A model generated the notes under the pieces. That model did not search any database. It was not told the origin of the DNA and worked only from the letters and a program-made list of their open reading frames with translations. From the NCBI GenBank assembly GCA_030427885.1, contig JAUICM010000001.1:310001-374000 (forward strand): a DNA stretch of 64,000 nucleotides, in the 5' to 3' direction. A program made the position numbers and the translations under genes. Every line of letters starts with the position of its first letter. The stretch's first letter is position 1. Positions 1 to 64,000 of the stretch are shown here, piece after piece. Source of the stretch: Rhodothermia bacterium. Lineage in GTDB: Bacteria > Bacteroidota > Rhodothermia > Balneolales > Balneolaceae.

Positions 1-239
1 GCAGCGATAACCGCAGAAGCTATAACAACAGGGACGGAGGCGATCGCTACAATCGTGGAGACCGCGGTGGTGATCGATATAATAACCGTGGTAACGATAA
101 TAGAGGCGATCGTCGTTATGGAAGTAACAGCTACAGTAATAGTAGTAACAGAGATCGTGATGACAAGAATAACAACGATTCTAAACCAAACCGTACTATT
201 ACTCCGCGAACTTCATATGATGATTTCGATAGATTCTAA
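1..239 (+). CDS. C-terminal tail of an Arg/Asn/Gly-rich protein (5' end outside window)
   Basis: The frame that begins at base 3 is open from the window edge to TAA at 237-239 and encodes 78 residues made mostly of Arg, Asn, Gly, Asp, Ser and Tyr, ending in YDDFDRF. Tails like this (RG/RN-rich, disordered, RNA-binding) are typical of DEAD-box RNA helicases and some RNA-binding proteins in Bacteroidota and Balneolota, so a helicase tail is my best guess, but no catalytic domain is visible. A hydrophobic open frame at 55-246 runs over the same bases and is an artefact of this repetitive codon pattern. The stop lies 10 bp before the next gene, so the two may be co-transcribed. Confidence 0.6.
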   Translation, partial: SDNRRSYNNRDGGDRYNRGDRGGDRYNNRGNDNRGDRRYGSNSYSNSSNRDRDDKNNNDSKPNRTITPRTSYDDFDRF

Positions 240-249
240 CGAATAACCT

Positions 250-2031
250 GTGAGTAAAAAAGACACTAAAAAAGCCGTCGACAGAAGATTGATTCGACGG
301 CTTTATTTTTTCGTAAAGCCCTTTCGCTGGTATGTAGTCCTTGCGGTTGTACTTACCCTGATTGCTTCATTTCTTGGCACACTGATGCCCAAGCTTACGC
401 AGATTGCAGTTGATGATTACATTGCCAAGGGAGATTTTGAAGGATTGATGGGGATTATCGTACTGCTGGTTGTGGTATTGGTATCAGAGTTTATACTACT
501 CATGCTCAATACCTATTTAACGAGATGGTTTGGCCAGGGAACACTTTACTCTTTACGGAATGCGATCTTTAAAAAAATTCAATCCCTGCACGTTCAGTTC
601 TTCGACAGAAACCCAATTGGCCGTTTGATCACCAGATCAACCAGTGACGTTGAAGCATTAAGTGAACTGATGTCGGATGGAGTAGTAGCTATTATTGGGG
701 ATATGTTCAGGATTGTGTTCATTTTGTACTTCATGTTCAGTATGGATTGGGAATTGAGTCTTGTTACAATTGCGGTTCTGCCAATCTTATTCTATGCCAC
801 ATTCTGGTTCAAAGAAAAAGTACGTGTATCGTTTCTGAAGGTGCGCGATCAGATCTCCAATGTGAATTCTTTTGTTCAGGAGCATATTAATGGGATGGAT
901 GTGGTGCAGCTCTTCAACAGAGAGAAAAGAGAACAGGCAAAATTTGAGGCGATCAATAAAAGTCACAAAGAAGCCCATGTAGAAACTATATTTTATTTCT
1001 CCATTTTTTGGCCGATCGTTGAAGTATTCTCAAGTTTTGCAATGGCACTCATTGTTTGGTATGGTGGTGGAAGAGCACTCATGGGCGGGGTTACTTTTGG
1101 AGTGTTGCTGGCGTTCATTCAGTACTCGCGCCAATTCTTTATGCCCATCAGGGGACTCTCAGAAAAATTCAATACCCTTCAGTCAGCACTGGCATCATCA
1201 GAACGAATATTCAATATCCTTGATACTGATACCGATATAGAGGAAGTGAAAAATCCGGAATCGATCCCTGATCCTAAAGGTGAGATCGAGTTTGAAAATG
1301 TGTGGTTCAGGTATAATGAAGGGGAAGACTATGTGCTTAAAAATGTTTCCTTCAAAGCGAAGTCAGGTGAAAATGTAGCCATTGTGGGGGCTACCGGTGC
1401 TGGAAAAACCACAATCATAAATTTACTTCTCAGGTTTTATGACATCGAGAAAGGAACAATCAGGTTAGATGGTGTCGATATTCGAAAACTGAGTCTGGGA
1501 GAACTTCGTAAATATTTTTCGTTGGTACTTCAGGACAATGCATTATTCACCGGAACAATTCTGGAGAACATCACACTTGGCGAAGATAGTATTACCAGAG
1601 AACAGGTGATAGAAGCTGCGCATCAGGTTGAAGCACATCGTTTTATTGAGAAGTTACCGAATACCTATGATTATAAACTTCAGAGACAGGGAACATCATT
1701 ATCCATGGGGCAGAGACAATTGATATGTTTTGTACGTGCAATGGTATTCGACCCCAAGATACTGATCCTTGATGAAGCTACTTCCAGTATCGATTCAGAG
1801 ACAGAATCGCTGGTGAACGAAGCTTCTCAGAAAATGATGCACGGAAGAACTTCTATAGTGATCGCACACCGGCTTTCAACTATTCAACATGCCGATAAGA
1901 TACTTGTAATGCATAAGGGAGAGATCAGGGAAGAAGGTTCGCACGCCGAACTCATTACCCAGGAAAACGGGCTGTACAAAAAGCTATACGAACTTCAATA
2001 TAAAGAGCAGGTTTTGACGACGAATGAGTAA
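250..2031 (+). CDS. ABC transporter, fused permease and ATPase (MsbA/LmrA-type exporter)
   Basis: This 593-residue half-transporter has a six-helix membrane domain (about residues 20-310) followed by an ATPase domain. Visible motifs are Walker A GATGAGKTT near 380, the signature LSMGQ near 483, Walker B ILILDEA near 504 and the H-loop IAHRLS near 537. The family exports lipids, peptides or drugs across the inner membrane as a homo- or heterodimer. The signature has Met in the third position (LSMGQ instead of LSGGQ), a variation seen in some heterodimeric exporters, but no partner half-transporter lies next to it. The start is GTG, 10 bp after the stop of the preceding gene. The substrate cannot be told from sequence. 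Confidence 0.9.
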   Translation: MSKKDTKKAVDRRLIRRLYFFVKPFRWYVVLAVVLTLIASFLGTLMPKLTQIAVDDYIAKGDFEGLMGIIVLLVVVLVSEFILLMLNTYLTRWFGQGTLYSLRNAIFKKIQSLHVQFFDRNPIGRLITRSTSDVEALSELMSDGVVAIIGDMFRIVFILYFMFSMDWELSLVTIAVLPILFYATFWFKEKVRVSFLKVRDQISNVNSFVQEHINGMDVVQLFNREKREQAKFEAINKSHKEAHVETIFYFSIFWPIVEVFSSFAMALIVWYGGGRALMGGVTFGVLLAFIQYSRQFFMPIRGLSEKFNTLQSALASSERIFNILDTDTDIEEVKNPESIPDPKGEIEFENVWFRYNEGEDYVLKNVSFKAKSGENVAIVGATGAGKTTIINLLLRFYDIEKGTIRLDGVDIRKLSLGELRKYFSLVLQDNALFTGTILENITLGEDSITREQVIEAAHQVEAHRFIEKLPNTYDYKLQRQGTSLSMGQRQLICFVRAMVFDPKILILDEATSSIDSETESLVNEASQKMMHGRTSIVIAHRLSTIQHADKILVMHKGEIREEGSHAELITQENGLYKKLYELQYKEQVLTTNE

Positions 2032-2101
2032 AGAATATTCAATATTGAATTTTGATTGAAGATTTGAATTTAGAATAAACAGAGAGCACAGTCGTCATTT
2101 A

Positions 2102-4282
2102 CTACTCAACAACAATCGCGATCTCCTCCCTAATATCCCGTGAAGATGAACCAATCAGAATTGTATAATCACCGGGTTCAACAACCCAGCTCATAGTTGA
2201 TTCATTGAAGTATGCAAGGTCTTTAATATCAAAAGTGATGGTGCTGGATACAGTTTTACCTGCATTGACACTGACCTTTGTAAATCCCTTGAGTTCCTTG
2301 GCAGGTCGCATTACACCGGATTTATCGGCCCTGACATAAGCCTGAACTATTTCTTTTCCATCTTTATCGCCCGTATTTGTGACAGGTATGGTTATTTCTA
2401 ATACATCATTTGCGCTGAAACGTGTTTTGTTGATCTTAGGGGAACCATATTTGAAGGTGGAGTATGACAGCCCGAAACCAAATGGATATTTCGGATCAAT
2501 ATTCTTGGTATCAAACCAACGGTATCCTACCAGAATATCTTCCTCATAAACTACTTCTGTTTCATTACCAGGAAAGCTGTTCGTTGCATGGGCAGGGGAA
2601 TCTTCCAGTTTTTCAGGTATAGTAAATGGAAGTTTTCCTGAAGGATTAACCGTTCCGATAAGTACATCAGCGATGGCATTTCCTGCTTCGGAACCATTGA
2701 ACCAGGACCAAACGAAGGATGAGGTTGTCGGTTCAATTTCGCGAAGATCAAAAGGAGTTCCCGCTACCATGACCACAATTGTATTAGGGTTAGCAGCGGT
2801 TACAGCTTTAACTAATTCTGCCTGACCAAACGGAAGTTCCATGGTTGTCCGGTCCGAAGCCTCTGATTCAACAAGTCGGTTTCCACCTATAAAAACAAGT
2901 GCGTATTCTGAATTTTTTGCAAGCTCAACCGCCTCAGCAACAAGGGAAGGGTCTCCTTTGAAAGCAGGTGACCTCATGAAGCCATTCCTTTCGTAGGTTT
3001 CATCATATCCTTTAGCGTAATTGATCTCCACATTGGGTAAGCGGTTCTTAAGGCCTTCAAGTGGTGTTACCTCATAAACTACCTTTACACCAGCTCCAAA
3101 TCCGCCAGAAGAAAGAGTTTGTGTAGCATTATCTCCAATAACAGCGATACTATTAAGCTCAGAGGTACTTAGAGGTAGCAGATTCGCTTCATTTTTCAAA
3201 AGCACAATAGATTCTGAAGCAACTTTATAAACCAGTTCACTGTGTTCGGGGGTGTTGATCGATCCCGTTTTCCGGGTGGGGTCGTTCTTTTTAACATTCA
3301 AAAGTACACGAACCACTCTGGAGGCCATGTCATCAACTACACTCTGTGGTACATCTCCATCCTGAACAGCTTTAGCTAAAGGGTCACCAAAATATGTTTC
3401 ATGGTAGGTACCCTCGCCACCGTTACCCATACTTATATCCAATCCATACAAAGCTGATTCCACCGTACTGTGAGTTGCTCCCCAATCCGACATTACGGTA
3501 CCTTTAAAACCCCATTCGCCTTTTAAAATGTCTCTGAGCAGGTATTCATTCTCACAAACATAAGGCCCACGAAAACGGTTATATGAACACATTACAGAAT
3601 AGACATCAGCTTCTTGTACCGCTGCTTTATACACAGGCAGATAGATCTCCCGAATAGCACGCTCACTTGCCTGCACATCGATACTTCCCCGTCTTGTTTC
3701 CTGGTTATTGATCGCATAATGTTTGATAGTTGCGGCTACATCCTGGCTTTGAATACCTTTGATCATTGGAACAGCAATGTTCGAATTCAATACCGGGTCT
3801 TCCGAGAAATATTCGTAATTCCGACCACCAAGGGGACTTCGCTGAATATTAACTGCGGGTGCAAGGAGGTAATCTTTATTGCGTGCTCGTGCTTCAGCTC
3901 CCATTGCTGAACCGTATTCATAAGCAAGATCTGTGTTCCAGGTAGCCGATAATCCGCCTCCGGCAGGGAAGAAGGTAGCTGAGTCGGTGGTCCATCCGGC
4001 TGGTGACCAGCTGTGGCGCTCCAGTTCCTCGCGAATACCTAACGGGCCGTCCGCGTATTGAACCTCGTCAATACCAAGCCGCTCAATCCCGGCAGACCAG
4101 AATTTTCCGTTCCCATAGAACAGGGATACTTTTTCATCCAGAGATAGAGAGTTAACAATTTCAGAGACTTTTGGTTCGAGAGATGGATCAAATTTGTATG
4201 AAGTATCTTCACTGATGGCTCTATTACAGTTAGACAGTACTACAAGAAGTAGTACGAATCCAACAAATCTTGATATTTTCAT
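2102..4282 (-). CDS. Glycoside hydrolase family 3 beta-glucosidase-like protein
   Basis: The 726-residue protein has the full GH3 layout: an N-terminal TIM-barrel domain, an alpha/beta sandwich domain, and a C-terminal fibronectin-III-like domain (last 80 residues). The expected nucleophile is the Asp of MSDWGATHS near residue 265, and the substrate-binding KHYAINNQE segment lies near 189. Family members remove terminal beta-glucosyl or related residues from oligosaccharides with retention. The N-terminus is a hydrophobic signal ending LSNC, which resembles a lipobox but has Asn at -1, so lipidation is uncertain; export to the periplasm or surface is likely. It stands alone, without a polysaccharide-utilisation locus around it. 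Exact glycan specificity is not readable. Confidence 0.92.
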   Translation of the reverse strand: MKISRFVGFVLLLVVLSNCNRAISEDTSYKFDPSLEPKVSEIVNSLSLDEKVSLFYGNGKFWSAGIERLGIDEVQYADGPLGIREELERHSWSPAGWTTDSATFFPAGGGLSATWNTDLAYEYGSAMGAEARARNKDYLLAPAVNIQRSPLGGRNYEYFSEDPVLNSNIAVPMIKGIQSQDVAATIKHYAINNQETRRGSIDVQASERAIREIYLPVYKAAVQEADVYSVMCSYNRFRGPYVCENEYLLRDILKGEWGFKGTVMSDWGATHSTVESALYGLDISMGNGGEGTYHETYFGDPLAKAVQDGDVPQSVVDDMASRVVRVLLNVKKNDPTRKTGSINTPEHSELVYKVASESIVLLKNEANLLPLSTSELNSIAVIGDNATQTLSSGGFGAGVKVVYEVTPLEGLKNRLPNVEINYAKGYDETYERNGFMRSPAFKGDPSLVAEAVELAKNSEYALVFIGGNRLVESEASDRTTMELPFGQAELVKAVTAANPNTIVVMVAGTPFDLREIEPTTSSFVWSWFNGSEAGNAIADVLIGTVNPSGKLPFTIPEKLEDSPAHATNSFPGNETEVVYEEDILVGYRWFDTKNIDPKYPFGFGLSYSTFKYGSPKINKTRFSANDVLEITIPVTNTGDKDGKEIVQAYVRADKSGVMRPAKELKGFTKVSVNAGKTVSSTITFDIKDLAYFNESTMSWVVEPGDYTILIGSSSRDIREEIAIVVE

Positions 4283-4360
4283 AAGATGAGTTTTTTGGAT
4301 GTGACCAGAGAAGTGTTCTGGGTTGGTTAGTTCCGGTAATGTAAACTATTTTCTCAGAAT

Positions 4361-4897
4361 TCAGAATATTTGCTTAACCAATTGGTATACATGGTTATAA
4401 ATCCCCGGCGAAGTGCCCTCACTCGGCCCGCCCACACTCAAAATTTCTATCTCATTATCCTTAATCCACTTTCTGGTTTTAATGATAATCTCATTTTCTG
4501 CCTCGCTCCGGTGGTCCCCGTCGGAGCGGTTATGACTCAGAACATCGTAACCAGGAATCAATGAAGGATTTATAATCAGAAAAGGTCTTCCAAACTGCTT
4601 AGCAGCCTCAAGGGCCAGCTTTGTACCTTTGTCTCGATGCTCATCCGATAAAAAAATCAATGAAGCATCTGAATCCCGAACATTCCAGATCGTTCTTTGA
4701 GACCTGGGGACATCGGGCGCTGAAGGATCACATTCTTCCGGTGTTTCTCTGAGTTTGAATCGTTCTGGAATTATTCCGTTTTCGCAAACTTTCCCGGGTG
4801 GACACCAGCCGCCGTGCTCTAATCCGGAATCAATTGCTGCCTGTAGTGCAGCCTGATCAACGCCTGTCTGGCCTCCGGATACAATCTTCTCGAGCAT
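4361..4897 (-). CDS. Putative molybdenum carrier / SLOG-fold protein
   Basis: The 178-residue protein begins with IVSGGQTGVDQAAL, a glycine-rich nucleotide-binding loop, followed by GGWCPPGKVCENG and a Ser-Gly-Pro-rich C-terminus (SVGGPSEGTSPGI). This is the pattern of the YpsA/SLOG-like family that Pfam calls putative molybdenum carrier, relatives of the molybdenum cofactor carrier protein. Molybdenum binding has not been established for most members, and SLOG proteins in general bind nucleotides or nucleotide-derived ligands. Its start codon overlaps the stop of the upstream BtaB-like gene by one base, so translation is probably coupled. Confidence 0.8.
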   Translation of the reverse strand: MLEKIVSGGQTGVDQAALQAAIDSGLEHGGWCPPGKVCENGIIPERFKLRETPEECDPSAPDVPRSQRTIWNVRDSDASLIFLSDEHRDKGTKLALEAAKQFGRPFLIINPSLIPGYDVLSHNRSDGDHRSEAENEIIIKTRKWIKDNEIEILSVGGPSEGTSPGIYNHVYQLVKQIF

Positions 4898-5496
4898 TAT
4901 ACATTCGTTGCTTTGAAAAAGGAGTAGGTATACAAACCAAGATAGCCCTTTCGGGTATATAGCTGATGATCACCAAATAAATTAGTAAGAATGGTAAATA
5001 GTCCTGACTTCATATCCACATGATTTATCATCATCCATTCCCTGAACCATTTAAAAGGCGTATTGTCAAAATCAACAACCAGGAGAGTACCTTCAGGCTT
5101 TAAGTGATATTTGATATGATCCAGTTTTTTGGGAATCTCTTCCACCATGGTAAGAGAGTATGACCCCACAATCATATCAAAAGTGTTTTCTTCGAATAGT
5201 TCTTCGATATAAGCTGAGTAAATAAGTTGTACAGATTCTCCAAGTTTCTCTCGTGCAATATCCAGCATATGCTCGGAACGATCTACTCCAGTGATTTTGG
5301 CATCAGGGTAGTGTTTCTTTAGTTGTACGAGTTGTTTACCCGTTCCACATCCAAGATCGAGAATAGATGGATTTGCAGGGAGCTCTGGATATAATCTTTG
5401 CATGGAACTTCTTCCAAAAAGAAAAGCCCATCGCGTCAGGTCATAGAACTTTGAATGCAGGAGGTAGTAATTATCCTGTGAAGAAAAAGGATTCAT
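4897..5496 (-). CDS. btaB: BtaB-like SAM methyltransferase (betaine lipid synthesis)
   Basis: This 199-residue class I methyltransferase has SAM motif I ILDLGCGTG at residues 45-53 and SYSLTM at the motif that follows the second strand pair. Upstream of motif I is YDLTRWAFLFGR (18-29). As I remember it, bacterial BtaB has the same YDLTRxxFLxGR lead-in and SYSLSM motif, and trimethylates the headgroup that BtaA makes, giving diacylglyceryl-N,N,N-trimethylhomoserine. The BtaA-like gene lies 1.1 kb upstream on the same strand, separated by a plus-strand lipoprotein gene. The family call rests on these motifs and the neighbour; a generic methyltransferase is the alternative. Confidence 0.7.
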   Translation of the reverse strand: MNPFSSQDNYYLLHSKFYDLTRWAFLFGRSSMQRLYPELPANPSILDLGCGTGKQLVQLKKHYPDAKITGVDRSEHMLDIAREKLGESVQLIYSAYIEELFEENTFDMIVGSYSLTMVEEIPKKLDHIKYHLKPEGTLLVVDFDNTPFKWFREWMMINHVDMKSGLFTILTNLFGDHQLYTRKGYLGLYTYSFFKATNV

Positions 5497-5580
5497 TAGA
5501 CAATAGAGACAATTTTGGGTGAGGTTCTGAAACTAAATTGTATTTTACAGCGCAACGAATAACCCCAAGTAAGCCAGAAG

Positions 5581-6615
5581 ATGAGAATAGTTCAAGTTAT
5601 TTCCATATTAATTTTAATAATAACTATGGCTTGTGCCAATAGAGAACCAGTATTAAAATGGGAATTACAGGAACTGGATTCTAAAGCATCAATAAGAGGT
5701 ATTTCTGTTGTTGACGAAAATATTGCCTGGTTAAGCGGAAGTAATGGTACGATTGCAAGAACCATCGATGGGGGTAAGACCTGGAAGAAAATATTTGCAC
5801 CAATCGATACCCTCGATTACAGGGATATTGAAGCTTTTAGTGAGGATGAGGCTATCATTCTGAGCATTGGAACAGGAGATCCATCCAAAGTTTTCAAAAC
5901 AATGAATGGAGGCGTTACCTGGGAACAGGTGCACCAGAATGAATACGCAGAAGGATTCTATACCGGGATCGCATTCTGGGACAAAGACCACGGCTTTTTG
6001 GTTGGAGATCCGGTGGAGGGCCATAATTTTGTATTAACCACAGATGACGGTGGGCAAAATTGGACTCGTGTTGATACTTCTGCAATGCCACCATTGCTGG
6101 ATACTGAATATGGTTTTGCAGCCAGTGGTACTCACCTGACAGTATTTGGAGAGAATAAAGCCTGGATCGGAACAGGTGGAGTGAACTCCAGGGTGTTCTA
6201 TTCAAACGACAGAGGCCGAAACTGGGAAGTGACTGAAACCCCGATCATTCAGGGGGAACCATCTACCGGTATTTTTTCTCTGGAATTCAACACTCCACAA
6301 TATGGTGTGGCTGTTGGCGGGGATTATACCAAAGAAGAAGAGGGGCAGGATAATGTGATGGTCACGGAGGATGGAGGCAAAACATGGAAGCTTTCAACTG
6401 CATCTAAGCTTGATTACCGTTCCTGTGTTCGTTTTGCAGGTGATCTGGTTCTTGCTACCGGGCCTTCTGGTTCAGACTACTCTACTGACGGTGGTAAAAC
6501 CTGGAAAGGATTTGGTGACCAGGGTTTTCATACTATGAGTGTCGGCAAAGACGGACTGAAGTCGGTTTGGGCGGCAGGCTCTGGTGGCAGAGTGGCAAAA
6601 CTGATCGTTGAATAA
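5581..6615 (+). CDS. BNR/Ycf48-like beta-propeller lipoprotein
   Basis: The 344-residue protein starts with a lipoprotein signal ending in TMAC, so it is probably anchored in a membrane on the outer side. The rest is a beta-propeller with about six Asp-box repeats of the form DGGxTW (for example IDGGKTW, NGGVTW, TDDGGQNW, TEDGGKTW, TDGGKTW). Proteins of this kind are often annotated as oxidoreductase, sialidase-like or photosystem assembly factor Ycf48-like, but no catalytic residue set is obvious and the function is unknown. It lies on the plus strand between two minus-strand betaine-lipid genes, and its stop directly abuts the stop of the BtaA-like gene. Confidence 0.8.
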   Translation: MRIVQVISILILIITMACANREPVLKWELQELDSKASIRGISVVDENIAWLSGSNGTIARTIDGGKTWKKIFAPIDTLDYRDIEAFSEDEAIILSIGTGDPSKVFKTMNGGVTWEQVHQNEYAEGFYTGIAFWDKDHGFLVGDPVEGHNFVLTTDDGGQNWTRVDTSAMPPLLDTEYGFAASGTHLTVFGENKAWIGTGGVNSRVFYSNDRGRNWEVTETPIIQGEPSTGIFSLEFNTPQYGVAVGGDYTKEEEGQDNVMVTEDGGKTWKLSTASKLDYRSCVRFAGDLVLATGPSGSDYSTDGGKTWKGFGDQGFHTMSVGKDGLKSVWAAGSGGRVAKLIVE

Positions 6616-7743
6616 TTAGTTCTTCAATTTACCTGTAAATGTACTGGTATACGTGCCAACCCGATCATTTAAAGCCAACCATTCAGGGTCAATACGTTTT
6701 AATTCTAAATTCCGAATTGCGATCTCAGGTAGAAAATTTTTGTGATCATATGCAGAACGGAATAAGAACTCAGCCCCGGGCTGTGCTTTCTGAAGCATGA
6801 GTTCCCATTCTTTGATAAGGGCTTTCTGATTATGTTCAGCAAGCCAATCCATATGATCCAGTAAAACGAAATGAGAATATTTACCTCGATCGTTTTCCAA
6901 AAATGAGATCAAATCATCAGAAGAGAAATTTAATTTATGTACGGATTGTTTCAGGATCTCAAAATTGGAAGGTTTTAAATAATCCGGGCAGGATTCTCTA
7001 GTAAAGCTTCCTTCAATATAGGCTTTCCAGTAAGGGTTGAATCGGGCTGACTGCTTTACAAATACATTTCTGAGTACTTTTTTTATAAATGTATCGATAT
7101 CACCAAGTGCTTCTCGTTGACTTTTTGGGATTCCTGCCAGGCTTAATACACCTGTCGATTTCCAAAGATACTGTGAAGTACCACTCCATATTTTAGCTTC
7201 AATTTCCTCAAGGATATGGGAACGTTTTTCTTCATTCTCTTCATAGATAAGTTCCAGAACATCATCATGAAGGTCTTTTCGGCTTAACATCTTATTCAGG
7301 AATCGTGCAAAAGTACCCGAACCCCCATGATAAAATAATCCACGGCCTGTAGGATCAAAGTAACGAATATGCTCATCCCAGAACCTTCTGGATTCATGCT
7401 TCAGGTTTTCTTTAACCTGATGATAAACCCGGATATGATTCTCCGATCGTCCCTTCCCAAAAAAATCAAAGAAAGTTTGATGATCACAATTATTGATCAG
7501 CGCCAATTTTAGATCCAGAAGCGCGTTCTGTTTAGGATTGATGTCCACACATTGAACTGAAGCAGGGGAGTCTAGTAAATAATCAAGGGCATTATCGCCT
7601 GCACTGGTGATCATAAGGATATTACTGTGGTTGTTAAAACTGAGTAATTCCCGGTCAACTTTAGAGTCTTCCCAGCAAATATTGTAGATCAATAAATTGG
7701 AATGAAGAAAATTGAACCAGATCTGTGATGGACTGAAAGTCAT
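6616..7743 (-). CDS. btaA: BtaA-like SAM:diacylglycerol 3-amino-3-carboxypropyl transferase (DUF3419)
   Basis: The 375-residue protein carries the marks of the DUF3419/BtaA family: YNICWEDSKVD (20-30), the SAM-binding ITSAGDNALDY (45-55), VDINPKQ (66-72), and FVLLDHMDWL in the C-terminal third. BtaA transfers the 3-amino-3-carboxypropyl group of SAM to diacylglycerol, the first step to betaine lipids, which can replace phospholipids when phosphate is short. The enzyme is expected at the cytoplasmic face of the membrane. The BtaB-like methyltransferase at 4897-5496 would complete the pathway. Length is slightly shorter than the roughly 400-residue proteobacterial enzymes. Confidence 0.82.
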   Translation of the reverse strand: MTFSPSQIWFNFLHSNLLIYNICWEDSKVDRELLSFNNHSNILMITSAGDNALDYLLDSPASVQCVDINPKQNALLDLKLALINNCDHQTFFDFFGKGRSENHIRVYHQVKENLKHESRRFWDEHIRYFDPTGRGLFYHGGSGTFARFLNKMLSRKDLHDDVLELIYEENEEKRSHILEEIEAKIWSGTSQYLWKSTGVLSLAGIPKSQREALGDIDTFIKKVLRNVFVKQSARFNPYWKAYIEGSFTRESCPDYLKPSNFEILKQSVHKLNFSSDDLISFLENDRGKYSHFVLLDHMDWLAEHNQKALIKEWELMLQKAQPGAEFLFRSAYDHKNFLPEIAIRNLELKRIDPEWLALNDRVGTYTSTFTGKLKN

Positions 7744-7844
7744 GAATTAGAAACTGAAACTTAAAAGCATTATTAAGTGTTTAAGATTACAAACAATTAA
7801 ACTTCAATTTTGTATTTTTAAAAACAATTAACAGTGAGGATATT

Positions 7845-8114
7845 ATGTCAGAATCAACACGTATCGACGAAGCTCAAAAGAAAATCGGAAAACGAATCAA
7901 CGGGGCAACAGAAGTTCTTCAGGATAAAGTTGAACAAACTTATGATGAAGTGATCGACAAGTTGAAGGATGAACGTGATTGGCTCGAAAAGGAACTAAAG
8001 CATGAGTACAGAAACGCACGCCGTTATGTACGTGCTAATCCGGAACAGGGAGTAGGTTTTGCTCTTCTTGCCGGACTGGCCCTTGGTATTCTTTTGGGAC
8101 GCGCCTCCAAATAA
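7845..8114 (+). CDS. DUF883/ElaB-like small membrane-anchored protein
   Basis: The 89-residue product has a long charged amphipathic helix (residues 1-58, many Glu and Lys) and a C-terminal Gly/Ala/Leu membrane segment starting after RANPEQGVGFAL and ending in a short basic tail. This is the shape of the YqjD/ElaB (DUF883) family, whose E. coli members are stationary-phase inner-membrane proteins that bind ribosomes. The start ATG has a GAGGA ribosome-binding site 5 bp upstream. It precedes prfB by 24 bp and may be transcribed with it. Confidence 0.75.
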   Translation: MSESTRIDEAQKKIGKRINGATEVLQDKVEQTYDEVIDKLKDERDWLEKELKHEYRNARRYVRANPEQGVGFALLAGLALGILLGRASK

Positions 8115-8138
8115 CAAATCAGACTTACATATTATTTA

Positions 8139-9258
8139 ATGGCAATAAATAAAGACCATTTGCAGGAAAACTATGAGCGTTTGGACGCGCTCAGGAGGTA
8201 CCTTTGACTACGATAAACGAAAAGTCAGAATAATTGAATTAACAGAACAGACTCAGGACCCTCAGTTCTGGAACGACCCGGCGGCTGCACAGGCCGTAAT
8301 GAAGCAACTGGATAACCAGAAAAGTCTAGTTGGTTCGTGGGATGAACTCAACGATCTGAGGGATAGCATCAATGTATTTCTTGAGTTCCAGGAAATGGGG
8401 GAGGATGTTGAATCCGAACTCGAAGAAGAGTACAAAAAGCTGCTAAAAGGACTGGAAAGTCTGGAGCTAAGGAACATGCTCAAGGGAAGTGATGATCATC
8501 GAGATGCGGTGGTTACATTCAATCCCGGTGCAGGAGGAACAGAAAGTCAGGACTGGGGCGAAATGCTTTATCGCATGTATACCAGATGGGCTGAACGCAG
8601 CGGGTTCAAAGTTTCTGTGATCGACTATCAGGATGGCGAAGTTGCAGGCCTTAAAAGTGCGACCATTGAGGTGCAGGGGAATAACGCCTATGGTTTCCTT
8701 AAAGCAGAAAGTGGAGTTCACCGCCTCGTTCGGGTATCACCATTCGATAGTAATGCACGTCGCCATACTTCATTCTGTTCAGTATTTGTTTCACCACTTA
8801 TCGACGATACTATAGAGGTTGATATAAATGATAGTGATGTGGAATTACAGCGTTTTCATTCCAGTGGAGCCGGAGGTCAGAACGTGAACAAAGTTGAAAC
8901 AGGAGTGCGCCTGGTGTGGTCAGGTAAGCTGTCTGACGGATCCGAACCTCGTGTGGTAGCTGAGTGTCAACAGGAGCGATCGCAGCTTCAGAACAGGGAA
9001 AAGGCGATGATCTTGCTGAAATCCAGGATCTATGAGCTCGAGAAAGAAATTCAGGAAGCTGAAAAAGCAAAGCTTGAAGGGAGTAAAGGAAAAAATGAAT
9101 GGGGCTCTCAGATCAGAAGCTATGTATTCGATGATCAGCGGGTTAAAGATCACCGTACTAATCATGAAACTTCAAATGTGAGCGGAGTGATGGATGGAGA
9201 TCTGGACGATTTTATAAAAGCCTATCTGTTGTTGATCTCAACTCAGGAACAGAAATAA
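8139..9258 (+). CDS. prfB: Peptide chain release factor 2, with programmed +1 frameshift
   Basis: RF2 ends translation at UGA and UAA. A 22-codon first frame starts at ATG 8139 and meets in-frame TGA at 8205-8207; shifting +1 after CTT (8202-8204) joins it to the long frame that runs to 9258, giving about 372 residues, the usual RF2 length. The main frame has the RF2-specific stop-recognition tripeptide SPF (in [11 protein letters not shown]) and the catalytic GGQ (in [10 protein letters not shown]). An ATG at 8173 lies in the long frame but upstream of the shift site and is not the start. The frame switch makes synthesis self-regulating: low RF2 slows termination at TGA and favours shifting. 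Four genes (prfB, nadB, coaE, then fbp) follow closely on this strand. Confidence 0.97.
8193..8208 (+). promoter_or_regulatory. prfB +1 frameshift signal
   Basis: The bases AGGAGG (8193-8198), a perfect internal Shine-Dalgarno sequence, are followed by TAC and the slip site CTTTGAC (8202-8208). Pairing of the ribosome with AGGAGG three bases before CTT, plus the TGA stop, is the classical arrangement that drives RF2 recoding in most bacteria. Confidence 0.96.
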
Positions 9259-9280
9259 TGTCTATTTAATATCCCGAAAC

Positions 9281-10846
9281 ATGTACACATTTGATTTCCT
9301 GGTTATTGGCAGTGGTCTCGCCGGTCTCTCATTTGCACTAAAAGCTGCTGAGTTTGGGACGGTGGCCGTTGTAACCAAGCGGGAGATTATGGAAGCAAAT
9401 ACTCGCTATGCCCAGGGCGGTATATCCGGGGTTATGGATTTTGATTCTGATTCTTTCGAGAAGCATATTAACGATACCCTGGTTGCCGGTGCCGGATTAT
9501 GTGACAAGGAAACCGTTGAACGGATGGTAAAAGAGGCTCCCCGACTGATCCGCGAATTAATGGATCATGGAGTAAACTTTACCCGAAAAAACGGAAAGCT
9601 GCACTTAGGACGTGAGGGAGGCCATTCTGAACACCGGGTTGTGCATGCCGAGGACGCGACCGGACAAGAGATAGAAAGTATCATGGTGAGTAAAGTCAGG
9701 AACCACCCGAACATAGAGGTTTTTGAACATCATTTTGCTATGGAGCTTCTCACAGAACACCATCTGGGTAAAAAGGTTAAATACCTCAAACAGATAAATT
9801 GCTTTGGTGCTTATGTTCTGGAGAAATCCTCAGGGAAAGTACATACCATGCTATCCCGGGTGACAGTCATAGCAGCTGGTGGAGCCGGACAAGTGTACCA
9901 GTATACCACCAATCCCGAGATCGCTACAGGTGATGGTATTGCAATGGCTTACAGAGCTAAGGCGAAAATCAGGAATATGGAATTCGTTCAATTCCATCCA
10001 ACCTCCCTGAATATTCCGGAGTCGGATTCTTTCCTGATCTCCGAGGCTTTACGCGGACATGGAGCTATACTTCGAAACTCTGACGGAGTCGCCTTCATGG
10101 AACAATATGATGAACGCAAAGAGCTTGCACCCAGAGATATTGTAGCCAGGGCTATTGATGACCAGTTAAAGAAAAGAGGAGATAAAAGCGTTTATCTGGA
10201 TGTGACTTTTATGGATGCCGAAGAAATAAAAACCTCCTTTCCCAGCATTTATAAAACATGTCTCAAATACGGGATCGATATCACCAGTCAATACATACCA
10301 GTAGTACCGGCTGCACATTATTTTTGCGGTGGAATAGAAACGGATATTGATGGACAAACTTCCATTAACAGATTATTAGCTTGTGGAGAAACGGCCTGTA
10401 CGGGTGTTCATGGCGCAAACCGCTTAGCTTCCAATAGTTTGCTTGAGGCGTTATTTTTCGCTGAACAGGCAGCAAATAAAGCTTGTGCTGTTTTTAAAGA
10501 AATTGAAATTCAGAAGGATATACCTGACTGGGATGAAAGTGGTACTTTCAATAATAATGAATGGGTTTTGATCTCTCATAATCGGGAAGAACTTCAGCAG
10601 GTGATGTGGGATTACGTTGGGATTGTTCGCAGTGACCTCAGGCTCCAGCGAGCAATTCGCAGACAAACGCTTTTATATGAAGAGGTTGAAGACTTTTATA
10701 ACAGAACAAGGATCACTATCCCACTTTGCGAGCTAAGAAATATGATAAGCGTGGCATATCTAATCATTAAAGCAGCAATGAAGAGAAAGAAGAGTTGTGG
10801 ACTTCACTATAATATCGATTACGAGATGAACACAGAGAAGGCATGA
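9281..10846 (+). CDS. nadB: L-aspartate oxidase
   Basis: This FAD enzyme oxidises L-aspartate to iminoaspartate, the first step of de novo NAD synthesis. The 521-residue protein shows the N-terminal dinucleotide fold [13 protein letters not shown], the fumarate-reductase-family active-site segments [11 protein letters not shown] and FVQFHPTSL, the CGGIETD segment, and the flavin-binding [17 protein letters not shown] near residue 370. The helical C-terminal domain is complete. Genes nadA and nadC are not in the window. The stop overlaps the coaE start by 4 bp, which suggests coupling. Confidence 0.95.
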
Positions 10847-11439
10847 TCAAAATTGGAATAACAGGAGGTATCGGTTCAGGTAAAACAACTTTTTGTAAAG
10901 TGTTGGAAGAATTAGGCGCCTTTGTGTTATATGCTGATGATTATGCCAAAGAGCTCATGGTGAATGATGAGAAGCTGATCAGCTCAATAAAGAACACATT
11001 TGGAGAGGAAGCCTACTTTAAGGATGGAACGCTTAACCGAAAATTTTTGGCTGAGGAAGCATTTTCAAAAGGAAGAGTTGAGGAGTTAAATGACCTGGTT
11101 CATCCTGTACTTTGGAAGAAAGCAGACCAACTTGCTGATGAAAAAGAAAAAGAAGGTGTGACAATTTTTGCAAAGGAAGCAGCTATTCTTTTGAATAATG
11201 GAAGACCTGAAGATCTGGATTATGTGGTCTTGTTATTAGCGGATGATGATGAGCGGGTTTCTAGAGTAAAAAAGAGAGATAAAGCTACCAAAGAACAAAT
11301 AACAGAACGAATAAATAAACAGCCTCAATTTGAAGAGCTTGCCCCTTTGTGTGACTTCATTGTTATGAATGAAGGTACGGTTGAAGAATTGCAGAATAAA
11401 GCCAGAGAGATCTATTATTTGCTCAATCAAATTGCTTAA
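10843..11439 (+). CDS. coaE: Dephospho-CoA kinase
   Basis: The enzyme phosphorylates dephospho-CoA with ATP, the last step of coenzyme A synthesis. The 198-residue protein begins with the P-loop GGIGSGKTT (residues 7-15) and contains the [10 protein letters not shown] region, the typical 'lid' and the RxxKRD-like segment VKKRD near 145. Length is normal. The start overlaps the end of nadB (ATGA), so the two cofactor genes form one unit. Confidence 0.94.
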
Positions 11440-11445
11440 TTAGAA

Positions 11446-11476
11446 TTTTTCTCACGGGGTGTAAATGTGAGAAAAA
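11446..11476. promoter_or_regulatory. 10-bp inverted repeat upstream of fbp
   Basis: TTTTTCTCAC (11446-11455) and its exact complement GTGAGAAAAA (11467-11476) flank an 11-base spacer. There is no run of T after it on the plus strand, so it does not look like an ordinary terminator for coaE. It lies 46 bp before the likely fbp start and could be an operator or an mRNA leader hairpin. Confidence 0.5.
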
Positions 11477-11521
11477 TGTTTGTATATTTATCAGAAAAGC
11501 GCTTCCAATTACTTTGCAGAT

Positions 11522-12547
11522 ATGACTAATTCGCTTGATGAACGCCTGGTAACATTAGAAGAATTCATAATACAGGCACAAAACAGATTTCCGGGAGCAA
11601 CAGGTGAGCTCTCTCAATTATTAAGAGATATTGGCCTGGCTTCCAAGATCATTTCCCGGGAGGTAAATAAAGCCGGCATCACAAATATTCTCGGAAATGA
11701 CGGTACTACAAATATCCATGGGGAAGCTGTTAAAAGACTGGATCTTTTTGCAGATGAACAGCTGATCTCAGCACTCGAAAGATCCCAGATCACCTGTATG
11801 GTAATTTCAGAAGAGAATGACGGAATTGTGAGATTAAGGAGCCAGGGAGGAAAATACATCGTCTATCTTGACCCTTTAGATGGATCTTCCAACATAGATG
11901 TAAACGTCTCCATTGGCTCCATTTTTTCTATCTACATGCGGGAGCCCCGTTACGAACCCACAGTCAAGGAAGAAGATGCTCTGCAACCCGGGGTAAGACA
12001 GGTTGCTGCCGGATATGTGCTCTACGGTTCAAGTACCACTCTTGCATACACAACGGGTTTGGGTGTTTCATTATTTACACTGGATCCAAGCATCGGAGAG
12101 TATATCCTTACCAAGAGAAAGATCACTATTCCAACTAAAGGAACTATATACAGTATAAACGAGGGAAGCTACAACTCCTGGGATCTGGGCTTGAAAAAAT
12201 ACATCAAGTACTGCCAGGAAGAGCATGCTGAGACGAAGAGACCGTACTCAGCCAGATATATAGGCTCAATGGTTGCAGATATACACCGTACCCTGATCAA
12301 AGGGGGGATATTTATATATCCTCACAGTAAAAGATACCCTAAAGGTAAGCTCAGGTTGATGTATGAATGCAATCCATTGAGCTTTATCATTGAACAGGCA
12401 GGAGGGAAAGCTACAAACGGGGAACGGCGTATAATGGAAATTGAACCCCTTGCAATCCATGAACGAACACCCATCTACATAGGTTCTCCCGAAAATGTAG
12501 ACAGAGTAATGGAGTTTTTGTACGAGTATCAGGAACAGGCCGTTTAA
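11522..12547 (+). CDS. fbp: Class I fructose-1,6-bisphosphatase
   Basis: This gluconeogenic enzyme hydrolyses fructose 1,6-bisphosphate to fructose 6-phosphate. Family motifs are present: the metal-binding SEENDG and DPLDGSSNID, the substrate-binding YIGSMVADIHRTL, and the C-terminal ECNPLSFIIEQAGGKA. I take ATG 11522 as the start (341 residues) because homology begins with TNSLDERLVTLEEF; the in-frame TTG at 11480 would add 14 residues unlike the family. A 10-bp inverted repeat sits in the leader. Confidence 0.94.
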   Translation: MTNSLDERLVTLEEFIIQAQNRFPGATGELSQLLRDIGLASKIISREVNKAGITNILGNDGTTNIHGEAVKRLDLFADEQLISALERSQITCMVISEENDGIVRLRSQGGKYIVYLDPLDGSSNIDVNVSIGSIFSIYMREPRYEPTVKEEDALQPGVRQVAAGYVLYGSSTTLAYTTGLGVSLFTLDPSIGEYILTKRKITIPTKGTIYSINEGSYNSWDLGLKKYIKYCQEEHAETKRPYSARYIGSMVADIHRTLIKGGIFIYPHSKRYPKGKLRLMYECNPLSFIIEQAGGKATNGERRIMEIEPLAIHERTPIYIGSPENVDRVMEFLYEYQEQAV

Positions 12548-12585
12548 AAATTCTTAATACCATAGTGAGTTTAAAACTCCTTATA

Positions 12586-12605
12586 TTAGTTGGAGTTCCA
12601 ACTAA
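12586..12605. promoter_or_regulatory. Candidate MarR operator
   Basis: TTAGTTGGA and TCCAACTAA form a 9-bp inverted repeat around a 2-bp centre. A roughly 20-bp AT-rich palindrome just ahead of a marR gene is the usual target of MarR dimers. Its position favours a translation start downstream of it and suggests autoregulation of the MarR-MATE pair. Confidence 0.6.
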
Positions 12606-12618
12606 AAAGTATATCATT

Positions 12619-13065
12619 TTGAGGGAAAATGAATCAATAGGGAGGTTAGTCTCCATCATATACCGATGGGGAAATATCTATTTCAGTAATGCTCTGAATG
12701 ACGAAGAGCTGGGGCATGGACAGCTAAAATTACTGATGTTTGTTGGTAGAAATGAAGGTGCCACTCAACAAGAGGTTTCAGATTATTTTCAAATGGATAA
12801 GGGCACCACTTCGTTTCTGATCAAACAATTGGTTAAGCATGGATATGTAAGCAAGCAAAGTCATGAAGAAGACAAACGTTGCAAAAAGCTGTATCTGACA
12901 GATAAAGCCCAGGTAAAATTTTCGGAACTGAGTGAGATATCTAAAAGTTGGACTGAAAAATTATTAACTGATTTTACTGATGAGGAGAGACAGGAAGCGT
13001 TCACATTATTAGATAAGATGATCCTCAACATTGGTATTAGTAAAAAGAAAGAGACTATTGGCTAA
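12619..13065 (+). CDS. MarR-family transcriptional regulator
   Basis: The product has a MarR winged-helix fold: dimerisation helices, the recognition segment ATQQEVSDYFQMDKGTTSFLIKQLVKHGYV split over residues 51-80, and the wing EEDKRCKKLYLT. No ATG fits in this frame near the expected start; TTG at 12619 gives 148 residues starting RENESIGRLVSIIYR, which resembles the family, while GTG 12565 would put the operator palindrome inside the gene. It probably represses itself and the overlapping efflux gene and responds to a small aromatic or drug-like ligand. Confidence 0.85.
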   Translation: MRENESIGRLVSIIYRWGNIYFSNALNDEELGHGQLKLLMFVGRNEGATQQEVSDYFQMDKGTTSFLIKQLVKHGYVSKQSHEEDKRCKKLYLTDKAQVKFSELSEISKSWTEKLLTDFTDEERQEAFTLLDKMILNIGISKKKETIG

Positions 13066-14488
13066 AAAAAGACCTTCACTCACAGAAGATCCAATTATAT
13101 CAACACTTGCTAAACTCACCTGGCCTATGATATTTGGGATGCTGGGCATGGTGGTTTTTAATCTGGTTGATACCATTTATATCGGTATGGTTGGCGTAGA
13201 CGAGTTAGCTGCTATCGGTTTTGCATTTCCGGTGGTGATGTTCATCAGGAGCATTACTGCAGGAATGGGAATTGCTACAGCTTCCGTGTTTTCAAGGATC
13301 ATTGTTTCACAAGAGCGCTCAGTAATGCAAAAGCACTCTATGTATGCAATCATCCTGGCGGTAATCGTTGTGGTGATTTTTGTTACGATAGGGGAGTTAA
13401 CCATCATTCCGGTTTTTCGATTGCTGGGTGCAACAGAAGAATTGCTTCCATTGATCTCAGAATACATGTCGGTTTGGTATGCAGGTGTGATATTTGTTGT
13501 TGTTCCCATGGTTGGAAATAATATCATCCGGTCTACCGGTGATACCTTCACGCCTGGAATGATCATGGTTTTTGCATCAGTATTGAATATCATCCTGGAT
13601 CCAGTCATGATATTTGGATGGGGACCTTTCCCTGAAATGGGATTAAAAGGGGCCGCTTTGGCCACCGTAATCAGTATGGGAATGGGTCTGGTGCTTTCAT
13701 TACATATTCTGATAGTTAAAAAGAAACTGCTCAGAATTTCCAAGCCTGATATTAGTGCCATGTTTGGCACCTGGAAACAGATATTCTATGTAGCTGGTCC
13801 GGCTGCAATGGGAATGCTGATCACACCGGTTTCACTGGCATTGATAACACGTATTATCTCAGAGTATGGCTCTGATGCAGTTGCGGCTTTTGGAATAGGC
13901 TCCAGACTGGAGATGTTTATTCTGATCCTTATAGCTTCGCTCGGATCGGTTCTCACGGTGTTTTCCGGACAAAACTGGTCGGTACGCAATTATACCCGAA
14001 TCTATAAAGGAACAAGAATTAGCGCTGTATTTTCCCTAAGCTGGGGAGCAGTACTATTTATTGTTTCACAGTTATTTGCCGGAGAGATAGCTTCCGTATT
14101 CACTCAAAATGAAGATGTGATTAGAATTACATCCACGTACTTGGTGATTGTATCCTTCAGCTATGGATTTCAGGGTGTGTTAATGCTTTGTACCTCGATT
14201 CTGAACGGGATCAATAAACCCATGGTATCCTTTGGGTTGATCATGCTCAGAATGACCATTCTTTACGTTCCGGTAGCATTGGTTGCTTCGTATCTGTTCG
14301 GTCTAAAAGGAATATTCTGGGCTGCTTTTACGGCAAACCTAACCGCCGGAATAACTGCTTATTTTATGGTAAGAAAAGTCACAGGTGCCCATGCTGAACG
14401 TGAGATCCGGGTTGAAAAGAATTACCTGAAAAGAAAGGAAGCTGAAACAGCTAAGAACATGGATCAGGAAGCTGTACTAACTTCCTGA
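13058..14488 (+). CDS. MATE-family efflux transporter
   Basis: The protein has about twelve membrane helices in two six-helix bundles, with the MATE pattern PMIFGMLGMVVFNLVDTIYIG at the start and a matching repeat around AAMGMLITPVSLALITRII in the second half. MATE transporters exchange Na+ or H+ for cationic drugs and metabolites. I choose TTG 13058 (476 residues): AGAAAGAG lies just upstream, and the start overlaps the last codons of the MarR gene. A longer frame from TTG 13031 is possible. Regulation by the overlapping MarR gene is likely. Confidence 0.88.
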   Translation: MAKKRPSLTEDPIISTLAKLTWPMIFGMLGMVVFNLVDTIYIGMVGVDELAAIGFAFPVVMFIRSITAGMGIATASVFSRIIVSQERSVMQKHSMYAIILAVIVVVIFVTIGELTIIPVFRLLGATEELLPLISEYMSVWYAGVIFVVVPMVGNNIIRSTGDTFTPGMIMVFASVLNIILDPVMIFGWGPFPEMGLKGAALATVISMGMGLVLSLHILIVKKKLLRISKPDISAMFGTWKQIFYVAGPAAMGMLITPVSLALITRIISEYGSDAVAAFGIGSRLEMFILILIASLGSVLTVFSGQNWSVRNYTRIYKGTRISAVFSLSWGAVLFIVSQLFAGEIASVFTQNEDVIRITSTYLVIVSFSYGFQGVLMLCTSILNGINKPMVSFGLIMLRMTILYVPVALVASYLFGLKGIFWAAFTANLTAGITAYFMVRKVTGAHAEREIRVEKNYLKRKEAETAKNMDQEAVLTS

Positions 14489-14511
14489 TCATCATATTCA
14501 AAATGGGTGGA

Positions 14512-16242
14512 TTACTTAAGCAGAAGCATTTTTCTGGTTTGAACGGAAGAACCGTTTACTGATAGCTTGTAAAAGTAAACCCCAGATGTCAAGCCTGAAC
14601 CATCAAATTCGGCAGTATGCTTTCCTGATGTTACTTCAGAATTGACCAGTGTGGATACTTTTTGTCCCAGGTTATTGAATACTTCAAGTTTCACATTCGA
14701 TACATTTGGAACAGAGTACTGAATTTTAGTTGAGGGGTTGAACGGATTCGGATAATTCTGCTCCAGTTCAAATCCTTTTAAAGAAGTAACAGGCTCCTCA
14801 ATAGAAGTAGTGGGACCGAAACTAACTTTCCAGATATTGGTAGTTTCGCGATTGTTCAACCAGCTATTCCCAAATTCAAGAACATAGATGTCATCGCCAA
14901 TCATTTCTGAGTCGATCGGATTTAAAAACCCGGATACCAAGGTGTAGCTATTCATGGTATAAGTGTCACCCGACTTGGTAAGTTCAATATGCATCAGGGA
15001 TTCTCCGTCATCTTCCATTGTCCGCAAAAGAAAGCTAAAATCATTTCCTCCTGTGAATGCCAATAAGAAACCATCACCGGTATATTCACCAGAAAGAACA
15101 CTATCCCGGTCGAAAACCAGACCTAAAGATGAACGGTGAGCAGTGAACGAAGAAATGGCTGTATCTTGCTCGAAGGCATTTAAAATGGTTCTGGAACCGT
15201 CTGAATCTTTAACGTAGTTAACTCCATCGGGACCATAATTAAGTATGGGTTCTACAAATTCCAGTCCTTCTGGTGGGGCAGGGTAGTCCGGATCATTATA
15301 AAATAACTCTTCTCTTCCTACGGCATTAAATAATGGATCTTCTTCATAGTTATAATCAGGGAATTGCATAGGGGTATCGTTACCACCAATTCTCCATGGA
15401 AACCCGTAATGTTTGCCCTTTTGCAGCCAGTTAAACTCGCCCGGGTCGTCTCTTTCACCTGCATTGTCTGCTGAGAAGAGTTCTCCATTTCCATCAAAAG
15501 CCAATCCAAAACTATTTCGGGTGCCTTCAGCAAAAACGAAACCCTTAGCTCTCAGAGTGTCTATATCATTTATGAGGTGAGCATCAGTAGTATCTGCAGG
15601 TATACTCAGAATTTTTGCTGTAAGAGCAGTCTCCCGAAGTCCGGGGTAGAGGCCTTCTTCAGGAAGTCCATCGCCCCAAACAGCCTGCTCTTCCCCATGG
15701 TCGGTTCTGGAGCCACTATTTACATAAAGTGTTTTCTGATCAGGACTGATTACAATTTCATTCATTACATGATCAAAATCTGTATTACTTATTGGCCATG
15801 GGTCAGTGACGGCTACAGTTTCCCATGTCCAGTTCCCATCCGTAATAGTCGCTCTTTTTATTGTGCCGACGTTCGTATAAGTAGCATTTGGTCCCTGGTT
15901 GTCTTTAGAGTTCCCAACAATAAAAACTTGTCCACTATCGGATATGTCGATTCCCTGAACATCAGATAATCCGTGGTCAGAACTTGTTTGAACTTCTGTA
16001 GTACTTCCAAATGGTAAAGCCCCGGGTAAATTGACCCGGTAAATAGATCCATTTTGAGAAACAGTATATAATTTCTGATCTGCAGGATTATAAGACAGTT
16101 TAACTGCCTCAAAAGGTGCAGAAGTAATTGACGTAACAACTACATTATCAACTTCAGCTGTGGGCTGGGCATAGACTGATTGAGTTAAATAGAAGAATAC
16201 AGCAAATAAAGTGAGTAAAGGCTTGGTTAGTTTACGATTCAT
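14512..16242 (-). CDS. Secreted PQQ-sugar-dehydrogenase-like beta-propeller with C-terminal sorting domain
   Basis: The 576-residue protein has a cleavable signal peptide ending SVYAQ, a beta-propeller domain resembling glucose/sorbosone dehydrogenases (EGTRNSFGLAFD, ADNAGERDDPGEFNW, GKHYGFPW), and a C-terminal domain of about 80 residues that starts LEQNYPNPFNPSTKIQYS and ends in a basic RKMLLLK. The last part is a type A sorting domain of the type IX secretion system family as found in Balneolota and Ignavibacteria, so surface delivery is expected. PQQ dependence and a sugar substrate are guesses from the fold. The next gene upstream is a close paralogue. Confidence 0.82.
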   Translation of the reverse strand: MNRKLTKPLLTLFAVFFYLTQSVYAQPTAEVDNVVVTSITSAPFEAVKLSYNPADQKLYTVSQNGSIYRVNLPGALPFGSTTEVQTSSDHGLSDVQGIDISDSGQVFIVGNSKDNQGPNATYTNVGTIKRATITDGNWTWETVAVTDPWPISNTDFDHVMNEIVISPDQKTLYVNSGSRTDHGEEQAVWGDGLPEEGLYPGLRETALTAKILSIPADTTDAHLINDIDTLRAKGFVFAEGTRNSFGLAFDGNGELFSADNAGERDDPGEFNWLQKGKHYGFPWRIGGNDTPMQFPDYNYEEDPLFNAVGREELFYNDPDYPAPPEGLEFVEPILNYGPDGVNYVKDSDGSRTILNAFEQDTAISSFTAHRSSLGLVFDRDSVLSGEYTGDGFLLAFTGGNDFSFLLRTMEDDGESLMHIELTKSGDTYTMNSYTLVSGFLNPIDSEMIGDDIYVLEFGNSWLNNRETTNIWKVSFGPTTSIEEPVTSLKGFELEQNYPNPFNPSTKIQYSVPNVSNVKLEVFNNLGQKVSTLVNSEVTSGKHTAEFDGSGLTSGVYFYKLSVNGSSVQTRKMLLLK

Positions 16243-16273
16243 TTTTATGGGTGAGTTATTGGAATATTAATAA

Positions 16274-16288
16274 GTGTATTTAATACAC
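16274..16288. promoter_or_regulatory. 15-bp palindrome between the two sorting-domain paralogues
   Basis: GTGTATT-T-AATACAC lies 32 bp upstream of the 14512-16242 gene in a 186-bp AT-rich gap. It could be an operator for that gene; the rest of the gap shows no coding frame and no clear terminator. Confidence 0.35.
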
Positions 16289-16428
16289 ATCATAGTAATA
16301 ATATATTCCAATACTTAGCAAGGCAATTTTCTGATGTAAAAAATTGTAGGTTAATAACTTATTGCAGTTACTCTGAGTACCATACTGTATATAAGTTGCA
16401 GATTACGAATCTGCTAAAGCATACAAGA

Positions 16429-18120
16429 TCATTTAATCAGAAGCATTTTCCTGGTTTGAACAGCCGAACCGTTTATCAATAGTTTGTAGAAATAAACTCC
16501 TGAGCTCAAACCATCTGCGTTGAATTCTACAGAATGAGTTCCGGAATTAACTTTTCCACTTACCAGAATGGATACTTTTTGTCCCAATTCATTGAATACT
16601 TCAAGAGATACCTGGGCGGATCTTGTAAGGGAGTATCCAATAGTTGTACTGGGATTGAAGGGATTTGGGTAATTCTGCTCCAGCTTGAAGTCTGAGACAA
16701 AATCAGGTTCTTCTGTACTTGTTCCGTTTCCTGGAAATGTGATCTCAAAAAGTTGTGTATTTGCTCCGGCATTCAGCCAGCCATCGTCTCTGAATTCGAT
16801 CATGTACAATTTGTCACCAATGATCTCAGTATCGGAAGGATTATAAAAACCACGGATCAAGCTGGTAGTTGTTACTTCAAAATTGTCATCCACTTTTTCA
16901 AATGAGAGATGAATCAGATCTTCGCCATGATAGTCCATTCGTGACATTAGAAAGGCATCGCCGGGAGAACCACCTGAAAACCCAAGCATAAATGCTTCAC
17001 CTTTAAAATCACCTGGAAGTTGATTTTCAATATCAAAAGAAAGTCCCATGGGAGAGAGGTGAGAGGTAAACGAATTAATAGTTAATCCGAGATCACTCGC
17101 ATCTTTAATTTCCCCATCTTCGGCATCCCTGAATGTATCGGCATCGGGACCTTTGTTGATGACACCCGGAGAAAATACAAGGTCTTCCGGCGGTGCAGGA
17201 TAATTCGGGTCTTCATAGAAAAATCCTCCATTATAAGCAGTAGAGTTTTTTGGAATGAATGGGTCGCTGTCCGGGTCAAAACCTTCGAACTGCATTGGAG
17301 TTTCATTGCCTCCGATCACCCATGGGAATCCATAATGATGTCCTTCCTGTAACCAGTTCAACTCTTCCGGATCATCGCGGTCACCGGCATTCTCAGTTCC
17401 GAAAAGATTACCATCGGCATCGAAAGCGAGACTAAAACTATTTCGGGTACCTTCAGCATACACAAACCCTTTTGATTTTAACTCATCCAGATCATTAGCC
17501 AGAAGCGCATCAGTGGTATCAGCTGGAACCTGCAGGATCTTAGCTGTTAACGGGGCATCACGGAGTCCCGGATATTTGCCATCTACATCATGAACTTCAC
17601 CATGATCGGTTCTGGAGCCACTGTTAATGTATAATGTACTTCCATCCGGACTAATGACCACCGCATTAGCAATATGGTCGAAAGCAGTATTACTAAGGGG
17701 GTAAGGATCTGTGTAGGCAACGGTTTCCCAGCTCCAGCTACCATCCGTAATAGTTCCTCGTTTGATGTAGGCAGTGTTAGTGGCCGCACCGCCATTCTTG
17801 ATATTTCCTACAATGTAAAAGGTACCATCGTCTGAAATTTCAAGCCCCTGAACATCACCAAGTCCATGATCGGAACTCGTTTGTTTGCGAACAGTGAATC
17901 CTCTTTTCAGGTTCACACTGTAAATATCACCTGACTGAGCTAACAAATAGAGTGTACTATCTGCTTTATTGAATTCAATTCTCAGCGATTTATTGGGTAT
18001 TTCAGCAATACCCTCAATGGTCAGTGTTTCGTTTAATAGTTCAGGAGTAGATTTTTGGGCAAATGAGCTGTAAGGCGCTGAGAAGAGCATCAGCGCCAGG
18101 ATAGTAATATATCTCGACAT
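16429..18120 (-). CDS. Secreted PQQ-sugar-dehydrogenase-like beta-propeller with C-terminal sorting domain (paralogue)
   Basis: This 563-residue protein matches its neighbour at 14512-16242 from end to end: signal peptide ending SSFAQ, SSDHGLGDVQGLEIS, SPDGSTLYINSGSRTDHGE, EGTRNSFSLAFDADG, GHHYGFPW, and a sorting domain starting LEQNYPNPFNPSTTIGYS. It differs by an insert around SAQ-free PFIPKNSTAYNGG before the FFYEDPNYPAPP segment and by one shorter loop near residue 185. The pair arose by tandem duplication, and the distinct loops suggest different ligands. An enzymatic role is inferred from fold only. Confidence 0.82.
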   Translation of the reverse strand: MSRYITILALMLFSAPYSSFAQKSTPELLNETLTIEGIAEIPNKSLRIEFNKADSTLYLLAQSGDIYSVNLKRGFTVRKQTSSDHGLGDVQGLEISDDGTFYIVGNIKNGGAATNTAYIKRGTITDGSWSWETVAYTDPYPLSNTAFDHIANAVVISPDGSTLYINSGSRTDHGEVHDVDGKYPGLRDAPLTAKILQVPADTTDALLANDLDELKSKGFVYAEGTRNSFSLAFDADGNLFGTENAGDRDDPEELNWLQEGHHYGFPWVIGGNETPMQFEGFDPDSDPFIPKNSTAYNGGFFYEDPNYPAPPEDLVFSPGVINKGPDADTFRDAEDGEIKDASDLGLTINSFTSHLSPMGLSFDIENQLPGDFKGEAFMLGFSGGSPGDAFLMSRMDYHGEDLIHLSFEKVDDNFEVTTTSLIRGFYNPSDTEIIGDKLYMIEFRDDGWLNAGANTQLFEITFPGNGTSTEEPDFVSDFKLEQNYPNPFNPSTTIGYSLTRSAQVSLEVFNELGQKVSILVSGKVNSGTHSVEFNADGLSSGVYFYKLLINGSAVQTRKMLLIK

Positions 18121-18207
18121 AGGATTAGGTTGGTTAAATTGGATCTTCCGCCGAAAGAAATCTAAATTAACCGAGAAAGAAAAATTTGGGAATTTTTATC
18201 AGAAAGA

Positions 18208-18705
18208 TCAGAACCGGACCTTCATTCCTTCTGTAATTCCGTTTGCAACAGAGAAACCGCCATTGGTCTCAATTACATATTGAGCCGGAGCTTCAGAAGG
18301 AAGGCTGGTTTGCGAAAAGGGCTCCGTATTCTGATAGATTCTTACAATATTACTATCCGCGTTCACATACATGATATCCAGAGTAAGAGGGGTGTTAGCC
18401 ATCCAGAAACTTTGGAGCTCTTCTGTATCAAAAATAAAGATCATACCCTCATCTTCAGCCATATTATAAACATCCATCAAGCCCTGATTACGTTCTTTGG
18501 GTTCATCAGCAACGGCAACCTGAATGGTCTTTAAAGGCTTATTGTCAGTACTTAAAAAAGTGACTTCGCTTTCAAGCTCAAGAGTTCGTCCCTGGGATTT
18601 GTTTTGATCTGAGGATCCACCAGATCCTTTTTTCTGATCACACTGAGTAAATAATAAAAGTGCCAGTATCAGAATTGATTTACTCGATCTTGAAATCAGT
18701 TTCAT
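18208..18705 (-). CDS. DUF192-family lipoprotein
   Basis: The 165-residue protein has a lipoprotein signal ending LFTQC and a Ser/Gly/Asp linker, then a DUF192 domain with RNQGLMDV, EGMIFIFD, FWMANTPLTLDIMYVN and the closing YVIETNGGF. DUF192 proteins form a small beta-barrel; a few archaeal and bacterial structures exist but no firm biochemical role is known. Its first 26 bases overlap the 3' end of the propeller gene upstream, so the genes are co-transcribed and probably translationally coupled. Confidence 0.85.
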   Translation of the reverse strand: MKLISRSSKSILILALLLFTQCDQKKGSGGSSDQNKSQGRTLELESEVTFLSTDNKPLKTIQVAVADEPKERNQGLMDVYNMAEDEGMIFIFDTEELQSFWMANTPLTLDIMYVNADSNIVRIYQNTEPFSQTSLPSEAPAQYVIETNGGFSVANGITEGMKVRF

Positions 18706-21484
18706 GCGAATTTCGTCCGTTTTTAAAAGTTAGTGTATAAGTTCCTTTACCCAGGAATTCAGGCTCATTGTCTTTTTTAGAAATAACGAGGTTCCACTTC
18801 AAAGTATTGAAACCTTTATTTCCGGTGATGTTAAAAGTCTTAAGTTTTTTTCCTTCCTCATCTTTTAGTTCAACGGTCACTTTTTGATCCGAACCATCCG
18901 TGCCCAGGAAATACATAAATGAAACTTCGGGCATATAACGTTCGCGATATTCAGAAGACCGTGAACCCCATCTGTTACTATATCGAACAGATTCTGTTTT
19001 CAGTGCAGTAATAGGTTCATTAAGTCTGTCAGCCACCTGATGTAATGGTTTTACATCGGCAATCCAAATGCTTCGGCCGTGTGTACCAACCACAAGCTCA
19101 AGATCACGCGGATGAACAAGTAGATCATAAGATGCCACATTTGGCATTCCAGTGAGGTAGTGCCATTCATTGCCATCATCAAAACTGATATAAGTACCAT
19201 GATCCATACCCACATAAAGTATTTCAGGCTTTACAGGATCCTGATAGATCACATTCACCACCTCATCAGGGAGGTTGCCACTTATATCTTTCCAGGAATT
19301 ACCGAAATCAGTGGTTTTGTATATATAGGTTTTAAAATTATCGTAACGGTATCCGTTCAGGGATACATAGGCAACAGCTTCATCATATTTTGAAGGATGT
19401 ACTTCACTAACCCACAGGTATTGAGGCAGGTCGCCGGTGACATTGGTCCAGTTTGCTCCACCATCTTTGGTTAATTGTATATTTCCATCGTCGGTGCCAA
19501 CCCAGATCAGATTGAAGTTAAGAGGCGATTCTCCAATTGTTGAGATCGTTGAAAATGGAACATCACCATTTGGAAGATCATGCGTGAGATCGGGGCTTAT
19601 TGCTGTCCAGGTCTTACCTTCATCGAAAGAACGGTTAAGTCTTTGTGAGCCGATGTAAACGATCTCAGGATTATGGGAGCTTAGATTCATTGGTGAATTC
19701 CAGTTGTACCGATATCGGGGTTCTCCAAGTTGATGTGATGGAGTGATCCTGGAATAGGTACCTTTTTTTAAGTCCCTTCTGCCATAACTACCATACTGAG
19801 AACCAACATAGACGATCTGCGGATTTTTAGGATTTGGTGCAACATGCATTCCATCACCACCACCAATTCCGGTCCAGTATTCAGATCTGTTAGGGACAGA
19901 TTTAGAAGATCCCATATACGTTCCGTTATCTTGTAACCCACCATAAATGTTGTATGGCTCTTCCATATCCACATTTACAGAATAGAATTGTCCGGCTGCA
20001 ATCACATTGTGATGAATAAAATTATCTGTGCCATCGTGACTTTCATAAAGCCCGCCATCATTTCCGAGTAGAATATGTTCTGAATCATTTGGATCGATCC
20101 ACATGGCATGATGATCTACATGAACAGATTGATTATTGGCTTTAACCTCCCAGGTTTTACCTCCATCGGTGGATTTGAGAAAGGGTACTCCCCATATATA
20201 AATCGTTTCGGGATCATTGGGATCCACACGTATCTGACCGAAATAATATCCATAAGTAAAGAAGACACCGTCCAGGTCATAGGAATTTACCTTAGTCCAG
20301 GAATCGCCACCATTATCGGAGCGATATACCTCTGGCCCGATGATCTCGGTATCAAAAAGTGCAGCGTTGGCATCTCCCACGTAATCTGCTAAAGCTTTTG
20401 GAGGATATTTATCATTTCTGACGTCATTCTTTACCGATTCAGCCGTATGTTTTTCCGGGAACCGGTAATTTTTGAGATAAGCATTAAGCTTTTCGTTATC
20501 CAGGTTGAGAAAGTCTTTCTTACTCATGTCAACGAACGAAGAAAGATTCAGGTTTTCAGAATCCTCTTCACGTTTTGTCTTAGTTTCGTATTGGTTATCA
20601 ATCACAGCATATATTATATCAGGATTGCTTTTACTGATATCTAAACCAATTCTTCCAACATGAGCACCATCAGGAAGTCCGTTAGAAAGTTTATCCCAGG
20701 AGACTCCGCCATCGGTTGATTTATAAATTCCTGATCCGGTGCCTGATTCTTTAAAATTCCAGGCCTTTCTGTCTTTCTCCCATGCAGCAGCCCATAGGAT
20801 ATTTGGATCGTCAGGATGTATCACCAGATCTATCACTCCGGTACTGTCGTTGATAAACAGCGTTTTCTCCCATGATTCCCCGCCATCAGTTGTTTTGAAA
20901 ACACCCCGATGCGGATTATTACTGAACAGAGCACCTACGCTTGCGACCCACGCAATATTTTCGTCGGTAGGGTGAGTCACTATCCGGCCGATATGCTGAG
21001 AATTTCTTAACCCAGCAAAATTCCATGTTTTACCGGCGTCAGAACTTCGATATACCCCAAACCCGGCATAGGTAGAACGGCTGCTGTTATTTTCACCGGT
21101 ACCAACCCAGATCACATCGGGGTTTGCTCTGGAAATAGCCAGGTCTCCGATCCCAAGGGCATCACCTGCATGGTCAAAGATCGGTTCCATAGTGTTACCG
21201 CTGTTCGTAGTTTTGAAAACACCACCTGATCCCAGGCCAATGTAAAATATTCTTGAATTATCAGGGTGAACTGCAATATCAGTAACACGACCACTCATAA
21301 CCACCGGGCCCACACTTCTGACCGGGTAATTCTTAAATATCGATGTTTCTCTGAGTTCAGACCTTTGTTCTGAGGACCTCTGAATCTCAGCGGGTGTGCT
21401 TGGGCTCACCGACTGAGCGAATGAAAAGAAAGGTAATAGTGATAAAAAGAGGGTGGAGGTAAAGACTGACTTAATTGCTTTCAC
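18680..21484 (-). CDS. Large secreted BNR/Vps10 (sortilin)-like beta-propeller protein
   Basis: The roughly 934-residue protein has many Asp-box repeats (TNSGNT, SDAGKTWNF, TDGGESW, TDGGVSW, SDNGGDSW, TDGGKTW, DEGKTW, KDGGANW, DFGNSW) that build one or two beta-propellers, and a C-terminal FlgD-like sandwich (FNITGNKGFNTLKWNL). Homologues are annotated as sortilin-like, glycosyl hydrolase or exo-alpha-sialidase-like; catalytic activity is unproven. No ATG suits the start: GTG 21484 begins a normal signal peptide (KAIKSVFTSTLFLSLLPFFSF then AQ), whereas TTG 21535 adds 17 hydrophilic residues. Unlike the sugar-dehydrogenase-like pair, it has no sorting domain. Confidence 0.8.
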   Translation of the reverse strand: MKAIKSVFTSTLFLSLLPFFSFAQSVSPSTPAEIQRSSEQRSELRETSIFKNYPVRSVGPVVMSGRVTDIAVHPDNSRIFYIGLGSGGVFKTTNSGNTMEPIFDHAGDALGIGDLAISRANPDVIWVGTGENNSSRSTYAGFGVYRSSDAGKTWNFAGLRNSQHIGRIVTHPTDENIAWVASVGALFSNNPHRGVFKTTDGGESWEKTLFINDSTGVIDLVIHPDDPNILWAAAWEKDRKAWNFKESGTGSGIYKSTDGGVSWDKLSNGLPDGAHVGRIGLDISKSNPDIIYAVIDNQYETKTKREEDSENLNLSSFVDMSKKDFLNLDNEKLNAYLKNYRFPEKHTAESVKNDVRNDKYPPKALADYVGDANAALFDTEIIGPEVYRSDNGGDSWTKVNSYDLDGVFFTYGYYFGQIRVDPNDPETIYIWGVPFLKSTDGGKTWEVKANNQSVHVDHHAMWIDPNDSEHILLGNDGGLYESHDGTDNFIHHNVIAAGQFYSVNVDMEEPYNIYGGLQDNGTYMGSSKSVPNRSEYWTGIGGGDGMHVAPNPKNPQIVYVGSQYGSYGRRDLKKGTYSRITPSHQLGEPRYRYNWNSPMNLSSHNPEIVYIGSQRLNRSFDEGKTWTAISPDLTHDLPNGDVPFSTISTIGESPLNFNLIWVGTDDGNIQLTKDGGANWTNVTGDLPQYLWVSEVHPSKYDEAVAYVSLNGYRYDNFKTYIYKTTDFGNSWKDISGNLPDEVVNVIYQDPVKPEILYVGMDHGTYISFDDGNEWHYLTGMPNVASYDLLVHPRDLELVVGTHGRSIWIADVKPLHQVADRLNEPITALKTESVRYSNRWGSRSSEYRERYMPEVSFMYFLGTDGSDQKVTVELKDEEGKKLKTFNITGNKGFNTLKWNLVISKKDNEPEFLGKGTYTLTFKNGRNSHETDFKIE

Positions 21485-21590
21485 TGCATATTGTTCGTTA
21501 AGATTTATGCAGTGATGATATAAAATGGATTTCAAAAAAATGGAAAATATTTCAACTGCTTTTCACATAAAACTATTCATTCATAATTCA

Positions 21591-21621
21591 TTGAAATTTT
21601 AGCAAAATAAAAGTACCTTTA
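21591..21621 (+). promoter_or_regulatory. Candidate promoter of the rimP-nusA-infB operon
   Basis: TTG at 21591-21593, a 20-base spacer and TACCTTTA at 21614-21621 match the Bacteroidota -33/-7 pattern TTG-N19-20-TAnnTTTG at all but the last base. Transcription would start about 21627-21629, directly at the hairpin that follows. Confidence 0.5.
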
Positions 21622-21628
21622 AATCTCG

Positions 21629-21658
21629 GTGAGCGTCGAAAGGCACTCACTTTTTTTT
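21629..21658 (+). terminator. Terminator-like hairpin in the rimP leader (possible attenuator)
   Basis: GTGAG pairs with CTCAC around an inner GTC-GAAA-GGC stem with a GAAA loop, followed by eight T. This is a full intrinsic-terminator signature, yet it lies 18 bp upstream of rimP and the gene on the other side is divergent, so there is no upstream plus-strand gene for it to end. It is therefore better explained as a leader attenuator or 5'-end stabiliser of the rimP-nusA-infB mRNA. Confidence 0.7.
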
Positions 21659-21675
21659 GTTTCTGAATTCGTGTA

Positions 21676-22137
21676 ATGAATCCTGATATCACTGAAAATA
21701 TTAAAGAACTGGCCGCGCCACTTGCGGAGGAAAAAAACCTCTTTTTAGTGGACGTGGAGCTCAAAACCGGCGGAGGCACCGAAGTATGGGTGTATCTGGA
21801 TGGTGAAGACCGGGGTGTAAACCTTGATGAATGTGCAGATATCAGCCGTGAATTGGGTTTTTTGATCGATGCCCATGAGCTGTTGGATGATAAATACCGT
21901 CTGAATGTTTCATCACCCGGACTAAGCCGGCCCCTAACTGATATCAGGCAATACAAGAAGAATATTGAACGAACAATAAAAGTTCGATACAGAAACGAAG
22001 AAGACGAGGTTATGAAGCTGCAAGGTGAACTAATTGGAGTCACTGAGGCAAACATTCTGATAGCACCAAAAGAAGGGGAGAAAACGGAAATCCCTTATGA
22101 TTCTATTTTTGAGGCTAAAATTATCCCTGTAATATAA
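21676..22137 (+). CDS. rimP: Ribosome maturation factor RimP
   Basis: RimP binds the free 30S subunit and helps its late assembly. The 153-residue protein has the two-domain family layout: an N-terminal alpha/beta domain (ELAAPLAEEKNLFLVDVELK, YLDGEDRGVNLDECADISRELG), the VSSPGLSRPL junction, and a C-terminal SH3-like barrel. It is the first gene of the conserved rimP-nusA-infB-rbfA-truB-ribF block, just behind the terminator-like leader hairpin. Confidence 0.95.
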   Translation: MNPDITENIKELAAPLAEEKNLFLVDVELKTGGGTEVWVYLDGEDRGVNLDECADISRELGFLIDAHELLDDKYRLNVSSPGLSRPLTDIRQYKKNIERTIKVRYRNEEDEVMKLQGELIGVTEANILIAPKEGEKTEIPYDSIFEAKIIPVI

Positions 22138-22155
22138 ATTATTAGGCAAAAGCTG

Positions 22156-23415
22156 ATGCAGAACGAACTTTCAAAACAGATTATCTCCTCATTTGCTGAG
22201 ATCGCGAAGGAAAAAGGTATCGACCGCGATTTACTGCTATCCATTCTGGAAGATGTTTTCAGAACCATGATTCGTAAGAAATACGAATCAGATGATGCAT
22301 TCGAAGTTATTTTGAATGCTGACAGGGGAGAAATCCAGATCCTTCACGTTCAGGAAGTTGTTCCTGCTGAAGAATTATCAGATCCCGTATCTGAGATCAC
22401 CCTTGAAGATGCACAAAAGATCGATCCGGATATCGAGCTGTATGATGAGCTGGCTCAGGAAGTTCAGATCCTTGATTTCGGACGCCGTGCAGTAATGATG
22501 GCACGTCAGCAATTAGCTCAGCGCATCCGCGAGATCGAAAAAGATAATATCTACGAAGATTACAGCGACCGTGTTGGTGAGATCATTTTGGGTGATGTAT
22601 ATCAGGTTCGCCATAATAAAGATATTCTTGTAAACCATAATGGAGTGGAGCTGCTGCTGCCTAAGAACGAGCAGATCTACAAAGACAGGTACCGCAAGGG
22701 CGATACTATTCGTGCTGTTGTGATTGGTGTGCACATGAAAAATGGTAACCCGACTGTTATCATCTCAAGAACATCAGAACTATTCCTGGAAAGACTGTTT
22801 GAAAATGAGATCCCGGAAGTGTTCGATGGCATCATTGAGTTAGTAAAGATCGCGCGTGCACCGGGTGACCGTTCAAAAGTAGCGGTTCTCTCACATGATG
22901 AAAGAGTGGACCCCGTTGGAGCATGTGTGGGTATGAAGGGTATTCGTATCCATGCTATCGTGCGTGAGCTTCAGAATGAGAATATTGATGTGATCAATTA
23001 TACTCATGACAAGATCGAGTTTATTAAAAGAGCACTTCAGCCAGCTGATGTACTTAAAGTTGAACTCGATGAAGAGAATAAGAAAGCGAATGTACTGGTT
23101 CCTGCAGATGAAGTTTCAAAAGCGATCGGTAAAGGAGGTGTAAACATCCGTTTGGCTTCCAAACTTACTGACTGCGAGATCGATGTATATCGTGAAGTTG
23201 AAGAAGAAGATGATATCGATCTGGCTGAATTTGAAGAAGATTTTGGTGCAGATAAGATCGCTTTGCTGCACGAGATCGGTTGCGATACAGCTAGAGCTGT
23301 ACTTGACCTTGATAAAGCTGAGATCGTGAGTCGTACCAATGGCGAGATCGATGAGGAACTTGCAGCTCGTATCATCGAGGTAATTGCCTACGAATTTGAC
23401 GAGGAAGCTAACTAG
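22156..23415 (+). CDS. nusA: Transcription termination/antitermination factor NusA
   Basis: NusA binds RNA polymerase and RNA and affects pausing, termination and antitermination. The 419-residue protein has the N-terminal polymerase-binding domain (to about 130), an S1 domain (VGEIILGDVYQV onward), and two KH domains with GMKG and GKGG loops near 258 and 323. It lacks the acidic repeats that extend the E. coli protein to 495 residues, as is usual outside the gammaproteobacteria. Since NusA acts on termination, the leader hairpin of its own operon is a plausible feedback target. Confidence 0.96.
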   Translation: MQNELSKQIISSFAEIAKEKGIDRDLLLSILEDVFRTMIRKKYESDDAFEVILNADRGEIQILHVQEVVPAEELSDPVSEITLEDAQKIDPDIELYDELAQEVQILDFGRRAVMMARQQLAQRIREIEKDNIYEDYSDRVGEIILGDVYQVRHNKDILVNHNGVELLLPKNEQIYKDRYRKGDTIRAVVIGVHMKNGNPTVIISRTSELFLERLFENEIPEVFDGIIELVKIARAPGDRSKVAVLSHDERVDPVGACVGMKGIRIHAIVRELQNENIDVINYTHDKIEFIKRALQPADVLKVELDEENKKANVLVPADEVSKAIGKGGVNIRLASKLTDCEIDVYREVEEEDDIDLAEFEEDFGADKIALLHEIGCDTARAVLDLDKAEIVSRTNGEIDEELAARIIEVIAYEFDEEAN

Positions 23416-23466
23416 GCAATTCCAACCAAAATTAATTAGTTTAAGAGCTCAATCTAAAAACCATAT

Positions 23467-26316
23467 ATGTCTATAAACAGACCCAAACCATTATTTAAAG
23501 TAGCATCAGAGTTTAATGTATCTACACAATCAATTGTAGATACATTAGCTGATAATGGATTTAGTGCTGCTAACCGTCCCAACTTCAAGGTAACACCTGA
23601 AATGTATGAAGTGCTGGATGGGGTATATGGTGAAGATAAGGCTAAGAGTCAGGATCACGAAAAGGCCAAAGAAGAGTACGAGAGTCGTCGCAGCCACATG
23701 ATGAATCAGCGTAATGATAGTATTACGGTTGATAATATCCTGGAGCCGATGGATGATCTGAAACCATCTGATGAACCTGAGCCAGCTGCTTCAGTGGAAA
23801 ATGAACTGATCAGTAGCCTAGAACCTCTGGAAGAAAAATCCGATAAAAAGGAAGAAGCTCCGGCTGTTGAGGAGCCTGAAGAGGAACCTGTTGCCGAAGA
23901 GGAAACAGAAGAAGAGTTAGTTAAAGAAGAACCCGTAGCGGAAGAGGAAGAAGTAGTAGCTGAAGCTGAGGAGCAAATCGGGGAAGAAGCAGGAACCGCT
24001 GATGAAACAGAAGAAGTTGTCGAAGACGAAGATGATGAAGACGACGATGATTCTGAGGAAGACGATGACGAAGATGTTGAGGAAGAAGAGGATGACGAAG
24101 ACGATGATGAGGAGGAAGTAGAGGAAAAAGGATCAGAAGATGAAGAGCCTCAAAAAGATTCCGAAGGTAAGATCATTCGTGGGCGTGCTAATAAGTTAAA
24201 GGGTACCAAGGTTTTAGGTAAAACAGCCTTTACCAACGATCTGAGCTCAGATTCTAAAGTCCGTAAGAAAAGAAAAAGAAAGAAAGATCGTCCGGGATTT
24301 GATTCCAAGGATGAGAAAACTGGTTCTGAAAAGAAAGAAAGAACAAGAAAACCTACTCCAAAGAAAGGAAAGCCTAAGAAGAAGGAAAAAACTGAGATCG
24401 ACGAGAGCGATGTGGATCGTATGATGCGCGAGACCCTGAAGAAAATGCAGGGTACCGGTACGGTAGGTAGTAAACGTGGTAAGCGCAGACGCCAGAGAAA
24501 AGAAGAAAGAGAAGAGGAATTACAACAGCAGCAGGAGATGCAGGAACTGGAAGCCGGCATCATTGAGGTAACAGAGTTTATCACTGCTAACGATCTGGCT
24601 GAAGAACTTGAAGTTGGTGTTAACGACATCATCTCGGCATGTATGAGCATCGGACTGATGATCACTATTAACCAGCGCCTAGATGCTGGTACCATCGAAC
24701 TTGTAGCAAGTGAGTTTGGTAAAGATGTGAAGTTCATCGATGCGGAAGAATTAGTCGAAGAACTAGAGATCGAAGAAGACAATGAAGAAGATCTCAAGCC
24801 AAGAGCTCCGATCATTACCGTTATGGGTCACGTTGACCACGGTAAGACTTCGTTGCTTGATTATATAAGAAAATCGCAGGTAGCTGAAGGTGAGGCCGGG
24901 GGTATTACCCAGCACGTTGGTGCCTATGAAGTTGAACATGAAGGACGAAAGATCACCTTCCTTGATACTCCGGGTCACGAGGCCTTTACCGCAATGCGTT
25001 CACGTGGTGCTCAGGCAACAGATATCGTAATTCTTGTTGTTGCAGCAGATGATTCAGTGATGCCCCAGACTATCGAGGCTATAAATCACGCCAAAGCAGC
25101 TGGTGTACCAATAGTTGTAGCTATTAATAAGATTGATAAAGACGGCTCAAGTCCTGATAAGATCAAGCAGCAGCTGTCTGAACATGATGTAATTGTAGAG
25201 GAGTGGGGTGGTACAACTCAGTTTGCCCTGGTATCTGCAAAAACAGGTGTTGGCATTGAAGACCTGCTCGAAAAAGTATTGATCGAAGCCGAATTACTTG
25301 ATCTGAAATCTAATCCGGACCGAAGAGCCGATGGTGTTGTTCTGGAAGCCCGTCTGGATAAAGGAAAAGGTATTGTAGCTAATATTCTGGTACAGAACGG
25401 TACGCTTAAAGTTGGAGATCCTTTTGTTGCGGGTCCTTGTTTTGGACGTGTTCGTGCCATGGAAGATGATCACGGTGTTCGTATTAAAGAAGCTGGTCCG
25501 GCAACACCTGTACAGCTTACCGGTTTCGATGAGATGCCACAGGCTGGTGATAAGGTTGTTGTAGCTGTTGATGAGAAAACTGCTAAAGAAGTAGCTAATC
25601 AGCGTCAGCAGATCAGAAGGGAGCAGGCTTTACGTAAGACCAAGCATATGACGCTTGACGATCTTTCACGACGACTTGCTCTGGGTGAGATCTCAGAACT
25701 TAACATTATCATTAAAGCTGATGTGGACGGTTCTATCGAGGCCCTGTCCGGATCACTTCAGAAAATAAGTACTGATGAAGTAGCTGTTAATATCATCCAT
25801 ACAGGTGCTGGTGCTATTTCTGAATCGGATGTGCTTCTTGCCTCTGCCTCAGATGCTATTATAATTGGTTTCCAGGTTCGTCCAACTGCCCAGGCACGTA
25901 AACTGGCTGAATCTGAAGAGATCGATATCAGGTTGTTCAGTGTAATTTATGATGCGGTTGATGAAGTACGTGATGCACTCGAAGGTCTTCTGTCTCCTGA
26001 ATTGAAAGAGCAAATGCTGGGTATTGTTGAGGTACGTGAAATCTTCAAAGTATCTAAAGTTGGTACCATTGCCGGTTGTTATGTTACCGAAGGTAAGATC
26101 GACAGGTCTAACCCGGTTCGTATTATACGGGAAGGCGTTGTGATCTATGATGGAGCCATTGGAGCCCTCAAACGTTTCAAAGACGATGTAAAAGAAGTAG
26201 CCTCCGGATATGAGTGCGGTATCAGCATTCAGGGATACAACGACATTAAAGTTGGCGATATGTTCGAGAGCTATAAAATCACTGAAGAGAAACGTACTCT
26301 CGAAGACGTAAACTAA
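23467..26316 (+). CDS. infB: Translation initiation factor IF-2
   Basis: IF-2 is the GTPase that brings initiator tRNA to the ribosome. The 949-residue protein starts with an IF2-N module ([21 protein letters not shown]), then a long disordered region, a second IF2-N module ([16 protein letters not shown]), and the G domain with GHVDHGKTS near 455, DTPGHEAF and NKID, followed by the beta-barrel and C1/C2 domains. The disordered part holds a very acidic stretch (about 110-232, almost only Asp and Glu around 184-221) that switches abruptly to a Lys/Arg-rich stretch (240-300). Confidence 0.97.
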
Positions 26317-26336
26317 GGTTCACCTAATTTACTGTT

Positions 26337-26708
26337 ATGAGTTTCAGAGTTGAACGGCTGGGCGAGTTGCTCAAGAGAGATCTTGGTGAGATCATCCAGC
26401 GAAGTTTCCAGCCCGAAGGTACATTTGTTACGGTTACCAGCGTCAGAGTCACACCAGACCTTTCAATTGCAAAAGTATACCTGAGTGTATTCGCTCCGGG
26501 CAGGGACAATAAAGTGGTATACGAATATATAGACGAACATGTGCCTGCCATTCGCCATAAGCTGGCTGGTAAGATCAAGAATCAGGTGAGGAAAATACCT
26601 GAACTCCATTTTTATGCTGATGATACAGCAGAATATGTCAATAAGATGGAACAGCTTTTCAAGAAAGTTGATGAACAGCCCAAAGCTCCTTCTGACGACG
26701 AAGAGTAA
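26337..26708 (+). CDS. rbfA: Ribosome-binding factor A
   Basis: RbfA binds the 30S subunit near the 5' helix of 16S rRNA during late assembly and cold adaptation. The 123-residue protein shows the single KH-like fold: RVERLGELLKRDLGEII, VTVTSVRVTPDLSIAKVYLSVF and a C-terminal LHFYADDTAEYVNKMEQL. It is the fourth gene of the block, and its stop overlaps the start of truB. Confidence 0.94.
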   Translation: MSFRVERLGELLKRDLGEIIQRSFQPEGTFVTVTSVRVTPDLSIAKVYLSVFAPGRDNKVVYEYIDEHVPAIRHKLAGKIKNQVRKIPELHFYADDTAEYVNKMEQLFKKVDEQPKAPSDDEE

Positions 26709-27448
26709 TGGCCAAAGCACTACCTCTGCACACGATCCCTGTTTATTCGAAGGAGCAGCCGCCTGGTCCCGAAATAGATTTTAGTGCCGGAGCCATTATC
26801 CTAATGAACAAACCCAGAGAATGGACCAGCTTCGATGTGGTTAAATATACACGGGGAAGGCTCAGAGAAAAGAAAGTTGGCCATGCAGGAACACTCGACC
26901 CTATGGCAACCGGACTTTTAGTGCTGTGTTCCGGAAAGGCAACTAAATCGATCTCACAGATTCAGGAAATGCCAAAGACCTACATTGGGGAGATCACTTT
27001 TGGCGGGTCTACGCCCAGCTATGATGCTGATTCTGAAGTTGATATTTCTGCAGCATTTGATCATATAACAGAAGAAATGATCCGTGAGAAACTGGAATCT
27101 GAATTTTCAGGTGAGATCATGCAGGTTCCTCCGATCTATTCTGCATTAAAAGTGGGGGGACGTAAATCATACGAACTGGCTCGAAGAGGAAAAGAAGTGG
27201 AACTTCAGGCACGTCCGGTTACCATTCATGGTTTTGAGATCATCAGTTATGGAGCGCCTAAGTTAAGGGTGAGCATAAATTGCAGTAAAGGAACGTATAT
27301 CAGATCAATTGCTCATGATCTTGGAATTGCATTGGGTTCAAGAGCTCATCTGAGTGCTTTGGAGCGAACTAAGATTGGTGAATATTCATCAGAAAATGCG
27401 ATTACCCCACAGGAAATTGACACACTAATGAGACCGGATAATGGCTAA
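26708..27448 (+). CDS. truB: tRNA pseudouridine(55) synthase
   Basis: TruB makes pseudouridine 55 in the T-loop of tRNAs. The 246-residue protein has the family motifs MNKPREWTSFDVV, KVGHAGTLDPMATGLL with the catalytic Asp near residue 62, TYIGEITFGGST, and CSKGTYIRSIAHDLG. About 20 extra residues precede the first motif. It overlaps the rbfA stop by one base and the ribF start by 8 bp. Confidence 0.95.
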   Translation: MAKALPLHTIPVYSKEQPPGPEIDFSAGAIILMNKPREWTSFDVVKYTRGRLREKKVGHAGTLDPMATGLLVLCSGKATKSISQIQEMPKTYIGEITFGGSTPSYDADSEVDISAAFDHITEEMIREKLESEFSGEIMQVPPIYSALKVGGRKSYELARRGKEVELQARPVTIHGFEIISYGAPKLRVSINCSKGTYIRSIAHDLGIALGSRAHLSALERTKIGEYSSENAITPQEIDTLMRPDNG

Positions 27449-28379
27449 GTTAGTTCATATAAATGAAATCGATCATCAAGCCAACACCGTTGTCACAGTT
27501 GGTACATTCGATGGGGTTCATGAAGGTCACCGCGCTTTGATGGAGACCGTAGTTCAAAAGGCTAAAGCAAGAAATGGAAGGAGTGTGGTTGTTACATTCG
27601 ATCCTCATCCCAGAACTATTATCGGTTCGAAGAAAAACAATGAGCTGAAACTTCTTACCACACTACAGGAAAGAGCAGAAATATTAGAATCATTGGGTGT
27701 GGATATTTTGCTGGTGATTCCTTTCACAAGGGATTTTTCATTGCTGAGTTCAGAAGAGTTTGTTAAGGATATCATCTATTCAAAGATAGGTATCAGTGAG
27801 TTTGTGATCGGTTATGATCATCATTTTGGAAAAGATCGTTCGGGTACCATTGAAACACTGGAAAAACTAGGTCCCGAGCTGGGATTTGATGTGTATGTGG
27901 TTTCCAAACGGGAAATGGGCGAGGTAACAATCAGTAGTACTACAATAAGAAAAGAGATTCAGGACGAAGGCGATATGAATACCGCCGCTGAACTTTTGGG
28001 CAGGCCTTATATGCTCAATGGAGTTGTAATTCACGGGGATGAACGTGGAAGAAAGATCGGATATCCGACCGCAAATCTGAAGCCGGAACACCCGGATAAA
28101 GCGATTCCAAAAAAGGGAATATATGCAGTTCAGGTCAGGGTTGATGGTTCCTGGTATGGGGGTATGATGAATATAGGTGTCCGCCCTACATTTGATGGCA
28201 GTACCAAAACACTTGAAGTACATATTTTTGAGTTCGACCAGAGTATTTATGGTAAAACTATACAGGTACGTTTCATCGGAAGACTTCGAGATGAAAGGAA
28301 GTTTAAAAGTGTTGAAGAATTAATAGATAGATTAAAAAGGGATAAAAAAGAAGCGTTACAAGCACTAAGATTTATATAA
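27441..28379 (+). CDS. ribF: Bifunctional riboflavin kinase / FAD synthetase
   Basis: RibF converts riboflavin to FMN and FMN to FAD. The 312-residue protein has an N-terminal adenylyltransferase domain with TVGTFDGVHEGHRAL (an HxGH-type motif) and SSTTIR, and a C-terminal flavokinase domain with GRKIGYPTANL and NIGVRPTF. It closes the translation block; the following 83 bp are AT-rich and contain no strong terminator. Confidence 0.95.
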   Translation: MAKLVHINEIDHQANTVVTVGTFDGVHEGHRALMETVVQKAKARNGRSVVVTFDPHPRTIIGSKKNNELKLLTTLQERAEILESLGVDILLVIPFTRDFSLLSSEEFVKDIIYSKIGISEFVIGYDHHFGKDRSGTIETLEKLGPELGFDVYVVSKREMGEVTISSTTIRKEIQDEGDMNTAAELLGRPYMLNGVVIHGDERGRKIGYPTANLKPEHPDKAIPKKGIYAVQVRVDGSWYGGMMNIGVRPTFDGSTKTLEVHIFEFDQSIYGKTIQVRFIGRLRDERKFKSVEELIDRLKRDKKEALQALRFI

Positions 28380-28462
28380 ACGTAGTTTTTAGCTTATATC
28401 TTTTTATGAATTAATGTCTTCATTACTATTTTAGACTGGACTTGATTTGATATAGGCAATAT

Positions 28463-29446
28463 TTGTATTTACCAGAAAAATTCAATCACATTTTTTTGGC
28501 TAAAGATAATTTTAACTGTCCAATTTGTGAATGTACTAGATCCGAAACTCTTTTCTTTAGTAAGAAAGAGGATTATGGGGATATCCTTCGTTGCTCGGAT
28601 TGTCGCTTTGTAACGGTCTTTCCTATACCTAGTAATGAAATTATTACTTCCAGCTATTTGGGTCTGTATAAAGAGAGAGAAAACATGGAAGCTGTTGATC
28701 AGCTTAAATTTTCACAGGTCCGACCAAGCGTATCATATTATTTTAGTAAGATAGATAGTTCCAAAAAGAGCAACCGGATCAAATTTCTAGATATAGGAGG
28801 AGGATTAGGCTATTACAGTGCATCAGCGAAAGAGCTGGGTATGACTCCATATCTGATTGACCTTGATTCAGAATCATTAAATTTTGCTAAAGATGTATTA
28901 GGAATTCAAAAAGTTTTTCAGGGAACTTTGGAGACTTTTTGTGCTTCTACAGATGAGAAATTTGATCTTATTCTTTTGAGGCATGTGATCGAGCACCTCC
29001 CGGATCCAAATCATATTATAGCAAAAATTAAATCTCTACTTTCAGAAAATGGAGTAGCCATTATTGAAACTCCTAATAATAAAAGTATCGAGGCATTTTT
29101 GAACTTTGGATTGGGGAAAGACTTTATTAGAAAATTGAGCAAGAATTACAGTGATGTAAGTTTCAGGACACTAATAAAGAAGCGGGTTTATGCAATGCGT
29201 CCACCTATACATTTAAACGCATTTGAGATTTCAAATTTCCAGGTCCTCATGGAAAGAAATGATCTAAAGATATCCGAGTACAAAACCTATAGACTTGGAG
29301 ATCCAATTTTTTGGCCAAATTTCAAATCCTATAACAGTAATGGGCTGAAAAATTTTTTTAAAAGTATATCATTTATAATTCTAAGATCAGTTTTCTCGAG
29401 AAAAGAATATTCGGGAATATTTCTAAGCGTGACACACAAAGAATAG
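28463..29446 (+). CDS. Class I SAM methyltransferase with N-terminal zinc-ribbon-like segment
   Basis: The 327-residue protein has a paired-cysteine segment near the N-terminus (CPICECT around residue 19 and CSDC near 39) followed by a methyltransferase domain with FLDIGGGLGYYSA and a later FDLILLRHVIEHLPDP. This layout is common in Methyltransf_23-type enzymes of cell-surface sugar and polysaccharide gene clusters, but no such cluster is here. The start is a TTG at 28463 with no clear ribosome-binding site. Base composition is more AT-rich than the translation genes on both sides, which hints at later insertion. Confidence 0.75.
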   Translation: MYLPEKFNHIFLAKDNFNCPICECTRSETLFFSKKEDYGDILRCSDCRFVTVFPIPSNEIITSSYLGLYKERENMEAVDQLKFSQVRPSVSYYFSKIDSSKKSNRIKFLDIGGGLGYYSASAKELGMTPYLIDLDSESLNFAKDVLGIQKVFQGTLETFCASTDEKFDLILLRHVIEHLPDPNHIIAKIKSLLSENGVAIIETPNNKSIEAFLNFGLGKDFIRKLSKNYSDVSFRTLIKKRVYAMRPPIHLNAFEISNFQVLMERNDLKISEYKTYRLGDPIFWPNFKSYNSNGLKNFFKSISFIILRSVFSRKEYSGIFLSVTHKE

Positions 29447-29497
29447 CTGAATTGGAATAGATTCTGAGATATAATTAGAAAGATTAATCTAAAAAGT

Positions 29498-29514
29498 AAT
29501 GTTAGCTTAACATT
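29498..29514. promoter_or_regulatory. Palindrome upstream of the porin-like gene
   Basis: AATGTTA-gct-TAACATT, a perfect 7-bp inverted repeat, sits 49 bp before the start of the next gene in a 116-bp gap. It could be a repressor or activator site for that gene. Confidence 0.35.
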
Positions 29515-29562
29515 AAGGTCTTATACTTGCCACCGATTTAATACATACAAAATTAGGCGGTA

Positions 29563-30687
29563 ATGAAAAAAAGATCAGCACAAAAAATTACCACCGCTCT
29601 ATTTCTTGTATACCTTTTCTCAACATCTTATGCTTTTGCTCAGGATACTGATAAAGGTGTAGTTCATTTTTTGAACGGAATTGAAATGAGTGGTAATTGG
29701 TACTTCTCATACAGGCATATCTTCGAAGAGGTACCACCAGCTGAAACAGTTCATACTAATGACTTCGTGTTAAAACGAAGCTATTTCACTTTGAAGAAGA
29801 ACTTGAACGACGTCTTTTCTGTAAGATATACTCAGGATCTGACGGTAGATAGAGAAGGGGGGGATGCTGGTAATGTGGAAACCCGGCTTAAATATTTATA
29901 CGTAAAGGCTAAGATCGGACTCGATTCTGATATCTTAACTAATACCTGGGCTGAAGTGGGGATGGTGCACACTCCCTGGCTCGACTACGAACAAGATATC
30001 AATACCTATCGGGTACAAAATCAAATGCCCTCAGAACGTAACAGGTTATTCAATTCAGCTGATTTCGGGTTCGTCATTGGAGGTAATATAGGTGCCAAAA
30101 TGGACGGTGAATTTCTCGATAATGTAAATGATGCTATGTCAGGAAAATATCTGTCCTATATGTTTGGATTCTACAATGGCGGAGGATATTCAGGCTTGGA
30201 GATGAATAATAATAAAGTGTTTTCAGCTCGTATTTCAGTAAGACCACTCCCTGATGTAATTCCTGAAATTCACTTCAGTGGGATGACGAGTATAGGGAAA
30301 GGTAATATTCCTGAGGCACCTGAATATCAGCAGTTTCTTGTATTTGCAGCATACACCGGAAAACAGTTAACGCTCAATTCTCAATACCATAATGGAACGG
30401 GTGATTTCGGCGGTAGATATACCAACCCTGCAGATGTTAACGAAGCCTTATCTAATCATGGGTACAGCTTTTTTGGAGAGTACAAGATCCCGAAAACTAA
30501 TTTTGCTTTTTGGGGACGATATGATCACTTCTATATCGATACTATTGAAAGTGAAACAAACAGATATATTGGTGGGATTGCTTACAGGATTAACAAGAAT
30601 TTAAGACTGGTTCTTGATACCGAAACGCAGAAGATTGATGATGAAAAAGACAACATTTATGAGTTTAATCTGGAGATATCATTCTAA
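29563..30687 (+). CDS. Outer-membrane porin-like beta-barrel protein
   Basis: The 374-residue product has a signal peptide ending AFAQ and then alternating short hydrophobic strands rich in Tyr, Phe and Gly, ending in a C-terminal Phe (EFNLEISF), as outer-membrane barrel proteins do. The early strand segment VHTNDFVLKRSYFTLKKN and the later GRYDHFYID resemble phosphate-selective porin O/P-like proteins. Substrate is unknown. It stands alone between a methyltransferase gene and rpsO; the palindrome upstream suggests its own regulation. Confidence 0.7.
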   Translation: MKKRSAQKITTALFLVYLFSTSYAFAQDTDKGVVHFLNGIEMSGNWYFSYRHIFEEVPPAETVHTNDFVLKRSYFTLKKNLNDVFSVRYTQDLTVDREGGDAGNVETRLKYLYVKAKIGLDSDILTNTWAEVGMVHTPWLDYEQDINTYRVQNQMPSERNRLFNSADFGFVIGGNIGAKMDGEFLDNVNDAMSGKYLSYMFGFYNGGGYSGLEMNNNKVFSARISVRPLPDVIPEIHFSGMTSIGKGNIPEAPEYQQFLVFAAYTGKQLTLNSQYHNGTGDFGGRYTNPADVNEALSNHGYSFFGEYKIPKTNFAFWGRYDHFYIDTIESETNRYIGGIAYRINKNLRLVLDTETQKIDDEKDNIYEFNLEISF

Positions 30688-30743
30688 TTCAGACAGTCTG
30701 AAATTCGGGAAAGTATCTATTAAGATTTTGTAAGCTTAAAACA

Positions 30744-30774
30744 TTGTTGCTTAATCTTAAAAAGCGTATCTTTG
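30744..30774 (+). promoter_or_regulatory. Promoter of rpsO
   Basis: TTG at 30744-30746, a 20-base spacer and TATCTTTG at 30767-30774 fit the Bacteroidota consensus TTG-N19-20-TAnnTTTG exactly. The distance of about 35 bp from the expected start of transcription to the rpsO start codon is normal. Confidence 0.75.
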
Positions 30775-30815
30775 GCGTCTACAAATTTGATCAAATTTTA
30801 TAACTGAATATTGCA

Positions 30816-31085
30816 ATGAGCATTACTGCAGAAGAAAAAAAAGAAATTTTTAAAAAGTTTGGCGGTGAAGATACCAATACAGGTACCACTGAAGGCCAAA
30901 TCGCGCTTTTCACACATCGCATAAATCATCTTACTGAGCATCTTAAAGACAATCAGAAAGATCATGCATCTCGTCGCGGATTATTGAAATTGGTAGGTAA
31001 GCGTCGTCGTTTGCTCAACTACTTAATGAAGAAAGATATCCAGAAATACAGAGAGCTGATCGCTGAGCTCGGTATTCGTAAATAA
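30816..31085 (+). CDS. rpsO: 30S ribosomal protein S15
   Basis: S15 binds the central domain of 16S rRNA early in 30S assembly. The 89-residue protein has the family pattern [32 protein letters not shown] and [12 protein letters not shown]. Its length is standard. It has its own consensus promoter and a terminator directly downstream, ahead of pnp, the classical rpsO-pnp arrangement. Confidence 0.97.
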
Positions 31086-31091
31086 ATTAAA

Positions 31092-31118
31092 GGCTCCAAA
31101 ACGATTGGAGCCTTTTTT
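31092..31118 (+). terminator. Intrinsic terminator after rpsO
   Basis: GGCTCCAA (31092-31099), a 5-base loop and TTGGAGCC (31105-31112) followed by six T. It lies 7 bp after the rpsO stop and would separate most rpsO transcripts from pnp. Confidence 0.9.
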
Positions 31119-31206
31119 AATTCTTCCCATCGCATTTTTTAGCTTCTTAAACCAACCTGACGATAGTGGTGGGAATAAAGCAATAAACAATAGATAAAAG
31201 ACATAA

Positions 31207-33333
31207 ATGAAAGAAGATTTCAAAAGTATAGAATTCGCACCCGGAAAGGTGCTATCCGTAGAAACAGGCCGAATTGCCAAACAAGCTGACGGCTCTGTTG
31301 TAGTTAAAATGGGGGATACTATGGTACTTTGTACTGTAGTAAGTGCAAAAGAACCAAAACCCGGTCAGGACTTTTTCCCACTGACTGTAGACCATAAAGA
31401 AAGTTTTTCAGCCGCAGGACGTTTTCCCGGCGGATTTATGAAAAGAGAAGGACGTTCAAATGAAAAGGAAATTCTTTCCAGTCGTTTGATCGATCGTGTA
31501 CTACGCCCGCTTTTCCCTAAAGGATATGTGTGCGACACTCAGGTAATCTCAAGTGTTATCTCATCTGATGATGAAAATGACGGAGATGTGTTAGGTGGAG
31601 TTGGTGCTTCACTGGCAATTCACTTATCTGATATTCCTTTCGATGGCCCAATGGCTGAAGTAAGAGTTGGACGTGTTAATGGAGAACTCATTATCAATCC
31701 TACTGTAACTGAACTGGAAGAGAGTGATATTGATATGGTTGTTGGTGGTACTGAAGACAGTATCCTTATGATCGAAGGTGAGATGAAAGAAATTTCAGAA
31801 GCGGAGATGCTTAATGCCATCAAAGCTGCTCACGAAGCCATCAAAAAGCTTTGTGATTTCCAGAACGAACTCCGTAAAGAGTTAGGAAAGGAAAAAAGAG
31901 AATTTGTACCACCAGCAGTTGACGAAGATCTGGAAACTAAAGTTAAAGGTCTTGCTGAAGCTGCTATTACTGATATCGTTAATATTGGTCTTGGTAAAGA
32001 AGAGTACAATCAAAAAATTAAAGAAGCGAAAGACGAGACTATTGCAAAGCTGGAAGAAGAGTTCGCAGAAGACGAAAATGCTTCTGATAAACTTTCTGAA
32101 GCTAAAAAGATCCTCGGTGCTATCGAGAAAAATGCGCTTCGTAATATGATCCTTGAGCAGGGCCGCCGAATTGATGGCCGATCAACTACTGATATCCGTG
32201 ATATCTGGACTCAGGTTGGATACATTGCAAGAGCTCATGGTTCTTCAATTTTTACGCGTGGCGAAACTCAGGCGCTGGTTTCAGCAACATTGGGTACTCG
32301 TCGTGACGAGCAATCTGTTGACACTCTGTTCGATCAGGAAGCCAAGCAGTTCTATCTGCATTATAACTTCCCTCCATATTCTGTGGGTGAAGCTGGCTTC
32401 ATGAGAGGTCCGGGACGTCGTGAGATCGGTCACGGTCATCTTGCTGAGCGTTCTCTGAGAATGATGATGCCAACTTTTGAGGAGTTCGGTTACGTTGTTC
32501 GTGTAATATCAGACATCACCGAATCTAACGGATCGTCTTCAATGGCTTCTGTTTGTGGCGGTTCAATGGCGCTGATGGATGCTGGCGTACCGATCAAAAA
32601 ACCTGTTGCAGGTATTGCAATGGGTATGATCGTAGGTGAAAACAAAACAGCGATCCTGTCTGATATCCGCGGAGAAGAAGATTTCATGGGCGATATGGAT
32701 TTCAAAACTGCTGGTTCTGCTGATGGAATCACTGCCTGCCAGATGGATATGAAAGTTCAGGGCATCAGTTTCGAAACTATTGAAGAAGCACTTGCTCAGG
32801 CTCATACAGGACGTATGCATATTCTGGGTGAGATGGCTAAAACTATTTCTTCACCAAGAGAAAGCATTTCACAATATGCTCCTCAATTCCTGAAAATGGA
32901 GATCGACGGAAGCGACATCGGTGCGGTAATCGGACCTGGTGGTAAAGTGATCCAGACTCTTCAGAAAGAAACCGGTACTGAGATCATCATTGAAGAAGAT
33001 AAAAATGGCAAAGGCCAGATCACTATCTCTGCAAATGATCTGAGTAAAGCAGAAGAAGCCAAAAAACGTATCAAAATGATCGTTGGACATCTTGATGAAG
33101 GCGCAACTTATAAAGGTATCGTGAAGTCGATTAAAGACTTCGGTGCATTTATTGAGATTGCCCCAGGTAAAGATGGTCTGCTTCATATTTCTGAGATCGA
33201 TCACAAGCGTGTAGAAAAAGTTACTGACTATCTGCAGCTTGGAGATGAGATCGAAGTAAAACTGCTTAAAGTTGAGCATGGCGGAAAACTTCGCCTGTCC
33301 AGAAAAGCATTGCTCGAAGACGACAGAGGATAA
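31207..33333 (+). CDS. pnp: Polyribonucleotide nucleotidyltransferase (PNPase)
   Basis: PNPase degrades RNA 3' to 5' by phosphorolysis. The 708-residue protein has two RNase PH domains (first with FPLTVDHKE and GRFPGGF, second with RGETQAL and SDITESNGSSSMASVCGGS), a KH domain with IGPGGKVIQ near 580, and a C-terminal S1 domain (GATYKGIVKSIKDFGAFIEI). Domain order and length match the family. Confidence 0.97.
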   Translation: MKEDFKSIEFAPGKVLSVETGRIAKQADGSVVVKMGDTMVLCTVVSAKEPKPGQDFFPLTVDHKESFSAAGRFPGGFMKREGRSNEKEILSSRLIDRVLRPLFPKGYVCDTQVISSVISSDDENDGDVLGGVGASLAIHLSDIPFDGPMAEVRVGRVNGELIINPTVTELEESDIDMVVGGTEDSILMIEGEMKEISEAEMLNAIKAAHEAIKKLCDFQNELRKELGKEKREFVPPAVDEDLETKVKGLAEAAITDIVNIGLGKEEYNQKIKEAKDETIAKLEEEFAEDENASDKLSEAKKILGAIEKNALRNMILEQGRRIDGRSTTDIRDIWTQVGYIARAHGSSIFTRGETQALVSATLGTRRDEQSVDTLFDQEAKQFYLHYNFPPYSVGEAGFMRGPGRREIGHGHLAERSLRMMMPTFEEFGYVVRVISDITESNGSSSMASVCGGSMALMDAGVPIKKPVAGIAMGMIVGENKTAILSDIRGEEDFMGDMDFKTAGSADGITACQMDMKVQGISFETIEEALAQAHTGRMHILGEMAKTISSPRESISQYAPQFLKMEIDGSDIGAVIGPGGKVIQTLQKETGTEIIIEEDKNGKGQITISANDLSKAEEAKKRIKMIVGHLDEGATYKGIVKSIKDFGAFIEIAPGKDGLLHISEIDHKRVEKVTDYLQLGDEIEVKLLKVEHGGKLRLSRKALLEDDRG

Positions 33334-33352
33334 GATCTCTGTTAAGATATTA

Positions 33353-33386
33353 AAGGCACCCTCAGCGATTTGGGTGCCTTTTTTTT
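33353..33386 (+). terminator. Intrinsic terminator after pnp
   Basis: AAGGCACCC and GGGTGCCTT form a 9-bp stem around a 10-base loop, followed by a run of T (to 33386). It lies 20 bp after the pnp stop. Confidence 0.9.
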
Positions 33387-33391
33387 ATCCT

Positions 33392-33423
33392 CCCTCTGAA
33401 TTCTGCTTGATGGATTCAGAGGG
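33392..33423. repeat. Hairpin-forming inverted repeat
   Basis: CCCTCTGAAT (33392-33401) and ATTCAGAGGG (33414-33423) are exact complements around a 12-base spacer, in the 209-bp gap between pnp and the peptidase gene. It follows the real terminator and is not followed by T, so it is more like a REP-type intergenic element; compare the CTGAA/TTCAG arms of the element at 36409-36429. The rest of the gap shows no gene. Confidence 0.5.
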
Positions 33424-33542
33424 AAGACACTGAGCACCGATTGGATTTAGCCCAATATTTTCACAATACCTTACTGTTTCTAGGATACAGGCTTCGTATA
33501 TTCTCAGCCTTAATTTAGAGTAGTTCAAATCTCATTATTTGC

Positions 33543-34793
33543 ATGGAAAACCTGAAAGAAATTGATTTTGTAACCAAGACCACGCTGGATAACGGCCTTC
33601 GTATTGTAACCGAGCGTATTGATAGCGTAAAGAGTATTTCTGTGGGGATCTGGGTAAAGACCGGTTCCCGTAATGAGACCAAAGAACAAGCTGGTGTGAC
33701 TCACTTTCTGGAGCATATGTTGTTCAAAGGAACAGATTCCCGTTCCGCTTTCGACATCGCGTTGAGCATGGAATCAGTTGGGGGATATCTGAATGCTTTT
33801 ACTTCTTCAGAATACACCTGTTATTATGCACGTTGCGTGGATGAACAAATTGACCGTGCTTTGGATGTGCTTTCTGATATGGTGCTTCATCCTTCATTTC
33901 CTGAAGAAGAAGTGGAGAAAGAGAAGAAAGTAGTTATCGAGGAGATGAAGATGTACCGTGACTCTCCGGATGATTACCTGTTCGAGGAATTTTCATCAAG
34001 GATGTTTCAGGGACATGCACTCGGCCGGCCGGTTCTGGGCTTTGAAGAAACCGTATCGGCTTTCAGCAGAGAAGATCTCTATAATTATATGGCTGATCGA
34101 TATCGGCCTTCCAATCTGTTAGTAGCTGTAGCAGGAAATGTAGATCATGACCGGGTTGTGGAACTGGTTTCAGAATATTTTGGAAAATTACCTGCACAGG
34201 AAACGATGAATGAAGAGCAGCCTATGGATGAACTCATCCCGGAGAAGCTCAATCTGACCAAAGCTATTGAACAGACCCACTATGTCCTGGGAAGAAGAGG
34301 CCTATATTTTGATCATGACGACAAATATTTGTTACTCATGGCTAATACCATTTTAGGTGGCGGAATGAGTTCCAGGCTTCATCAGAATGTGCGGGAGAAA
34401 TACGGATATTGCTATTCCATTCAGACCTTCAACCAATCATATTCAGACTCAGGTTTATGGGGTGTATATGTTGGGACCGATAAAGAATATGTTGAACACG
34501 TACATGAATTAGTGGTGGCCGAACTCGACAAGATCAGAACAGAACTGGTACCGGAAAAGGAACTGGAAGAAGCAAAATCTCAGTTAAAAGGGAAATTACT
34601 GTTGTCTCAGGAAAATACCAGCAACAGAATGATGAGACTGGCAAAAAGTGAACTCTATTTCGATCGTTTTGTGACTCTGGATGAACTGGAGGAAAAGATC
34701 GATGAAGTTACCGCAGAAGATATCCTTCGCTTTGCAAAAAACTTCTTTGATCAGAAATACTTCATGGAAGCGGTGTTAACCCCGGAAGAATAA
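33543..34793 (+). CDS. M16-family zinc peptidase (processing-peptidase-like)
   Basis: The 416-residue protein has the inverted zinc motif HFLEH (about 54-58) with the downstream Glu in EEEVEKEKKVVIEEMK, and a C-terminal inactive-like repeat domain with LGGGMSSRLHQNVREKYGYCYSI. These are marks of the pitrilysin/insulinase family, YmxG/PqqL-like bacterial group, often found next to pnp as here. Members cleave peptides or process precursor proteins; the substrate is not known. Confidence 0.92.
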   Translation: MENLKEIDFVTKTTLDNGLRIVTERIDSVKSISVGIWVKTGSRNETKEQAGVTHFLEHMLFKGTDSRSAFDIALSMESVGGYLNAFTSSEYTCYYARCVDEQIDRALDVLSDMVLHPSFPEEEVEKEKKVVIEEMKMYRDSPDDYLFEEFSSRMFQGHALGRPVLGFEETVSAFSREDLYNYMADRYRPSNLLVAVAGNVDHDRVVELVSEYFGKLPAQETMNEEQPMDELIPEKLNLTKAIEQTHYVLGRRGLYFDHDDKYLLLMANTILGGGMSSRLHQNVREKYGYCYSIQTFNQSYSDSGLWGVYVGTDKEYVEHVHELVVAELDKIRTELVPEKELEEAKSQLKGKLLLSQENTSNRMMRLAKSELYFDRFVTLDELEEKIDEVTAEDILRFAKNFFDQKYFMEAVLTPEE

Positions 34794-34813
34794 ATTATCA
34801 ATGATTCAATGAT

Positions 34814-34843
34814 CAATTAAGAATTATGACTAATTCTTAATTG
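34814..34843. repeat. 13-bp inverted repeat between the peptidase and asnS
   Basis: CAATTAAGAATTA and TAATTCTTAATTG are perfect complements around TGAC; a third copy of the arm (TAATTCTTAATT) follows at 34846-34857, just before the asnS start. A-T-only arms make a weak hairpin. It may be a simple AT-rich repeat or a protein-binding site. Confidence 0.5.
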
Positions 34844-34862
34844 AATAATTCTTAATTCGTAA

Positions 34863-36362
34863 TTGAAAATGACTTACATCAACAAACTTGCAGAACACGT
34901 TGATACCACGGTAACTCTAAAAGGCTGGGTGTATAATTACCGAAGCAGCGGCAGTCTTGTGTTTATAGAAATGAGAGACGGAACCGGACTTACCCAATGC
35001 GTGGTGGCCAAAGATGATGTTTCTGAAGACGTTTGGGAAGCAGCTTCATCACTTAAGCAGGAGAGTTCTCTTGAGATCACAGGTTTGGTAAAAGCAGATG
35101 AACGCAGTGTGGGTGGTCATGAGATCCATGTAAGTGATGTTCAGGTAATTCAGATCACCGAAGAATATCCGATCACACCCAAAGAGCATGGGGTTGAATT
35201 CTTGATGAACAACCGCCACCTGTGGTTGAGAAGTCAGCGGCAATGGGCTGCAATGCGTGTCAGAAACGAGATCATATTTGCGATTCATACCTTTTTCCAG
35301 GAGCGCAATTTTGTGCAGATGGATTCCCCGATCTTTACCGGAAACGCCGCAGAAGGGAGTACCACGCTATTTGAAACTGAGTTTTTTGAAGAACCAGCAT
35401 ATCTGGCTCAGACAGGTCAGCTGTATGGGGAAGCGATGGCAATGGCACATGGTCTGATCTATACATTTGGTCCAACTTTCCGTGCTGAAAAATCAAAGAC
35501 ACGCCGACACCTTTCTGAATTCTGGATGATCGAGCCTGAAATGGCCTTTTATGATCTGGAAATGAATATGGATCTGGCTGAAGATATGATACGGTTCATC
35601 GTAAAAACGGTGCTTGATAAGAGGGGTGCAGAACTGGAGATCCTGGGTCGTGATATCTCAAAACTAACCCCGCTGGTAGAAAAGCCATTCATCAGAATGA
35701 CATACACTGAAGCAGTGGATATCCTTACCAGTGATGCCACAGCAACCATGCTGGATGAAATGCTTGCCTCACGGAAAGAGGAAGAAAAAGCGATCAAGCA
35801 GGAGAGAGAGGAAATTAAAAAGGAACATGGATCTGCCAAGAAATGGAGAAAAAACCAGATCGATGCCCGTATCAAAGAGATCGGTTCAAGACTGGATCAG
35901 ATCGAGGAAGATTACCGTAATATCCCGCAATGGAAGCAATCTGCTCAGAATTTTGAGTGGGGGAATGATTTCGGTGGATCCGATGAAACCGTACTAATGA
36001 TGCAATACGATGTGCCCATTATGGTGACCAACTGGCCGGCTGAGATCAAAGCTTTTTATATGAAACGGGATGAATCCGGTAAACACGCTCTGGGCGTGGA
36101 TGTGCTGGCACCTGAGGGGTATGGCGAGATTATAGGCGGAAGTCAGCGAGAGGACGATCTGGAGCTTATGAAAGAACGTATCGCCGAAGAAGGCCTGGAT
36201 AAAGAGGTATTTGAGTGGTATCTGGATCTTCGCAGGTTTGGAACAGTCCCACATGCCGGATTCGGACTTGGATTAGAGCGTACCGTGGCATGGCTATGTG
36301 GCCTGCAACATGTTCGGGAGACGATCCCGTTTCCAAGGATGATGGGACGCCTGAAACCGTAA
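34863..36362 (+). CDS. asnS: Asparaginyl-tRNA synthetase
   Basis: The enzyme charges tRNA-Asn. The 499-residue protein has an N-terminal OB-fold anticodon-binding domain (VTLKGWVYNYRSSGSLVFIEMRD), then class II motif 2 (FRAEKSKTRRHLSEFWMIEPEMAF, split here in two by His) and motif 3 GFGLGLERTVAWL. It is about 33 residues longer than the 466-residue E. coli enzyme. A charged, coiled-coil-like segment at about 299-360, with many Glu, Lys and Arg, interrupts the catalytic domain. Confidence 0.95.
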   Translation: MKMTYINKLAEHVDTTVTLKGWVYNYRSSGSLVFIEMRDGTGLTQCVVAKDDVSEDVWEAASSLKQESSLEITGLVKADERSVGGHEIHVSDVQVIQITEEYPITPKEHGVEFLMNNRHLWLRSQRQWAAMRVRNEIIFAIHTFFQERNFVQMDSPIFTGNAAEGSTTLFETEFFEEPAYLAQTGQLYGEAMAMAHGLIYTFGPTFRAEKSKTRRHLSEFWMIEPEMAFYDLEMNMDLAEDMIRFIVKTVLDKRGAELEILGRDISKLTPLVEKPFIRMTYTEAVDILTSDATATMLDEMLASRKEEEKAIKQEREEIKKEHGSAKKWRKNQIDARIKEIGSRLDQIEEDYRNIPQWKQSAQNFEWGNDFGGSDETVLMMQYDVPIMVTNWPAEIKAFYMKRDESGKHALGVDVLAPEGYGEIIGGSQREDDLELMKERIAEEGLDKEVFEWYLDLRRFGTVPHAGFGLGLERTVAWLCGLQHVRETIPFPRMMGRLKP

Positions 36363-36406
36363 GTTTCAGGAAATTCCAAAGAAGAAGATATTCAATCCTT
36401 TTTCTG

Positions 36407-36838
36407 TCATTCTGAACTTGATTCAGAATCTGTAGGAGCTGGGATCATTTTGTTGATCTTCTGATGGCGGTCGAAGGAGAATACCTTATCATGTTTTTCC
36501 AGATACTGGAATATAGTGAGTGCTTTTTGGTATAAGGCTTCTGTTGGATACACATTCTGATCCAGTTCAGCGATCTCATAAAGGATGTCTCCAAGCTGGC
36601 CTATGAGTTCGTTAGTTAAGTTATATTCGCCCTTAAGTGAGTCTGTTAATTCATTGTTGTCCATAGATAAGATCTTAGGAATATCAAGATCCATATACTC
36701 CTGTAGAAGGGCGTTGATCTGATCAAAAGAGAGTTCTTCTGGTGCTCCTTTTTTACGTTGAACTAAAGCAATAATGATCTGGCTCAGCACAGCTGCAAGC
36801 TGATCGATCTGCTTCATGATGTAGTCTCTCCCGAACAT
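36407..36838 (-). CDS. DUF6483-like protein of unknown function
   Basis: The 143-residue protein begins FGRDYIMKQIDQLAAVLSQIII, an opening I recognise from the DUF6483 family, and is predicted all-helical with TPR-like helix pairs. No signal peptide, membrane segment or catalytic motif is visible. Its last codons (SESSSE and stop) are formed by a REP-like inverted repeat, so the C-terminus may have been remodelled by insertion of that element. Confidence 0.6.
   Translation of the reverse strand: MFGRDYIMKQIDQLAAVLSQIIIALVQRKKGAPEELSFDQINALLQEYMDLDIPKILSMDNNELTDSLKGEYNLTNELIGQLGDILYEIAELDQNVYPTEALYQKALTIFQYLEKHDKVFSFDRHQKINKMIPAPTDSESSSE
36409..36429. repeat. REP-like inverted repeat
   Basis: ATTCTGAA (36409-36416) and TTCAGAAT (36422-36429) flank CTTGA. 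The surrounding string TGTCATTCTGAACTTGATTC resembles a dispersed intergenic element that is common in many bacterial genomes. It overlaps the 3' end and stop codon of the minus-strand gene. Confidence 0.5.
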
Positions 36839-36856
36839 AATTTTCTCTGATTTCAG

Positions 36857-37435
36857 CTACTGATCTTTGAGTTTGGAAAGAACTTCTCCGGGCAGGATCA
36901 TCTCCGCCATTTGAGGCTGTTTCTCATCATATTCAATAAACTTCCAACGCTCGTCTTCATAGATGGAGCATATCTTTTTCTGTGAACTGATGGTGAAAGT
37001 GGAACTTTCTTTGTTCAGGCTTACAGATTCCTTACCAAATTGTGTTTCCAGGGCCGATTGTACATACAATAATTCAGAGTCACCTGGAGTATTTACATAT
37101 TTCATATCCATTTCAGTGGAATATTCCAGAAGAGCGTATGGTATAGCGTTGATCTCAAAAATGTCTTCAATACCGTGGATCATTGAGTTTTTGAAACTGA
37201 TCTCAAGCATGGGATTATTAAGTGAAGCCTCCATGGCTTCAAGCAGTTGATCTCTCGGTACTTGTTCAAAAAGGGCATTGGGCAGGTAATCCATCGTTGA
37301 TGCAAAATCCTTTGCCTCCAGAAATTCCATGTATTTTGTGAATTCTTCCTCGATTCCCTGCTTTGTTTGACCATGTACAAAAACAGGGGACAGTACGAGA
37401 ATCAATACTAATGAAAGTACTTTATGTTTGATCAT
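36857..37435 (-). CDS. Secreted protein of unknown function
   Basis: The 192-residue product has a signal peptide ending VFVHGQ and a mature part with alternating helices and strands that resembles an NTF2-like or stress-associated domain (EEEFTKYMEFLEAKDFAS at the start). I do not recognise a family with certainty. It is 18 bp upstream of the DUF6483-like gene on the same strand, so the two may form a unit. Confidence 0.55.
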   Translation of the reverse strand: MIKHKVLSLVLILVLSPVFVHGQTKQGIEEEFTKYMEFLEAKDFASTMDYLPNALFEQVPRDQLLEAMEASLNNPMLEISFKNSMIHGIEDIFEINAIPYALLEYSTEMDMKYVNTPGDSELLYVQSALETQFGKESVSLNKESSTFTISSQKKICSIYEDERWKFIEYDEKQPQMAEMILPGEVLSKLKDQ

Positions 37436-37543
37436 TGTATACCTGTGTTTATGTGTTTGATACTAAGATAACACGAACATTGTCAGCCACAATAAAAAAA
37501 GTAATGATCACTCATCTTCAGATATTTGTGCTGTTGTGACCGC

Positions 37544-37573
37544 AAAAAAAAACAGGGCTGTTTCGCAGCCCTG
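37544..37573 (-). terminator. Intrinsic terminator on the minus strand
   Basis: On the minus strand CAGGGCTG, a 5-base loop and CAGCCCTG are followed by nine T. It is the first strong terminator after the array operon, 153 bp beyond the stop of the last gene. Confidence 0.9.
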
Positions 37574-37706
37574 ATCTTTAACTGATTCTTCTACGCTTAG
37601 AACCAGTAAATTCGGATTCGCTTATTCCGCTTGTTAACTAGGTAGGTCCCTTAAAGTAGGTTTTACCTCTATTATTCATTCATCGGTCAAAAGATCGGGG
37701 GCTAAT
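37544..37706 (-). ncRNA. Candidate structured small RNA (about 160 nt), or structured 3' UTR
   Basis: The 290-bp gap 37436-37725 has no credible frame. On the minus strand CATCTTTG (37713-37720), seven of eight matches to the -7 box TAnnTTTG, would start an RNA near 37706. Its 5' end AGCCC..GATCTTT can pair with AGATCAGGGCT near the 3' end, giving a long closing stem around a large loop with smaller hairpins (CGGA/TCCG, TTCT/AGAA, AGGTA/TACCT). The closed-stem outline is reminiscent of 6S RNA but I cannot confirm homology. The GGGCT arm is shared with the terminator hairpin, so the two folds exclude each other. No matching -33 box is clear; a 3' UTR of the operon is the alternative. Confidence 0.4.
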
Positions 37707-37725
37707 ATGAAGCAAAGATGAAGAT

Positions 37726-38628
37726 TCAGATTGAATCCAGGAATCCCATAATTGTGGAAAAATATATATCTGCTTCTTCAAGCCAGCCGTAGTGACCAGA
37801 TCTCTCCAATATTACTAATGACGAATGTGAGAACAGATCAGCGGTTTTCTTTGAGATTGTTTCCGGAATTATATCATGGGCTCCCTGTATCACTAAAACA
37901 GGTTCCTCAAAAGTTGATAAGGAAGGCTTGCAATCAAATTCAATTCGCCTCATATCCTGGTAAACAAGCCCGTTGATAGTCATGTTACCTTGTGTAAGGC
38001 GTTGTGCGATTGCCGGGATATACTCTTGGTTATATAAATAAGCAGGAGCCAGAAAAAGGCCACGTTTTAAACGGGCCTGAAAAGAAGTATCTCCATTTGA
38101 TATGCGACGATTCCAATATCGAAGGGAATCCTGGTTCCGGGTACTTAAGCGGGAAGTAATATCCAGCGTTTGAAATAATTCCATATCCACTCCACCTGAG
38201 GAAGAAAGTATTAAACCCATTACCTTATCCGGATGTTTAGCTGAGTAATAAGATCCCAGCATTCCACCAAAAGAATGTCCCAGTAGGACCCATTTATCAA
38301 TATTCAGAAACTTTCTAATTTCTTCTATATCAGCAACCAAGAGATCCATGGTTATCGTAGATGAGTTGATACGATCAAGATCGGATTTTCCTGTTCCACG
38401 CTGATCAAAAATAATAGCTTTATTGGTTTTGGAGAGTCTTGAAGCAAGCGACCTGAAACCTTCACTGCTCATACCGGGACCTCCGTTGATGATCAGAACA
38501 GGAATGCCTTCTCCGAATACTTCAGTATGTATTGTTCCTCCGGAAATGGGAATCTCAAATTCTGTTTGAGCTGATAAAGCTGATGGGAAAACCAACAAAA
38601 GGAAGATAAAACGGAAGATGAATTTCAT
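37726..38628 (-). CDS. Secreted alpha/beta hydrolase, proline-iminopeptidase-like
   Basis: The 300-residue protein has a signal peptide ending SALSAQ, the oxyanion loop NGGPG that marks proline iminopeptidase-like hydrolases, the nucleophile elbow GHSFGG near 119, a late Asp in QGAHDIIPE and the catalytic His in SGHYGW. It would act in the periplasm or at the surface on N-terminal residues of peptides or on esters. It is the last gene of the array operon and overlaps the acetyltransferase gene by 4 bp. Confidence 0.85.
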   Translation of the reverse strand: MKFIFRFIFLLLVFPSALSAQTEFEIPISGGTIHTEVFGEGIPVLIINGGPGMSSEGFRSLASRLSKTNKAIIFDQRGTGKSDLDRINSSTITMDLLVADIEEIRKFLNIDKWVLLGHSFGGMLGSYYSAKHPDKVMGLILSSSGGVDMELFQTLDITSRLSTRNQDSLRYWNRRISNGDTSFQARLKRGLFLAPAYLYNQEYIPAIAQRLTQGNMTINGLVYQDMRRIEFDCKPSLSTFEEPVLVIQGAHDIIPETISKKTADLFSHSSLVILERSGHYGWLEEADIYFSTIMGFLDSI

Positions 38629-39104
38629 GGATATATAGTTTCTTTGGTCCAGCGTATCTTTACCGCGTTTATTTTGTGGTTTTGTAAGTGTTGGTCATCC
38701 AGGACCTCAAATCCATTTTTCCTGTAGAATTCCAAAGGGGAGAGGTAGGGCTTTCCGTCCGCTTTGATATAGATATCATGCTCGATCACCCAGCCATTGA
38801 GCTCAGTTTCATTGAATTTTGCGGCATTGAGCATATGCGTTCCGATACCCTGAGACTGAGCCGATGAATCGATCAAAAGTGCAAGCCAGCGTTCGTTATC
38901 TCTGTCGAAAACAGCCATCCATCCTTTGATTATATCATATTCATCTATTGCAAGATAATGACTGATGTTTTCGAGTTTTGAAAGGTATTCTTCAAATTCA
39001 TCCGGGGACTCATAATTCAGTGTTACCGGATACTCCTGATTCCAGATATGAATCACCCTCATCTTTTGCTGTGGATTCAGAGAATCAAAATGTTGTAACC
39101 TCAT
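38625..39104 (-). CDS. GNAT-family N-acetyltransferase
   Basis: The 159-residue protein has the GNAT core: LALLIDSSAQSQGIGTHML as motif A with an acetyl-CoA loop of the Q/RxxGxG/A type (QSQGIG), and a C-terminal FYRKNGFEVL. It transfers an acetyl group from acetyl-CoA to an amine; the acceptor is unknown. It is cytoplasmic. It overlaps the hydrolase start by 4 bp and follows the coiled-coil microprotein by 9 bp. Confidence 0.85.
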   Translation of the reverse strand: MRLQHFDSLNPQQKMRVIHIWNQEYPVTLNYESPDEFEEYLSKLENISHYLAIDEYDIIKGWMAVFDRDNERWLALLIDSSAQSQGIGTHMLNAAKFNETELNGWVIEHDIYIKADGKPYLSPLEFYRKNGFEVLDDQHLQNHKINAVKIRWTKETIYP

Positions 39105-39113
39105 TGAAAGAAA

Positions 39114-39305
39114 TTACCCTTTAACTCCATCTCCGTCGATATCTTTATCAATAGCTTTTTCTAAAGCATGAAGGGTTTTTATCAGCAATTGCTGGGTTTT
39201 ACTGAGTTCTTCCTCAAGATGAGCAACCCGTTCTTCAACAGACTCTGCTTTTACCCGTTGATCCTCGATCTGACTTTGTTGTACCAGGTCCCAAAACATT
39301 CCCAT
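39114..39305 (-). CDS. Coiled-coil microprotein
   Basis: The 63-residue product is almost one helix with heptad spacing (VEERVAHLEEELSKTQQLL) and ends in an Asp-rich DKDIDGDGVKG, reminiscent of a calcium-binding loop. It has no signal or membrane segment. I do not recognise a family. It lies 3 bp after the 40-residue membrane protein gene and is likely its partner in the same operon. Confidence 0.55.
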   Translation of the reverse strand: MGMFWDLVQQSQIEDQRVKAESVEERVAHLEEELSKTQQLLIKTLHALEKAIDKDIDGDGVKG

Positions 39306-39308
39306 AAT

Positions 39309-39431
39309 TTAATCCTCTTTCTCATTTGATTTAGATTCTATCCGGGCTTTAGAATAGGCAAGCAAAAGCCGTACTGCAAGCCGGGCGAAAAGAATAATGG
39401 CTATAATTGTGACTATTGTAAAGGTTTCCAA
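39309..39431 (-). CDS. 40-residue single-helix membrane protein
   Basis: A TTG at 39431 starts a 40-codon frame: METFT, then a hydrophobic stretch VTIIAIILFARLAV, basic residues, LLLAYSKARI and an acidic KED tail, ending TAA at 39309. The ribosome-binding site AAAGGA lies in the last codons and stop of the amidohydrolase gene upstream, 8 bp before the TTG, which supports coupled translation. One membrane helix with the C-terminus inside or at the interface is expected. No family recognised. Confidence 0.55.
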   Translation of the reverse strand: METFTIVTIIAIILFARLAVRLLLAYSKARIESKSNEKED

Positions 39432-39434
39432 AAC

Positions 39435-41114
39435 TCAATCCTTTTTATATCCAGGTCCACGAACCACCCGCCCGGGAGTAGCGCCTGTGTGTTCTGTTTC
39501 TTTTAGCACTTGCTCCCCATTTACCCAAACATGATACACTCCGGTTGAAAGCTGGTGCGGATCTTCAAACGTGGCATGATCCTGAATGGTTTCAGGATCA
39601 AAAACGACCACATCTGCATAGTAACCGACCTTAAGAGCTCCACGCTTTTTTATTTTTAGATTTGATGCTGGCAGGGTAGTGAGTTTATAAATGGCCTCTT
39701 CCAAAGGGATAACCTGTTCATCCCGTACATATTTACCTAGTAATCGTGCGAAGTTACCATAGGCACGTGGATGTGGGTTACTGTTCAGAAAAACACCTTC
39801 GGGATTCAAAGAAGCGGCATCAGAGTCAAAGCTCATCCAGGGCAGGGCGATCTGTTTTTTTACATTTTCCTCCGACATCAGGAAATACACGGTTCCGACT
39901 CTCGATCCATCCTGTATGACCAGATCCATGGCTGTGATCTCAGGTGAAGTTCCTCTCATCCTGGAAACTTCTCCAAGAGTCTTGCCGGTAAGGTAGCGCA
40001 GGCTGTCATTCTGAAATCCTACCAGCAACACATTTTCAGGGGTTCCCGCTGCATACATCAGATTTTCCCAATCGTTGGTAGGTGTGGTCATTTCTTTGGC
40101 TACTCTTGCTCTGATCTGTGGATCTTTAAGTCGCTCGGCCCATTTTCCATATCCGCCTTCCTGGACCCATGGTGGCATTGCCGCATCAAGTCCGGTTGCC
40201 CCCGCAGTGTAATTGTACATGTCTGCGGTTATGTGGAGCCCGGCAGACCGGGCGGAATCGATCTTAGCAACAACAGCATCAAATTTATCCCAGTTTTCTT
40301 TTCCCGCCATTTTAAGGTGATATACTTCAGCGCGAATCCCGGCTTCATCAGCGATACGGATCAGTTCATCCAGACTTTCCATTAACCTGTTTCCTTCACT
40401 TCGCATATGCGAGATATACATTCCGTCATATTCAGCAGCCACTTTACTTATCTCGATCAGTTCTTCAGTGGACGAATAAAAGGCAGGAGCATAAATAAGA
40501 GAGGATCCGATCCCCAAAGCACCTTCTTCCATGCCTTCGTGAACCAGTGCCTTCATATTCTCCAGTTCTTCCGGAGTAGGGGGGCGATCGGCATATCCAA
40601 TTTGGTGAACCCGTAAAGTTGTAGCTCCGATAAAGGAAGCCACATTGGGGGAAATGCCGTGATCAACGAGTGCATCCAGATATTCGCCCAGGGTTGTCCA
40701 GGTGACATCATATTTTATATCCCCTTGATATTTCTGAGCGTTTTCTTTCATGGTTGGATTCAGAGGGCCACCGGAACCACCTTCCCCAAAGACCTCCAGA
40801 GTAACGCCCTGTTTGATATCACTCATAGAACGTCCATCCTCAAAAAGAGACTCAGTAGCCCAACTAAGCATATTGATGAAGCCGGGAGTGATAGCCATTC
40901 CTTTCGCGTCGACTTCTGTTTTACCCTTAACTCTGCTGAGTTTTCCAATAGCAGCTATGGTATCAGCATTGATGGCTATAGAGCCAGAGTAGGGGGTGTT
41001 TCCTGATCCATCATATATAATTCCGTTGCGTATTACTACATCATATTCTTTTACCGGGCCACATGATGAGATAAGAAAAGCGATCAATAAAACTCTAAAT
41101 CCATGAAAGTTCAT
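39435..41114 (-). CDS. Amidohydrolase-family lipoprotein related to N-acyl-D-amino-acid deacylase
   Basis: The 559-residue protein has a lipoprotein signal ending ISSC and an amidohydrolase fold like D-aminoacylases: YISHMRSEGNRLMESL, EVYHLKMAGKENW, ADMYNYTAGATGLDA and the closing composite domain (YYADVVVFDPETI). At the position where metal-dependent members have the HxH motif it reads PGFINMLSWATES, with no His pair, so metal binding or activity may differ. Typical substrates are N-acylated D-amino acids or peptidoglycan-derived amides. Its start overlaps the stop of the last DUF6090 gene by ATGA, tying it to the array. Confidence 0.75.
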   Translation of the reverse strand: MNFHGFRVLLIAFLISSCGPVKEYDVVIRNGIIYDGSGNTPYSGSIAINADTIAAIGKLSRVKGKTEVDAKGMAITPGFINMLSWATESLFEDGRSMSDIKQGVTLEVFGEGGSGGPLNPTMKENAQKYQGDIKYDVTWTTLGEYLDALVDHGISPNVASFIGATTLRVHQIGYADRPPTPEELENMKALVHEGMEEGALGIGSSLIYAPAFYSSTEELIEISKVAAEYDGMYISHMRSEGNRLMESLDELIRIADEAGIRAEVYHLKMAGKENWDKFDAVVAKIDSARSAGLHITADMYNYTAGATGLDAAMPPWVQEGGYGKWAERLKDPQIRARVAKEMTTPTNDWENLMYAAGTPENVLLVGFQNDSLRYLTGKTLGEVSRMRGTSPEITAMDLVIQDGSRVGTVYFLMSEENVKKQIALPWMSFDSDAASLNPEGVFLNSNPHPRAYGNFARLLGKYVRDEQVIPLEEAIYKLTTLPASNLKIKKRGALKVGYYADVVVFDPETIQDHATFEDPHQLSTGVYHVWVNGEQVLKETEHTGATPGRVVRGPGYKKD

Positions 41115-41908
41115 TTATTTACTCCTGCCTTGTACTTATCAATTTCTTCCAGAATGGTGTTGCAGAGCTTTACATTTTCAAGCAGGGGGTGCCAACCTCC
41201 GCGAATACTGGACAACCAAAACGCCAGTTCTCCTATCAACTCAGAGTTATTTTTAAGTTTGTTCAGAATCTCTTTTGATGCTGTTTCTGAAATTCCGGGT
41301 TCACATTTAACTAATTCCTGAATGTCACCAACGGTTTTATGACAGTTATCCCACATATAATTCTGGACTTCAAAAGGTATAAGCATCCTGGATAACTTTC
41401 GGTAGGGAGGATTAATACCGATGGTTTGGTCATACCGTTGTTTAGCACCCTCATAATAAAAAGCCATTCTATCACGAAGAAGAACATTATTAATGAGCGA
41501 TAGCTCGCCGGAACTCTTCAATTCCTCATAGGTAGAAGATTCTATGGTCATAGGCCAGATCTGACTGGCATTAAAAAAAGAGATCAGAATATCCCAGTTC
41601 GAATATCCTGTTACATCTTTTCCTTCTGCGTAGGATAACGCTAAGATCCCCGCTTCCTGTACCTGTTTGTAGAATTGAACATTGTATTCAAACACTTCCA
41701 GGTCAGTATGAATATTATCGGCCAGACGGTCCAGGTATTGAAGTTCTCGCTGATGTTCTTTTCGGCTTTCATTCCAGTTATTGACCTGCAGAGCAATTAG
41801 AATACCGATCATCACCAGCATGATTTCTCCAAGAGCATAGAGGAGGTATTTGCGAACATTGTCAGGCATTATGAGTGATTGACGTAATTGGCGGAAGAAA
41901 TGGATCAT
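41111..41908 (-). CDS. DUF6090 array gene 14 (last of the array)
   Basis: The 265-residue protein has the common N-terminus (FFRQLRQSLIMPDNVRKYLLYALGEIMLVMIGILIALQVNNWNE, residues 4-47; basic side in the cytoplasm). The shared second motif reads YEELKSSGELSLINNVLLR. The C-terminal domain is one of the longer ones, with ECSP-free Pro-rich 'NPPYRKLSRMLIPF' and a Cys pair (residues about 189 and 202) that could form a disulfide. It overlaps its upstream neighbour by 4 bp and the amidohydrolase start by 4 bp, so it is the bridge between array and accessory genes. Confidence 0.85.
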   Translation of the reverse strand: MIHFFRQLRQSLIMPDNVRKYLLYALGEIMLVMIGILIALQVNNWNESRKEHQRELQYLDRLADNIHTDLEVFEYNVQFYKQVQEAGILALSYAEGKDVTGYSNWDILISFFNASQIWPMTIESSTYEELKSSGELSLINNVLLRDRMAFYYEGAKQRYDQTIGINPPYRKLSRMLIPFEVQNYMWDNCHKTVGDIQELVKCEPGISETASKEILNKLKNNSELIGELAFWLSSIRGGWHPLLENVKLCNTILEEIDKYKAGVNK

Positions 41909-42705
41909 AATAAATCAGGTATAACTAAGGTGGAATCGAAGCGGGTAAATGATACCGATCGATTATCTAATTCCATTTCAAGCAAATGCATTAAATTATT
42001 ATACCTCCACTTTATGCTTTCAATTCTACGTCTTTTATTTTGTGCATCATTACTATGAAGATCCAGTAGGTCCAAAAAAACCTGATGCTCAAAAATATTT
42101 TTAGTTTCTTTAAGCTGTTTCGCCACAAAAGGGTTTACATCACCAATTGAAATCACTGATAGTTTCAGAAACTGGTTTTCTTGTTCTTGGGTATACAATT
42201 CGAGATCAGCATCACGTTCATGAATAAAATCAACGGTTCTGGGTAGATTGAACTCATAAAAATCGATGATCTCTTTTCGAAGTTCCTTATCCTTTATCTT
42301 GTCCAGTCCCTGTCGTGATAGACTTTCATAGGAACCATAAACAGGAGTAAAATTAAAGCCGAAGGAAACACCTCGATATTGTTCGATAAACTGTTCAGGT
42401 GAAACCGGTTGATCACTAACCGCCATCTTAAGCAAAGAGTCCGTCGACTGTTCTTTCATCTTTAAACGGGGTTCAATTCCTTCGAAGATCAATGCCATAT
42501 CCCTACTCATATCCGCATATAACTCACTTAATGCAAAATTCAGAAACTGCTGATCCTTCGCCGCTTCATTCCAGTTATTGATCTGCAATGCGATTAAGAT
42601 ACCGATCACCACGAGGAGGATCTCCCCAATGGCGTAGAGGAGGTACTTCCTCATGTTTTCAGAAAATATCAGTTTACGACGTATGTTTCGAGGGAAATGA
42701 AGCAC
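41905..42705 (-). CDS. DUF6090 array gene 13
   Basis: A 266-residue member whose N-terminus is FPRNIRRKLIFSENMRKYLLYAIGEILLVVIG, with Met where most copies have Val in the xNVRKYLLYA segment. Motif two is YESLSRQGLDKIKDKELRKEIIDFYE. The domain after the helix has a Gln/Glu-rich stretch (LYTQEQENQFLKL) and no cysteine. It overlaps genes 12 and 14 by 1 and 4 bp. Confidence 0.83.
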   Translation of the reverse strand: MLHFPRNIRRKLIFSENMRKYLLYAIGEILLVVIGILIALQINNWNEAAKDQQFLNFALSELYADMSRDMALIFEGIEPRLKMKEQSTDSLLKMAVSDQPVSPEQFIEQYRGVSFGFNFTPVYGSYESLSRQGLDKIKDKELRKEIIDFYEFNLPRTVDFIHERDADLELYTQEQENQFLKLSVISIGDVNPFVAKQLKETKNIFEHQVFLDLLDLHSNDAQNKRRRIESIKWRYNNLMHLLEMELDNRSVSFTRFDSTLVIPDLL

Positions 42706-43448
42706 TATTCAAGCTCCTCCAATTTTTTTAACACTGAAATCAGATGTCTCAATTGAGGGATCAAAGACCTGGACACATTCAAGGCGATCTGGTTATAGGC
42801 TAATTTCCAGTCAGCCAGTCTTTCAAAATAAGCAGCAGTTTCTATGGGTGAATTATTTTTCCAAATATCGTCGCGAAACTTTGAACCTGAATCAAAGAGG
42901 TAGTTCTCAAATGGAAAATGGGTATCTGCGTTTAAATTATCCAGATATTTCTCAGAAGAAACAGTCAGGAGATCCTCAATATTCAGATATCCTCTCTGCA
43001 GTTCTGATAAGTACTTTGCCAGTTCCTCCGGATAATAAGCTATGGCACCTGTTGATATTATGGTATTCAGAGTTGCCGAATTCATAGTGAAGTTTCTATA
43101 GACAAAAGGATCAAAATCATACCTGAGAATATACTGCAGAGTGTCATAGTTGAAGTCAGAATCTTTCAGTCTTTTTTCAAAACTCCGGATAAGTAAGCTA
43201 TCTGTTTTTGCTCTGCCCGATAAATATGTGAGCATCGTTGTATCCTGGGCAATATCATTAATGAGCGACTGGGTATAATTTCTTCTTGAGTTCTCATTAT
43301 GGCGCTTTTCATTCCAGTTATTCACTTGCAGGGCGATCAGAATACCAATGACTACAAGAAGAATTTCCCCCAAGGCATAGAGGAGGTACCTGCGAATATT
43401 ATCGGGCATTATGAGTGATTGACGTATTTGGCGAAAAAAACGAATCAT
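42705..43448 (-). CDS. DUF6090 array gene 12
   Basis: A 247-residue member with the 'IMPDNIRRYLLYALGEILLVVIG' form of the N-terminus, closest to gene 14 (both have MPDN). Motif two is degenerate here: LNTIISTGAIAYYPEELAKYL, with Asn-Thr in place of the usual YESLK. This suggests the domain has diverged in its function or ligand. It lies 6 bp downstream of gene 11, the widest gap in the array. Confidence 0.82.
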   Translation of the reverse strand: MIRFFRQIRQSLIMPDNIRRYLLYALGEILLVVIGILIALQVNNWNEKRHNENSRRNYTQSLINDIAQDTTMLTYLSGRAKTDSLLIRSFEKRLKDSDFNYDTLQYILRYDFDPFVYRNFTMNSATLNTIISTGAIAYYPEELAKYLSELQRGYLNIEDLLTVSSEKYLDNLNADTHFPFENYLFDSGSKFRDDIWKNNSPIETAAYFERLADWKLAYNQIALNVSRSLIPQLRHLISVLKKLEELE

Positions 43449-43454
43449 ATTTTG

Positions 43455-44198
43455 TTAATCAATTTCTTTTTCAATCATAGCTAAAAGCTTTTCCATTCGT
43501 ATCCTACTCTGTTTTATGGGGTCTTTACTACTGCCAGTGGAATTAGAAGATTTATTGAGAATATCTTTGAATACAGGGGAGTCGAGGAAGTTTAAATCTT
43601 CAACAATCAATTCTTTGTTAAGCTTTTGACCGTCCCTCGTAATTTGAACATCAAATAGCTGGTCGAATAATTCGAATTTTGCGTTAACTGTACCTCTTAT
43701 GATCTCATTTATCCATATATCCAGTGATGGAAGGCTGAAACTATAAAGTTCTGCGATGTTATTTCTCAAAGTATCATTTGATATCTTATTGAGTCCGCTG
43801 GATTTTAAGGCATCATAAGGTCCGGTATTATAGGCTATATAAACTCCAAATCCCCAAACCTCATCCAGGTGGTGCCTTACGCTGTCTATATCAAGATCTG
43901 ACTTATCTTTGGTATTGGAAGCGTCAACCAGATAAAATATTGATTCCTCCCACTCTTCAATTATACCTTCAAAGAATTGAAAGTTCTTAATATCATTTTC
44001 TAAAGATACCTTCAGTTCATTCAGCATTCGGATCTCGAATGCTCTGTCTTTTCTGGCTTCATTCCAATTATTGATCTGCAACGCGATCAGAATACCGATC
44101 ACGACCAGAAATATTTCACCTAGTGCATAAAGCAAATACTTCCTGACATTATCCTGCATAATTAATTTTTGGCGTATGTGGCGAAGGAAATGCAGCAT
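43455..44198 (-). CDS. DUF6090 array gene 11
   Basis: A 247-residue member with LRHIRQKLIMQDNVRKYLLYALGEIFLVVIG at the N-terminus; Phe replaces Leu in the GEI(L)LVVIG helix. Motif two is in its clearest form, YDALKSSGLNKISNDTLRNNIAELY at about residues 128-152. The C-terminus ends with the family's amphipathic helix (RMEKLLAMIEKEID). It overlaps gene 10 by 1 bp. Confidence 0.84.
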   Translation of the reverse strand: MLHFLRHIRQKLIMQDNVRKYLLYALGEIFLVVIGILIALQINNWNEARKDRAFEIRMLNELKVSLENDIKNFQFFEGIIEEWEESIFYLVDASNTKDKSDLDIDSVRHHLDEVWGFGVYIAYNTGPYDALKSSGLNKISNDTLRNNIAELYSFSLPSLDIWINEIIRGTVNAKFELFDQLFDVQITRDGQKLNKELIVEDLNFLDSPVFKDILNKSSNSTGSSKDPIKQSRIRMEKLLAMIEKEID

Positions 44199-44947
44199 CA
44201 GTTTATCTCCTGTTTTAAGAGATCCAGTATTTCCCTGTTGACTTCAATAAGAGGATCCAGCTCCAAAATAGCATCGTTGGTATAAACTATTCTGTTAACG
44301 ATGCTGTTTTCAAAACTGGGATCAAATAACATGGGTCTGTAATCCCCTGAGAACGAAGACTCTGGTACGTCATATCCAAAAATGGCATCGGCAATATTAG
44401 CGGAGGGGATGTGTTTTTCAACTACCGGTAAAAGCCACTCTTCATAGTGTTTTAAAGCTCTGAGTTGTTCTTCTCTGGCATCAAAAACTCTGTCATTCCA
44501 GGCAAATAAATGAACTTTTAAAGTATCATTCTTCAGTAAATGGATGTTTCCTGAAGAGACGCTGCTTTTTAACACTCCGTTTATGGGGTCAAAGGTCCAT
44601 AACCAACTGTTAACTACCAGTAAAGAATCGATTTTGCGTTCCGGGATTTCTGAATGTCTTTTTTCAATGATCTCGACTAAGTCATTGCCAGAACTGATCA
44701 CGTCGTTATAAAAGACCAGAATAGTATCTAATTGAGCCAGATTCATTTCAAATTCTGAGATCAGTCCATCTACTAAATTTATGCGCAATTCTTCATTTCG
44801 GCTGTTTTCAAGTGCCAGATTTACCTGAACAGCGATCAAAATCCCAATTACAACCAAAAGGATTTCTCCAACAGCATAGAGAAGGTATTTCCTAACATTT
44901 TCCTGGATGATGAGTTTCTGGCGTATCTGACGAAAGAAGTGAAGCAT
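44198..44947 (-). CDS. DUF6090 array gene 10
   Basis: A 249-residue member with 'IIQENVRKYLLYAVGEILLVVIG'. It lacks the NNWNE exit of all other copies and has VNLALENSRNEE instead, so it may leave the membrane differently. Motif two is weak (LKSSVSSGNIHLLKNDTLKVHL). Trp and Phe are enriched in the middle (SWLWTF, LFAWND). It starts 2 bp after the stop of gene 9. Confidence 0.82.
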   Translation of the reverse strand: MLHFFRQIRQKLIIQENVRKYLLYAVGEILLVVIGILIAVQVNLALENSRNEELRINLVDGLISEFEMNLAQLDTILVFYNDVISSGNDLVEIIEKRHSEIPERKIDSLLVVNSWLWTFDPINGVLKSSVSSGNIHLLKNDTLKVHLFAWNDRVFDAREEQLRALKHYEEWLLPVVEKHIPSANIADAIFGYDVPESSFSGDYRPMLFDPSFENSIVNRIVYTNDAILELDPLIEVNREILDLLKQEIN

Positions 44948-44949
44948 AG

Positions 44950-45705
44950 TTAGTTATCTAAATCCTCCTGTATCATTTGTTTTATTCTTTCAGCGCGGGG
45001 GATAACGAACCGGTTCTTATAATTTATTTCCTGAGTGCTTTGAAAAGAGATATGCTTCAATAGCTGTCTGAACCGGTCATTAATTCTCATTTCATCCAGA
45101 TCAAAACCAACGACTCCCAGCTCTTTGAGGACCCCATCAAATCTGGAGGCTTTCGAAGGGTCACGCATAAGGAATTGCACAGCAAGACCTTCTGCTTCTT
45201 TGATCCTTGCATCATACGGAGTACCCATTCGCTTAGAATCTTCAAAAATGGAGTAATATCCTGCGAGGTTTTTTTTCAGATCCACCGACTCGATCAATGA
45301 AAGTCTTCCGGAATTCAGGATCTCGTTATAGGTCGCAAAAGTAGGGGTATACACCAGGACCCAGCCAACACGGGTAAGTGCAACGGCCGTTTTAGTACTG
45401 TCGATATCCATTTGTGGGTCTTCCATGATCTTCAACAGGTATTCTGCCTGATCTATTCTGTCGGACATTTGTCCTAATTGCATTTCCAGATTCCAGAGAT
45501 CATCATCTATATCAAACAGAAGGTTTTCCAGAACAGATTGCTTAATGGTGGCTTCTTTACGGCTTTCATTCCAGTTATTCACCTGCAGGGCAATGAGGAT
45601 TCCGATCACTACCAACATAATCTCTCCAATGGCATAGAGTAGATATTTTCTGATGTTTTCCTGGATGATGAGTTTCTGTCGGATATGTCGGAGGAAATGC
45701 AGCAT
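44950..45705 (-). CDS. DUF6090 array gene 9
   Basis: A 251-residue member with 'IIQENIRKYLLYAIGEIMLVVIG'. Motif two is YNEILNSGRLSLIESVDLKKNLAGYY. The C-terminal half has a Phe/Met-rich stretch VQFLMRDPSKASRF and ends RAERIKQMIQEDLDN. It overlaps gene 8 by 1 bp, so its ribosome-binding site lies in gene 8. Confidence 0.83.
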   Translation of the reverse strand: MLHFLRHIRQKLIIQENIRKYLLYAIGEIMLVVIGILIALQVNNWNESRKEATIKQSVLENLLFDIDDDLWNLEMQLGQMSDRIDQAEYLLKIMEDPQMDIDSTKTAVALTRVGWVLVYTPTFATYNEILNSGRLSLIESVDLKKNLAGYYSIFEDSKRMGTPYDARIKEAEGLAVQFLMRDPSKASRFDGVLKELGVVGFDLDEMRINDRFRQLLKHISFQSTQEINYKNRFVIPRAERIKQMIQEDLDN

Positions 45706-46460
45706 TATTCTGTTTCTCCCTGCAACACGGAAAGAAGTTGGTTTACTTCTTCAATTCCCTGTTTATATACGGTTAATTGTATTTCAGTCTGATATTTTCT
45801 TGCGAAAATGAGTCCCTCTAGTTTCTTGTCGTTCAGGATCTCATTGTATCTGAGAGGCAGTTCTTCGCGTTTATCATTCTTATAGATCTCCATGGTAGGG
45901 TGGGTGGAGCCTTTCGACCAGATATAATTCAGTTTGTCAAAGAAATAGGCTTCGTACTCATTTTTAATGAAGGTATTGGAGATCGCATCCCGTTCCTGAA
46001 TGCGCTCTACTGTATTATAGTACTGATTGATCATATGCTGAACAGAGTCGGCCAGCACTCCGAATTCACCGGTATTGATAAGGACTTCGATGCCATTCTT
46101 ATTTGGCTGGAAATTATACTCAAAGATCACCTGTATGATGTCATAGTATATATCCGGGTCGGCCGGCTTGAGCAACATGAACCGGTCCATCATGTCAGTG
46201 GCACTTGTCTGGGTCAGCCCTAAACTATTGGTGATACTTGTAAGTTTCTCATGATCTTCATTCAGATTAGTTATCAGGATCTGAACATGTTTTTCAGCAG
46301 ATCGCTTAAGGGAACGCTCTTCATTCCAGTTGTTCACCTGAAGCGCGATCAAAATTCCAATGACCACCAAAAGTATTTCCCCGGTGGCATAGAGGAGGTA
46401 GGAGCGGACTTTAGACTTTTCCATTAGATTGTGTCGTATTTTGCTGAATATTCGTAGCAC
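45705..46460 (-). CDS. DUF6090 array gene 8
   Basis: A 251-residue member of the second N-terminal type, FSKIRHNLMEKSKVRSYLLYATGEILLVVIG, shared with genes 6 and 7. Motif two reads IEVLINTGEFGVLADSVQHMINQYY. The Glu/Arg-rich start of the outer part (NEERSLKRSAEKHVQIL) is a probable coiled coil. It overlaps genes 7 and 9 by 1 bp each. Confidence 0.83.
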   Translation of the reverse strand: MLRIFSKIRHNLMEKSKVRSYLLYATGEILLVVIGILIALQVNNWNEERSLKRSAEKHVQILITNLNEDHEKLTSITNSLGLTQTSATDMMDRFMLLKPADPDIYYDIIQVIFEYNFQPNKNGIEVLINTGEFGVLADSVQHMINQYYNTVERIQERDAISNTFIKNEYEAYFFDKLNYIWSKGSTHPTMEIYKNDKREELPLRYNEILNDKKLEGLIFARKYQTEIQLTVYKQGIEEVNQLLSVLQGETE

Positions 46461-47215
46461 TAAAAGTGGGTTAACTCAGTTTTGATCTCACTGATAAGAG
46501 CCTCAATTCTGCTTTTATTACTCGTATTAAGTAGTTCCTGAAATAAAGCATTATTAGCCTGTATGGTCAGTAGATGGTATCGGAAGCTGGTATCATTTCT
46601 GAGGACTTCATAATTAAGTGGCTCAGTAATACCCGGATAAAAAGCTCCCCCATTAAAATTGTTTCCCTGATACAAACTCTTGAAATAATACTGGCCTTTA
46701 TCATCAATGATGGAGGAAAGATGTTTTTCCAGTCGTTCCTCAAAAGCCCGGTGGAAATATAATTTCCCCTCAAAAAGATTAATGACCTTATTTTTAATCT
46801 CCATGTTTGAGATAATGTCGATCCCTTCCGACTTCATCGACTCATAGCCACCCTGATCCATTATTAACTTGGGAGAGATCAGGATATAGCTGATATGCAC
46901 CCCAATAGAATCATGATAGGGGAGTCTGCTGTCCATATGCTGAATCAGGATATCGGTTGATTCCATAGACTGATCTAGTGACTCTATATTTCCATTTATA
47001 TCACCCAGGGCTCCCTGCAGATCCATGGAGAGCTGTTCCAGGATCTGTTGTTCAATCACATGTTCTTTTCGCTCCTCATTCCAGTTATTCACCTGAAGCG
47101 CGATCAGAATTCCGATTACCACTAAAAGGATCTCTCCAGCGGCATAGAGGAGGTATGAGCGGACTTTAGATTGCTCCATTAGTTTGTGGCGTATTTGGCG
47201 GAAAAAGCGAATCAT
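46460..47215 (-). CDS. DUF6090 array gene 7
   Basis: A 251-residue member with FFRQIRHKLMEQSKVRSYLLYAAGEILLVVIG. The leading FFRQIR belongs to the first type, while EQSKVRSYLLYA is of the second type, so the N-terminus looks like a mosaic. Motif two is YESMKSEGIDIISNMEIKNKVINLF. The domain has a Gly/Asn/Tyr-rich loop (YQGNNFNGGAFYPG). It overlaps genes 6 and 8 by 4 and 1 bp. Confidence 0.83.
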   Translation of the reverse strand: MIRFFRQIRHKLMEQSKVRSYLLYAAGEILLVVIGILIALQVNNWNEERKEHVIEQQILEQLSMDLQGALGDINGNIESLDQSMESTDILIQHMDSRLPYHDSIGVHISYILISPKLIMDQGGYESMKSEGIDIISNMEIKNKVINLFEGKLYFHRAFEERLEKHLSSIIDDKGQYYFKSLYQGNNFNGGAFYPGITEPLNYEVLRNDTSFRYHLLTIQANNALFQELLNTSNKSRIEALISEIKTELTHF

Positions 47216-47937
47216 GATCTTTTATTGATTTCCTCTTCGATCTGAGTTATAAGTTGTCCCAGCTTTTGTATCGTGTTTTCATATTCTCTTAAGCCACCAC
47301 TTCTAACCTGAATCATTCTGGCCAGCATATTCAAAAACTCAGGATCCTTTTTAATACCCTCATAATCAATAAATGTAGCTGTAGCAGTAGTATCTGAAAA
47401 GCGAACATATTTCAGTACCATAGGAAGTTTAACATCATTGAATTCCCACTCCGATTTATCCACATCGTTGATCAGAAATTCGAATTTATACTCATACATC
47501 ATCGAAATAGATTTTTTCAATTCTTTATTCCGGATCAGATCCAGGCCTTTTGATTTCAATGATTCGTAAGCCGTATAGGTGAAGAAAGGAGAATGCCAGT
47601 TCAGGAGGGTACCAAAAGCAACCGAAAGGGAATCGGTTAAGGGAAGATTCTGATCAATAGTCGCTTGAATCAGTTTATTATTCTTATTTATAAGCAGATT
47701 CATTTGTCTACCTGCCATCAGATCCTGCCGGGAAGCGATCAGGTTTTCCCGGATATCGGCCAGCAACTGAAGTTCAGTTTTTTCCAGTATCCGGTTTTCA
47801 TTCCAGTTATTCACTTGTAATGCCAGCAAGATGCCAACCATGACCAGGGCGATCTCACCTACAGCATAAAGGAGGTAGGACCGGACTTTAGACTGTTCCA
47901 ATAGTTTATGTCGTATTTTGCTGAAAAAACGGAGCAT
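47212..47937 (-). CDS. DUF6090 array gene 6
   Basis: The shortest member (241 residues), with 'FSKIRHKLLEQSKVRSYLLYAVGEIALVMVGILLALQ', the type shared with genes 7 and 8. Motif two is the canonical YESLKSKGLDLIRNKELKKSISMMY (about 124-148). The C-terminal helix is strongly charged (LGQLITQIEEEINKRS). It overlaps genes 5 and 7 by 1 and 4 bp. Confidence 0.83.
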   Translation of the reverse strand: MLRFFSKIRHKLLEQSKVRSYLLYAVGEIALVMVGILLALQVNNWNENRILEKTELQLLADIRENLIASRQDLMAGRQMNLLINKNNKLIQATIDQNLPLTDSLSVAFGTLLNWHSPFFTYTAYESLKSKGLDLIRNKELKKSISMMYEYKFEFLINDVDKSEWEFNDVKLPMVLKYVRFSDTTATATFIDYEGIKKDPEFLNMLARMIQVRSGGLREYENTIQKLGQLITQIEEEINKRS

Positions 47938-48716
47938 TATTCAGCCTTTATTTCAGTATTGATTCGTTCGATCATTTGAAGAATATTTTTTTTGGTTTCA
48001 TCCAAATCTGCAACAACCACTTGCTGAACAGCAAGAATTCGTCCCAAAATCATAGAAAATGTTCCTTCTCTTCGAATACGCTCCCAGTCAGGATTAAGGT
48101 CTTCATAGGGATCTTGTTTCCAGTCTCCCTGTTGGGTTAGTGACTTTACTTTTTCTATCAAAATATCATTTGGTATGTAGTCGAAACGTTTGTCTTGAAA
48201 AGTCACTCCGTAACGATCCCGTTGTTCAAATTCACCTTGTTCACGAACAGAGGTTTCATAATAATTGAACATTAATGTTTTTAATGAATCGTCTTCTATT
48301 CGATTAGCCAATCCTGTGGAAACTAGTTCCCGATACCCCAGCTGATTTGGGAAAAACTCACTAATATCGTTAGTATCCATAAAACCTCTCCGAAGTCTGT
48401 TCAGATCAAACGCTGATGCATCTTTTTTTGAGTTGAAATAACTCAGGAGATACATTCCGTTACTATTTTTTTCCCTTAGATCTGTTTGAACCAGTTGTAT
48501 TTGTTCAAGATCCTTAAGCAGTTCACTTTTAACATTAAGCAAGACACTGTTTTTCTGACTTATTATTTTCCGTTCCTCATTCCAATTATTAACCTGCAGG
48601 GCAATGAGAATACCAATCACAACTAACAGGATCTCCCCAAGAGCATAAAGGAGGTACCTTCGCACATTATCTTGAAGGATGAGTTTTTGGCGGATATGTC
48701 GGAGAAAGTGGAGCAT
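47937..48716 (-). CDS. DUF6090 array gene 5
   Basis: A 259-residue member with 'LRHIRQKLILQDNVRRYLLYALGEILLVVIG', nearly the same as gene 4 in both protein and DNA over the first 115 bases. Motif two is YRELVSTGLANRIEDDSLKTLMFNYY. The outer domain has a Glu/Arg/Phe-rich middle (REQGEFEQRDRYGVTF). It overlaps genes 4 and 6 by 1 bp each. Confidence 0.83.
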   Translation of the reverse strand: MLHFLRHIRQKLILQDNVRRYLLYALGEILLVVIGILIALQVNNWNEERKIISQKNSVLLNVKSELLKDLEQIQLVQTDLREKNSNGMYLLSYFNSKKDASAFDLNRLRRGFMDTNDISEFFPNQLGYRELVSTGLANRIEDDSLKTLMFNYYETSVREQGEFEQRDRYGVTFQDKRFDYIPNDILIEKVKSLTQQGDWKQDPYEDLNPDWERIRREGTFSMILGRILAVQQVVVADLDETKKNILQMIERINTEIKAE

Positions 48717-49546
48717 TAATCCTCCTGATCAGTTGCTAAAGGATCATACCCAAGTTCCTTATTGATTAATTGTATGGCCTGTTCAGTAACACCAATCAGG
48801 TTGTCATAGCGACTTAGTTTATACCTTCTGAACTGGATGCTTTCTTTCAGCATGATTATAAATTGCTCATCGTTGGTCAAGGCTTCATAATCAAGGGGAA
48901 CATATCCGAGGGTTACGGTTTCTACGCCATATTCACTTTCTACCCTTCTTGGATAACTAAGAGTGTCCTGAGGAAAGTTAATCTCATACCTGAGGTTCAG
49001 ATCGGTATTGTACTTAAAGTGTGTAAAGTAATATTCCGAAAAATATTCATCCAGATCGGGAGTAAAGTGGCTTTCCTTGGATATCCTGGGCATGATAGAT
49101 TCATAGATGGCAAGAAGCAGATCTTCCAGTTCAGGGTTGTGTATCGAACTCACACCTAACTCTTTCAGTTTATCATATCCTGTGGTAACCGGAAAAATAT
49201 ATTCATCTGTTTTCAGGCACCAAAAATCAAAAGCCATCTCTGGCTGGTAAGGCTCGTTATTAAGCAATGCCTCCGTGATCTTCAGATTGCTTTGATATCC
49301 CATTCTGTGAATTACAACATCGCCACTCATATCAGCTAAATTACGATGGAGATCTTTGGCTATCTGAACGAGAATAGTTTTAACCGTTCGTTCTTTCTTC
49401 TGATTCTCATTCCAGTTATTCACCTGCAAAGCCAACAGGATACCGATCATTACTAACAGGATCTCCCCGATAGCATAGAGGAGGTACCTTCGAACATTGT
49501 CCTGAAGGATGATTTTCTGACGGATATGTCGGAGGTAGTGAAGCAT
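48716..49546 (-). CDS. DUF6090 array gene 4
   Basis: A 276-residue member with 'LRHIRQKIILQDNVRRYLLYAIGEILLVMIGILLALQ'. Motif two is YDKLKELGVSSIHNPELEDLLLAIYE. An insert of about 25 residues rich in Tyr and Phe (DEYFSEYYFTHFKYNTDLNLRY, in two halves) makes it the second-longest array member. The C-terminus ends in an unstructured DPLATDQED. It overlaps gene 5 by 1 bp. Confidence 0.83.
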   Translation of the reverse strand: MLHYLRHIRQKIILQDNVRRYLLYAIGEILLVMIGILLALQVNNWNENQKKERTVKTILVQIAKDLHRNLADMSGDVVIHRMGYQSNLKITEALLNNEPYQPEMAFDFWCLKTDEYIFPVTTGYDKLKELGVSSIHNPELEDLLLAIYESIMPRISKESHFTPDLDEYFSEYYFTHFKYNTDLNLRYEINFPQDTLSYPRRVESEYGVETVTLGYVPLDYEALTNDEQFIIMLKESIQFRRYKLSRYDNLIGVTEQAIQLINKELGYDPLATDQED

Positions 49547-49547
49547 A

Positions 49548-50276
49548 TTAACTACTCTTAGTGCGTTCGTTAATCAGGTTTATAAGATTTGAAGCCTGAT
49601 TTTGATACTCTTTTAAATGTGGGACGTAGATCCCGTAGAACATCTTATAGAAATAGGCTACCCTGTTTTTATAATCCGGATCATTCAACATATAATTAAT
49701 ATGATCGGTATCCGATGTTGACATAAGCCACGCTGAGAACCAGGGATAATTATCAATCCAATACTTTTGGTTATTTTCATATGCTATACCTATAACACTA
49801 ATGTCAACCTCTATTTCGGTGATGTAATACCGATAGAAATCATTGATGGCAATAAAAAGACTGTCATCTTTCATCCGGGAAAAATTATCAAATTGGCTTA
49901 GTAAGGTGTACCCCCTTTGCTCTAGGGAAATATCCGGGTACCCATTCATAATATCCCTGCACTCCATACATTCTATATATATCTCCATTGTCATTTCATC
50001 ATGTAATACCATTTTGAAATAGTTCTCAACGGGCATCATAGTATTGAGTAAGCCATCGATGATTATAATATCACTCTTCAGGTTTTCCCCGATCATAGCA
50101 TATACTGAGACTAATTCTTCTTGCTCTTTATTCTGTTCATTCCAGTTATTCACCTGAAGTGCGATCAGGATCCCGATCACTACCAACAGGATCTCCCCAA
50201 TTGCATAGAGAAAGTACCTTTTCACATTATCCTGGAGGATGAGTTTCTGGCGGATATGTCGGAGGTAGTGGAGCAC
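49548..50276 (-). CDS. DUF6090 array gene 3
   Basis: A 242-residue member with 'LRHIRQKLILQDNVKRYFLYAIGEILLVVIG' (Phe replaces Leu in YLLYA). Its outer domain carries two close cysteines (CMEC, about residues 103-106), unique in the array and possibly redox- or metal-linked. Motif two is degenerate: YTLLSQFDNFSRMKDDSLFIAINDFY. It begins 2 bp after the stop of gene 2 (m-type fusion) and ends 1 bp before gene 4. Confidence 0.83.
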   Translation of the reverse strand: MLHYLRHIRQKLILQDNVKRYFLYAIGEILLVVIGILIALQVNNWNEQNKEQEELVSVYAMIGENLKSDIIIIDGLLNTMMPVENYFKMVLHDEMTMEIYIECMECRDIMNGYPDISLEQRGYTLLSQFDNFSRMKDDSLFIAINDFYRYYITEIEVDISVIGIAYENNQKYWIDNYPWFSAWLMSTSDTDHINYMLNDPDYKNRVAYFYKMFYGIYVPHLKEYQNQASNLINLINERTKSS

Positions 50277-50278
50277 TG

Positions 50279-51559
50279 TTACTCCTCCCGGATATAGCGG
50301 ATATTTTTGATATCCATTGTGATTGGTTCACCGGATAAAGCAACAAAGATGGCAACCGCATTCAGGGTTTTCAGATCTGCTGTTGTAAAATCTTCAAGCG
50401 CAAAACGGTAGGTATTCCATTCCTGGCTAAGAATAATGGGAGCTCTTGTTTCCATTCCATCGTCAGGATCGAGTCGGTCTTTGATAGAGAATAGTATTTC
50501 CTGATCTGACTGATCTCCTCTTAATTCCATTTCTACCGCTGTAAATTTTGAGAAATCTTTGCTGGGTCGGGTATCACCGATACCCATTGTATCAACAACA
50601 AAGATAGCCGCACCCCATTCGATATCTTCTTCAAATTTAATAGTGAGGTACGCTGAATTGATCTGTTCCAATATTCCACCTTCTCCTAAGTTGGATTCGG
50701 TAATGAGAAGCAGGGAAGTGGGGTAGGAGCCATTCACCACTACATCCTCAATCCCGTCATTGCTCAAATCCATATCCAGAAAGGAGACCAATCGCATATT
50801 TTCTTCGGTAGTGAATAGCTCTTCCTGTTCCAGCATGAAAATGATAATGGAACCTATGCGATCGATGGTGGTAAAATATTCATCGAAATTATTGTAATAC
50901 CCGTTGGAAAAAACTGACTGAATGATACTGGAGTTAATCATTTTAAGAAATTCATCCTGATAACCGTAAAAGGCAATGGTATCATTCTGAAGGTAGAAAT
51001 CGGAAAAGTTAAAGCCCCATTCCATTTTGTTGTATTCTTTGACAGCATCGTCCCGTATATCCCGGTCCCTCCTTAATTCTTCCTCTATAATAGTAGCTCT
51101 GTCATAATACACATTAAGAAGTTCTTCCATATGAGTGCCCTGAATATTTGCGATGGCTCCAGTGCTCTTAAGTGCTTCAAAGCCCGACTTATTGGCACTA
51201 AATACACCAATGCCAGTGATAGTATTGTAATGAGCACCTAATGCATCCCGTTCACGAATATTTATTCGTTCTTTTTGTGAAATACTCACTATTCGGCGGG
51301 TTCCACTTTCAATCTGATCGTACACATAATTCAGTTCGCGGGCTTCTTTCAGGTCCGCTTCAATGTTCGAGTGTATATTCTGCAGGTATCCCCATAGCAA
51401 CTTGTTTTCCTGTTGCTGCTGGTTCCAGTTGTTTACCTGAAGCGCAATCAGGATCCCGATCACAACTAACAGTATCTCCCCAACAGCATAGAGGAGGTAT
51501 TTCCGGACGTTTTCCTGGAGGATGAGTTTCTGGCGTATATGTCGGAGGAAGTGGAGCAT
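50279..51559 (-). CDS. DUF6090 array gene 2, fused to a C-terminal jelly-roll-like domain
   Basis: At 426 residues this member is about 175 longer than its neighbours. Residues 1-250 are the usual unit: 'LRHIRQKLILQENVRKYLLYAVGEILLVVIG', motif two FEALKSTGAIANIQGTHMEELLNVYY. Residues about 255-426 form an all-beta domain: SAYLTIKFEE, WGAAIFVVDT, FTAVEMELRG, QEILFSIKDRLDPDDG, EWNTYRFALEDFTT, LNAVAIFVALSGEPITMDI. Strand order and the closing DIKNIRYI resemble galactose-binding/CBM11-like jelly rolls, which suggests glycan binding outside the cell membrane. The family of this domain is inferred, not certain. Confidence 0.78.
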   Translation of the reverse strand: MLHFLRHIRQKLILQENVRKYLLYAVGEILLVVIGILIALQVNNWNQQQQENKLLWGYLQNIHSNIEADLKEARELNYVYDQIESGTRRIVSISQKERINIRERDALGAHYNTITGIGVFSANKSGFEALKSTGAIANIQGTHMEELLNVYYDRATIIEEELRRDRDIRDDAVKEYNKMEWGFNFSDFYLQNDTIAFYGYQDEFLKMINSSIIQSVFSNGYYNNFDEYFTTIDRIGSIIIFMLEQEELFTTEENMRLVSFLDMDLSNDGIEDVVVNGSYPTSLLLITESNLGEGGILEQINSAYLTIKFEEDIEWGAAIFVVDTMGIGDTRPSKDFSKFTAVEMELRGDQSDQEILFSIKDRLDPDDGMETRAPIILSQEWNTYRFALEDFTTADLKTLNAVAIFVALSGEPITMDIKNIRYIREE

Positions 51560-51562
51560 GAT

Positions 51563-52306
51563 CTATTTCGCCCGTGTTAATTCCAGAATTCTCATACTCA
51601 GGGTATCGGCTCTGTTTATACCATTCAGTGAAGTTTGGTTGAAAAAGAGGGTGTTATCCATGTAATTCTCAAATTTCAGATCTTGAAACATAGAATAGGG
51701 ATCATAATTCAGATTACTTTCCCCGGTCCATACATACCCACCATAGGTATCCATTTTTTTGAAAGACATATGTTCAGACATATAAGGAAGTAATACTTCA
51801 TTGGTCCAGGTATCCGTCTTTTCTTCCCTCATTTTTACATAATTCATGATGGTTTCCCACTCATAGATCTTATTAATCAACTCCTGATCCTGAATGAGAT
51901 TCAGTTTCCCTGATTGGGTAATATTATTTACCGAAGCATTTGAAATGGTGAAATCAGTGGGAGGGAGTAATCGGAAAAACAAGGAATCGATGTTCACATT
52001 CATCATTTCAGCTCTGCTTTTTCCGATGAGGTTCATTAATTGCATGCCACTTTCGATCACTCCATTCAGATTTTTTTGGGACTGACCGATCAGAGCTCTG
52101 TTTTGCTGGAATTCATTGTGAAGGCTTGATAAGAGCTCACCAGCTTCTTTTTCAGACCTGCGTTCTTCATTCCAGTTATTCACCTGAAGGGCTATAAGGA
52201 TTCCTATGACAACCAGAAGTATCTCACCAACAGCATAGAGGAGATAGGCACGGACTTTTCCTTGCAAAAGTAGTTTTTCCCTGATCACCCGAAAAAAGCG
52301 CAGCAT
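51563..52306 (-). CDS. DUF6090 array gene 1 (promoter-proximal)
   Basis: A 247-residue member with 'FFRVIREKLLLQGKVRAYLLYAVGEILLVVIG', the type with KVR(S/A)YLLYA seen also in genes 6-8. Motif two is VNNITQSGKLNLIQDQELINKIYEWE. It is the first gene of the run: the 141 bp upstream hold no gene and two copies of AGACTTATTG. It ends 3 bp before the fusion gene. Expression of the whole unit should depend on the promoter here. Confidence 0.84.
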   Translation of the reverse strand: MLRFFRVIREKLLLQGKVRAYLLYAVGEILLVVIGILIALQVNNWNEERRSEKEAGELLSSLHNEFQQNRALIGQSQKNLNGVIESGMQLMNLIGKSRAEMMNVNIDSLFFRLLPPTDFTISNASVNNITQSGKLNLIQDQELINKIYEWETIMNYVKMREEKTDTWTNEVLLPYMSEHMSFKKMDTYGGYVWTGESNLNYDPYSMFQDLKFENYMDNTLFFNQTSLNGINRADTLSMRILELTRAK

Positions 52307-52351
52307 AGAGACCCAAGTTAATTATTGCATGCTCATGTACCCAAATCATGC

Positions 52352-52416
52352 AGACTTATTGTAATGCCTTTAGCTCAATAAGACAAGTAGCTTAGTTAAA
52401 TGCTTGAGACTTATTG
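52352..52416. promoter_or_regulatory. Direct-repeat region upstream of the DUF6090 array
   Basis: The ten bases AGACTTATTG occur at 52352-52361 and again at 52407-52416, 55 bp apart, in the 141-bp gap before the array. Two spaced identical sites in a promoter region suggest a regulator that binds in pairs. I could not assign a -33/-7 promoter with confidence. Confidence 0.35.
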
Positions 52417-52447
52417 GCTCGATAATAAAAGTTTAAAAATAACTAGT

Positions 52448-52999
52448 TCAGTTCATTTTATTCAGTTTCGCTTCATATTCAGCTTCTAGTGGCATGTGGT
52501 ATTTCCAGAATCCTGAGGGTGCTATTCCGGAGAGTGTGTCTCGTAAAATATTGAGATGAGTATGCCAGCCCGCACTCACGCCCACTTTGAAGTTCATACT
52601 ATCCGGAATTCTCTTGTGAGTGAGTACAAGCCTCACGGTTTTATGATCTATTTCAGTGAGTTCAAAGACCACTTCAGAAACCCCGTCATCGCCTTCATCC
52701 CATGTATAGGCGAGGAGGGAATAGGGATCCCAGGCAGTGACTTTCCCATAGCTGGTGCTTTCTTCTTTCATATTCTTGTACTTCTCCGGAAGGGGTTCAT
52801 ACTCATCCATGAAATGTTTGTGATTGAAATGATGGGTGACTTTTCCACCAACTTTAGCTTCCACGTCGCCATGGGCCAGCCACTTTCCCTTTTTATCGGA
52901 TTCGGTCAGGAACCCCCATATCAATTCAGGAGTACCGGGCAGGATGCGTTCAAGTTGAAGGGTTTCCTCGTTTAAGAATGTTCCGTAATCACTGTTCAT
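52448..52999 (-). CDS. SRPBCC/AHSA1-domain protein
   Basis: The 183-residue protein has the AHSA1 pattern: LERILPGTPELIWGFLTESDKKGKWL at the N-terminus, then GKVTHHF, LLAYTWDEGD and VRLVLTHKRI, ending in a C-terminal helix that closes the Bet v 1-like cavity. Such proteins bind hydrophobic ligands or chaperones. It is the last gene of an ArsR-controlled unit of four, 8 bp after a second AHSA1 gene. Confidence 0.85.
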   Translation of the reverse strand: MNSDYGTFLNEETLQLERILPGTPELIWGFLTESDKKGKWLAHGDVEAKVGGKVTHHFNHKHFMDEYEPLPEKYKNMKEESTSYGKVTAWDPYSLLAYTWDEGDDGVSEVVFELTEIDHKTVRLVLTHKRIPDSMNFKVGVSAGWHTHLNILRDTLSGIAPSGFWKYHMPLEAEYEAKLNKMN

Positions 53000-53007
53000 T
53001 GGTTTCC

Positions 53008-53475
53008 TTATTTAGTTAAAGAAGTAAGGTATTGTTCAAGCCTTCCAATAGTTTGTTTCTGTCCTTCCAGTGCTCCGAATTCCTCGATAACGTAATCAAG
53101 ATCTTCTTTGGTTTTGAATGACATATCCATGACCATCTTCGTTTTTCCATCCATTTCAGAAAAACTAACGATCACATAGAATGCATCATCGGAATTCTCA
53201 TCGCTCATTTGCAGGTATTCCAAAAGGTGAGGGCGGTCGATCTTCTGGAATCGGATCAAATTGGGGTAATCAATACCATCAGGGCCATGCATCATGAATT
53301 TCCACTCGCCACCTTCTTTCAGTTCAAATTTATCGGTGGTTATAGTGAATCCATCCGGACCAAACCAATGTGCCAGGTGGTCGGGATCTGTCCAGGTTTC
53401 GAATACGAGTTCAATTGGAGCATCGAATATACGGGTGGTAATAAGCTGTTGGTCCTTTCGTACAGTTTCGTTCAT
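53008..53475 (-). CDS. SRPBCC/AHSA1-domain protein
   Basis: The 155-residue protein has the typical RIFDAPIELVFETWTDPDHLAHWFGP opening (in two halves either side of VFE), GGEWKFMMHGPDG and the closing helix EFGALEGQKQTIGRLEQYLTSL. ArsR-AHSA1 gene pairs are widespread; the ligand is unknown. The start overlaps the stop of the ArsR gene by 4 bp. Confidence 0.88.
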   Translation of the reverse strand: MNETVRKDQQLITTRIFDAPIELVFETWTDPDHLAHWFGPDGFTITTDKFELKEGGEWKFMMHGPDGIDYPNLIRFQKIDRPHLLEYLQMSDENSDDAFYVIVSFSEMDGKTKMVMDMSFKTKEDLDYVIEEFGALEGQKQTIGRLEQYLTSLTK

Positions 53476-53798
53476 TTCTGATCCTTATTCTGAATTTTGT
53501 TGAGATAGGCTTCCAGTTTATCCAGACGCTGATTCCAGAGTTTGCGGTTCTTTTCAATCCAGTCAGATACAGGCTTGAGCTGATCTGGTTTGAGTTCACA
53601 AATCCGTTCACGGCCTTCCTGTTGAATATCTATCAGATTGCATTCTTCCAGCACTTTGATATGCTTCGAAATAGCAGGTCTGCTGATATCGAATTGCTCT
53701 GCAATGGCATTCAGGTTCATGGGTTCGCCTGAAGCAAGCAGTGTGATTATTTCTCGTCGGGTGGGATCAGCGATCCCCTGAAATACATCTCTTCTCAT
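53472..53798 (-). CDS. ArsR-family transcriptional regulator
   Basis: The 108-residue protein has the winged helix-turn-helix of ArsR regulators: FQGIADPTRREIITLL, NAIAEQFDISRPAISKHIKVLEECNLI and a wing with GRERICEL. It lacks the CxC metal site (ELxVCDL) of metal-sensing members, so another signal is likely. It probably represses its own operon through the two palindromes upstream of the DHFR-like gene. Confidence 0.9.
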   Translation of the reverse strand: MRRDVFQGIADPTRREIITLLASGEPMNLNAIAEQFDISRPAISKHIKVLEECNLIDIQQEGRERICELKPDQLKPVSDWIEKNRKLWNQRLDKLEAYLNKIQNKDQK

Positions 53799-53825
53799 AA
53801 TTTATTACTCCATTCCAGCTGAATG

Positions 53826-54470
53826 TTATTCTTTATTTATAATTAGATGGAGAGCTTGTTCTCCATTAGTTACCTGTTGAACAGAATACCCCAGTTTTGG
53901 CAGGTCAATTCCATAGAAAAGGTGTTCTCCGGTACCAAGAAGAACAGGGGAGACCGCTAAATGCAACTCATCTATCAAACCTTTCTTCAGATATTGACGA
54001 ATGGTTGAAGCCCCGCCACCAATACGAATATCTTTTCCATTGGCTGCTTTTCTGGCTTTATCCAGGGCAGATTCAATACCATCTGTGATAAAGTGGAATG
54101 TGGTGTTTCCCTTCATTTCTATCGGTTCCCTTTCATAGTGAGATAATACAAACACAGGAACGTGATAGGGAGGAGTATCACCCCACCATCCTTTCCATTC
54201 ATCATCTGGCCAGGGGCCTCGAATCGGGCCAAACATATTTCGGCCCATGATCCAGGCACCAATATTTTCAAATGACCGTGCACCAAAATCGTTATCTGTT
54301 CCTTCAATTCCCTCAGAGTCTCCATGCATTTCCTGAAATACTTTCGTAGGAAAAAACCATTTGTGAAGCTTTTCACCACCTATCCCTAAAGGAGTGTTCA
54401 GTTTCTGATCGGGACCAGCTCCGAAACCATCGATAGAAATTGAATATGCTGCTACTTTAACCTTACTCAT
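53826..54470 (-). CDS. Dihydrofolate-reductase-like (RibD C-terminal family) protein
   Basis: The 214-residue protein has the DHFR/RibD-C fold: KVAAYSISIDGFGAG, ENIGAWIMGRNMF, DIRIGGGASTIRQYLKKGLIDELHLAVSPVLLGTGEHLF (broken by the loop after IRQ). It would use NADPH, but the substrate is unknown. ATG 54470 is preferred over the frame opening at 54554: AAGAAGG lies 10 bp upstream, and the longer form would place the operators inside the gene. It is the first gene of the ArsR unit. Confidence 0.85.
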   Translation of the reverse strand: MSKVKVAAYSISIDGFGAGPDQKLNTPLGIGGEKLHKWFFPTKVFQEMHGDSEGIEGTDNDFGARSFENIGAWIMGRNMFGPIRGPWPDDEWKGWWGDTPPYHVPVFVLSHYEREPIEMKGNTTFHFITDGIESALDKARKAANGKDIRIGGGASTIRQYLKKGLIDELHLAVSPVLLGTGEHLFYGIDLPKLGYSVQQVTNGEQALHLIINKE

Positions 54471-54492
54471 TAGATATAAACCTTCTTTATTA

Positions 54493-54536
54493 TGTAACTT
54501 ATTGGTTACAAATATATATGTAACAATTTGGTTACG
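54493..54536. promoter_or_regulatory. Two tandem ArsR-type operators
   Basis: TGTAAC-ttattg-GTTACA (54493-54510) is a perfect 6-bp inverted repeat. A second copy, TGTAAC-aatttg-GTTACG (54519-54536), has one mismatch. Centres are 26 bp apart. They lie just upstream of the DHFR-like start, where an ArsR dimer would block transcription. Confidence 0.7.
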
Positions 54537-54585
54537 CAAATTAATTTTAATCAATAAAGTTGATGAACGAGTAGAAGGGAGAGAG

Positions 54586-54933
54586 CTAGTTAGCCGTGAT
54601 ATTCACTGTAAGTTGAGGAACGGTGGTACTTTGATTTACAAAATTGTCTTCAAAGATGAAGTTATCACTGCTGCTACCTATCTCAGAGGCACGAATAGTA
54701 TAATTCACATCTATAACCAGTCCTGTGATCAGTTTTTCTCCGGATGCTGGAACCACATCATAAGATTCAAATCCTTTATCATCATCGTCCCCGTCAATGA
54801 ATACTTCAACATTTACTCCCAGCTGATTCCGGACAAGTACGCGGTATTCCGGAGCATCTCCGTTGGATGAGTTATCACAACCGGAAAAGGTGGCGATCAT
54901 TATGATAAAAGCGAGTGTAAGCAGATGTTTCAA
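54586..54933 (-). CDS. Small lipoprotein of unknown function
   Basis: The 115-residue protein has a lipoprotein signal ending TFSGC, an acidic Asp run (DGDDDDKG), and a compact beta-rich domain (YRVLVRNQLGVNVEVFID, VNYTIRASEI, LTVNITAN) resembling a small immunoglobulin-like fold. No family recognised. It starts at 54933 and stands alone, upstream of and divergent from the GDCCVxC gene. Confidence 0.65.
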   Translation of the reverse strand: MKHLLTLAFIIMIATFSGCDNSSNGDAPEYRVLVRNQLGVNVEVFIDGDDDDKGFESYDVVPASGEKLITGLVIDVNYTIRASEIGSSSDNFIFEDNFVNQSTTVPQLTVNITAN

Positions 54934-55064
54934 AAGGAACCTCTCTGTGTTATATGATAAGTCAGGATAAATAAATAGTATCAGAAAGTGAATGGTGTTT
55001 CAGTTTTTTAATTTTAGTTGAGATTCCCATTTCATTGAAAGTCACTTTGCTTATCTTGCAAGAG

Positions 55065-55289
55065 ATGGAGAAAACCGTTTCATACATTTCAGTCATTACT
55101 TGTCCGTTCTGTGGATTTGATAAAGAAGAGCATATGCCAGAGAATTCTTGTCAATTTTTCTATGAGTGTGAAAACTGTAATGAAATAATCCGCCCGAAAA
55201 ACGGGGATTGCTGTGTTTTCTGTAGCTATGGAACTGATATATGTCCGCCAAAACAGAAAGGTAAATCTAATATCTGCTGCCAGGGATAA
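55065..55289 (+). CDS. GDCCVxC-domain small cysteine-rich protein
   Basis: The 74-residue protein has TCPFCGF, CQFFYECENCN, and GDCCVFCSYGTDICPPKQ near the C-terminus, which I recognise as the GDCCVxC-domain family, in which some members have selenocysteine in place of one Cys. Four CxxC-type pairs suggest zinc or heavy-metal binding. Homologues often sit near mercury or other metal genes, but none is here. ATG 55065 is chosen; TTG 55035 would add 10 residues. The stop (55287-55289) lies 4 bp before the likely holA start. Confidence 0.8.
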   Translation: MEKTVSYISVITCPFCGFDKEEHMPENSCQFFYECENCNEIIRPKNGDCCVFCSYGTDICPPKQKGKSNICCQG

Positions 55290-55293
55290 AGTT

Positions 55294-56349
55294 TTGGCCA
55301 GAAAAGCGAACAGCTCAGACATATTCAACGATGTATTAAAGGAGATCAGTTCCGGCCAGCTGAAGCCTGTGTACTACTTATTTGGCGAGGAGGAATTCTA
55401 TCTGGATCAGCTCATCGAAAAATTCTCTGAAGTTCTTCCTCCTCACGAAAAAGATTTTAATTTTGATCTGCTTTATGGTCAGGATGTGAATCCGGCAAAG
55501 GTACTTTCTATAGCACGCAGTTACCCGATGATGGCAGAGAAAAGGGTGTGTATCATACGGAATTTCCTTCAGACCGGGAAAGGTGCTGCTGGCGAAGGGG
55601 ATATGAACGACTTCATTAGCTACTTCGAGAATCCTAATCCTTCCTGTCTGTTGGTGTTATTTGATACCGGGAAACCGGCGGGAAATACAAAGCTTGGAAA
55701 GGCAATCTCGAAAAGTCCCAATGTAGGCTACCATCAGTTTGAGTCCATGCCTGATTACCTGATCCCTGATTGGGTCATTTCATGGGTGGATTCTCATCAC
55801 CATAAAAGAATTGATCCGGCAGCAGCCCAGTTGCTGGCACAATTTGTGGGTAATAATTTACAGCTATTGTCCACCGAAATAGACAAAGTGTGCACTTTTG
55901 TGGACACTTCTGAAACTGTCTCAGAAGCCGATGTAAAAAAAATAATCGGCTCATATCGTGAATATACGGCCATTGAGCTCAAAGAAGCCGTGATTAAGCG
56001 TGATATGGCAAAAGCCTTATATATCTCGGAACAGATGTTGCAACACAGTAAATCAGACACGGGGGAGTTAATCCGACTCGTGGGGTTCTTTTACAGTGTG
56101 TTTGTGAATATCTGGCAGATAAGAAGGCTTGCTGAGAAAGGTAATGCTAAAAATCAGGTCCAGGCAGAATTAGGTATCAGTAACGCCTGGTACTTTAATA
56201 AGCTCTGGGACGATGCCTCAAACTTCAGATATGGTGACATGCCGAGAGTGTTCGAAGCTCTGCTTGACGCCGACAAATCCATCAAAGGATTTTCCACACT
56301 AGACTCCACTTCGATTTTATTCCTCCTTGTAAAGCGATTGATCGGCTGA
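55294..56349 (+). CDS. holA: DNA polymerase III, delta subunit
   Basis: The delta subunit opens the sliding clamp as part of the clamp loader. The product has YYLFGEEEFYLDQLIEKF (a degenerate P-loop region), VCIIRNFLQTGKGAA, LVLFDTGKPAGN and the helical C-terminal lid domain. TTG 55294 gives 351 residues and starts 7 residues before SDIFNDVLKEI, where family similarity begins; earlier in-frame codons overlap the GDCCVxC gene. Confidence 0.88.
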   Translation: MARKANSSDIFNDVLKEISSGQLKPVYYLFGEEEFYLDQLIEKFSEVLPPHEKDFNFDLLYGQDVNPAKVLSIARSYPMMAEKRVCIIRNFLQTGKGAAGEGDMNDFISYFENPNPSCLLVLFDTGKPAGNTKLGKAISKSPNVGYHQFESMPDYLIPDWVISWVDSHHHKRIDPAAAQLLAQFVGNNLQLLSTEIDKVCTFVDTSETVSEADVKKIIGSYREYTAIELKEAVIKRDMAKALYISEQMLQHSKSDTGELIRLVGFFYSVFVNIWQIRRLAEKGNAKNQVQAELGISNAWYFNKLWDDASNFRYGDMPRVFEALLDADKSIKGFSTLDSTSILFLLVKRLIG

Positions 56350-56403
56350 TCCGGTCATCGCGGTTAACATAACAACCGAGAAATAAACTTAGTGGAGCAG
56401 ATC

Positions 56404-57015
56404 ATGAGTACTTTTAGTGTTGCATCAGTAGCTAATTACAGTGATGAAGATTTAATGGAGTTCTTCCAGGACGGCAAAGAGCTTGCCTTCAATGAATTGG
56501 TTAAACGCTATCAGGACCGACTCCATAACTTTTTATATCGATATACCCACGATCATCATGATTGTGAAGATCTTGTACAGGAAACTTTTCTGAGAGTTCA
56601 TAAGAGCAAGCAGTCATATGAGCGTATCGCAAAATTCAGTACCTGGATGTATACCATCGCCCTTAACCTTGCAAAGAGCTTGTACAAGAAGAAGCAGAGA
56701 ATGCATAAAGTATCTATCCATAAGGATGATTCTAATCCTGATGATTTCGAAATGAAGATCGAGGACACCAAGATCCTTCCTGATCAGGTGTTGCATGAAA
56801 AATTGAGTCTTGAGAAACTTGAAAAGGCACTTATGAGCCTTCAGGATGAATTCAGAGAAGTAGTGATCCTTCGTGACCTTCAGCAGATGACCTACGAAGA
56901 GATATCAGAAATAACGGGTGTACCAATGGGTACTGTGAAGTCCAGAATTAACCGTGGTCGTGCACAGATCGCTGCACTCATAGAAAATTATGTGGATCTG
57001 GGAACTTCTTTCTGA
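56404..57015 (+). CDS. ECF-type RNA polymerase sigma factor
   Basis: The product has sigma region 2 (AFNELVKRYQDRLHNFLYRY, DCEDLVQETFLRVHKS, FSTWMYTIALNLAKS) and region 4 (LQDEFREVVILRDLQQMTYEEIS, GVPMGTVKSRINRGR), with no region 3. ATG 56404 has GGAG 10 bp upstream and gives 203 residues. The gene behind it may encode its regulator. Confidence 0.9.
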   Translation: MSTFSVASVANYSDEDLMEFFQDGKELAFNELVKRYQDRLHNFLYRYTHDHHDCEDLVQETFLRVHKSKQSYERIAKFSTWMYTIALNLAKSLYKKKQRMHKVSIHKDDSNPDDFEMKIEDTKILPDQVLHEKLSLEKLEKALMSLQDEFREVVILRDLQQMTYEEISEITGVPMGTVKSRINRGRAQIAALIENYVDLGTSF

Positions 57016-57026
57016 GATATGAATAG

Positions 57027-57058
57027 AAGGGTAGTGAACACTCATTAGCATTACCCTT
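57027..57058 (+). promoter_or_regulatory. Hairpin just ahead of the possible anti-sigma gene
   Basis: AAGGGTA (57027-57033) and TACCCTT (57052-57058) are exact complements around an 18-base loop and end 1 bp before the ATG at 57060. No standard ribosome-binding site is present beside the ATG, so the fold may limit or shape translation of this gene. Confidence 0.4.
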
Positions 57059-57059
57059 T

Positions 57060-57302
57060 ATGAAGAATTTTATTGAAAAAGAATACCATCCGGTAATAGA
57101 AGACTATATCTCTGACTACGTTGACGAGAAACTGGAACTGGCTGAGAGAGACGCTTTCGAGGAGGTGCTTGTTCAGGATGATGATCTCCGTGAACTGGCA
57201 TTCTCCGCGAAAGAAGGTAAAAAGCTCCTGGAAGGATACGCGAAGATAGTAGCGGCAGCTGGTTTTGAAAAGAGGCTGTTTGCTAAGCTCGACATAGAGT
57301 GA
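57060..57302 (+). CDS. Possible anti-sigma factor (zinc-less anti-sigma-like domain)
   Basis: The 80-residue acidic protein (PVIEDYISDYVDEKLELAERDAFEEVL in segments, then RELAFSAKEGKKLL) resembles the helical N-terminal domain of anti-sigma factors that binds region 2/4 of ECF sigmas. It has no Cys or His zinc site and no membrane helix, so it would be a soluble regulator. The call rests on its place, 45 bp after the sigma gene, and on the helix pattern. Confidence 0.5.
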   Translation: MKNFIEKEYHPVIEDYISDYVDEKLELAERDAFEEVLVQDDDLRELAFSAKEGKKLLEGYAKIVAAAGFEKRLFAKLDIE

Positions 57303-57303
57303 T

Positions 57304-57792
57304 CTAGTTAAGCTCCAGGAATTCAACATCCCGGGATTCGGTATCTAGGAAGGCTATGGATGCTTTTCCATCAAAGCCATTTGCTGTTCCGGGATTGATC
57401 CACAAAGTATTGCCCACCTGTTGCTCAACTATTTCGTGGGTATGACCGGAAATAACCACATCATAACGGCCTGACTCACATAGTGAAACTGTAATATCAG
57501 GATAGGTTCCGTGATACAAAGCAATCTTAAGTCCATCTGATTCCAAAGAAAGAAAATCACCAGCGATCTCAGCATCAATATCCTGAAATTTGGAGATCAG
57601 CAGGAATTTATCCCCATCATTATTCCCGAAAATTCCCTTCAGATTCAGTCCATCAAAGAGGGGGATGGTAAACGGACTACAGTAATCTCCGGCATGCAGC
57701 ACCAGATCAACCTTCCGATCCTTAAAGACCGAAACAGCTTTTTTGATATGTTCAACATGATCGTGAGTATCTGAAATGAGTCCGATGAGCAT
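57304..57792 (-). CDS. MJ0936/YfcE-type metallophosphoesterase
   Basis: The 162-residue protein has the full set of calcineurin-like metal ligands: ISDTHD near residue 6, HAGDYCSP, GNNDGD, YHGTYPD, SGHTHE, and a closing NPGTANG. Members hydrolyse phosphodiesters such as cyclic nucleotides with Mn2+ or Ni2+; the physiological substrate is unknown. It converges with the possible anti-sigma gene, with only 1 bp between the two stop codons. Confidence 0.9.
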   Translation of the reverse strand: MLIGLISDTHDHVEHIKKAVSVFKDRKVDLVLHAGDYCSPFTIPLFDGLNLKGIFGNNDGDKFLLISKFQDIDAEIAGDFLSLESDGLKIALYHGTYPDITVSLCESGRYDVVISGHTHEIVEQQVGNTLWINPGTANGFDGKASIAFLDTESRDVEFLELN

Positions 57793-57847
57793 GATAAAAG
57801 ATTGAATTCTCTTGAATTTCTATAAAATGACAATCAGGTAAAAGAGT

Positions 57848-58942
57848 TTACTTCCTGAATGTCAGCGTAAATGTAGTTCCTTCTCCAACCTCACTTTCTA
57901 CGGAAATGTTACCACCCATATCTTTCATGTGGTTATACACCAAATATAAACCTACCCCTTTGCTGTCACCACTATTATGAAAGGATTGATTTAACCCGAA
58001 GATCTGATCGGCTTTTTCTTTTACATCAAAACCGATTCCATTATCAGAAAATGTAAGTTTATAAGATGTTTCATTTTCGAATGTACGAATGGTTATCACC
58101 GGACTTCGTTCGTCATGAGAATACTTAATTGAATTGGTTAACAAATTTAAGAGTACACTTTTCAGCTTTCCTTTATTAAACCGGACAGAAATATCATCCG
58201 GGATCTGAACATCAACTTCTGTTTTGGTTTCGTTTATCAGTGATTTTACAGAACTAACTACCTCTTCTAAAGTAGTTTTCAGGCTTAAACTGGAAACCTT
58301 ATCCTTTGCTAAATTCTTTTCGTTTAAAAGGTCTACATAATCATTCAGGGTACTTTTGAGATTATCAGTAGCCTCTTTAAGTATATGAATGAACTCTAAA
58401 GTCTCTGGATCCTGAATTTTTGAAACATCCAATAAGCTAAACACGGACATCAAATTATTGACGGGCGTTCTGAGATCATGAGAGGTGGTATAGGATATAT
58501 TTTTAAGCTCCGAATTGATCTTAGTTAAATTCACCACCAATTTATTTCGTTCAGATTCCCGCTGTTTTGATTCTGTGATATTTTTGGCGATTGCATATAC
58601 AACATCATAGTTTTTAACGGGGATTGAGGTCCAGGATAACCATATTGTTTTTCCATCTTTGGTCAGATAACGGTTTTCAATTTTTGTAATCCCCGACCCT
58701 TCAATAAGTTTTTTACGGTATGCCCAGGTTTTTTCCTGATCGAGAGGATGGATAAATGATTTAATGGACCGTGAGTATAATTCTTCTTCACTAAAACCGA
58801 GGAGTTTACTTACCGCGGGATTTATCTTCTTAAAAAAGCCATCAAATCCTGCAATACATAACAGATCTTCGGTGTCGGTGAAAAAAGGATGCAGAGGATA
58901 ATCTTCTATGGATTTCTTATTCGTATTCTTAGTAACACTCAC
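57848..58942 (-). CDS. PAS-domain sensor histidine kinase
   Basis: The 364-residue protein has a PAS domain (about 22-130; LLCIAGFDGFFKKINPA, WLSWTSIPVKN), a HisKA helix with phospho-acceptor His in TTSHDLRTPVNNL near 152, and a HATPase domain with NLLTNSIKYS, SDNGIGF and GVGLYLVYNHM. No membrane helix is visible, so it senses an internal signal or is recruited. No response regulator is in the window; the cognate partner lies elsewhere. Confidence 0.9.
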   Translation of the reverse strand: MSVTKNTNKKSIEDYPLHPFFTDTEDLLCIAGFDGFFKKINPAVSKLLGFSEEELYSRSIKSFIHPLDQEKTWAYRKKLIEGSGITKIENRYLTKDGKTIWLSWTSIPVKNYDVVYAIAKNITESKQRESERNKLVVNLTKINSELKNISYTTSHDLRTPVNNLMSVFSLLDVSKIQDPETLEFIHILKEATDNLKSTLNDYVDLLNEKNLAKDKVSSLSLKTTLEEVVSSVKSLINETKTEVDVQIPDDISVRFNKGKLKSVLLNLLTNSIKYSHDERSPVITIRTFENETSYKLTFSDNGIGFDVKEKADQIFGLNQSFHNSGDSKGVGLYLVYNHMKDMGGNISVESEVGEGTTFTLTFRK

Positions 58943-59095
58943 GTTAGTCTGATAGCCTGGTTAGAATAATGATTCAGGAAGATCCAAATATTGAATTTTC
59001 TGTCCCTGTATGTAGATCAATGCTGATAAGATAGAAATCAGGTTCCCAACCAGAAAATAATTATTTAAAACTTTATCAGTTCTAATTTTTCGTGA

Positions 59096-60883
59096 TCAGT
59101 GATCTGCCAATTCATCCAGTTCCAGGGCGGTCAGCTCCAGTTTAAATAATTCAAGTCCGCTTTGGTGTCCTAAAGTTTCAGGATGTTCTTCGTAATAATT
59201 GACTCCATCATTCAGATTTCTGATGAATTGAGCTATATATTTAGCCTGTTTGTCCGTCGGATCCTGATAGTATTCTGCGATGGTTCCTTTCAGATAATCA
59301 ATATAGAGACCGAGTTCTTTTACGAACATATTTGGACGGTCGGGTTGCTCGATCAGGTTCAGCCTGCCGTAAATATGTCCAACCATTTCTTCAAGAGAAG
59401 CTTCTTTGGAGAAATATGCTGTATTTGGACCAGGACAGATAGCTACGCCCTGTGTTCCTTTATCCAGTTCGATTTCCTTGTCAATAAGGATTCCGTTTCC
59501 CAGCCCTACACAAAGGCAGATCTTATCGATTATCTTATTGAAAGCCAGTTTGTATTCTTCATCATTAAGATTCAGTTCAATGAGCTCATCGATCTTCTTT
59601 TTTTGGTATTTGAGTGAAGCCACACAGATAGGTTCTTCAGTGAACTCCGTATTTGTTGCAAGGTGTTTTTTTACACAGGGTGCACCCGGCTTACCATGAG
59701 AAAGCCGGTCCATTTTTTCTACTTCGGCTGAATTCCCTTTTACGGTATTGAAAGGAACTCCCAGAGGAGAAACCCGGCTCAGGTAAAAGTCATCTTCTTT
59801 TGAACGGGCAATCAGATCCAGAGATTTAGAATCGATACTTACAGCCTCGGGAACCAAAAGGAAAGGTGATCCCCAGCCGACAGAATCTACCCCATAATAA
59901 TCGATCAGGAAATGATGTTCTTCGCTGGTTCCAACACCGCCTTGTACAGTTAGTTTGATCCTGGGTGGTTTTGCAGGAACGATCCTGTCGGCTGTTTCCA
60001 GTGCTTTAGCATAGATACCAAACAGTGTTTCACGTAATTCCTCTCTGTTCGATTTGAATTCTTCGAGTATTGGTCCTAGCAAATATCCATCTGTGGCAAA
60101 AGCATGCCCCCCACAGTTCAGTCCGGATTCGATCCTGAATTCGGAAACCCAAATTCCTTTCTTGGCCAGGAATTTCCCCTGGATCAATGCGGATCGGTAA
60201 TCACTTACCTTGAGGATGACTTTTTTATTCATATGTCCGTTTTCGTCAGGATAGAAGTCCTCAAACTCGGACAGGTAACTGTACAGCCTTGGGTTCAATC
60301 CTGCAGAAAAAACAATGGAAGACTCCAGTGAGCTGTTCGCAAAACCCCGAAGTGCAGCGTGAGCATCATTGTATTCGACCGGAAGTTTTTCCCCGGTTTT
60401 TGATGTATTAACAGCATCAAGCTTAGTCATGATATTCACTTCGATCTTACCGGGCTTAATACGGTCACGCAGACGAAGCATCGTCAGGTTTTGAATTCTG
60501 TTTTCCAGATTCGGGAGATCTTTGAATATGCTTTTGAGCGGATTAGTATCATCGAGCATCTCGAAATACTTCGTTATTTCCGATCCTTCCCGGAATGGAC
60601 TGCTATGTAGCTCACTGAATTTTTCATCCACGATATCCTTTATCAGGTTCAGATAGGCTGTTATCCTTCGGGCACGTGCATCGTCTTCATGTTCTTCGAT
60701 GGGAGTATACAGACGACCGGATTCTTTACAATAATAAGCCCGCATTTGTTCAATGAGCTTGTGATCTATTATTGAAATAACCGACGAAATACCGTAATGA
60801 GCTACTTTAATGGGTGAGTCTATGGTGAAGCCGGTGCCCATTACGGGAATATGGAACGAATGCAATACATCTTTCATGATCAT
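59096..60883 (-). CDS. Conserved protein of unknown function, TIM-barrel-like
   Basis: The 595-residue protein has a middle segment LTVQGGVGTSEEHHFLIDYYGVDSVGWGSPFLL (about 311-343, read in two parts) that resembles the phosphate-binding end of FMN-dependent nitronate-monooxygenase-like barrels, and FRIESGLNCGGHAF before it. The C-terminal third has spaced cysteines (APCVKKH, EPICVAS, KICLCVG, AICPGP), possibly a metal or Fe-S site. The start region VMGTGFTIDSPIKVAHYGISSVISI supports a barrel with flavin. I do not recognise the family; the enzymatic role is open. It is 74 bp downstream of the E1 gene on the same strand. Confidence 0.55.
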   Translation of the reverse strand: MIMKDVLHSFHIPVMGTGFTIDSPIKVAHYGISSVISIIDHKLIEQMRAYYCKESGRLYTPIEEHEDDARARRITAYLNLIKDIVDEKFSELHSSPFREGSEITKYFEMLDDTNPLKSIFKDLPNLENRIQNLTMLRLRDRIKPGKIEVNIMTKLDAVNTSKTGEKLPVEYNDAHAALRGFANSSLESSIVFSAGLNPRLYSYLSEFEDFYPDENGHMNKKVILKVSDYRSALIQGKFLAKKGIWVSEFRIESGLNCGGHAFATDGYLLGPILEEFKSNREELRETLFGIYAKALETADRIVPAKPPRIKLTVQGGVGTSEEHHFLIDYYGVDSVGWGSPFLLVPEAVSIDSKSLDLIARSKEDDFYLSRVSPLGVPFNTVKGNSAEVEKMDRLSHGKPGAPCVKKHLATNTEFTEEPICVASLKYQKKKIDELIELNLNDEEYKLAFNKIIDKICLCVGLGNGILIDKEIELDKGTQGVAICPGPNTAYFSKEASLEEMVGHIYGRLNLIEQPDRPNMFVKELGLYIDYLKGTIAEYYQDPTDKQAKYIAQFIRNLNDGVNYYEEHPETLGHQSGLELFKLELTALELDELADH

Positions 60884-60957
60884 GTCTATTTACCTCTATA
60901 TTAACTAATGATGCAGGGTAAACAGACTTTGTGTAGAAATGATGAAGAAAGGAGAAA

Positions 60958-62940
60958 TTAGTACTCAATAAGAGAGTCAATTTTTTTGGATAATTCTGCA
61001 GTCTGTAGATATCCATCCTCCAAAGTTTTATTGAAGGGGATAGGCATATCCAGAGAAGCATGCCGCATCACCGGTGCATCCAGATACTCAAAGCAAAGTT
61101 CGTTTATAAGTGCTGAGACTTCACTCAATGGTCCCATAGTTAAAGATGGTTCTTGGAGCAGAACCACTTTCCCGGTTTTTTGAACGGTTGATTTGATGGC
61201 CTCCAGATCAAGAGGAGCCAGGCATCGCAGATCAAGTACCTCAACAGAGATGTCTTTTTTGGAATAGTCATAAGCAAGGTCTAAAGCCCACTGAACACCC
61301 ATTCCATAGGTTATTATTGAGATGTCAGTTCCCTCACGCTGGACCTTAGCTTTGCCCAGCGGCTCGAATACCGGCTTATCAGGAGTAACAGCTCTCAGGC
61401 TTCGGTAAAGTTTCTTATGCTCAAAGAAAAGTACAGGATTGGGATCGTATAAGGAGCTATATAACAAATTCTGAGCATCCTCAACCGTTCCGGGTACCAC
61501 GATCTTGAGGCCTGCATGAGGCATGAACCAGCCTTCAGGTGATTGAGAATGAAAAGGCCCGGCCCCAACTCCTCCACCATGTGGCATTCTGATGGTAATA
61601 TTTAAAGGAGGGGACCAGCGGTAGTGTGATTTGGCAATATTCTGAATGATCTGATTCATTCCACAGCTCACAAAATCGGAGAATTGCATTTCCACTACTG
61701 GTTTGAATCCCTCTAAAGCCAAACCTACAGCTGCACCGAGTGCCCCTGACTCAATGATAGGAGTATTGCGGATTCGGTCTTTGCCGAATGCTTCCATAAA
61801 ACCTTCGGTGATCTTAAAAACACCACCATATTCGGCTACATCCTGCCCCATGATCACAAAACTCTCATCTTCCTCAAAAGCCTGCTTTAGGGATGACTGG
61901 ATTACATCAACAAATCGTTTCTCTGAAGAAGATCCATTTGAAGACTTCTGAGGCGGGGTGAGTTCATTAGAGAAAACGGCATTTAATTCTGTCTCCTGAT
62001 CAAACACAGGTTCAGCAGCTTTAAGGGCTTTATCCAGATCTTTTCTGAATGAAGCGTCAATTTCCTTTCTTATGGCTTCGAACTCCTTCTGAGTATGCAT
62101 ATGATGGGATTCCAAATACTGCTCAAATCGAAGGATAGGGTCTTTTTCAGCCCAGTCCTTAAACAGGATGTCCGGTACATAATGTGTTCCGGAAGCCTCT
62201 TCGTGTCCCCGCATTCTGAATGTCATTGCCTCGATAAGAACCGGTTTGCCTTCCAGGGCTAACTTTCTGGCCTCTGTAATAGTGTTCATTACTTCCATCA
62301 CATCATTACCATCAATTTTGAAACCCTCAATTCCATAACCTTTGGCACGGTCGGCTAATGACTCACAGGCAAATTGTTCTGAAGAGGGAGTGGAGAGTCC
62401 ATATCCGTTATTTTCGATGATAAATACCACAGGTAGATTCCAGACAGCTGCAAGATTCAATGCCTCATGGAAATCACCTTCACTGGTGGCACCATCACCA
62501 CAAAATGAAAAAGCAACAGCATCTTCTTTCTTTAATTTCTTCGCCAGTGCAAGACCATCTGCAACAGGCATCATTGCCGCGAGGTGTGAGATCATGCCTA
62601 CAATATTATGTTCCATGATCCCGAAATGAAAGGAACGCTCCCGTCCCTTACTGAATCCATCTGCTTTACCAAAAAGCTGGCAGAAAAGAGGATAGAAGGG
62701 GACATTACGGGTGGTAAATACTCCCAGGTTCCGGTGCATGGGAAGAATGTAATCCTCTTCTTTGCTCGCGAGAGTTACTCCAACAGCCACTGCTTCCTGA
62801 CCAATTCCTGAAAACCATTTACTGATCTTATTCTGACGAAGCAGTTTAAGCATCCGTTCTTCTATCCTGCGGGGTAGAAGCAGCGCTTTATAGATATCCA
62901 GCGCTTTAGTCTTGGGAAGTTTTTCTTTGATTTTTATCAC
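60958..62940 (-). CDS. Branched-chain 2-oxoacid or pyruvate dehydrogenase E1, fused alpha and beta subunits
   Basis: The 660-residue protein joins E1 alpha (about 1-320) and E1 beta (about 340-660). The alpha part has the thiamine diphosphate motif GDGATSEGDFHEALN..IENN; the beta part has QDVAEYGGVFKITEGF, GVGAGPFHSQSPE and VVLLQEPS. It decarboxylates a 2-oxoacid and passes the acyl group to lipoyl-E2. Fused E1 is common in Bacteroidota and Balneolota. No E2 or E3 gene is near, so the substrate (branched-chain 2-oxoacids most likely) cannot be fixed. Confidence 0.92.
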   Translation of the reverse strand: MIKIKEKLPKTKALDIYKALLLPRRIEERMLKLLRQNKISKWFSGIGQEAVAVGVTLASKEEDYILPMHRNLGVFTTRNVPFYPLFCQLFGKADGFSKGRERSFHFGIMEHNIVGMISHLAAMMPVADGLALAKKLKKEDAVAFSFCGDGATSEGDFHEALNLAAVWNLPVVFIIENNGYGLSTPSSEQFACESLADRAKGYGIEGFKIDGNDVMEVMNTITEARKLALEGKPVLIEAMTFRMRGHEEASGTHYVPDILFKDWAEKDPILRFEQYLESHHMHTQKEFEAIRKEIDASFRKDLDKALKAAEPVFDQETELNAVFSNELTPPQKSSNGSSSEKRFVDVIQSSLKQAFEEDESFVIMGQDVAEYGGVFKITEGFMEAFGKDRIRNTPIIESGALGAAVGLALEGFKPVVEMQFSDFVSCGMNQIIQNIAKSHYRWSPPLNITIRMPHGGGVGAGPFHSQSPEGWFMPHAGLKIVVPGTVEDAQNLLYSSLYDPNPVLFFEHKKLYRSLRAVTPDKPVFEPLGKAKVQREGTDISIITYGMGVQWALDLAYDYSKKDISVEVLDLRCLAPLDLEAIKSTVQKTGKVVLLQEPSLTMGPLSEVSALINELCFEYLDAPVMRHASLDMPIPFNKTLEDGYLQTAELSKKIDSLIEY

Positions 62941-63055
62941 GTTCCAAAATCTTTTACACCCCTGAATGCCCTTACAAGAGGGGACTTCTGGTGCTAACTA
63001 AAATTGATACGATGGGTGGTAGTGAATGGTGAATTATTCAAAATTTATAATTTCA

Positions 63056-64000
63056 TCACCATCCCAATAGGTACGCAAAAATCAGCGGAGCAACAATAGT
63101 TGCATCAGATTCAATGATGAATTTAGGGGTGTCTATACCCAGTTTTCCCCAGGTAATCTTCTCATTAGGTACAGCTCCTGAGTATGAACCATAACTGGTG
63201 GTTGAATCACTGATCTGGCAAAAATAAGACCAAAGAGGTGCATCAATTCCAAGATCCTGATCCAGCATTGGAACCACACATATAGGGAAGTCACCTGCTA
63301 TACCACCACCGATCTGGAAGAAACCGATCCCATTTTGAGAATTCTTTTGGTACCAGTCCGCCAGGAACATCATGTATTCTATCCCGGATTTCATAGCAAT
63401 AGGCTTTGTACGGCCTTCAATACAGTGAGAGGCAAAGAAATTACCACAGGTTGAATCTTCCCAGCCGGGTACAATGATCGGGATATTCTTTTCAGCAGCA
63501 GCTAACAGCCAGGAGTGTTTTGGATCGATCTGGTAGTTGTCTTTAAGATCACCACTTAACAGGATATCGTAAAAATACTCATGAGGAAAATACCGTTCGC
63601 CTGATTCGGTAGCAGCAACCCAACGTTTTACCAGATGATCTTCAATGGCACGCATGGCCTGCTCCTCAGGAATACAAGTATCGGTTACACGGTTAAAGTG
63701 ACCATCCAGAAGTTCCTGCTCATCTTCAGGACTAAGATCACGGTAATTAGGGATCCTTTTGTAGTGGTCGTGAGCTACCAGATTAAAAACATCTTCCTCC
63801 AGATTGGCTCCGGTACAGGTAATAATCTGAACTTTATCATGACGGATCATCTCCGCTAATGAGATACCAAGTTCAGCAGTACTCATAGCTCCCGCCATGG
63901 TGATCATCATCCTGGCGCCAGAGTTTAACTGATCTTCGTAAGCCTTTGCTGCATCGACCAGTGAGGCTGCATTAAAATGACGATAATGATGTAGAATGAA
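63056..64000 (-). CDS. Deoxyhypusine-synthase-like protein (5' end outside window)
   Basis: The frame stays open to the window edge: at least 314 residues are seen, including HHYRHFNAASLVDAAKAYED upstream of the ATG at 63910, so that ATG is internal. The family pattern is clear: TMAGAMSTAELGISLAEMI, VPGWEDSTCGNFFASHC, the NAD-fold and SGAVPNEKITWGK, with the Lys that in eukaryotic enzymes forms the imine. Bacteria lack eIF5A, and bacterial members have been shown in some cases to make homospermidine. That, or another aminobutyl transfer, is the likely role; a true deoxyhypusine synthase is unlikely. Confidence 0.85.
   Translation of the reverse strand, partial: FILHHYRHFNAASLVDAAKAYEDQLNSGARMMITMAGAMSTAELGISLAEMIRHDKVQIITCTGANLEEDVFNLVAHDHYKRIPNYRDLSPEDEQELLDGHFNRVTDTCIPEEQAMRAIEDHLVKRWVAATESGERYFPHEYFYDILLSGDLKDNYQIDPKHSWLLAAAEKNIPIIVPGWEDSTCGNFFASHCIEGRTKPIAMKSGIEYMMFLADWYQKNSQNGIGFFQIGGGIAGDFPICVVPMLDQDLGIDAPLWSYFCQISDSTTSYGSYSGAVPNEKITWGKLGIDTPKFIIESDATIVAPLIFAYLLGW

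Follow-up and report, generated by a model that had tools for sequence, protein, structure and literature searches.

Does the locus described here encode a complete betaine-lipid pathway, and do the genes lodged within and behind it belong to that pathway? It lies in the window, the stretch of 64,000 nucleotides that was analyzed, where two genes resembling btaA and btaB occupy the minus strand on either side of a plus-strand gene for a BNR propeller protein, and a cpYpsA gene of the SLOG superfamily follows btaB. A sequence-only reading had proposed this arrangement in a Balneolota-like host; the coordinates of all three genes agree with it, and the genome is that of a Balneolaceae bacterium. 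The features, in window coordinates, are as follows.

4361-4897, minus strand: cpYpsA SLOG-family gene (PF12694), candidate third gene
4897-5496, minus strand: btaB-like gene, 199 aa, class I SAM methyltransferase
5497-5580: divergent btaB/BNR gap, 84 bp, containing TTTAGTTTCAG at 5527-5537 (minus strand)
5581-6615, plus strand: BNR/Ycf48-like propeller gene, plausibly a lipoprotein, 344 aa (PF14870, BNR repeats)
6616-7743, minus strand: btaA-like gene, 375 aa (PF11899, DUF3419)
7744-7844: btaA leader / divergent gap, containing TTAAGTTTCAG at 7754-7764 (minus strand)

The stop codons of BNR (6613-6615) and btaA (6616-6618) stand back to back with a spacer of 0, the divergent starts of btaB and BNR are 84 bp apart, and the ATG of cpYpsA (4895-4897) overlaps the TAA of btaB (4897-4899) as TAATG. 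The cpYpsA gene (4361-4897) falls outside the interval 4897-7743 delimited in the sequence-only reading. With considerable confidence, the locus can be read as encoding the btaA-btaB betaine-lipid pathway in a member of Balneolaceae, into which BNR has been inserted and to which a SLOG gene is added as a third gene in some relatives.

The assignment of the btaA-like product, already made from family motifs, is borne out by a match of 294.9 bits to PF11899 (DUF3419; cut-off 28.2) that covers residues 11-369 of the protein and positions 7-381 of the 385-position profile. Residues invariant between this protein and three rhizobial relatives include WED, D67/N69, LLD..DW, and DR...Y. An AF2 model (pLDDT 90.7) returns SAM-dependent methyltransferases as its best rows by Z (Z of at most 14.8, rmsd 2.7 over 147 residues), with weak Foldseek E-values, none of them 1e-3 or below. 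A profile search against the PDB with BtaA yielded no convincing homologue, the best E-value being 0.014 over 63 positions. The model thus points to a class I methyltransferase-like fold of the SAM-binding kind, SAM binding itself being predicted. The product is predicted to be S-adenosylmethionine:diacylglycerol 3-amino-3-carboxypropyltransferase.

The btaB-like product is likewise predicted to be the diacylglyceryl-homoserine N-methyltransferase. It shares the motif YD.[TS]R...L.GR with methyltransferases adjoining rhizobial DUF3419 genes. Its top five matches in plasmid records all adjoin a DUF3419 gene, which is broken in one of them; the search returned 111 matching records, the weaker of which include other methyltransferases. 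In the PDB, the BtaB profile finds other class I methyltransferases, including the PE methyltransferase 8ys9. In a BtaB tree, among whose sequences no BtaB was recognized by accession as characterized, nine paralogues from the same genome fall outside the BtaB group; the tree by itself is weak on this grouping because the dividing branch has a support of 1. Taken together, the sequence comparisons place BtaB with BtaA-linked methyltransferases rather than with other methyltransferases, and the grouping with unrelated methyltransferases that had been named as fatal to the BtaB assignment was not seen. Locus L051 comes from a record labelled pSymB (Sinorhizobium meliloti) and is presumably the characterized btaAB locus, judging by its neighbours metF and pfp.

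The pairing of the two genes exceeds chance, since they are adjacent in most loci read. In 33 of the 34 other Balneolaceae DUF3419 loci, btaB overlaps btaA or is separated from it by no more than 12 bp; the remaining locus lacks btaB. Among 80 named loci, a BtaB-like gene is found within 1,500 bp and on the same strand as the DUF3419 gene in 70. Of the 92 Balneolaceae genomes, 43 contain DUF3419, including all 12 g7 genomes, eight from g17, and nine from g5, and most of the relatives' loci read with long flanks keep the same location, next to a small gene and prfB. Trees of BtaA and BtaB, the phylogeny that had been called for, agree in their main groups: the window's proteins fall with those of Balneolaceae, and a named Balneola metagenome-assembled genome is nested inside. 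Such pairs are not mainly alphaproteobacterial, being found also in Saprospiraceae, Verrucomicrobiota, Planctomycetota, Lentisphaerota, Desulfobacteraceae, and Gammaproteobacteria. The view that betaine lipids are known mainly from Alphaproteobacteria and algae proves too narrow, given these groups and a 2023 paper in which Bacteroidetes and Verrucomicrobia were already named as sources of betaine lipids (PMC10667739).

BtaA and BtaB of Rhodobacter sphaeroides and S. meliloti are described, in an extract of PMC3972451, as the enzymes of DGTS synthesis. The window's pair resembles them in consisting of two genes, one for a DUF3419 protein and one for a class I methyltransferase, and it shares catalytic-looking residues and the YD.[TS]R...L.GR motif with the rhizobial plasmid-record pairs that were compared. 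Unlike these systems, it is split by an opposite-strand gene, is joined by a third gene (cpYpsA), and shows no Pho box in the scan described below; identity to the rhizobial relatives is also low, at about 20-30% for BtaA and 27-36% for BtaB. Eukaryotic BTA1, a bifunctional protein in which BtaA and BtaB domains are fused (PMC10685587), has the same two activities as those predicted here; set against BTA1 by description, the window differs in encoding separate proteins.

The products of the two genes very probably synthesize a membrane lipid that lacks phosphorus. In the proposed pathway, BtaA would transfer the 3-amino-3-carboxypropyl group of SAM to diacylglycerol, yielding diacylglyceryl-homoserine and methylthioadenosine, and BtaB would methylate the amine of diacylglyceryl-homoserine three times to give DGTS, a zwitterionic lipid that contains no phosphorus and can replace phospholipids. 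The best reading is that a DGTS pathway of a known kind is common to much of Balneolaceae, DGTS itself being predicted; a clear prediction follows that many members of the family are able to make this lipid. The acceptor could nevertheless differ, because BtaA is only about 20-30% identical to its alphaproteobacterial relatives: the enzymes might act on, e.g., an ether or amino-acyl lipid and produce a homoserine-type betaine lipid distinct from DGTS; alternatively, BtaB might methylate a phospholipid. BtaB does match PmtA, the phospholipid N-methyltransferase model, weakly (46.9 bits, cut-off 390), and DUF3419 genes without btaB exist in genome G003 and in a Roseinatronobacter cluster that carries UbiA and AMP-binding genes. 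However, the two genes stay together and their products retain conserved residues in common; DGTS is the simplest common product, and such a change of acceptor or substrate is considered improbable.

Phospholipid methylation was also surveyed beyond the pair, with regard to the idea that DGTS may be the sole PC-like lipid within reach of the window's genome. That genome contains no PEMT-family match, and none of its five PF01066 proteins has phosphatidylcholine synthase as its best model, but its L163 methyltransferase has PmtA as its best model, at 73.5 bits (far below the cut-off of 390). A fourth PF01066 protein, an open frame of 227-232 aa, occurs in all four g7 genomes searched; in G268, its best models are phosphatidylcholine-synthase models at 170 bits, below the cut-off of 440. 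A Fodinibius type description reports phosphatidylcholine and two unidentified aminolipids (PMC12260241). The idea that this 'phosphatidylcholine' on TLC is misread DGTS is not supported, given the fourth PF01066 protein in g7.

What, then, is the gene that parts the pair? The BNR protein matches PF14870 (Ycf48) at 69.7 bits and contains BNR repeats, which upholds its earlier description as a propeller. Its description as a lipoprotein is plausible but not certain: by the lipobox rule, the signal peptide ends in a weak lipobox (...ITMAC), whereas that of the G017 orthologue ends in ...LTAC. The window's genome is the only one with a gene between btaA and btaB, as the other 34 Balneolaceae loci that were read lack one; in G211, the order GH3-SLOG-btaB-btaA is the same as in the window but without BNR. 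In 22 genomes searched, the window's included, strong BNR orthologues were found in G017 (53% identity) and G016 (40%), both away from bta genes; one follows a peptidase-like gene and the other lies between fadJ-like and rpoC-like genes (neighbours named from reading their sequences). Because these orthologues lie elsewhere, BNR is an insertion in one genome and not a part of the pathway: relatives have a tight btaA-btaB pair beside prfB, and comparison shows that a complete, unrelated gene entered exactly between the two on the opposite strand. That very position would suit a propeller tied functionally to the synthesis or placement of the betaine lipid, yet such a tie is highly unlikely for a gene present in one of 34 Balneolaceae btaA-btaB loci, with both strong orthologues elsewhere. 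The evidence for insertion comes from one assembly (G000), with no other member of its genus among the genomes searched, as an assembly artefact would also predict; but both genes are intact and meet at a clean junction within a contig of 704,615 bases, in a genome that is 98.7% complete, which makes an artefact exceedingly doubtful. The split and the third gene are what is new here, and the locus is a natural case in which a gene on the other strand has broken up a tight pair that can be compared with the intact pairs of relatives.

Since BNR was inserted between the two genes, btaB would have to be expressed either independently, from its own promoter, or by transcripts that run through the antisense BNR gene; the split is accordingly a candidate noncontiguous operon, or btaB has its own promoter. 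An opposite-strand gene does lie inside a same-strand functional unit, as in the noncontiguous operon menE-menC / ytkD of Staphylococcus aureus outlined in a review (PMC7154746). In both cases, genes of one pathway and one strand are parted by an opposite-strand gene, here with btaA and BNR directly abutting; compared with that operon, the window is known from gene order alone, and btaB may be transcribed separately. A scan for sigma-70-type promoters returned 11 sites (9.1 +/- 3.1 in shuffles); the 84-bp gap contains no match on the btaB strand, and one btaB-strand site (5639-5611, 10 of 12 positions) falls within BNR. Terminator-like sites number 7, compared with 3.4 +/- 2.0, and no RNA fold beyond chance was detected in the 84-bp gap (z 0.61). 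A search for a PhoB-like site upstream of each bta gene had been suggested. With CTGTCATNNNNCTGTCAT taken as the Pho box consensus, which may not be that of Balneolota, and up to three mismatches, the 64 kb gave five matches against an expected 6.8, all of them away from the bta genes, and phosphate control is unproven.

There is a hint, and only a hint, of a shared element. The pattern TTWAGTTTCAG, picked after the sequences had been seen, precedes both btaA and btaB. These two sites are the only exact matches to TTNAGTTTCAG in the window; with one mismatch allowed, 14 matches occur (7.6 expected). Genome-wide, the element has 14 copies (9 for a reversed control), eight of which lie in or overlap other ORFs of at least 60 aa and four of which precede an ORF by no more than 50 bp; the two bta sites belong to these four, and one copy is counted both ways. 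Moreover, the 13-mer AATTTAGTTTCAG of the btaB/BNR gap recurs in the btaA leader of G163. When 13 btaA leaders were compared with the btaB leader, uncorrected P values were about 0.0015 for G163, about 0.0035 for G211, and 0.235 for the window's own.

The remaining question concerns cpYpsA, which matches PF12694 at 136.9 bits (cut-off 26.2) and PDB entry 3imk with a phmmer E-value of 7.6e-19; its single-sequence structure model was poor (pLDDT 37.4) and was set aside. The cpYpsA / SLOG superfamily includes 3imk, a 'putative molybdenum carrier protein', and Bacillus subtilis YpsA (PMC6459960). The coupling to btaB that had been proposed is real, although patchy. Eight cpYpsA genes exceed the cut-off in 92 Balneolaceae genomes; seven of them directly follow btaB, with overlapping reading frames in three loci besides the window, and the link also persists in a different genus (G097), although identity to the window's proteins there is only 45% for BtaA and 50% for BtaB. 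These observations speak against a mere passenger, kept at the site by descent and irrelevant to the lipid pathway. Even so, such a passenger has a chance only a little below even: just 7 of 34 Balneolaceae btaA-btaB loci (33 and the window's) carry the gene (2/3 genomes of g6, 3/3 of g11, 1/8 of g17, and the window), it is missing from G163, which the BtaA tree places beside G211 as its sister, none was found in the 80 named loci (flanks of up to 6 kb), and its G+C content of 46.7% differs from the 38.2% of both btaA and btaB.

That cpYpsA is a new part of the pathway is a guess; by binding a nucleotide-like ligand, it may act in the pathway itself or in controlling it. A fuller version, in which SLOG is a third component (a sensor or enzyme with a nucleotide ligand that tunes the SAM-consuming pathway) and the split pair is a noncontiguous operon with BNR expression and DGTS synthesis reciprocally linked, is unlikely; if true, three genes would be co-expressed across an antisense gene in this genome. 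A role in handling methylthioadenosine, the by-product of BtaA, gained no support, as cpYpsA does not track MTA enzymes: among 32 genomes, the MTA/SAH nucleosidase model TIGR01704 is above cut-off in only two, G005 (with cpYpsA) and G101 (without), and the MTAP model gives one to three weak matches in every genome, none above cut-off. The gene nonetheless provides an operon partner for study beside a defined two-enzyme pathway. Unlike other members of the superfamily, the btaB-linked proteins combine an operonic link to btaB with the signatures HGGWCPPG and SQRTI.NVRD, which they share with small departures; plasmid homologues covering at least 60% are 29-37% identical.

Two minus-strand genes predicted to act in the synthesis of the betaine lipid DGTS, and a third gene that overlaps the second, share their locus with a plus-strand gene:

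7743-6616, minus strand: btaA-like gene, first of the minus-strand genes in transcription order
5496-4897, minus strand: btaB-like gene, second in transcription order
4897-4361, minus strand: cpYpsA gene (PF12694, SLOG), third in transcription order
5581-6615, plus strand: complete BNR-propeller gene (Ycf48-like), between btaA and btaB

The sequence-only reading was right that btaA and btaB flank a BNR gene of opposite strand. The stop codons of BNR and btaA directly abut, and the stop of btaB overlaps the SLOG start in the motif TAATG. The G+C content is 38.2% for both btaA and btaB, 44.7% for BNR, and 46.7% for cpYpsA.

BtaA matches DUF3419 (PF11899) with 294.9 bits, the match spanning almost the full model, and its alignment with three rhizobial relatives retains WED, D67/N69, the LLD..DW block, and DR...Y. 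An AF2 model (pLDDT 90.7; 32 sequences) resembles SAM-dependent methyltransferases, a likeness of predicted fold only and not of function: VIA-align gave Z up to 14.8 (rmsd 2.7 over 147 residues), and Foldseek alone yielded weak matches, none of them reaching E <= 1e-3. BtaB is a class I methyltransferase that matches PmtA weakly (46.9 bits versus a cut-off of 390). BtaB matches 111 plasmid records. Its top five places, four in Sinorhizobium and one in Shinella, all adjoin a DUF3419 gene (broken in one), and other methyltransferases are among the weaker places. In the broken case, a Sinorhizobium meliloti record (L051), the DUF3419 gene is split into two ORFs (3710-4959) and the btaB-like gene is intact. 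Both trees were built by a quick method from a chosen subset of loci. In the BtaB tree (64 rows), the window's protein belongs to a set made up of 19 Balneolaceae rows and a named Balneola MAG (SH-aLRT 97), among BtaA-linked methyltransferases and apart from nine methyltransferases of its own genome; as the branch dividing off these paralogues has a support of 1, the outgroup test is weak. The BtaA tree (57 rows) recovers the same main groups, with a support of 86 for Balneolaceae, and the Balneola MAG is nested in the window's group in both trees, in keeping with an assignment of the genome to Balneolaceae. Family, context, and tree agree, and the predicted betaine-lipid function is well supported; the earlier BtaA-like and BtaB-like calls are borne out by the DUF3419 score, the neighbours of the best BtaB matches, and both trees.

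Of 92 Balneolaceae genomes, 43 carry DUF3419 above the cut-off (44 genes in total), among them every genome of genera g7 (12/12), g17 (8/8), g5 (9/9), g6 (3/3), and g11 (3/3). Loci were read for 35 of the 44 genes, namely the window's and 34 others; the nine left unread are those of G253, G353, G354, G355, G356, G357, G358, and G359 and the second gene of G320. A btaA-btaB pair from another family (f27, L029) is outside these counts. In 33 of the 34 other loci btaB adjoins btaA; the spacing ranges from -190 bp, a value based on longest-ORF starts, to +12 bp. The exception is G003, whose divergent DUF3419 gene has no btaB and lies outside the Balneolaceae group in the BtaA tree; this low-scorer without a BtaB neighbour suggests a candidate second function for DUF3419. 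Low-scoring genes (146-163 bits) occur in G003 (L012, L023), in G253, and as the second copy of G320. On a Roseinatronobacter plasmid, a DUF3419 gene (L049, 3835-4935) clusters with UbiA, PEP/pyruvate-binding, and AMP-binding genes and lacks btaB. The scan of named genomes returned at least 591 stretches, of which at least 566 were confirmed; among the best 80, a sample biased towards the query, 70 have a BtaB-like gene of the same orientation no more than 1,500 bp away. The named loci in the trees belong, among the matches listed, to Bacteroidota, Balneolota, Verrucomicrobiota, Planctomycetota, Lentisphaerota, Thermodesulfobacteriota, Pseudomonadota, and Acidobacteriota. The view that betaine lipids are known mainly from Alphaproteobacteria and algae is too narrow, since PMC10667739 already reports them from Bacteroidetes and Verrucomicrobia.

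In marine Alphaproteobacteria, DGTS accumulates and btaAB adjoins plcP, according to PMC4796936. Aminolipids of unidentified type are described from Fodinibius and Balneola alkaliphila in PMC12260241 and PMC5167729. A literature search covering only a minority of subscription papers turned up neither btaAB nor DGTS described from Balneolota. In the window's genome, a phosphatidylcholine-synthase model is the best match for none of the five PF01066 proteins and the PEMT family has no match; a weakly PmtA-like methyltransferase (L163) may provide another phosphatidylcholine route.

Relatives with long flanks usually show the order [ABC transporter], [SLOG], btaB, btaA, a small DUF883-like gene (below cut-off), prfB, and sometimes nadB, coaE, and fbp. 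In most of them btaB touches btaA; some lack individual members, and G003 has only its divergent DUF3419 gene in common with this order. G211 has GH3-SLOG-btaB-btaA as in the window, without BNR. BNR matches of some kind occur in 11 of 22 genomes searched (the window's included), and the only strong ones besides the window's, in G017 (53%) and G016 (40%), are at unrelated places. Given these matches elsewhere and the unsplit pairs of relatives, the BNR gene is an intruder in the locus, inserted, as far as the sampling goes, specifically in the window's genome. After such an insertion, btaB would need its own promoter or antisense read-through; comparable noncontiguous operons are already known (PMC7154746). 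A scan of the btaB/BNR gap on the btaB strand, covering sigma-70-type promoters, found none. A short element common to the btaA and btaB leaders, of weak statistics, hints at a separate btaB promoter.

The most interesting part is the tie of the SLOG gene to btaB, a coupling already proposed from the sequence and upheld by the TAATG overlap and by the relatives. Eight of the 92 Balneolaceae genomes carry PF12694 above the cut-off (a further match, in G003, falls below it), and in seven of these eight cpYpsA lies directly 3' of btaB on the same strand, at -1 bp in the window's genome (G000), -4 in G005 and G010, -16 in G151, +15 in G097, +79 in G326, and +128 in G211. The eighth (G352, 7% contamination; L153) has a different subtype adjoining two short ORFs resembling a nucleotidyltransferase/HEPN pair; no btaB was found in that stretch and no DUF3419 over the cut-off in that genome. 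On the BtaA tree, cpYpsA presence requires three changes over 19 Balneolaceae rows, and no cpYpsA was found in the best 80 named loci within flanks of up to 6 kb. We hypothesize a putative role for cpYpsA in the pathway. A link of SLOG to methylthioadenosine was tested and found no support. Eight Maribacter phage records (e.g., MT732450.1) carry cpYpsA-like SLOG genes (~34% identity over 60% of the query).

The SLOG gene is adjoined by a GH3-family glycosidase gene (2102-4282, minus strand), which has a counterpart in G211 (76%) and no match in the other long stretches compared. In many relatives read, ABC exporter half-transporter genes adjoin the btaAB locus and are convergent with it, for which a putative role in lipid export is possible; such genes were seen in the window (250-2031, plus strand) and at L016, L020-L022, and L176-L179. 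On the far side lies prfB (8139-9258, plus strand; TIGR00020, 461.6 bits), whose ATG frame from 8139 stops at a TGA within AGGAGGTACCTTTGAC (8193-8208), the long ORF resuming in the +1 frame; we take this layout to be the classic programmed frameshift.

Follow-up and report, generated by a model that had tools for sequence, protein, structure and literature searches.

Within a 64,000-nucleotide stretch of the genome of a Rhodothermia bacterium (contig JAUICM010000001.1, positions 310,001 to 374,000; hereafter the window), fourteen consecutive genes begin alike and then diverge strongly. How can the starts of neighboring genes stay so similar while the remainders differ, and what might such a row of genes do?

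The array in the window

The fourteen open reading frames occupy positions 41111-52306 on the minus strand, in the order g1 to g14 (Table 1), with successive junctions of +3, +2, +1, -1, -1, -4, -1, -1, +2, -1, +6, -1, and -4 bp. The original prediction, made from the sequence of the window, of fourteen same-strand DUF6090 genes in tight succession is borne out: the gaps range from -4 to +6 bp, and the conserved 5' segment, here called the N-block, is found in 14/14. The host genome (4.15 Mb) carries two more copies, both solo (C2:200 kb and C9:48 kb). Having 14 of 16 copies contiguous is far from chance. The array had also been taken to be a whole unit, expressed as one. Its tight, co-directional layout makes co-transcription likely, judging by the sequence, but the row does not stop at g14. 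It runs on into an overlapping gene for an Amidohydro_3 lipoprotein-like protein, which is possibly the 3' end of the array transcript if the two are co-transcribed. The sole sizeable gap lies upstream of g1, and sigma-70-like promoter matches in the region are not commoner than in shuffles. Just upstream of the array, and in the same direction, are genes for an ArsR-type regulator and two AHSA1 proteins (window 52448-53798).

Table 1. Features of the DUF6090 array and its borders (window coordinates)
Feature	Coordinates	Strand	Length	Remarks
Upstream gap	52307..52447	-	141 bp	Sole sizeable gap, upstream of g1; weak sigma-70-like site at 52386-52358
g1, DUF6090	51563..52306	-	247 aa	First gene of the array; N-block = first ~144 bp (52163-52306)
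g2, DUF6090	50279..51559	-	426 aa	Additional C-terminal region of ~165 aa
g3, DUF6090	49548..50276	-	242 aa	
g4, DUF6090	48716..49546	-	276 aa	
g5, DUF6090	47937..48716	-	259 aa	
g6, DUF6090-like	47212..47937	-	241 aa	Under the Pfam cut-off; has the N-block and the same outer superfamily
g7, DUF6090	46460..47215	-	251 aa	AlphaFold2 pLDDT 90.7, all-helical
g8, DUF6090	45705..46460	-	251 aa	N-block subtype common to neighbors g6 and g7
g9, DUF6090	44950..45705	-	251 aa	
g10, DUF6090	44198..44947	-	249 aa	AlphaFold2 pLDDT 93.4, topology of g7; 70% outer-domain relative in G007 (L106)
g11, DUF6090	43455..44198	-	247 aa	66% identical outer-domain relative in L050
g12, DUF6090	42705..43448	-	247 aa	Outer domain unjoined to the others at profile level
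g13, DUF6090	41905..42705	-	266 aa	
g14, DUF6090	41111..41908	-	265 aa	Last gene of the array; N-block near that of g12 (80% DNA); 56% outer-domain relative in L050
Amidohydro_3 lipoprotein-like gene	39435..41114	-		4-bp overlap with g14

By sequence, all fourteen genes are DUF6090. This family is Pfam PF19578, and its curated cut-off of 23.5 bits is passed by 13 of the 14 array proteins, with g6 at 19.4 bits. The family had been described as occurring in Bacteroidota and Balneolota with no known function; indeed, arrays are seen across both phyla, and the PF19578 entry gives no function. Nor does that entry, which the window genes otherwise fit, describe array organization or recombination. 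In the literature searched, DUF6090 is not mentioned and its arrays are not described.

Among the fourteen array proteins, residues 1-48 have a mean pairwise identity of 74% (60-90%), whereas the remainder after residue 48 averages 16% (7-25%), values that support the predicted common cytoplasmic and membrane part with divergent outer parts. The first 144 bases of the genes are 61-83% identical as DNA. Each protein has a basic N terminus, a hydrophobic stretch at residues ~27-43 that is evident in the sequence, and a long outer part. The membrane segment starts with a conserved GE and ends with QxNNWNE. By the positive-inside rule, a basic N terminus lies in the cytoplasm, which would place the outer part in the periplasm and make these predicted single-pass inner-membrane proteins. 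A prepilin-like N terminus (hydrophobic segment, early glutamate) was rejected by eye, the G and E being adjacent rather than five residues apart.

The expectation of fourteen different outer domains did not hold. Profiles of the outer parts (C-only profiles) unite 12 of the 14 members, so that at least 12 form one superfamily, and AlphaFold2 models of g7 and g10 (pLDDT 90.7 and 93.4) share an all-helical topology: a short N-terminal helix, a ~78-residue helix that includes the membrane segment and extends outside, short helices, and two more long helices. The hydrophobic stretch is helical in both. Structure prediction had been suggested as a check on the outer domains; for these two it yielded the common topology but no match in the PDB, and none among viral folds, at E<=0.001. 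Weaker fold matches were to generic helical bundles and were set aside, and a profile search for solved relatives found none. With the C-only profiles, the outer part of g2 matches several array members at 94% over short stretches. The extra C-terminal region of g2 has weak similarity to CBM_11 (E=0.06), which is not significant.

DUF6090 arrays in relatives

DUF6090 is present in 14/59 relatives and in 58/392 genomes of a phylum-wide sample, at 0 to 85 copies per genome (47 in G007, 85 in G163). Among 77 loci and some further stretches, the longest uninterrupted series on one strand include 18, 16, 15, 14, and 12 genes, and the 280 adjacent gene pairs have a median spacing of 1 bp; at 14 genes, the array in the window is long without being unique. 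Genome G163 is a single contig of 4.1 Mb in which clusters lie at 1.81-3.86 Mb, with nearly all copies there on one strand. The original prediction had held that scattered single copies in relatives would reduce the array to a chance cluster. The picture is mixed: in many relatives the family is absent or present as solo copies, but long arrays recur in two phyla, and because of this recurrence we do not regard the array as a chance cluster.

Across loci there is no conserved gene neighbor, the commonest neighbor family being found in 11 loci at varying distance, and between arrays there is no conserved gene order. Some outer domains have orthologues that are 50-70% identical in other genera. 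With a mobile element in mind, g10 was compared with plasmid and phage collections and gave no match. VOC-like small lipoprotein genes and SnoaL-like genes recur beside DUF6090 in unrelated genomes (L104:11993, L117:11139, and L074:10951; L039:4301, L099:7210, and L093:8088).

Two further observations concern the anchor. At L077:3819-5597 and L033:532-1593, a sulfatase lipoprotein and an alpha/beta-hydrolase-like lipoprotein, respectively, carry a fused N-block of ~28-40 residues, and from their sequences these genes look as if unrelated genes next to an array had captured the 5' block. One outer domain (~55% identical) sits on another anchor, KEFxMLFLAIxLGFFVENxRE, at L099:9208-9969 and L039:5522-6280 as compared with L038:2443-3192. 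This alternative anchor on a shared outer domain suggests that the superfamily is broader and that its anchors are of several types.

Histories of the gene start and the outer domain

What the original prediction missed is that the start of each gene and its remainder appear to evolve separately, by recombination. In 32/32 genomes, N-block identity is higher within the genome than between genomes. Trees of 120 genes from 10 genomes differ in their genome labels: the N-block tree requires 24 label changes versus 88 with shuffled labels, and the outer-domain tree 87 versus 89. The outer-domain sequences are poorly alignable and their tree is poorly resolved, so the tests described next weigh more. 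N-blocks are closer within array clusters than between clusters of one genome in 7/7 genomes (p<=0.041), whereas outer domains are closer within array clusters than elsewhere in the genome in only 1/7. In the window's own genome, the best N-block match lies inside the array for 13 of the 14 array genes (one tied), whereas the two solo copies have N-blocks closer to those of other genomes. Because solo copies of the same genome do not share the N-block, genome-wide co-adaptation of N-blocks to one partner is disfavored as the sole cause of their homogeneity. N-block similarity also declines with distance along the array in the window (p=0.027) and in both G007 and G163 (p=0.0002 for either), although the trend does not extend to every array tested. 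What the window displays is array-local N-block similarity without outer-domain similarity, a statistical signature rather than a dated event; none of its N-block pairs has an identical tract of >=26 bp in common, and hence a recent event cannot be picked out there.

Ordinary tandem duplication and divergence, in which the need for membrane insertion would keep the N terminus under strong purifying selection while the outer domain drifts, would account for the head-to-tail order and for an N-block protein that is conserved across two phyla. It would not lead one to expect what is seen in codons. In cross-genome orthologue pairs, the synonymous codon identity of the N-block is below that of the outer domain in 50/63 (Wilcoxon p=9e-8), even though the N-block is the more conserved part at the protein level; in pairs of isolates only, it is lower in 13/14 (p=4e-4), with smaller effects. 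Moreover, windowed identity switches sharply at about codon 48 in relatives, and in 6/7 genomes the outer domains of an array are no closer to each other than to those elsewhere in the genome. For the relatives, the breakpoints described next already contradict duplication and drift, and we consider it a poor candidate, and quite improbable.

Breakpoints between individual loci take three configurations. The same outer domain occurs with different N-blocks in L089:3221/L094:7049, where codon identity is 0.96 in the outer domain and 0.40 in the N-block (p=1e-12), and in L043:6087/L055:14597 (p=7e-11). The same flank and N-block lead into different outer domains in L086:7338/L050:7687, with identities of 81-97% upstream and 85-98% in the N-block, then 53-58%. 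Finally, the N-block is changed between near-identical flanks in L086:8205/L097:4639 (p=1e-8, upstream ~100% identical) and in L050:13333/L097:10762; in the latter pair, L097:10762 has an N-block that shares 93% identity with the adjacent paralogue and 79% with its outer-domain orthologue. In one case, a single gene has been gained or lost between L086 and L097. The clearest breakpoint cases each include at least one metagenome-assembled genome, but assembly collapse is an unlikely cause because the N-blocks are only ~70-85% identical. Over 32 pairs, the median dN/dS of the outer domains is 0.17, a ratio by which these domains are under purifying selection and hence maintained. Hypervariable point mutation was rejected as the source of diversity on account of this low dN/dS, which points instead to old divergence and module exchange.

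Relatives thus show exchange at the edge of the block, the gain or loss of a single gene, and outer domains under purifying selection. On these comparisons, outer-domain exchange very probably occurs in the DUF6090 family; that it also shaped the array in the window, a step taken from the relatives, is probable with less assurance. The best explanation overall, to which we give an even chance, is a modular cassette array in which the conserved 5' block acts as a recombination anchor for a swappable, periplasm-facing repertoire. Gene conversion or crossing-over at the conserved 5' ends would keep the first ~47 codons alike among array members, and outer-domain cassettes would be gained, lost, and exchanged, between genomes too, with breakpoints near codon 48. 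Exchange should be easy since, in a head-to-tail array, each variable part sits between two conserved 5' blocks.

Known systems and candidate functions

In its organization, judged from the genes themselves, the array resembles tandem-lipoprotein accordions and polyimmunity loci, set apart by a conserved, recombining part that lies inside the coding sequence. The Staphylococcus aureus accordions csa1 and lpl consist of paralogues that are 46-82% identical overall and that vary in copy number through recombination between homologous stretches (PMC7360770). As in DUF6090 arrays, these are tandem paralogous genes for membrane-anchored exported proteins. The DUF6090 anchor, in contrast, is a predicted transmembrane helix, with no cysteine lipobox after the hydrophobic segment in any of the 14 array proteins, and only the 5' ~141 bp are alike, the outer parts being ~16% identical. 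Among relatives, the single gene gained or lost between L086 and L097 is an accordion-type change in copy number by recombination between paralogues; no such change was observed in the window itself.

Homogeneous polyimmunity loci and rAID orphan-immunity arrays, which are frequent in Bacteroidota, are made of co-directional short genes (~100-300 codons) of one superfamily whose content varies between strains (PMC3482391, PMC12247911). The DUF6090 array shares co-directional short genes of one superfamily and variable content. However, the defining features of rAID are a tyrosine recombinase and intergenic motifs that are conserved (PMC12247911), while DUF6090 gaps of ~0 bp leave no room for such motifs and the conserved element is within the coding sequence. 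Around the array in the window, no tyrosine recombinase gene was seen. Polyimmunity loci are matched in the tandem paralogues of one superfamily; no immunity family or linked toxin was found. Polymorphic toxins likewise combine a conserved N-terminal part with C-terminal modules that are swapped by recombination (PMC3482391), an arrangement also seen here; DUF6090 proteins, however, have no toxin domain, secretion domain, or immunity gene beside each member.

No partner, ligand, toxin, or defense family was found for DUF6090, and defense and immunity families gave no hit in PADLOC, NCBIfam, or the PDB. Content that varies, modules that are exchanged, outer domains under purifying selection, one anchor in common, and no fixed partner together lead us to propose, by analogy with polyimmunity loci (PMC3482391) and rAID arrays (PMC12247911), tentatively and at less than even likelihood, a periplasm-facing recognition or immunity repertoire, whose members would do the same job against different targets from one common anchor. 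A repertoire for ligand sensing, with outer domains that bind different small molecules and a membrane part that signals to one shared partner, would also use a common anchor. The transmembrane helix is predicted to extend without a break into the outer helix, a feature of many sensor proteins, and some loci neighbor hybrid histidine kinases and periplasmic hydrolases. Yet there is neither a conserved neighbor nor a dedicated transducer, only ~20 residues make up the cytoplasmic part, and N-blocks differ between arrays of one genome and so are unmatched to a single genome-wide partner; we think sensing unlikely.

The original prediction also raised hetero-oligomeric assemblies. Fourteen proteins could join in one envelope complex through the common transmembrane segment, the operon fixing their stoichiometry, and this is in keeping with the tight, operon-like layout, with the polar residues that are conserved in the membrane segment, and with the long, helical outer domains. 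A complex of defined subunits, however, would be expected to retain its members, and the idea is therefore weakened by a family with 0 to 85 copies per genome, no fixed order or member set, and many solo copies. It ranks somewhat below sensing in our estimation.

The recognition or immunity repertoire, carried further, would place these loci in a phylum-wide class of cassette arrays on the chromosome that has not been described before. Their ~141-bp anchor-coding block would double as the recombination site, and periplasmic recognition or immunity modules would be collected and exchanged in Bacteroidota and Balneolota without a dedicated recombinase. This broader proposal is speculative, and we regard it as somewhat doubtful. 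DUF6090 is nonetheless a large, unstudied family of membrane proteins, reaching 85 genes in one 4.1-Mb genome, whose organization appears modular and recombining, and it may add a new case in which coding sequence doubles as a recombination anchor. If its outer domains do form a repertoire for recognition or immunity, they would give an experimental handle on how environmental Bacteroidota meet many external challenges.
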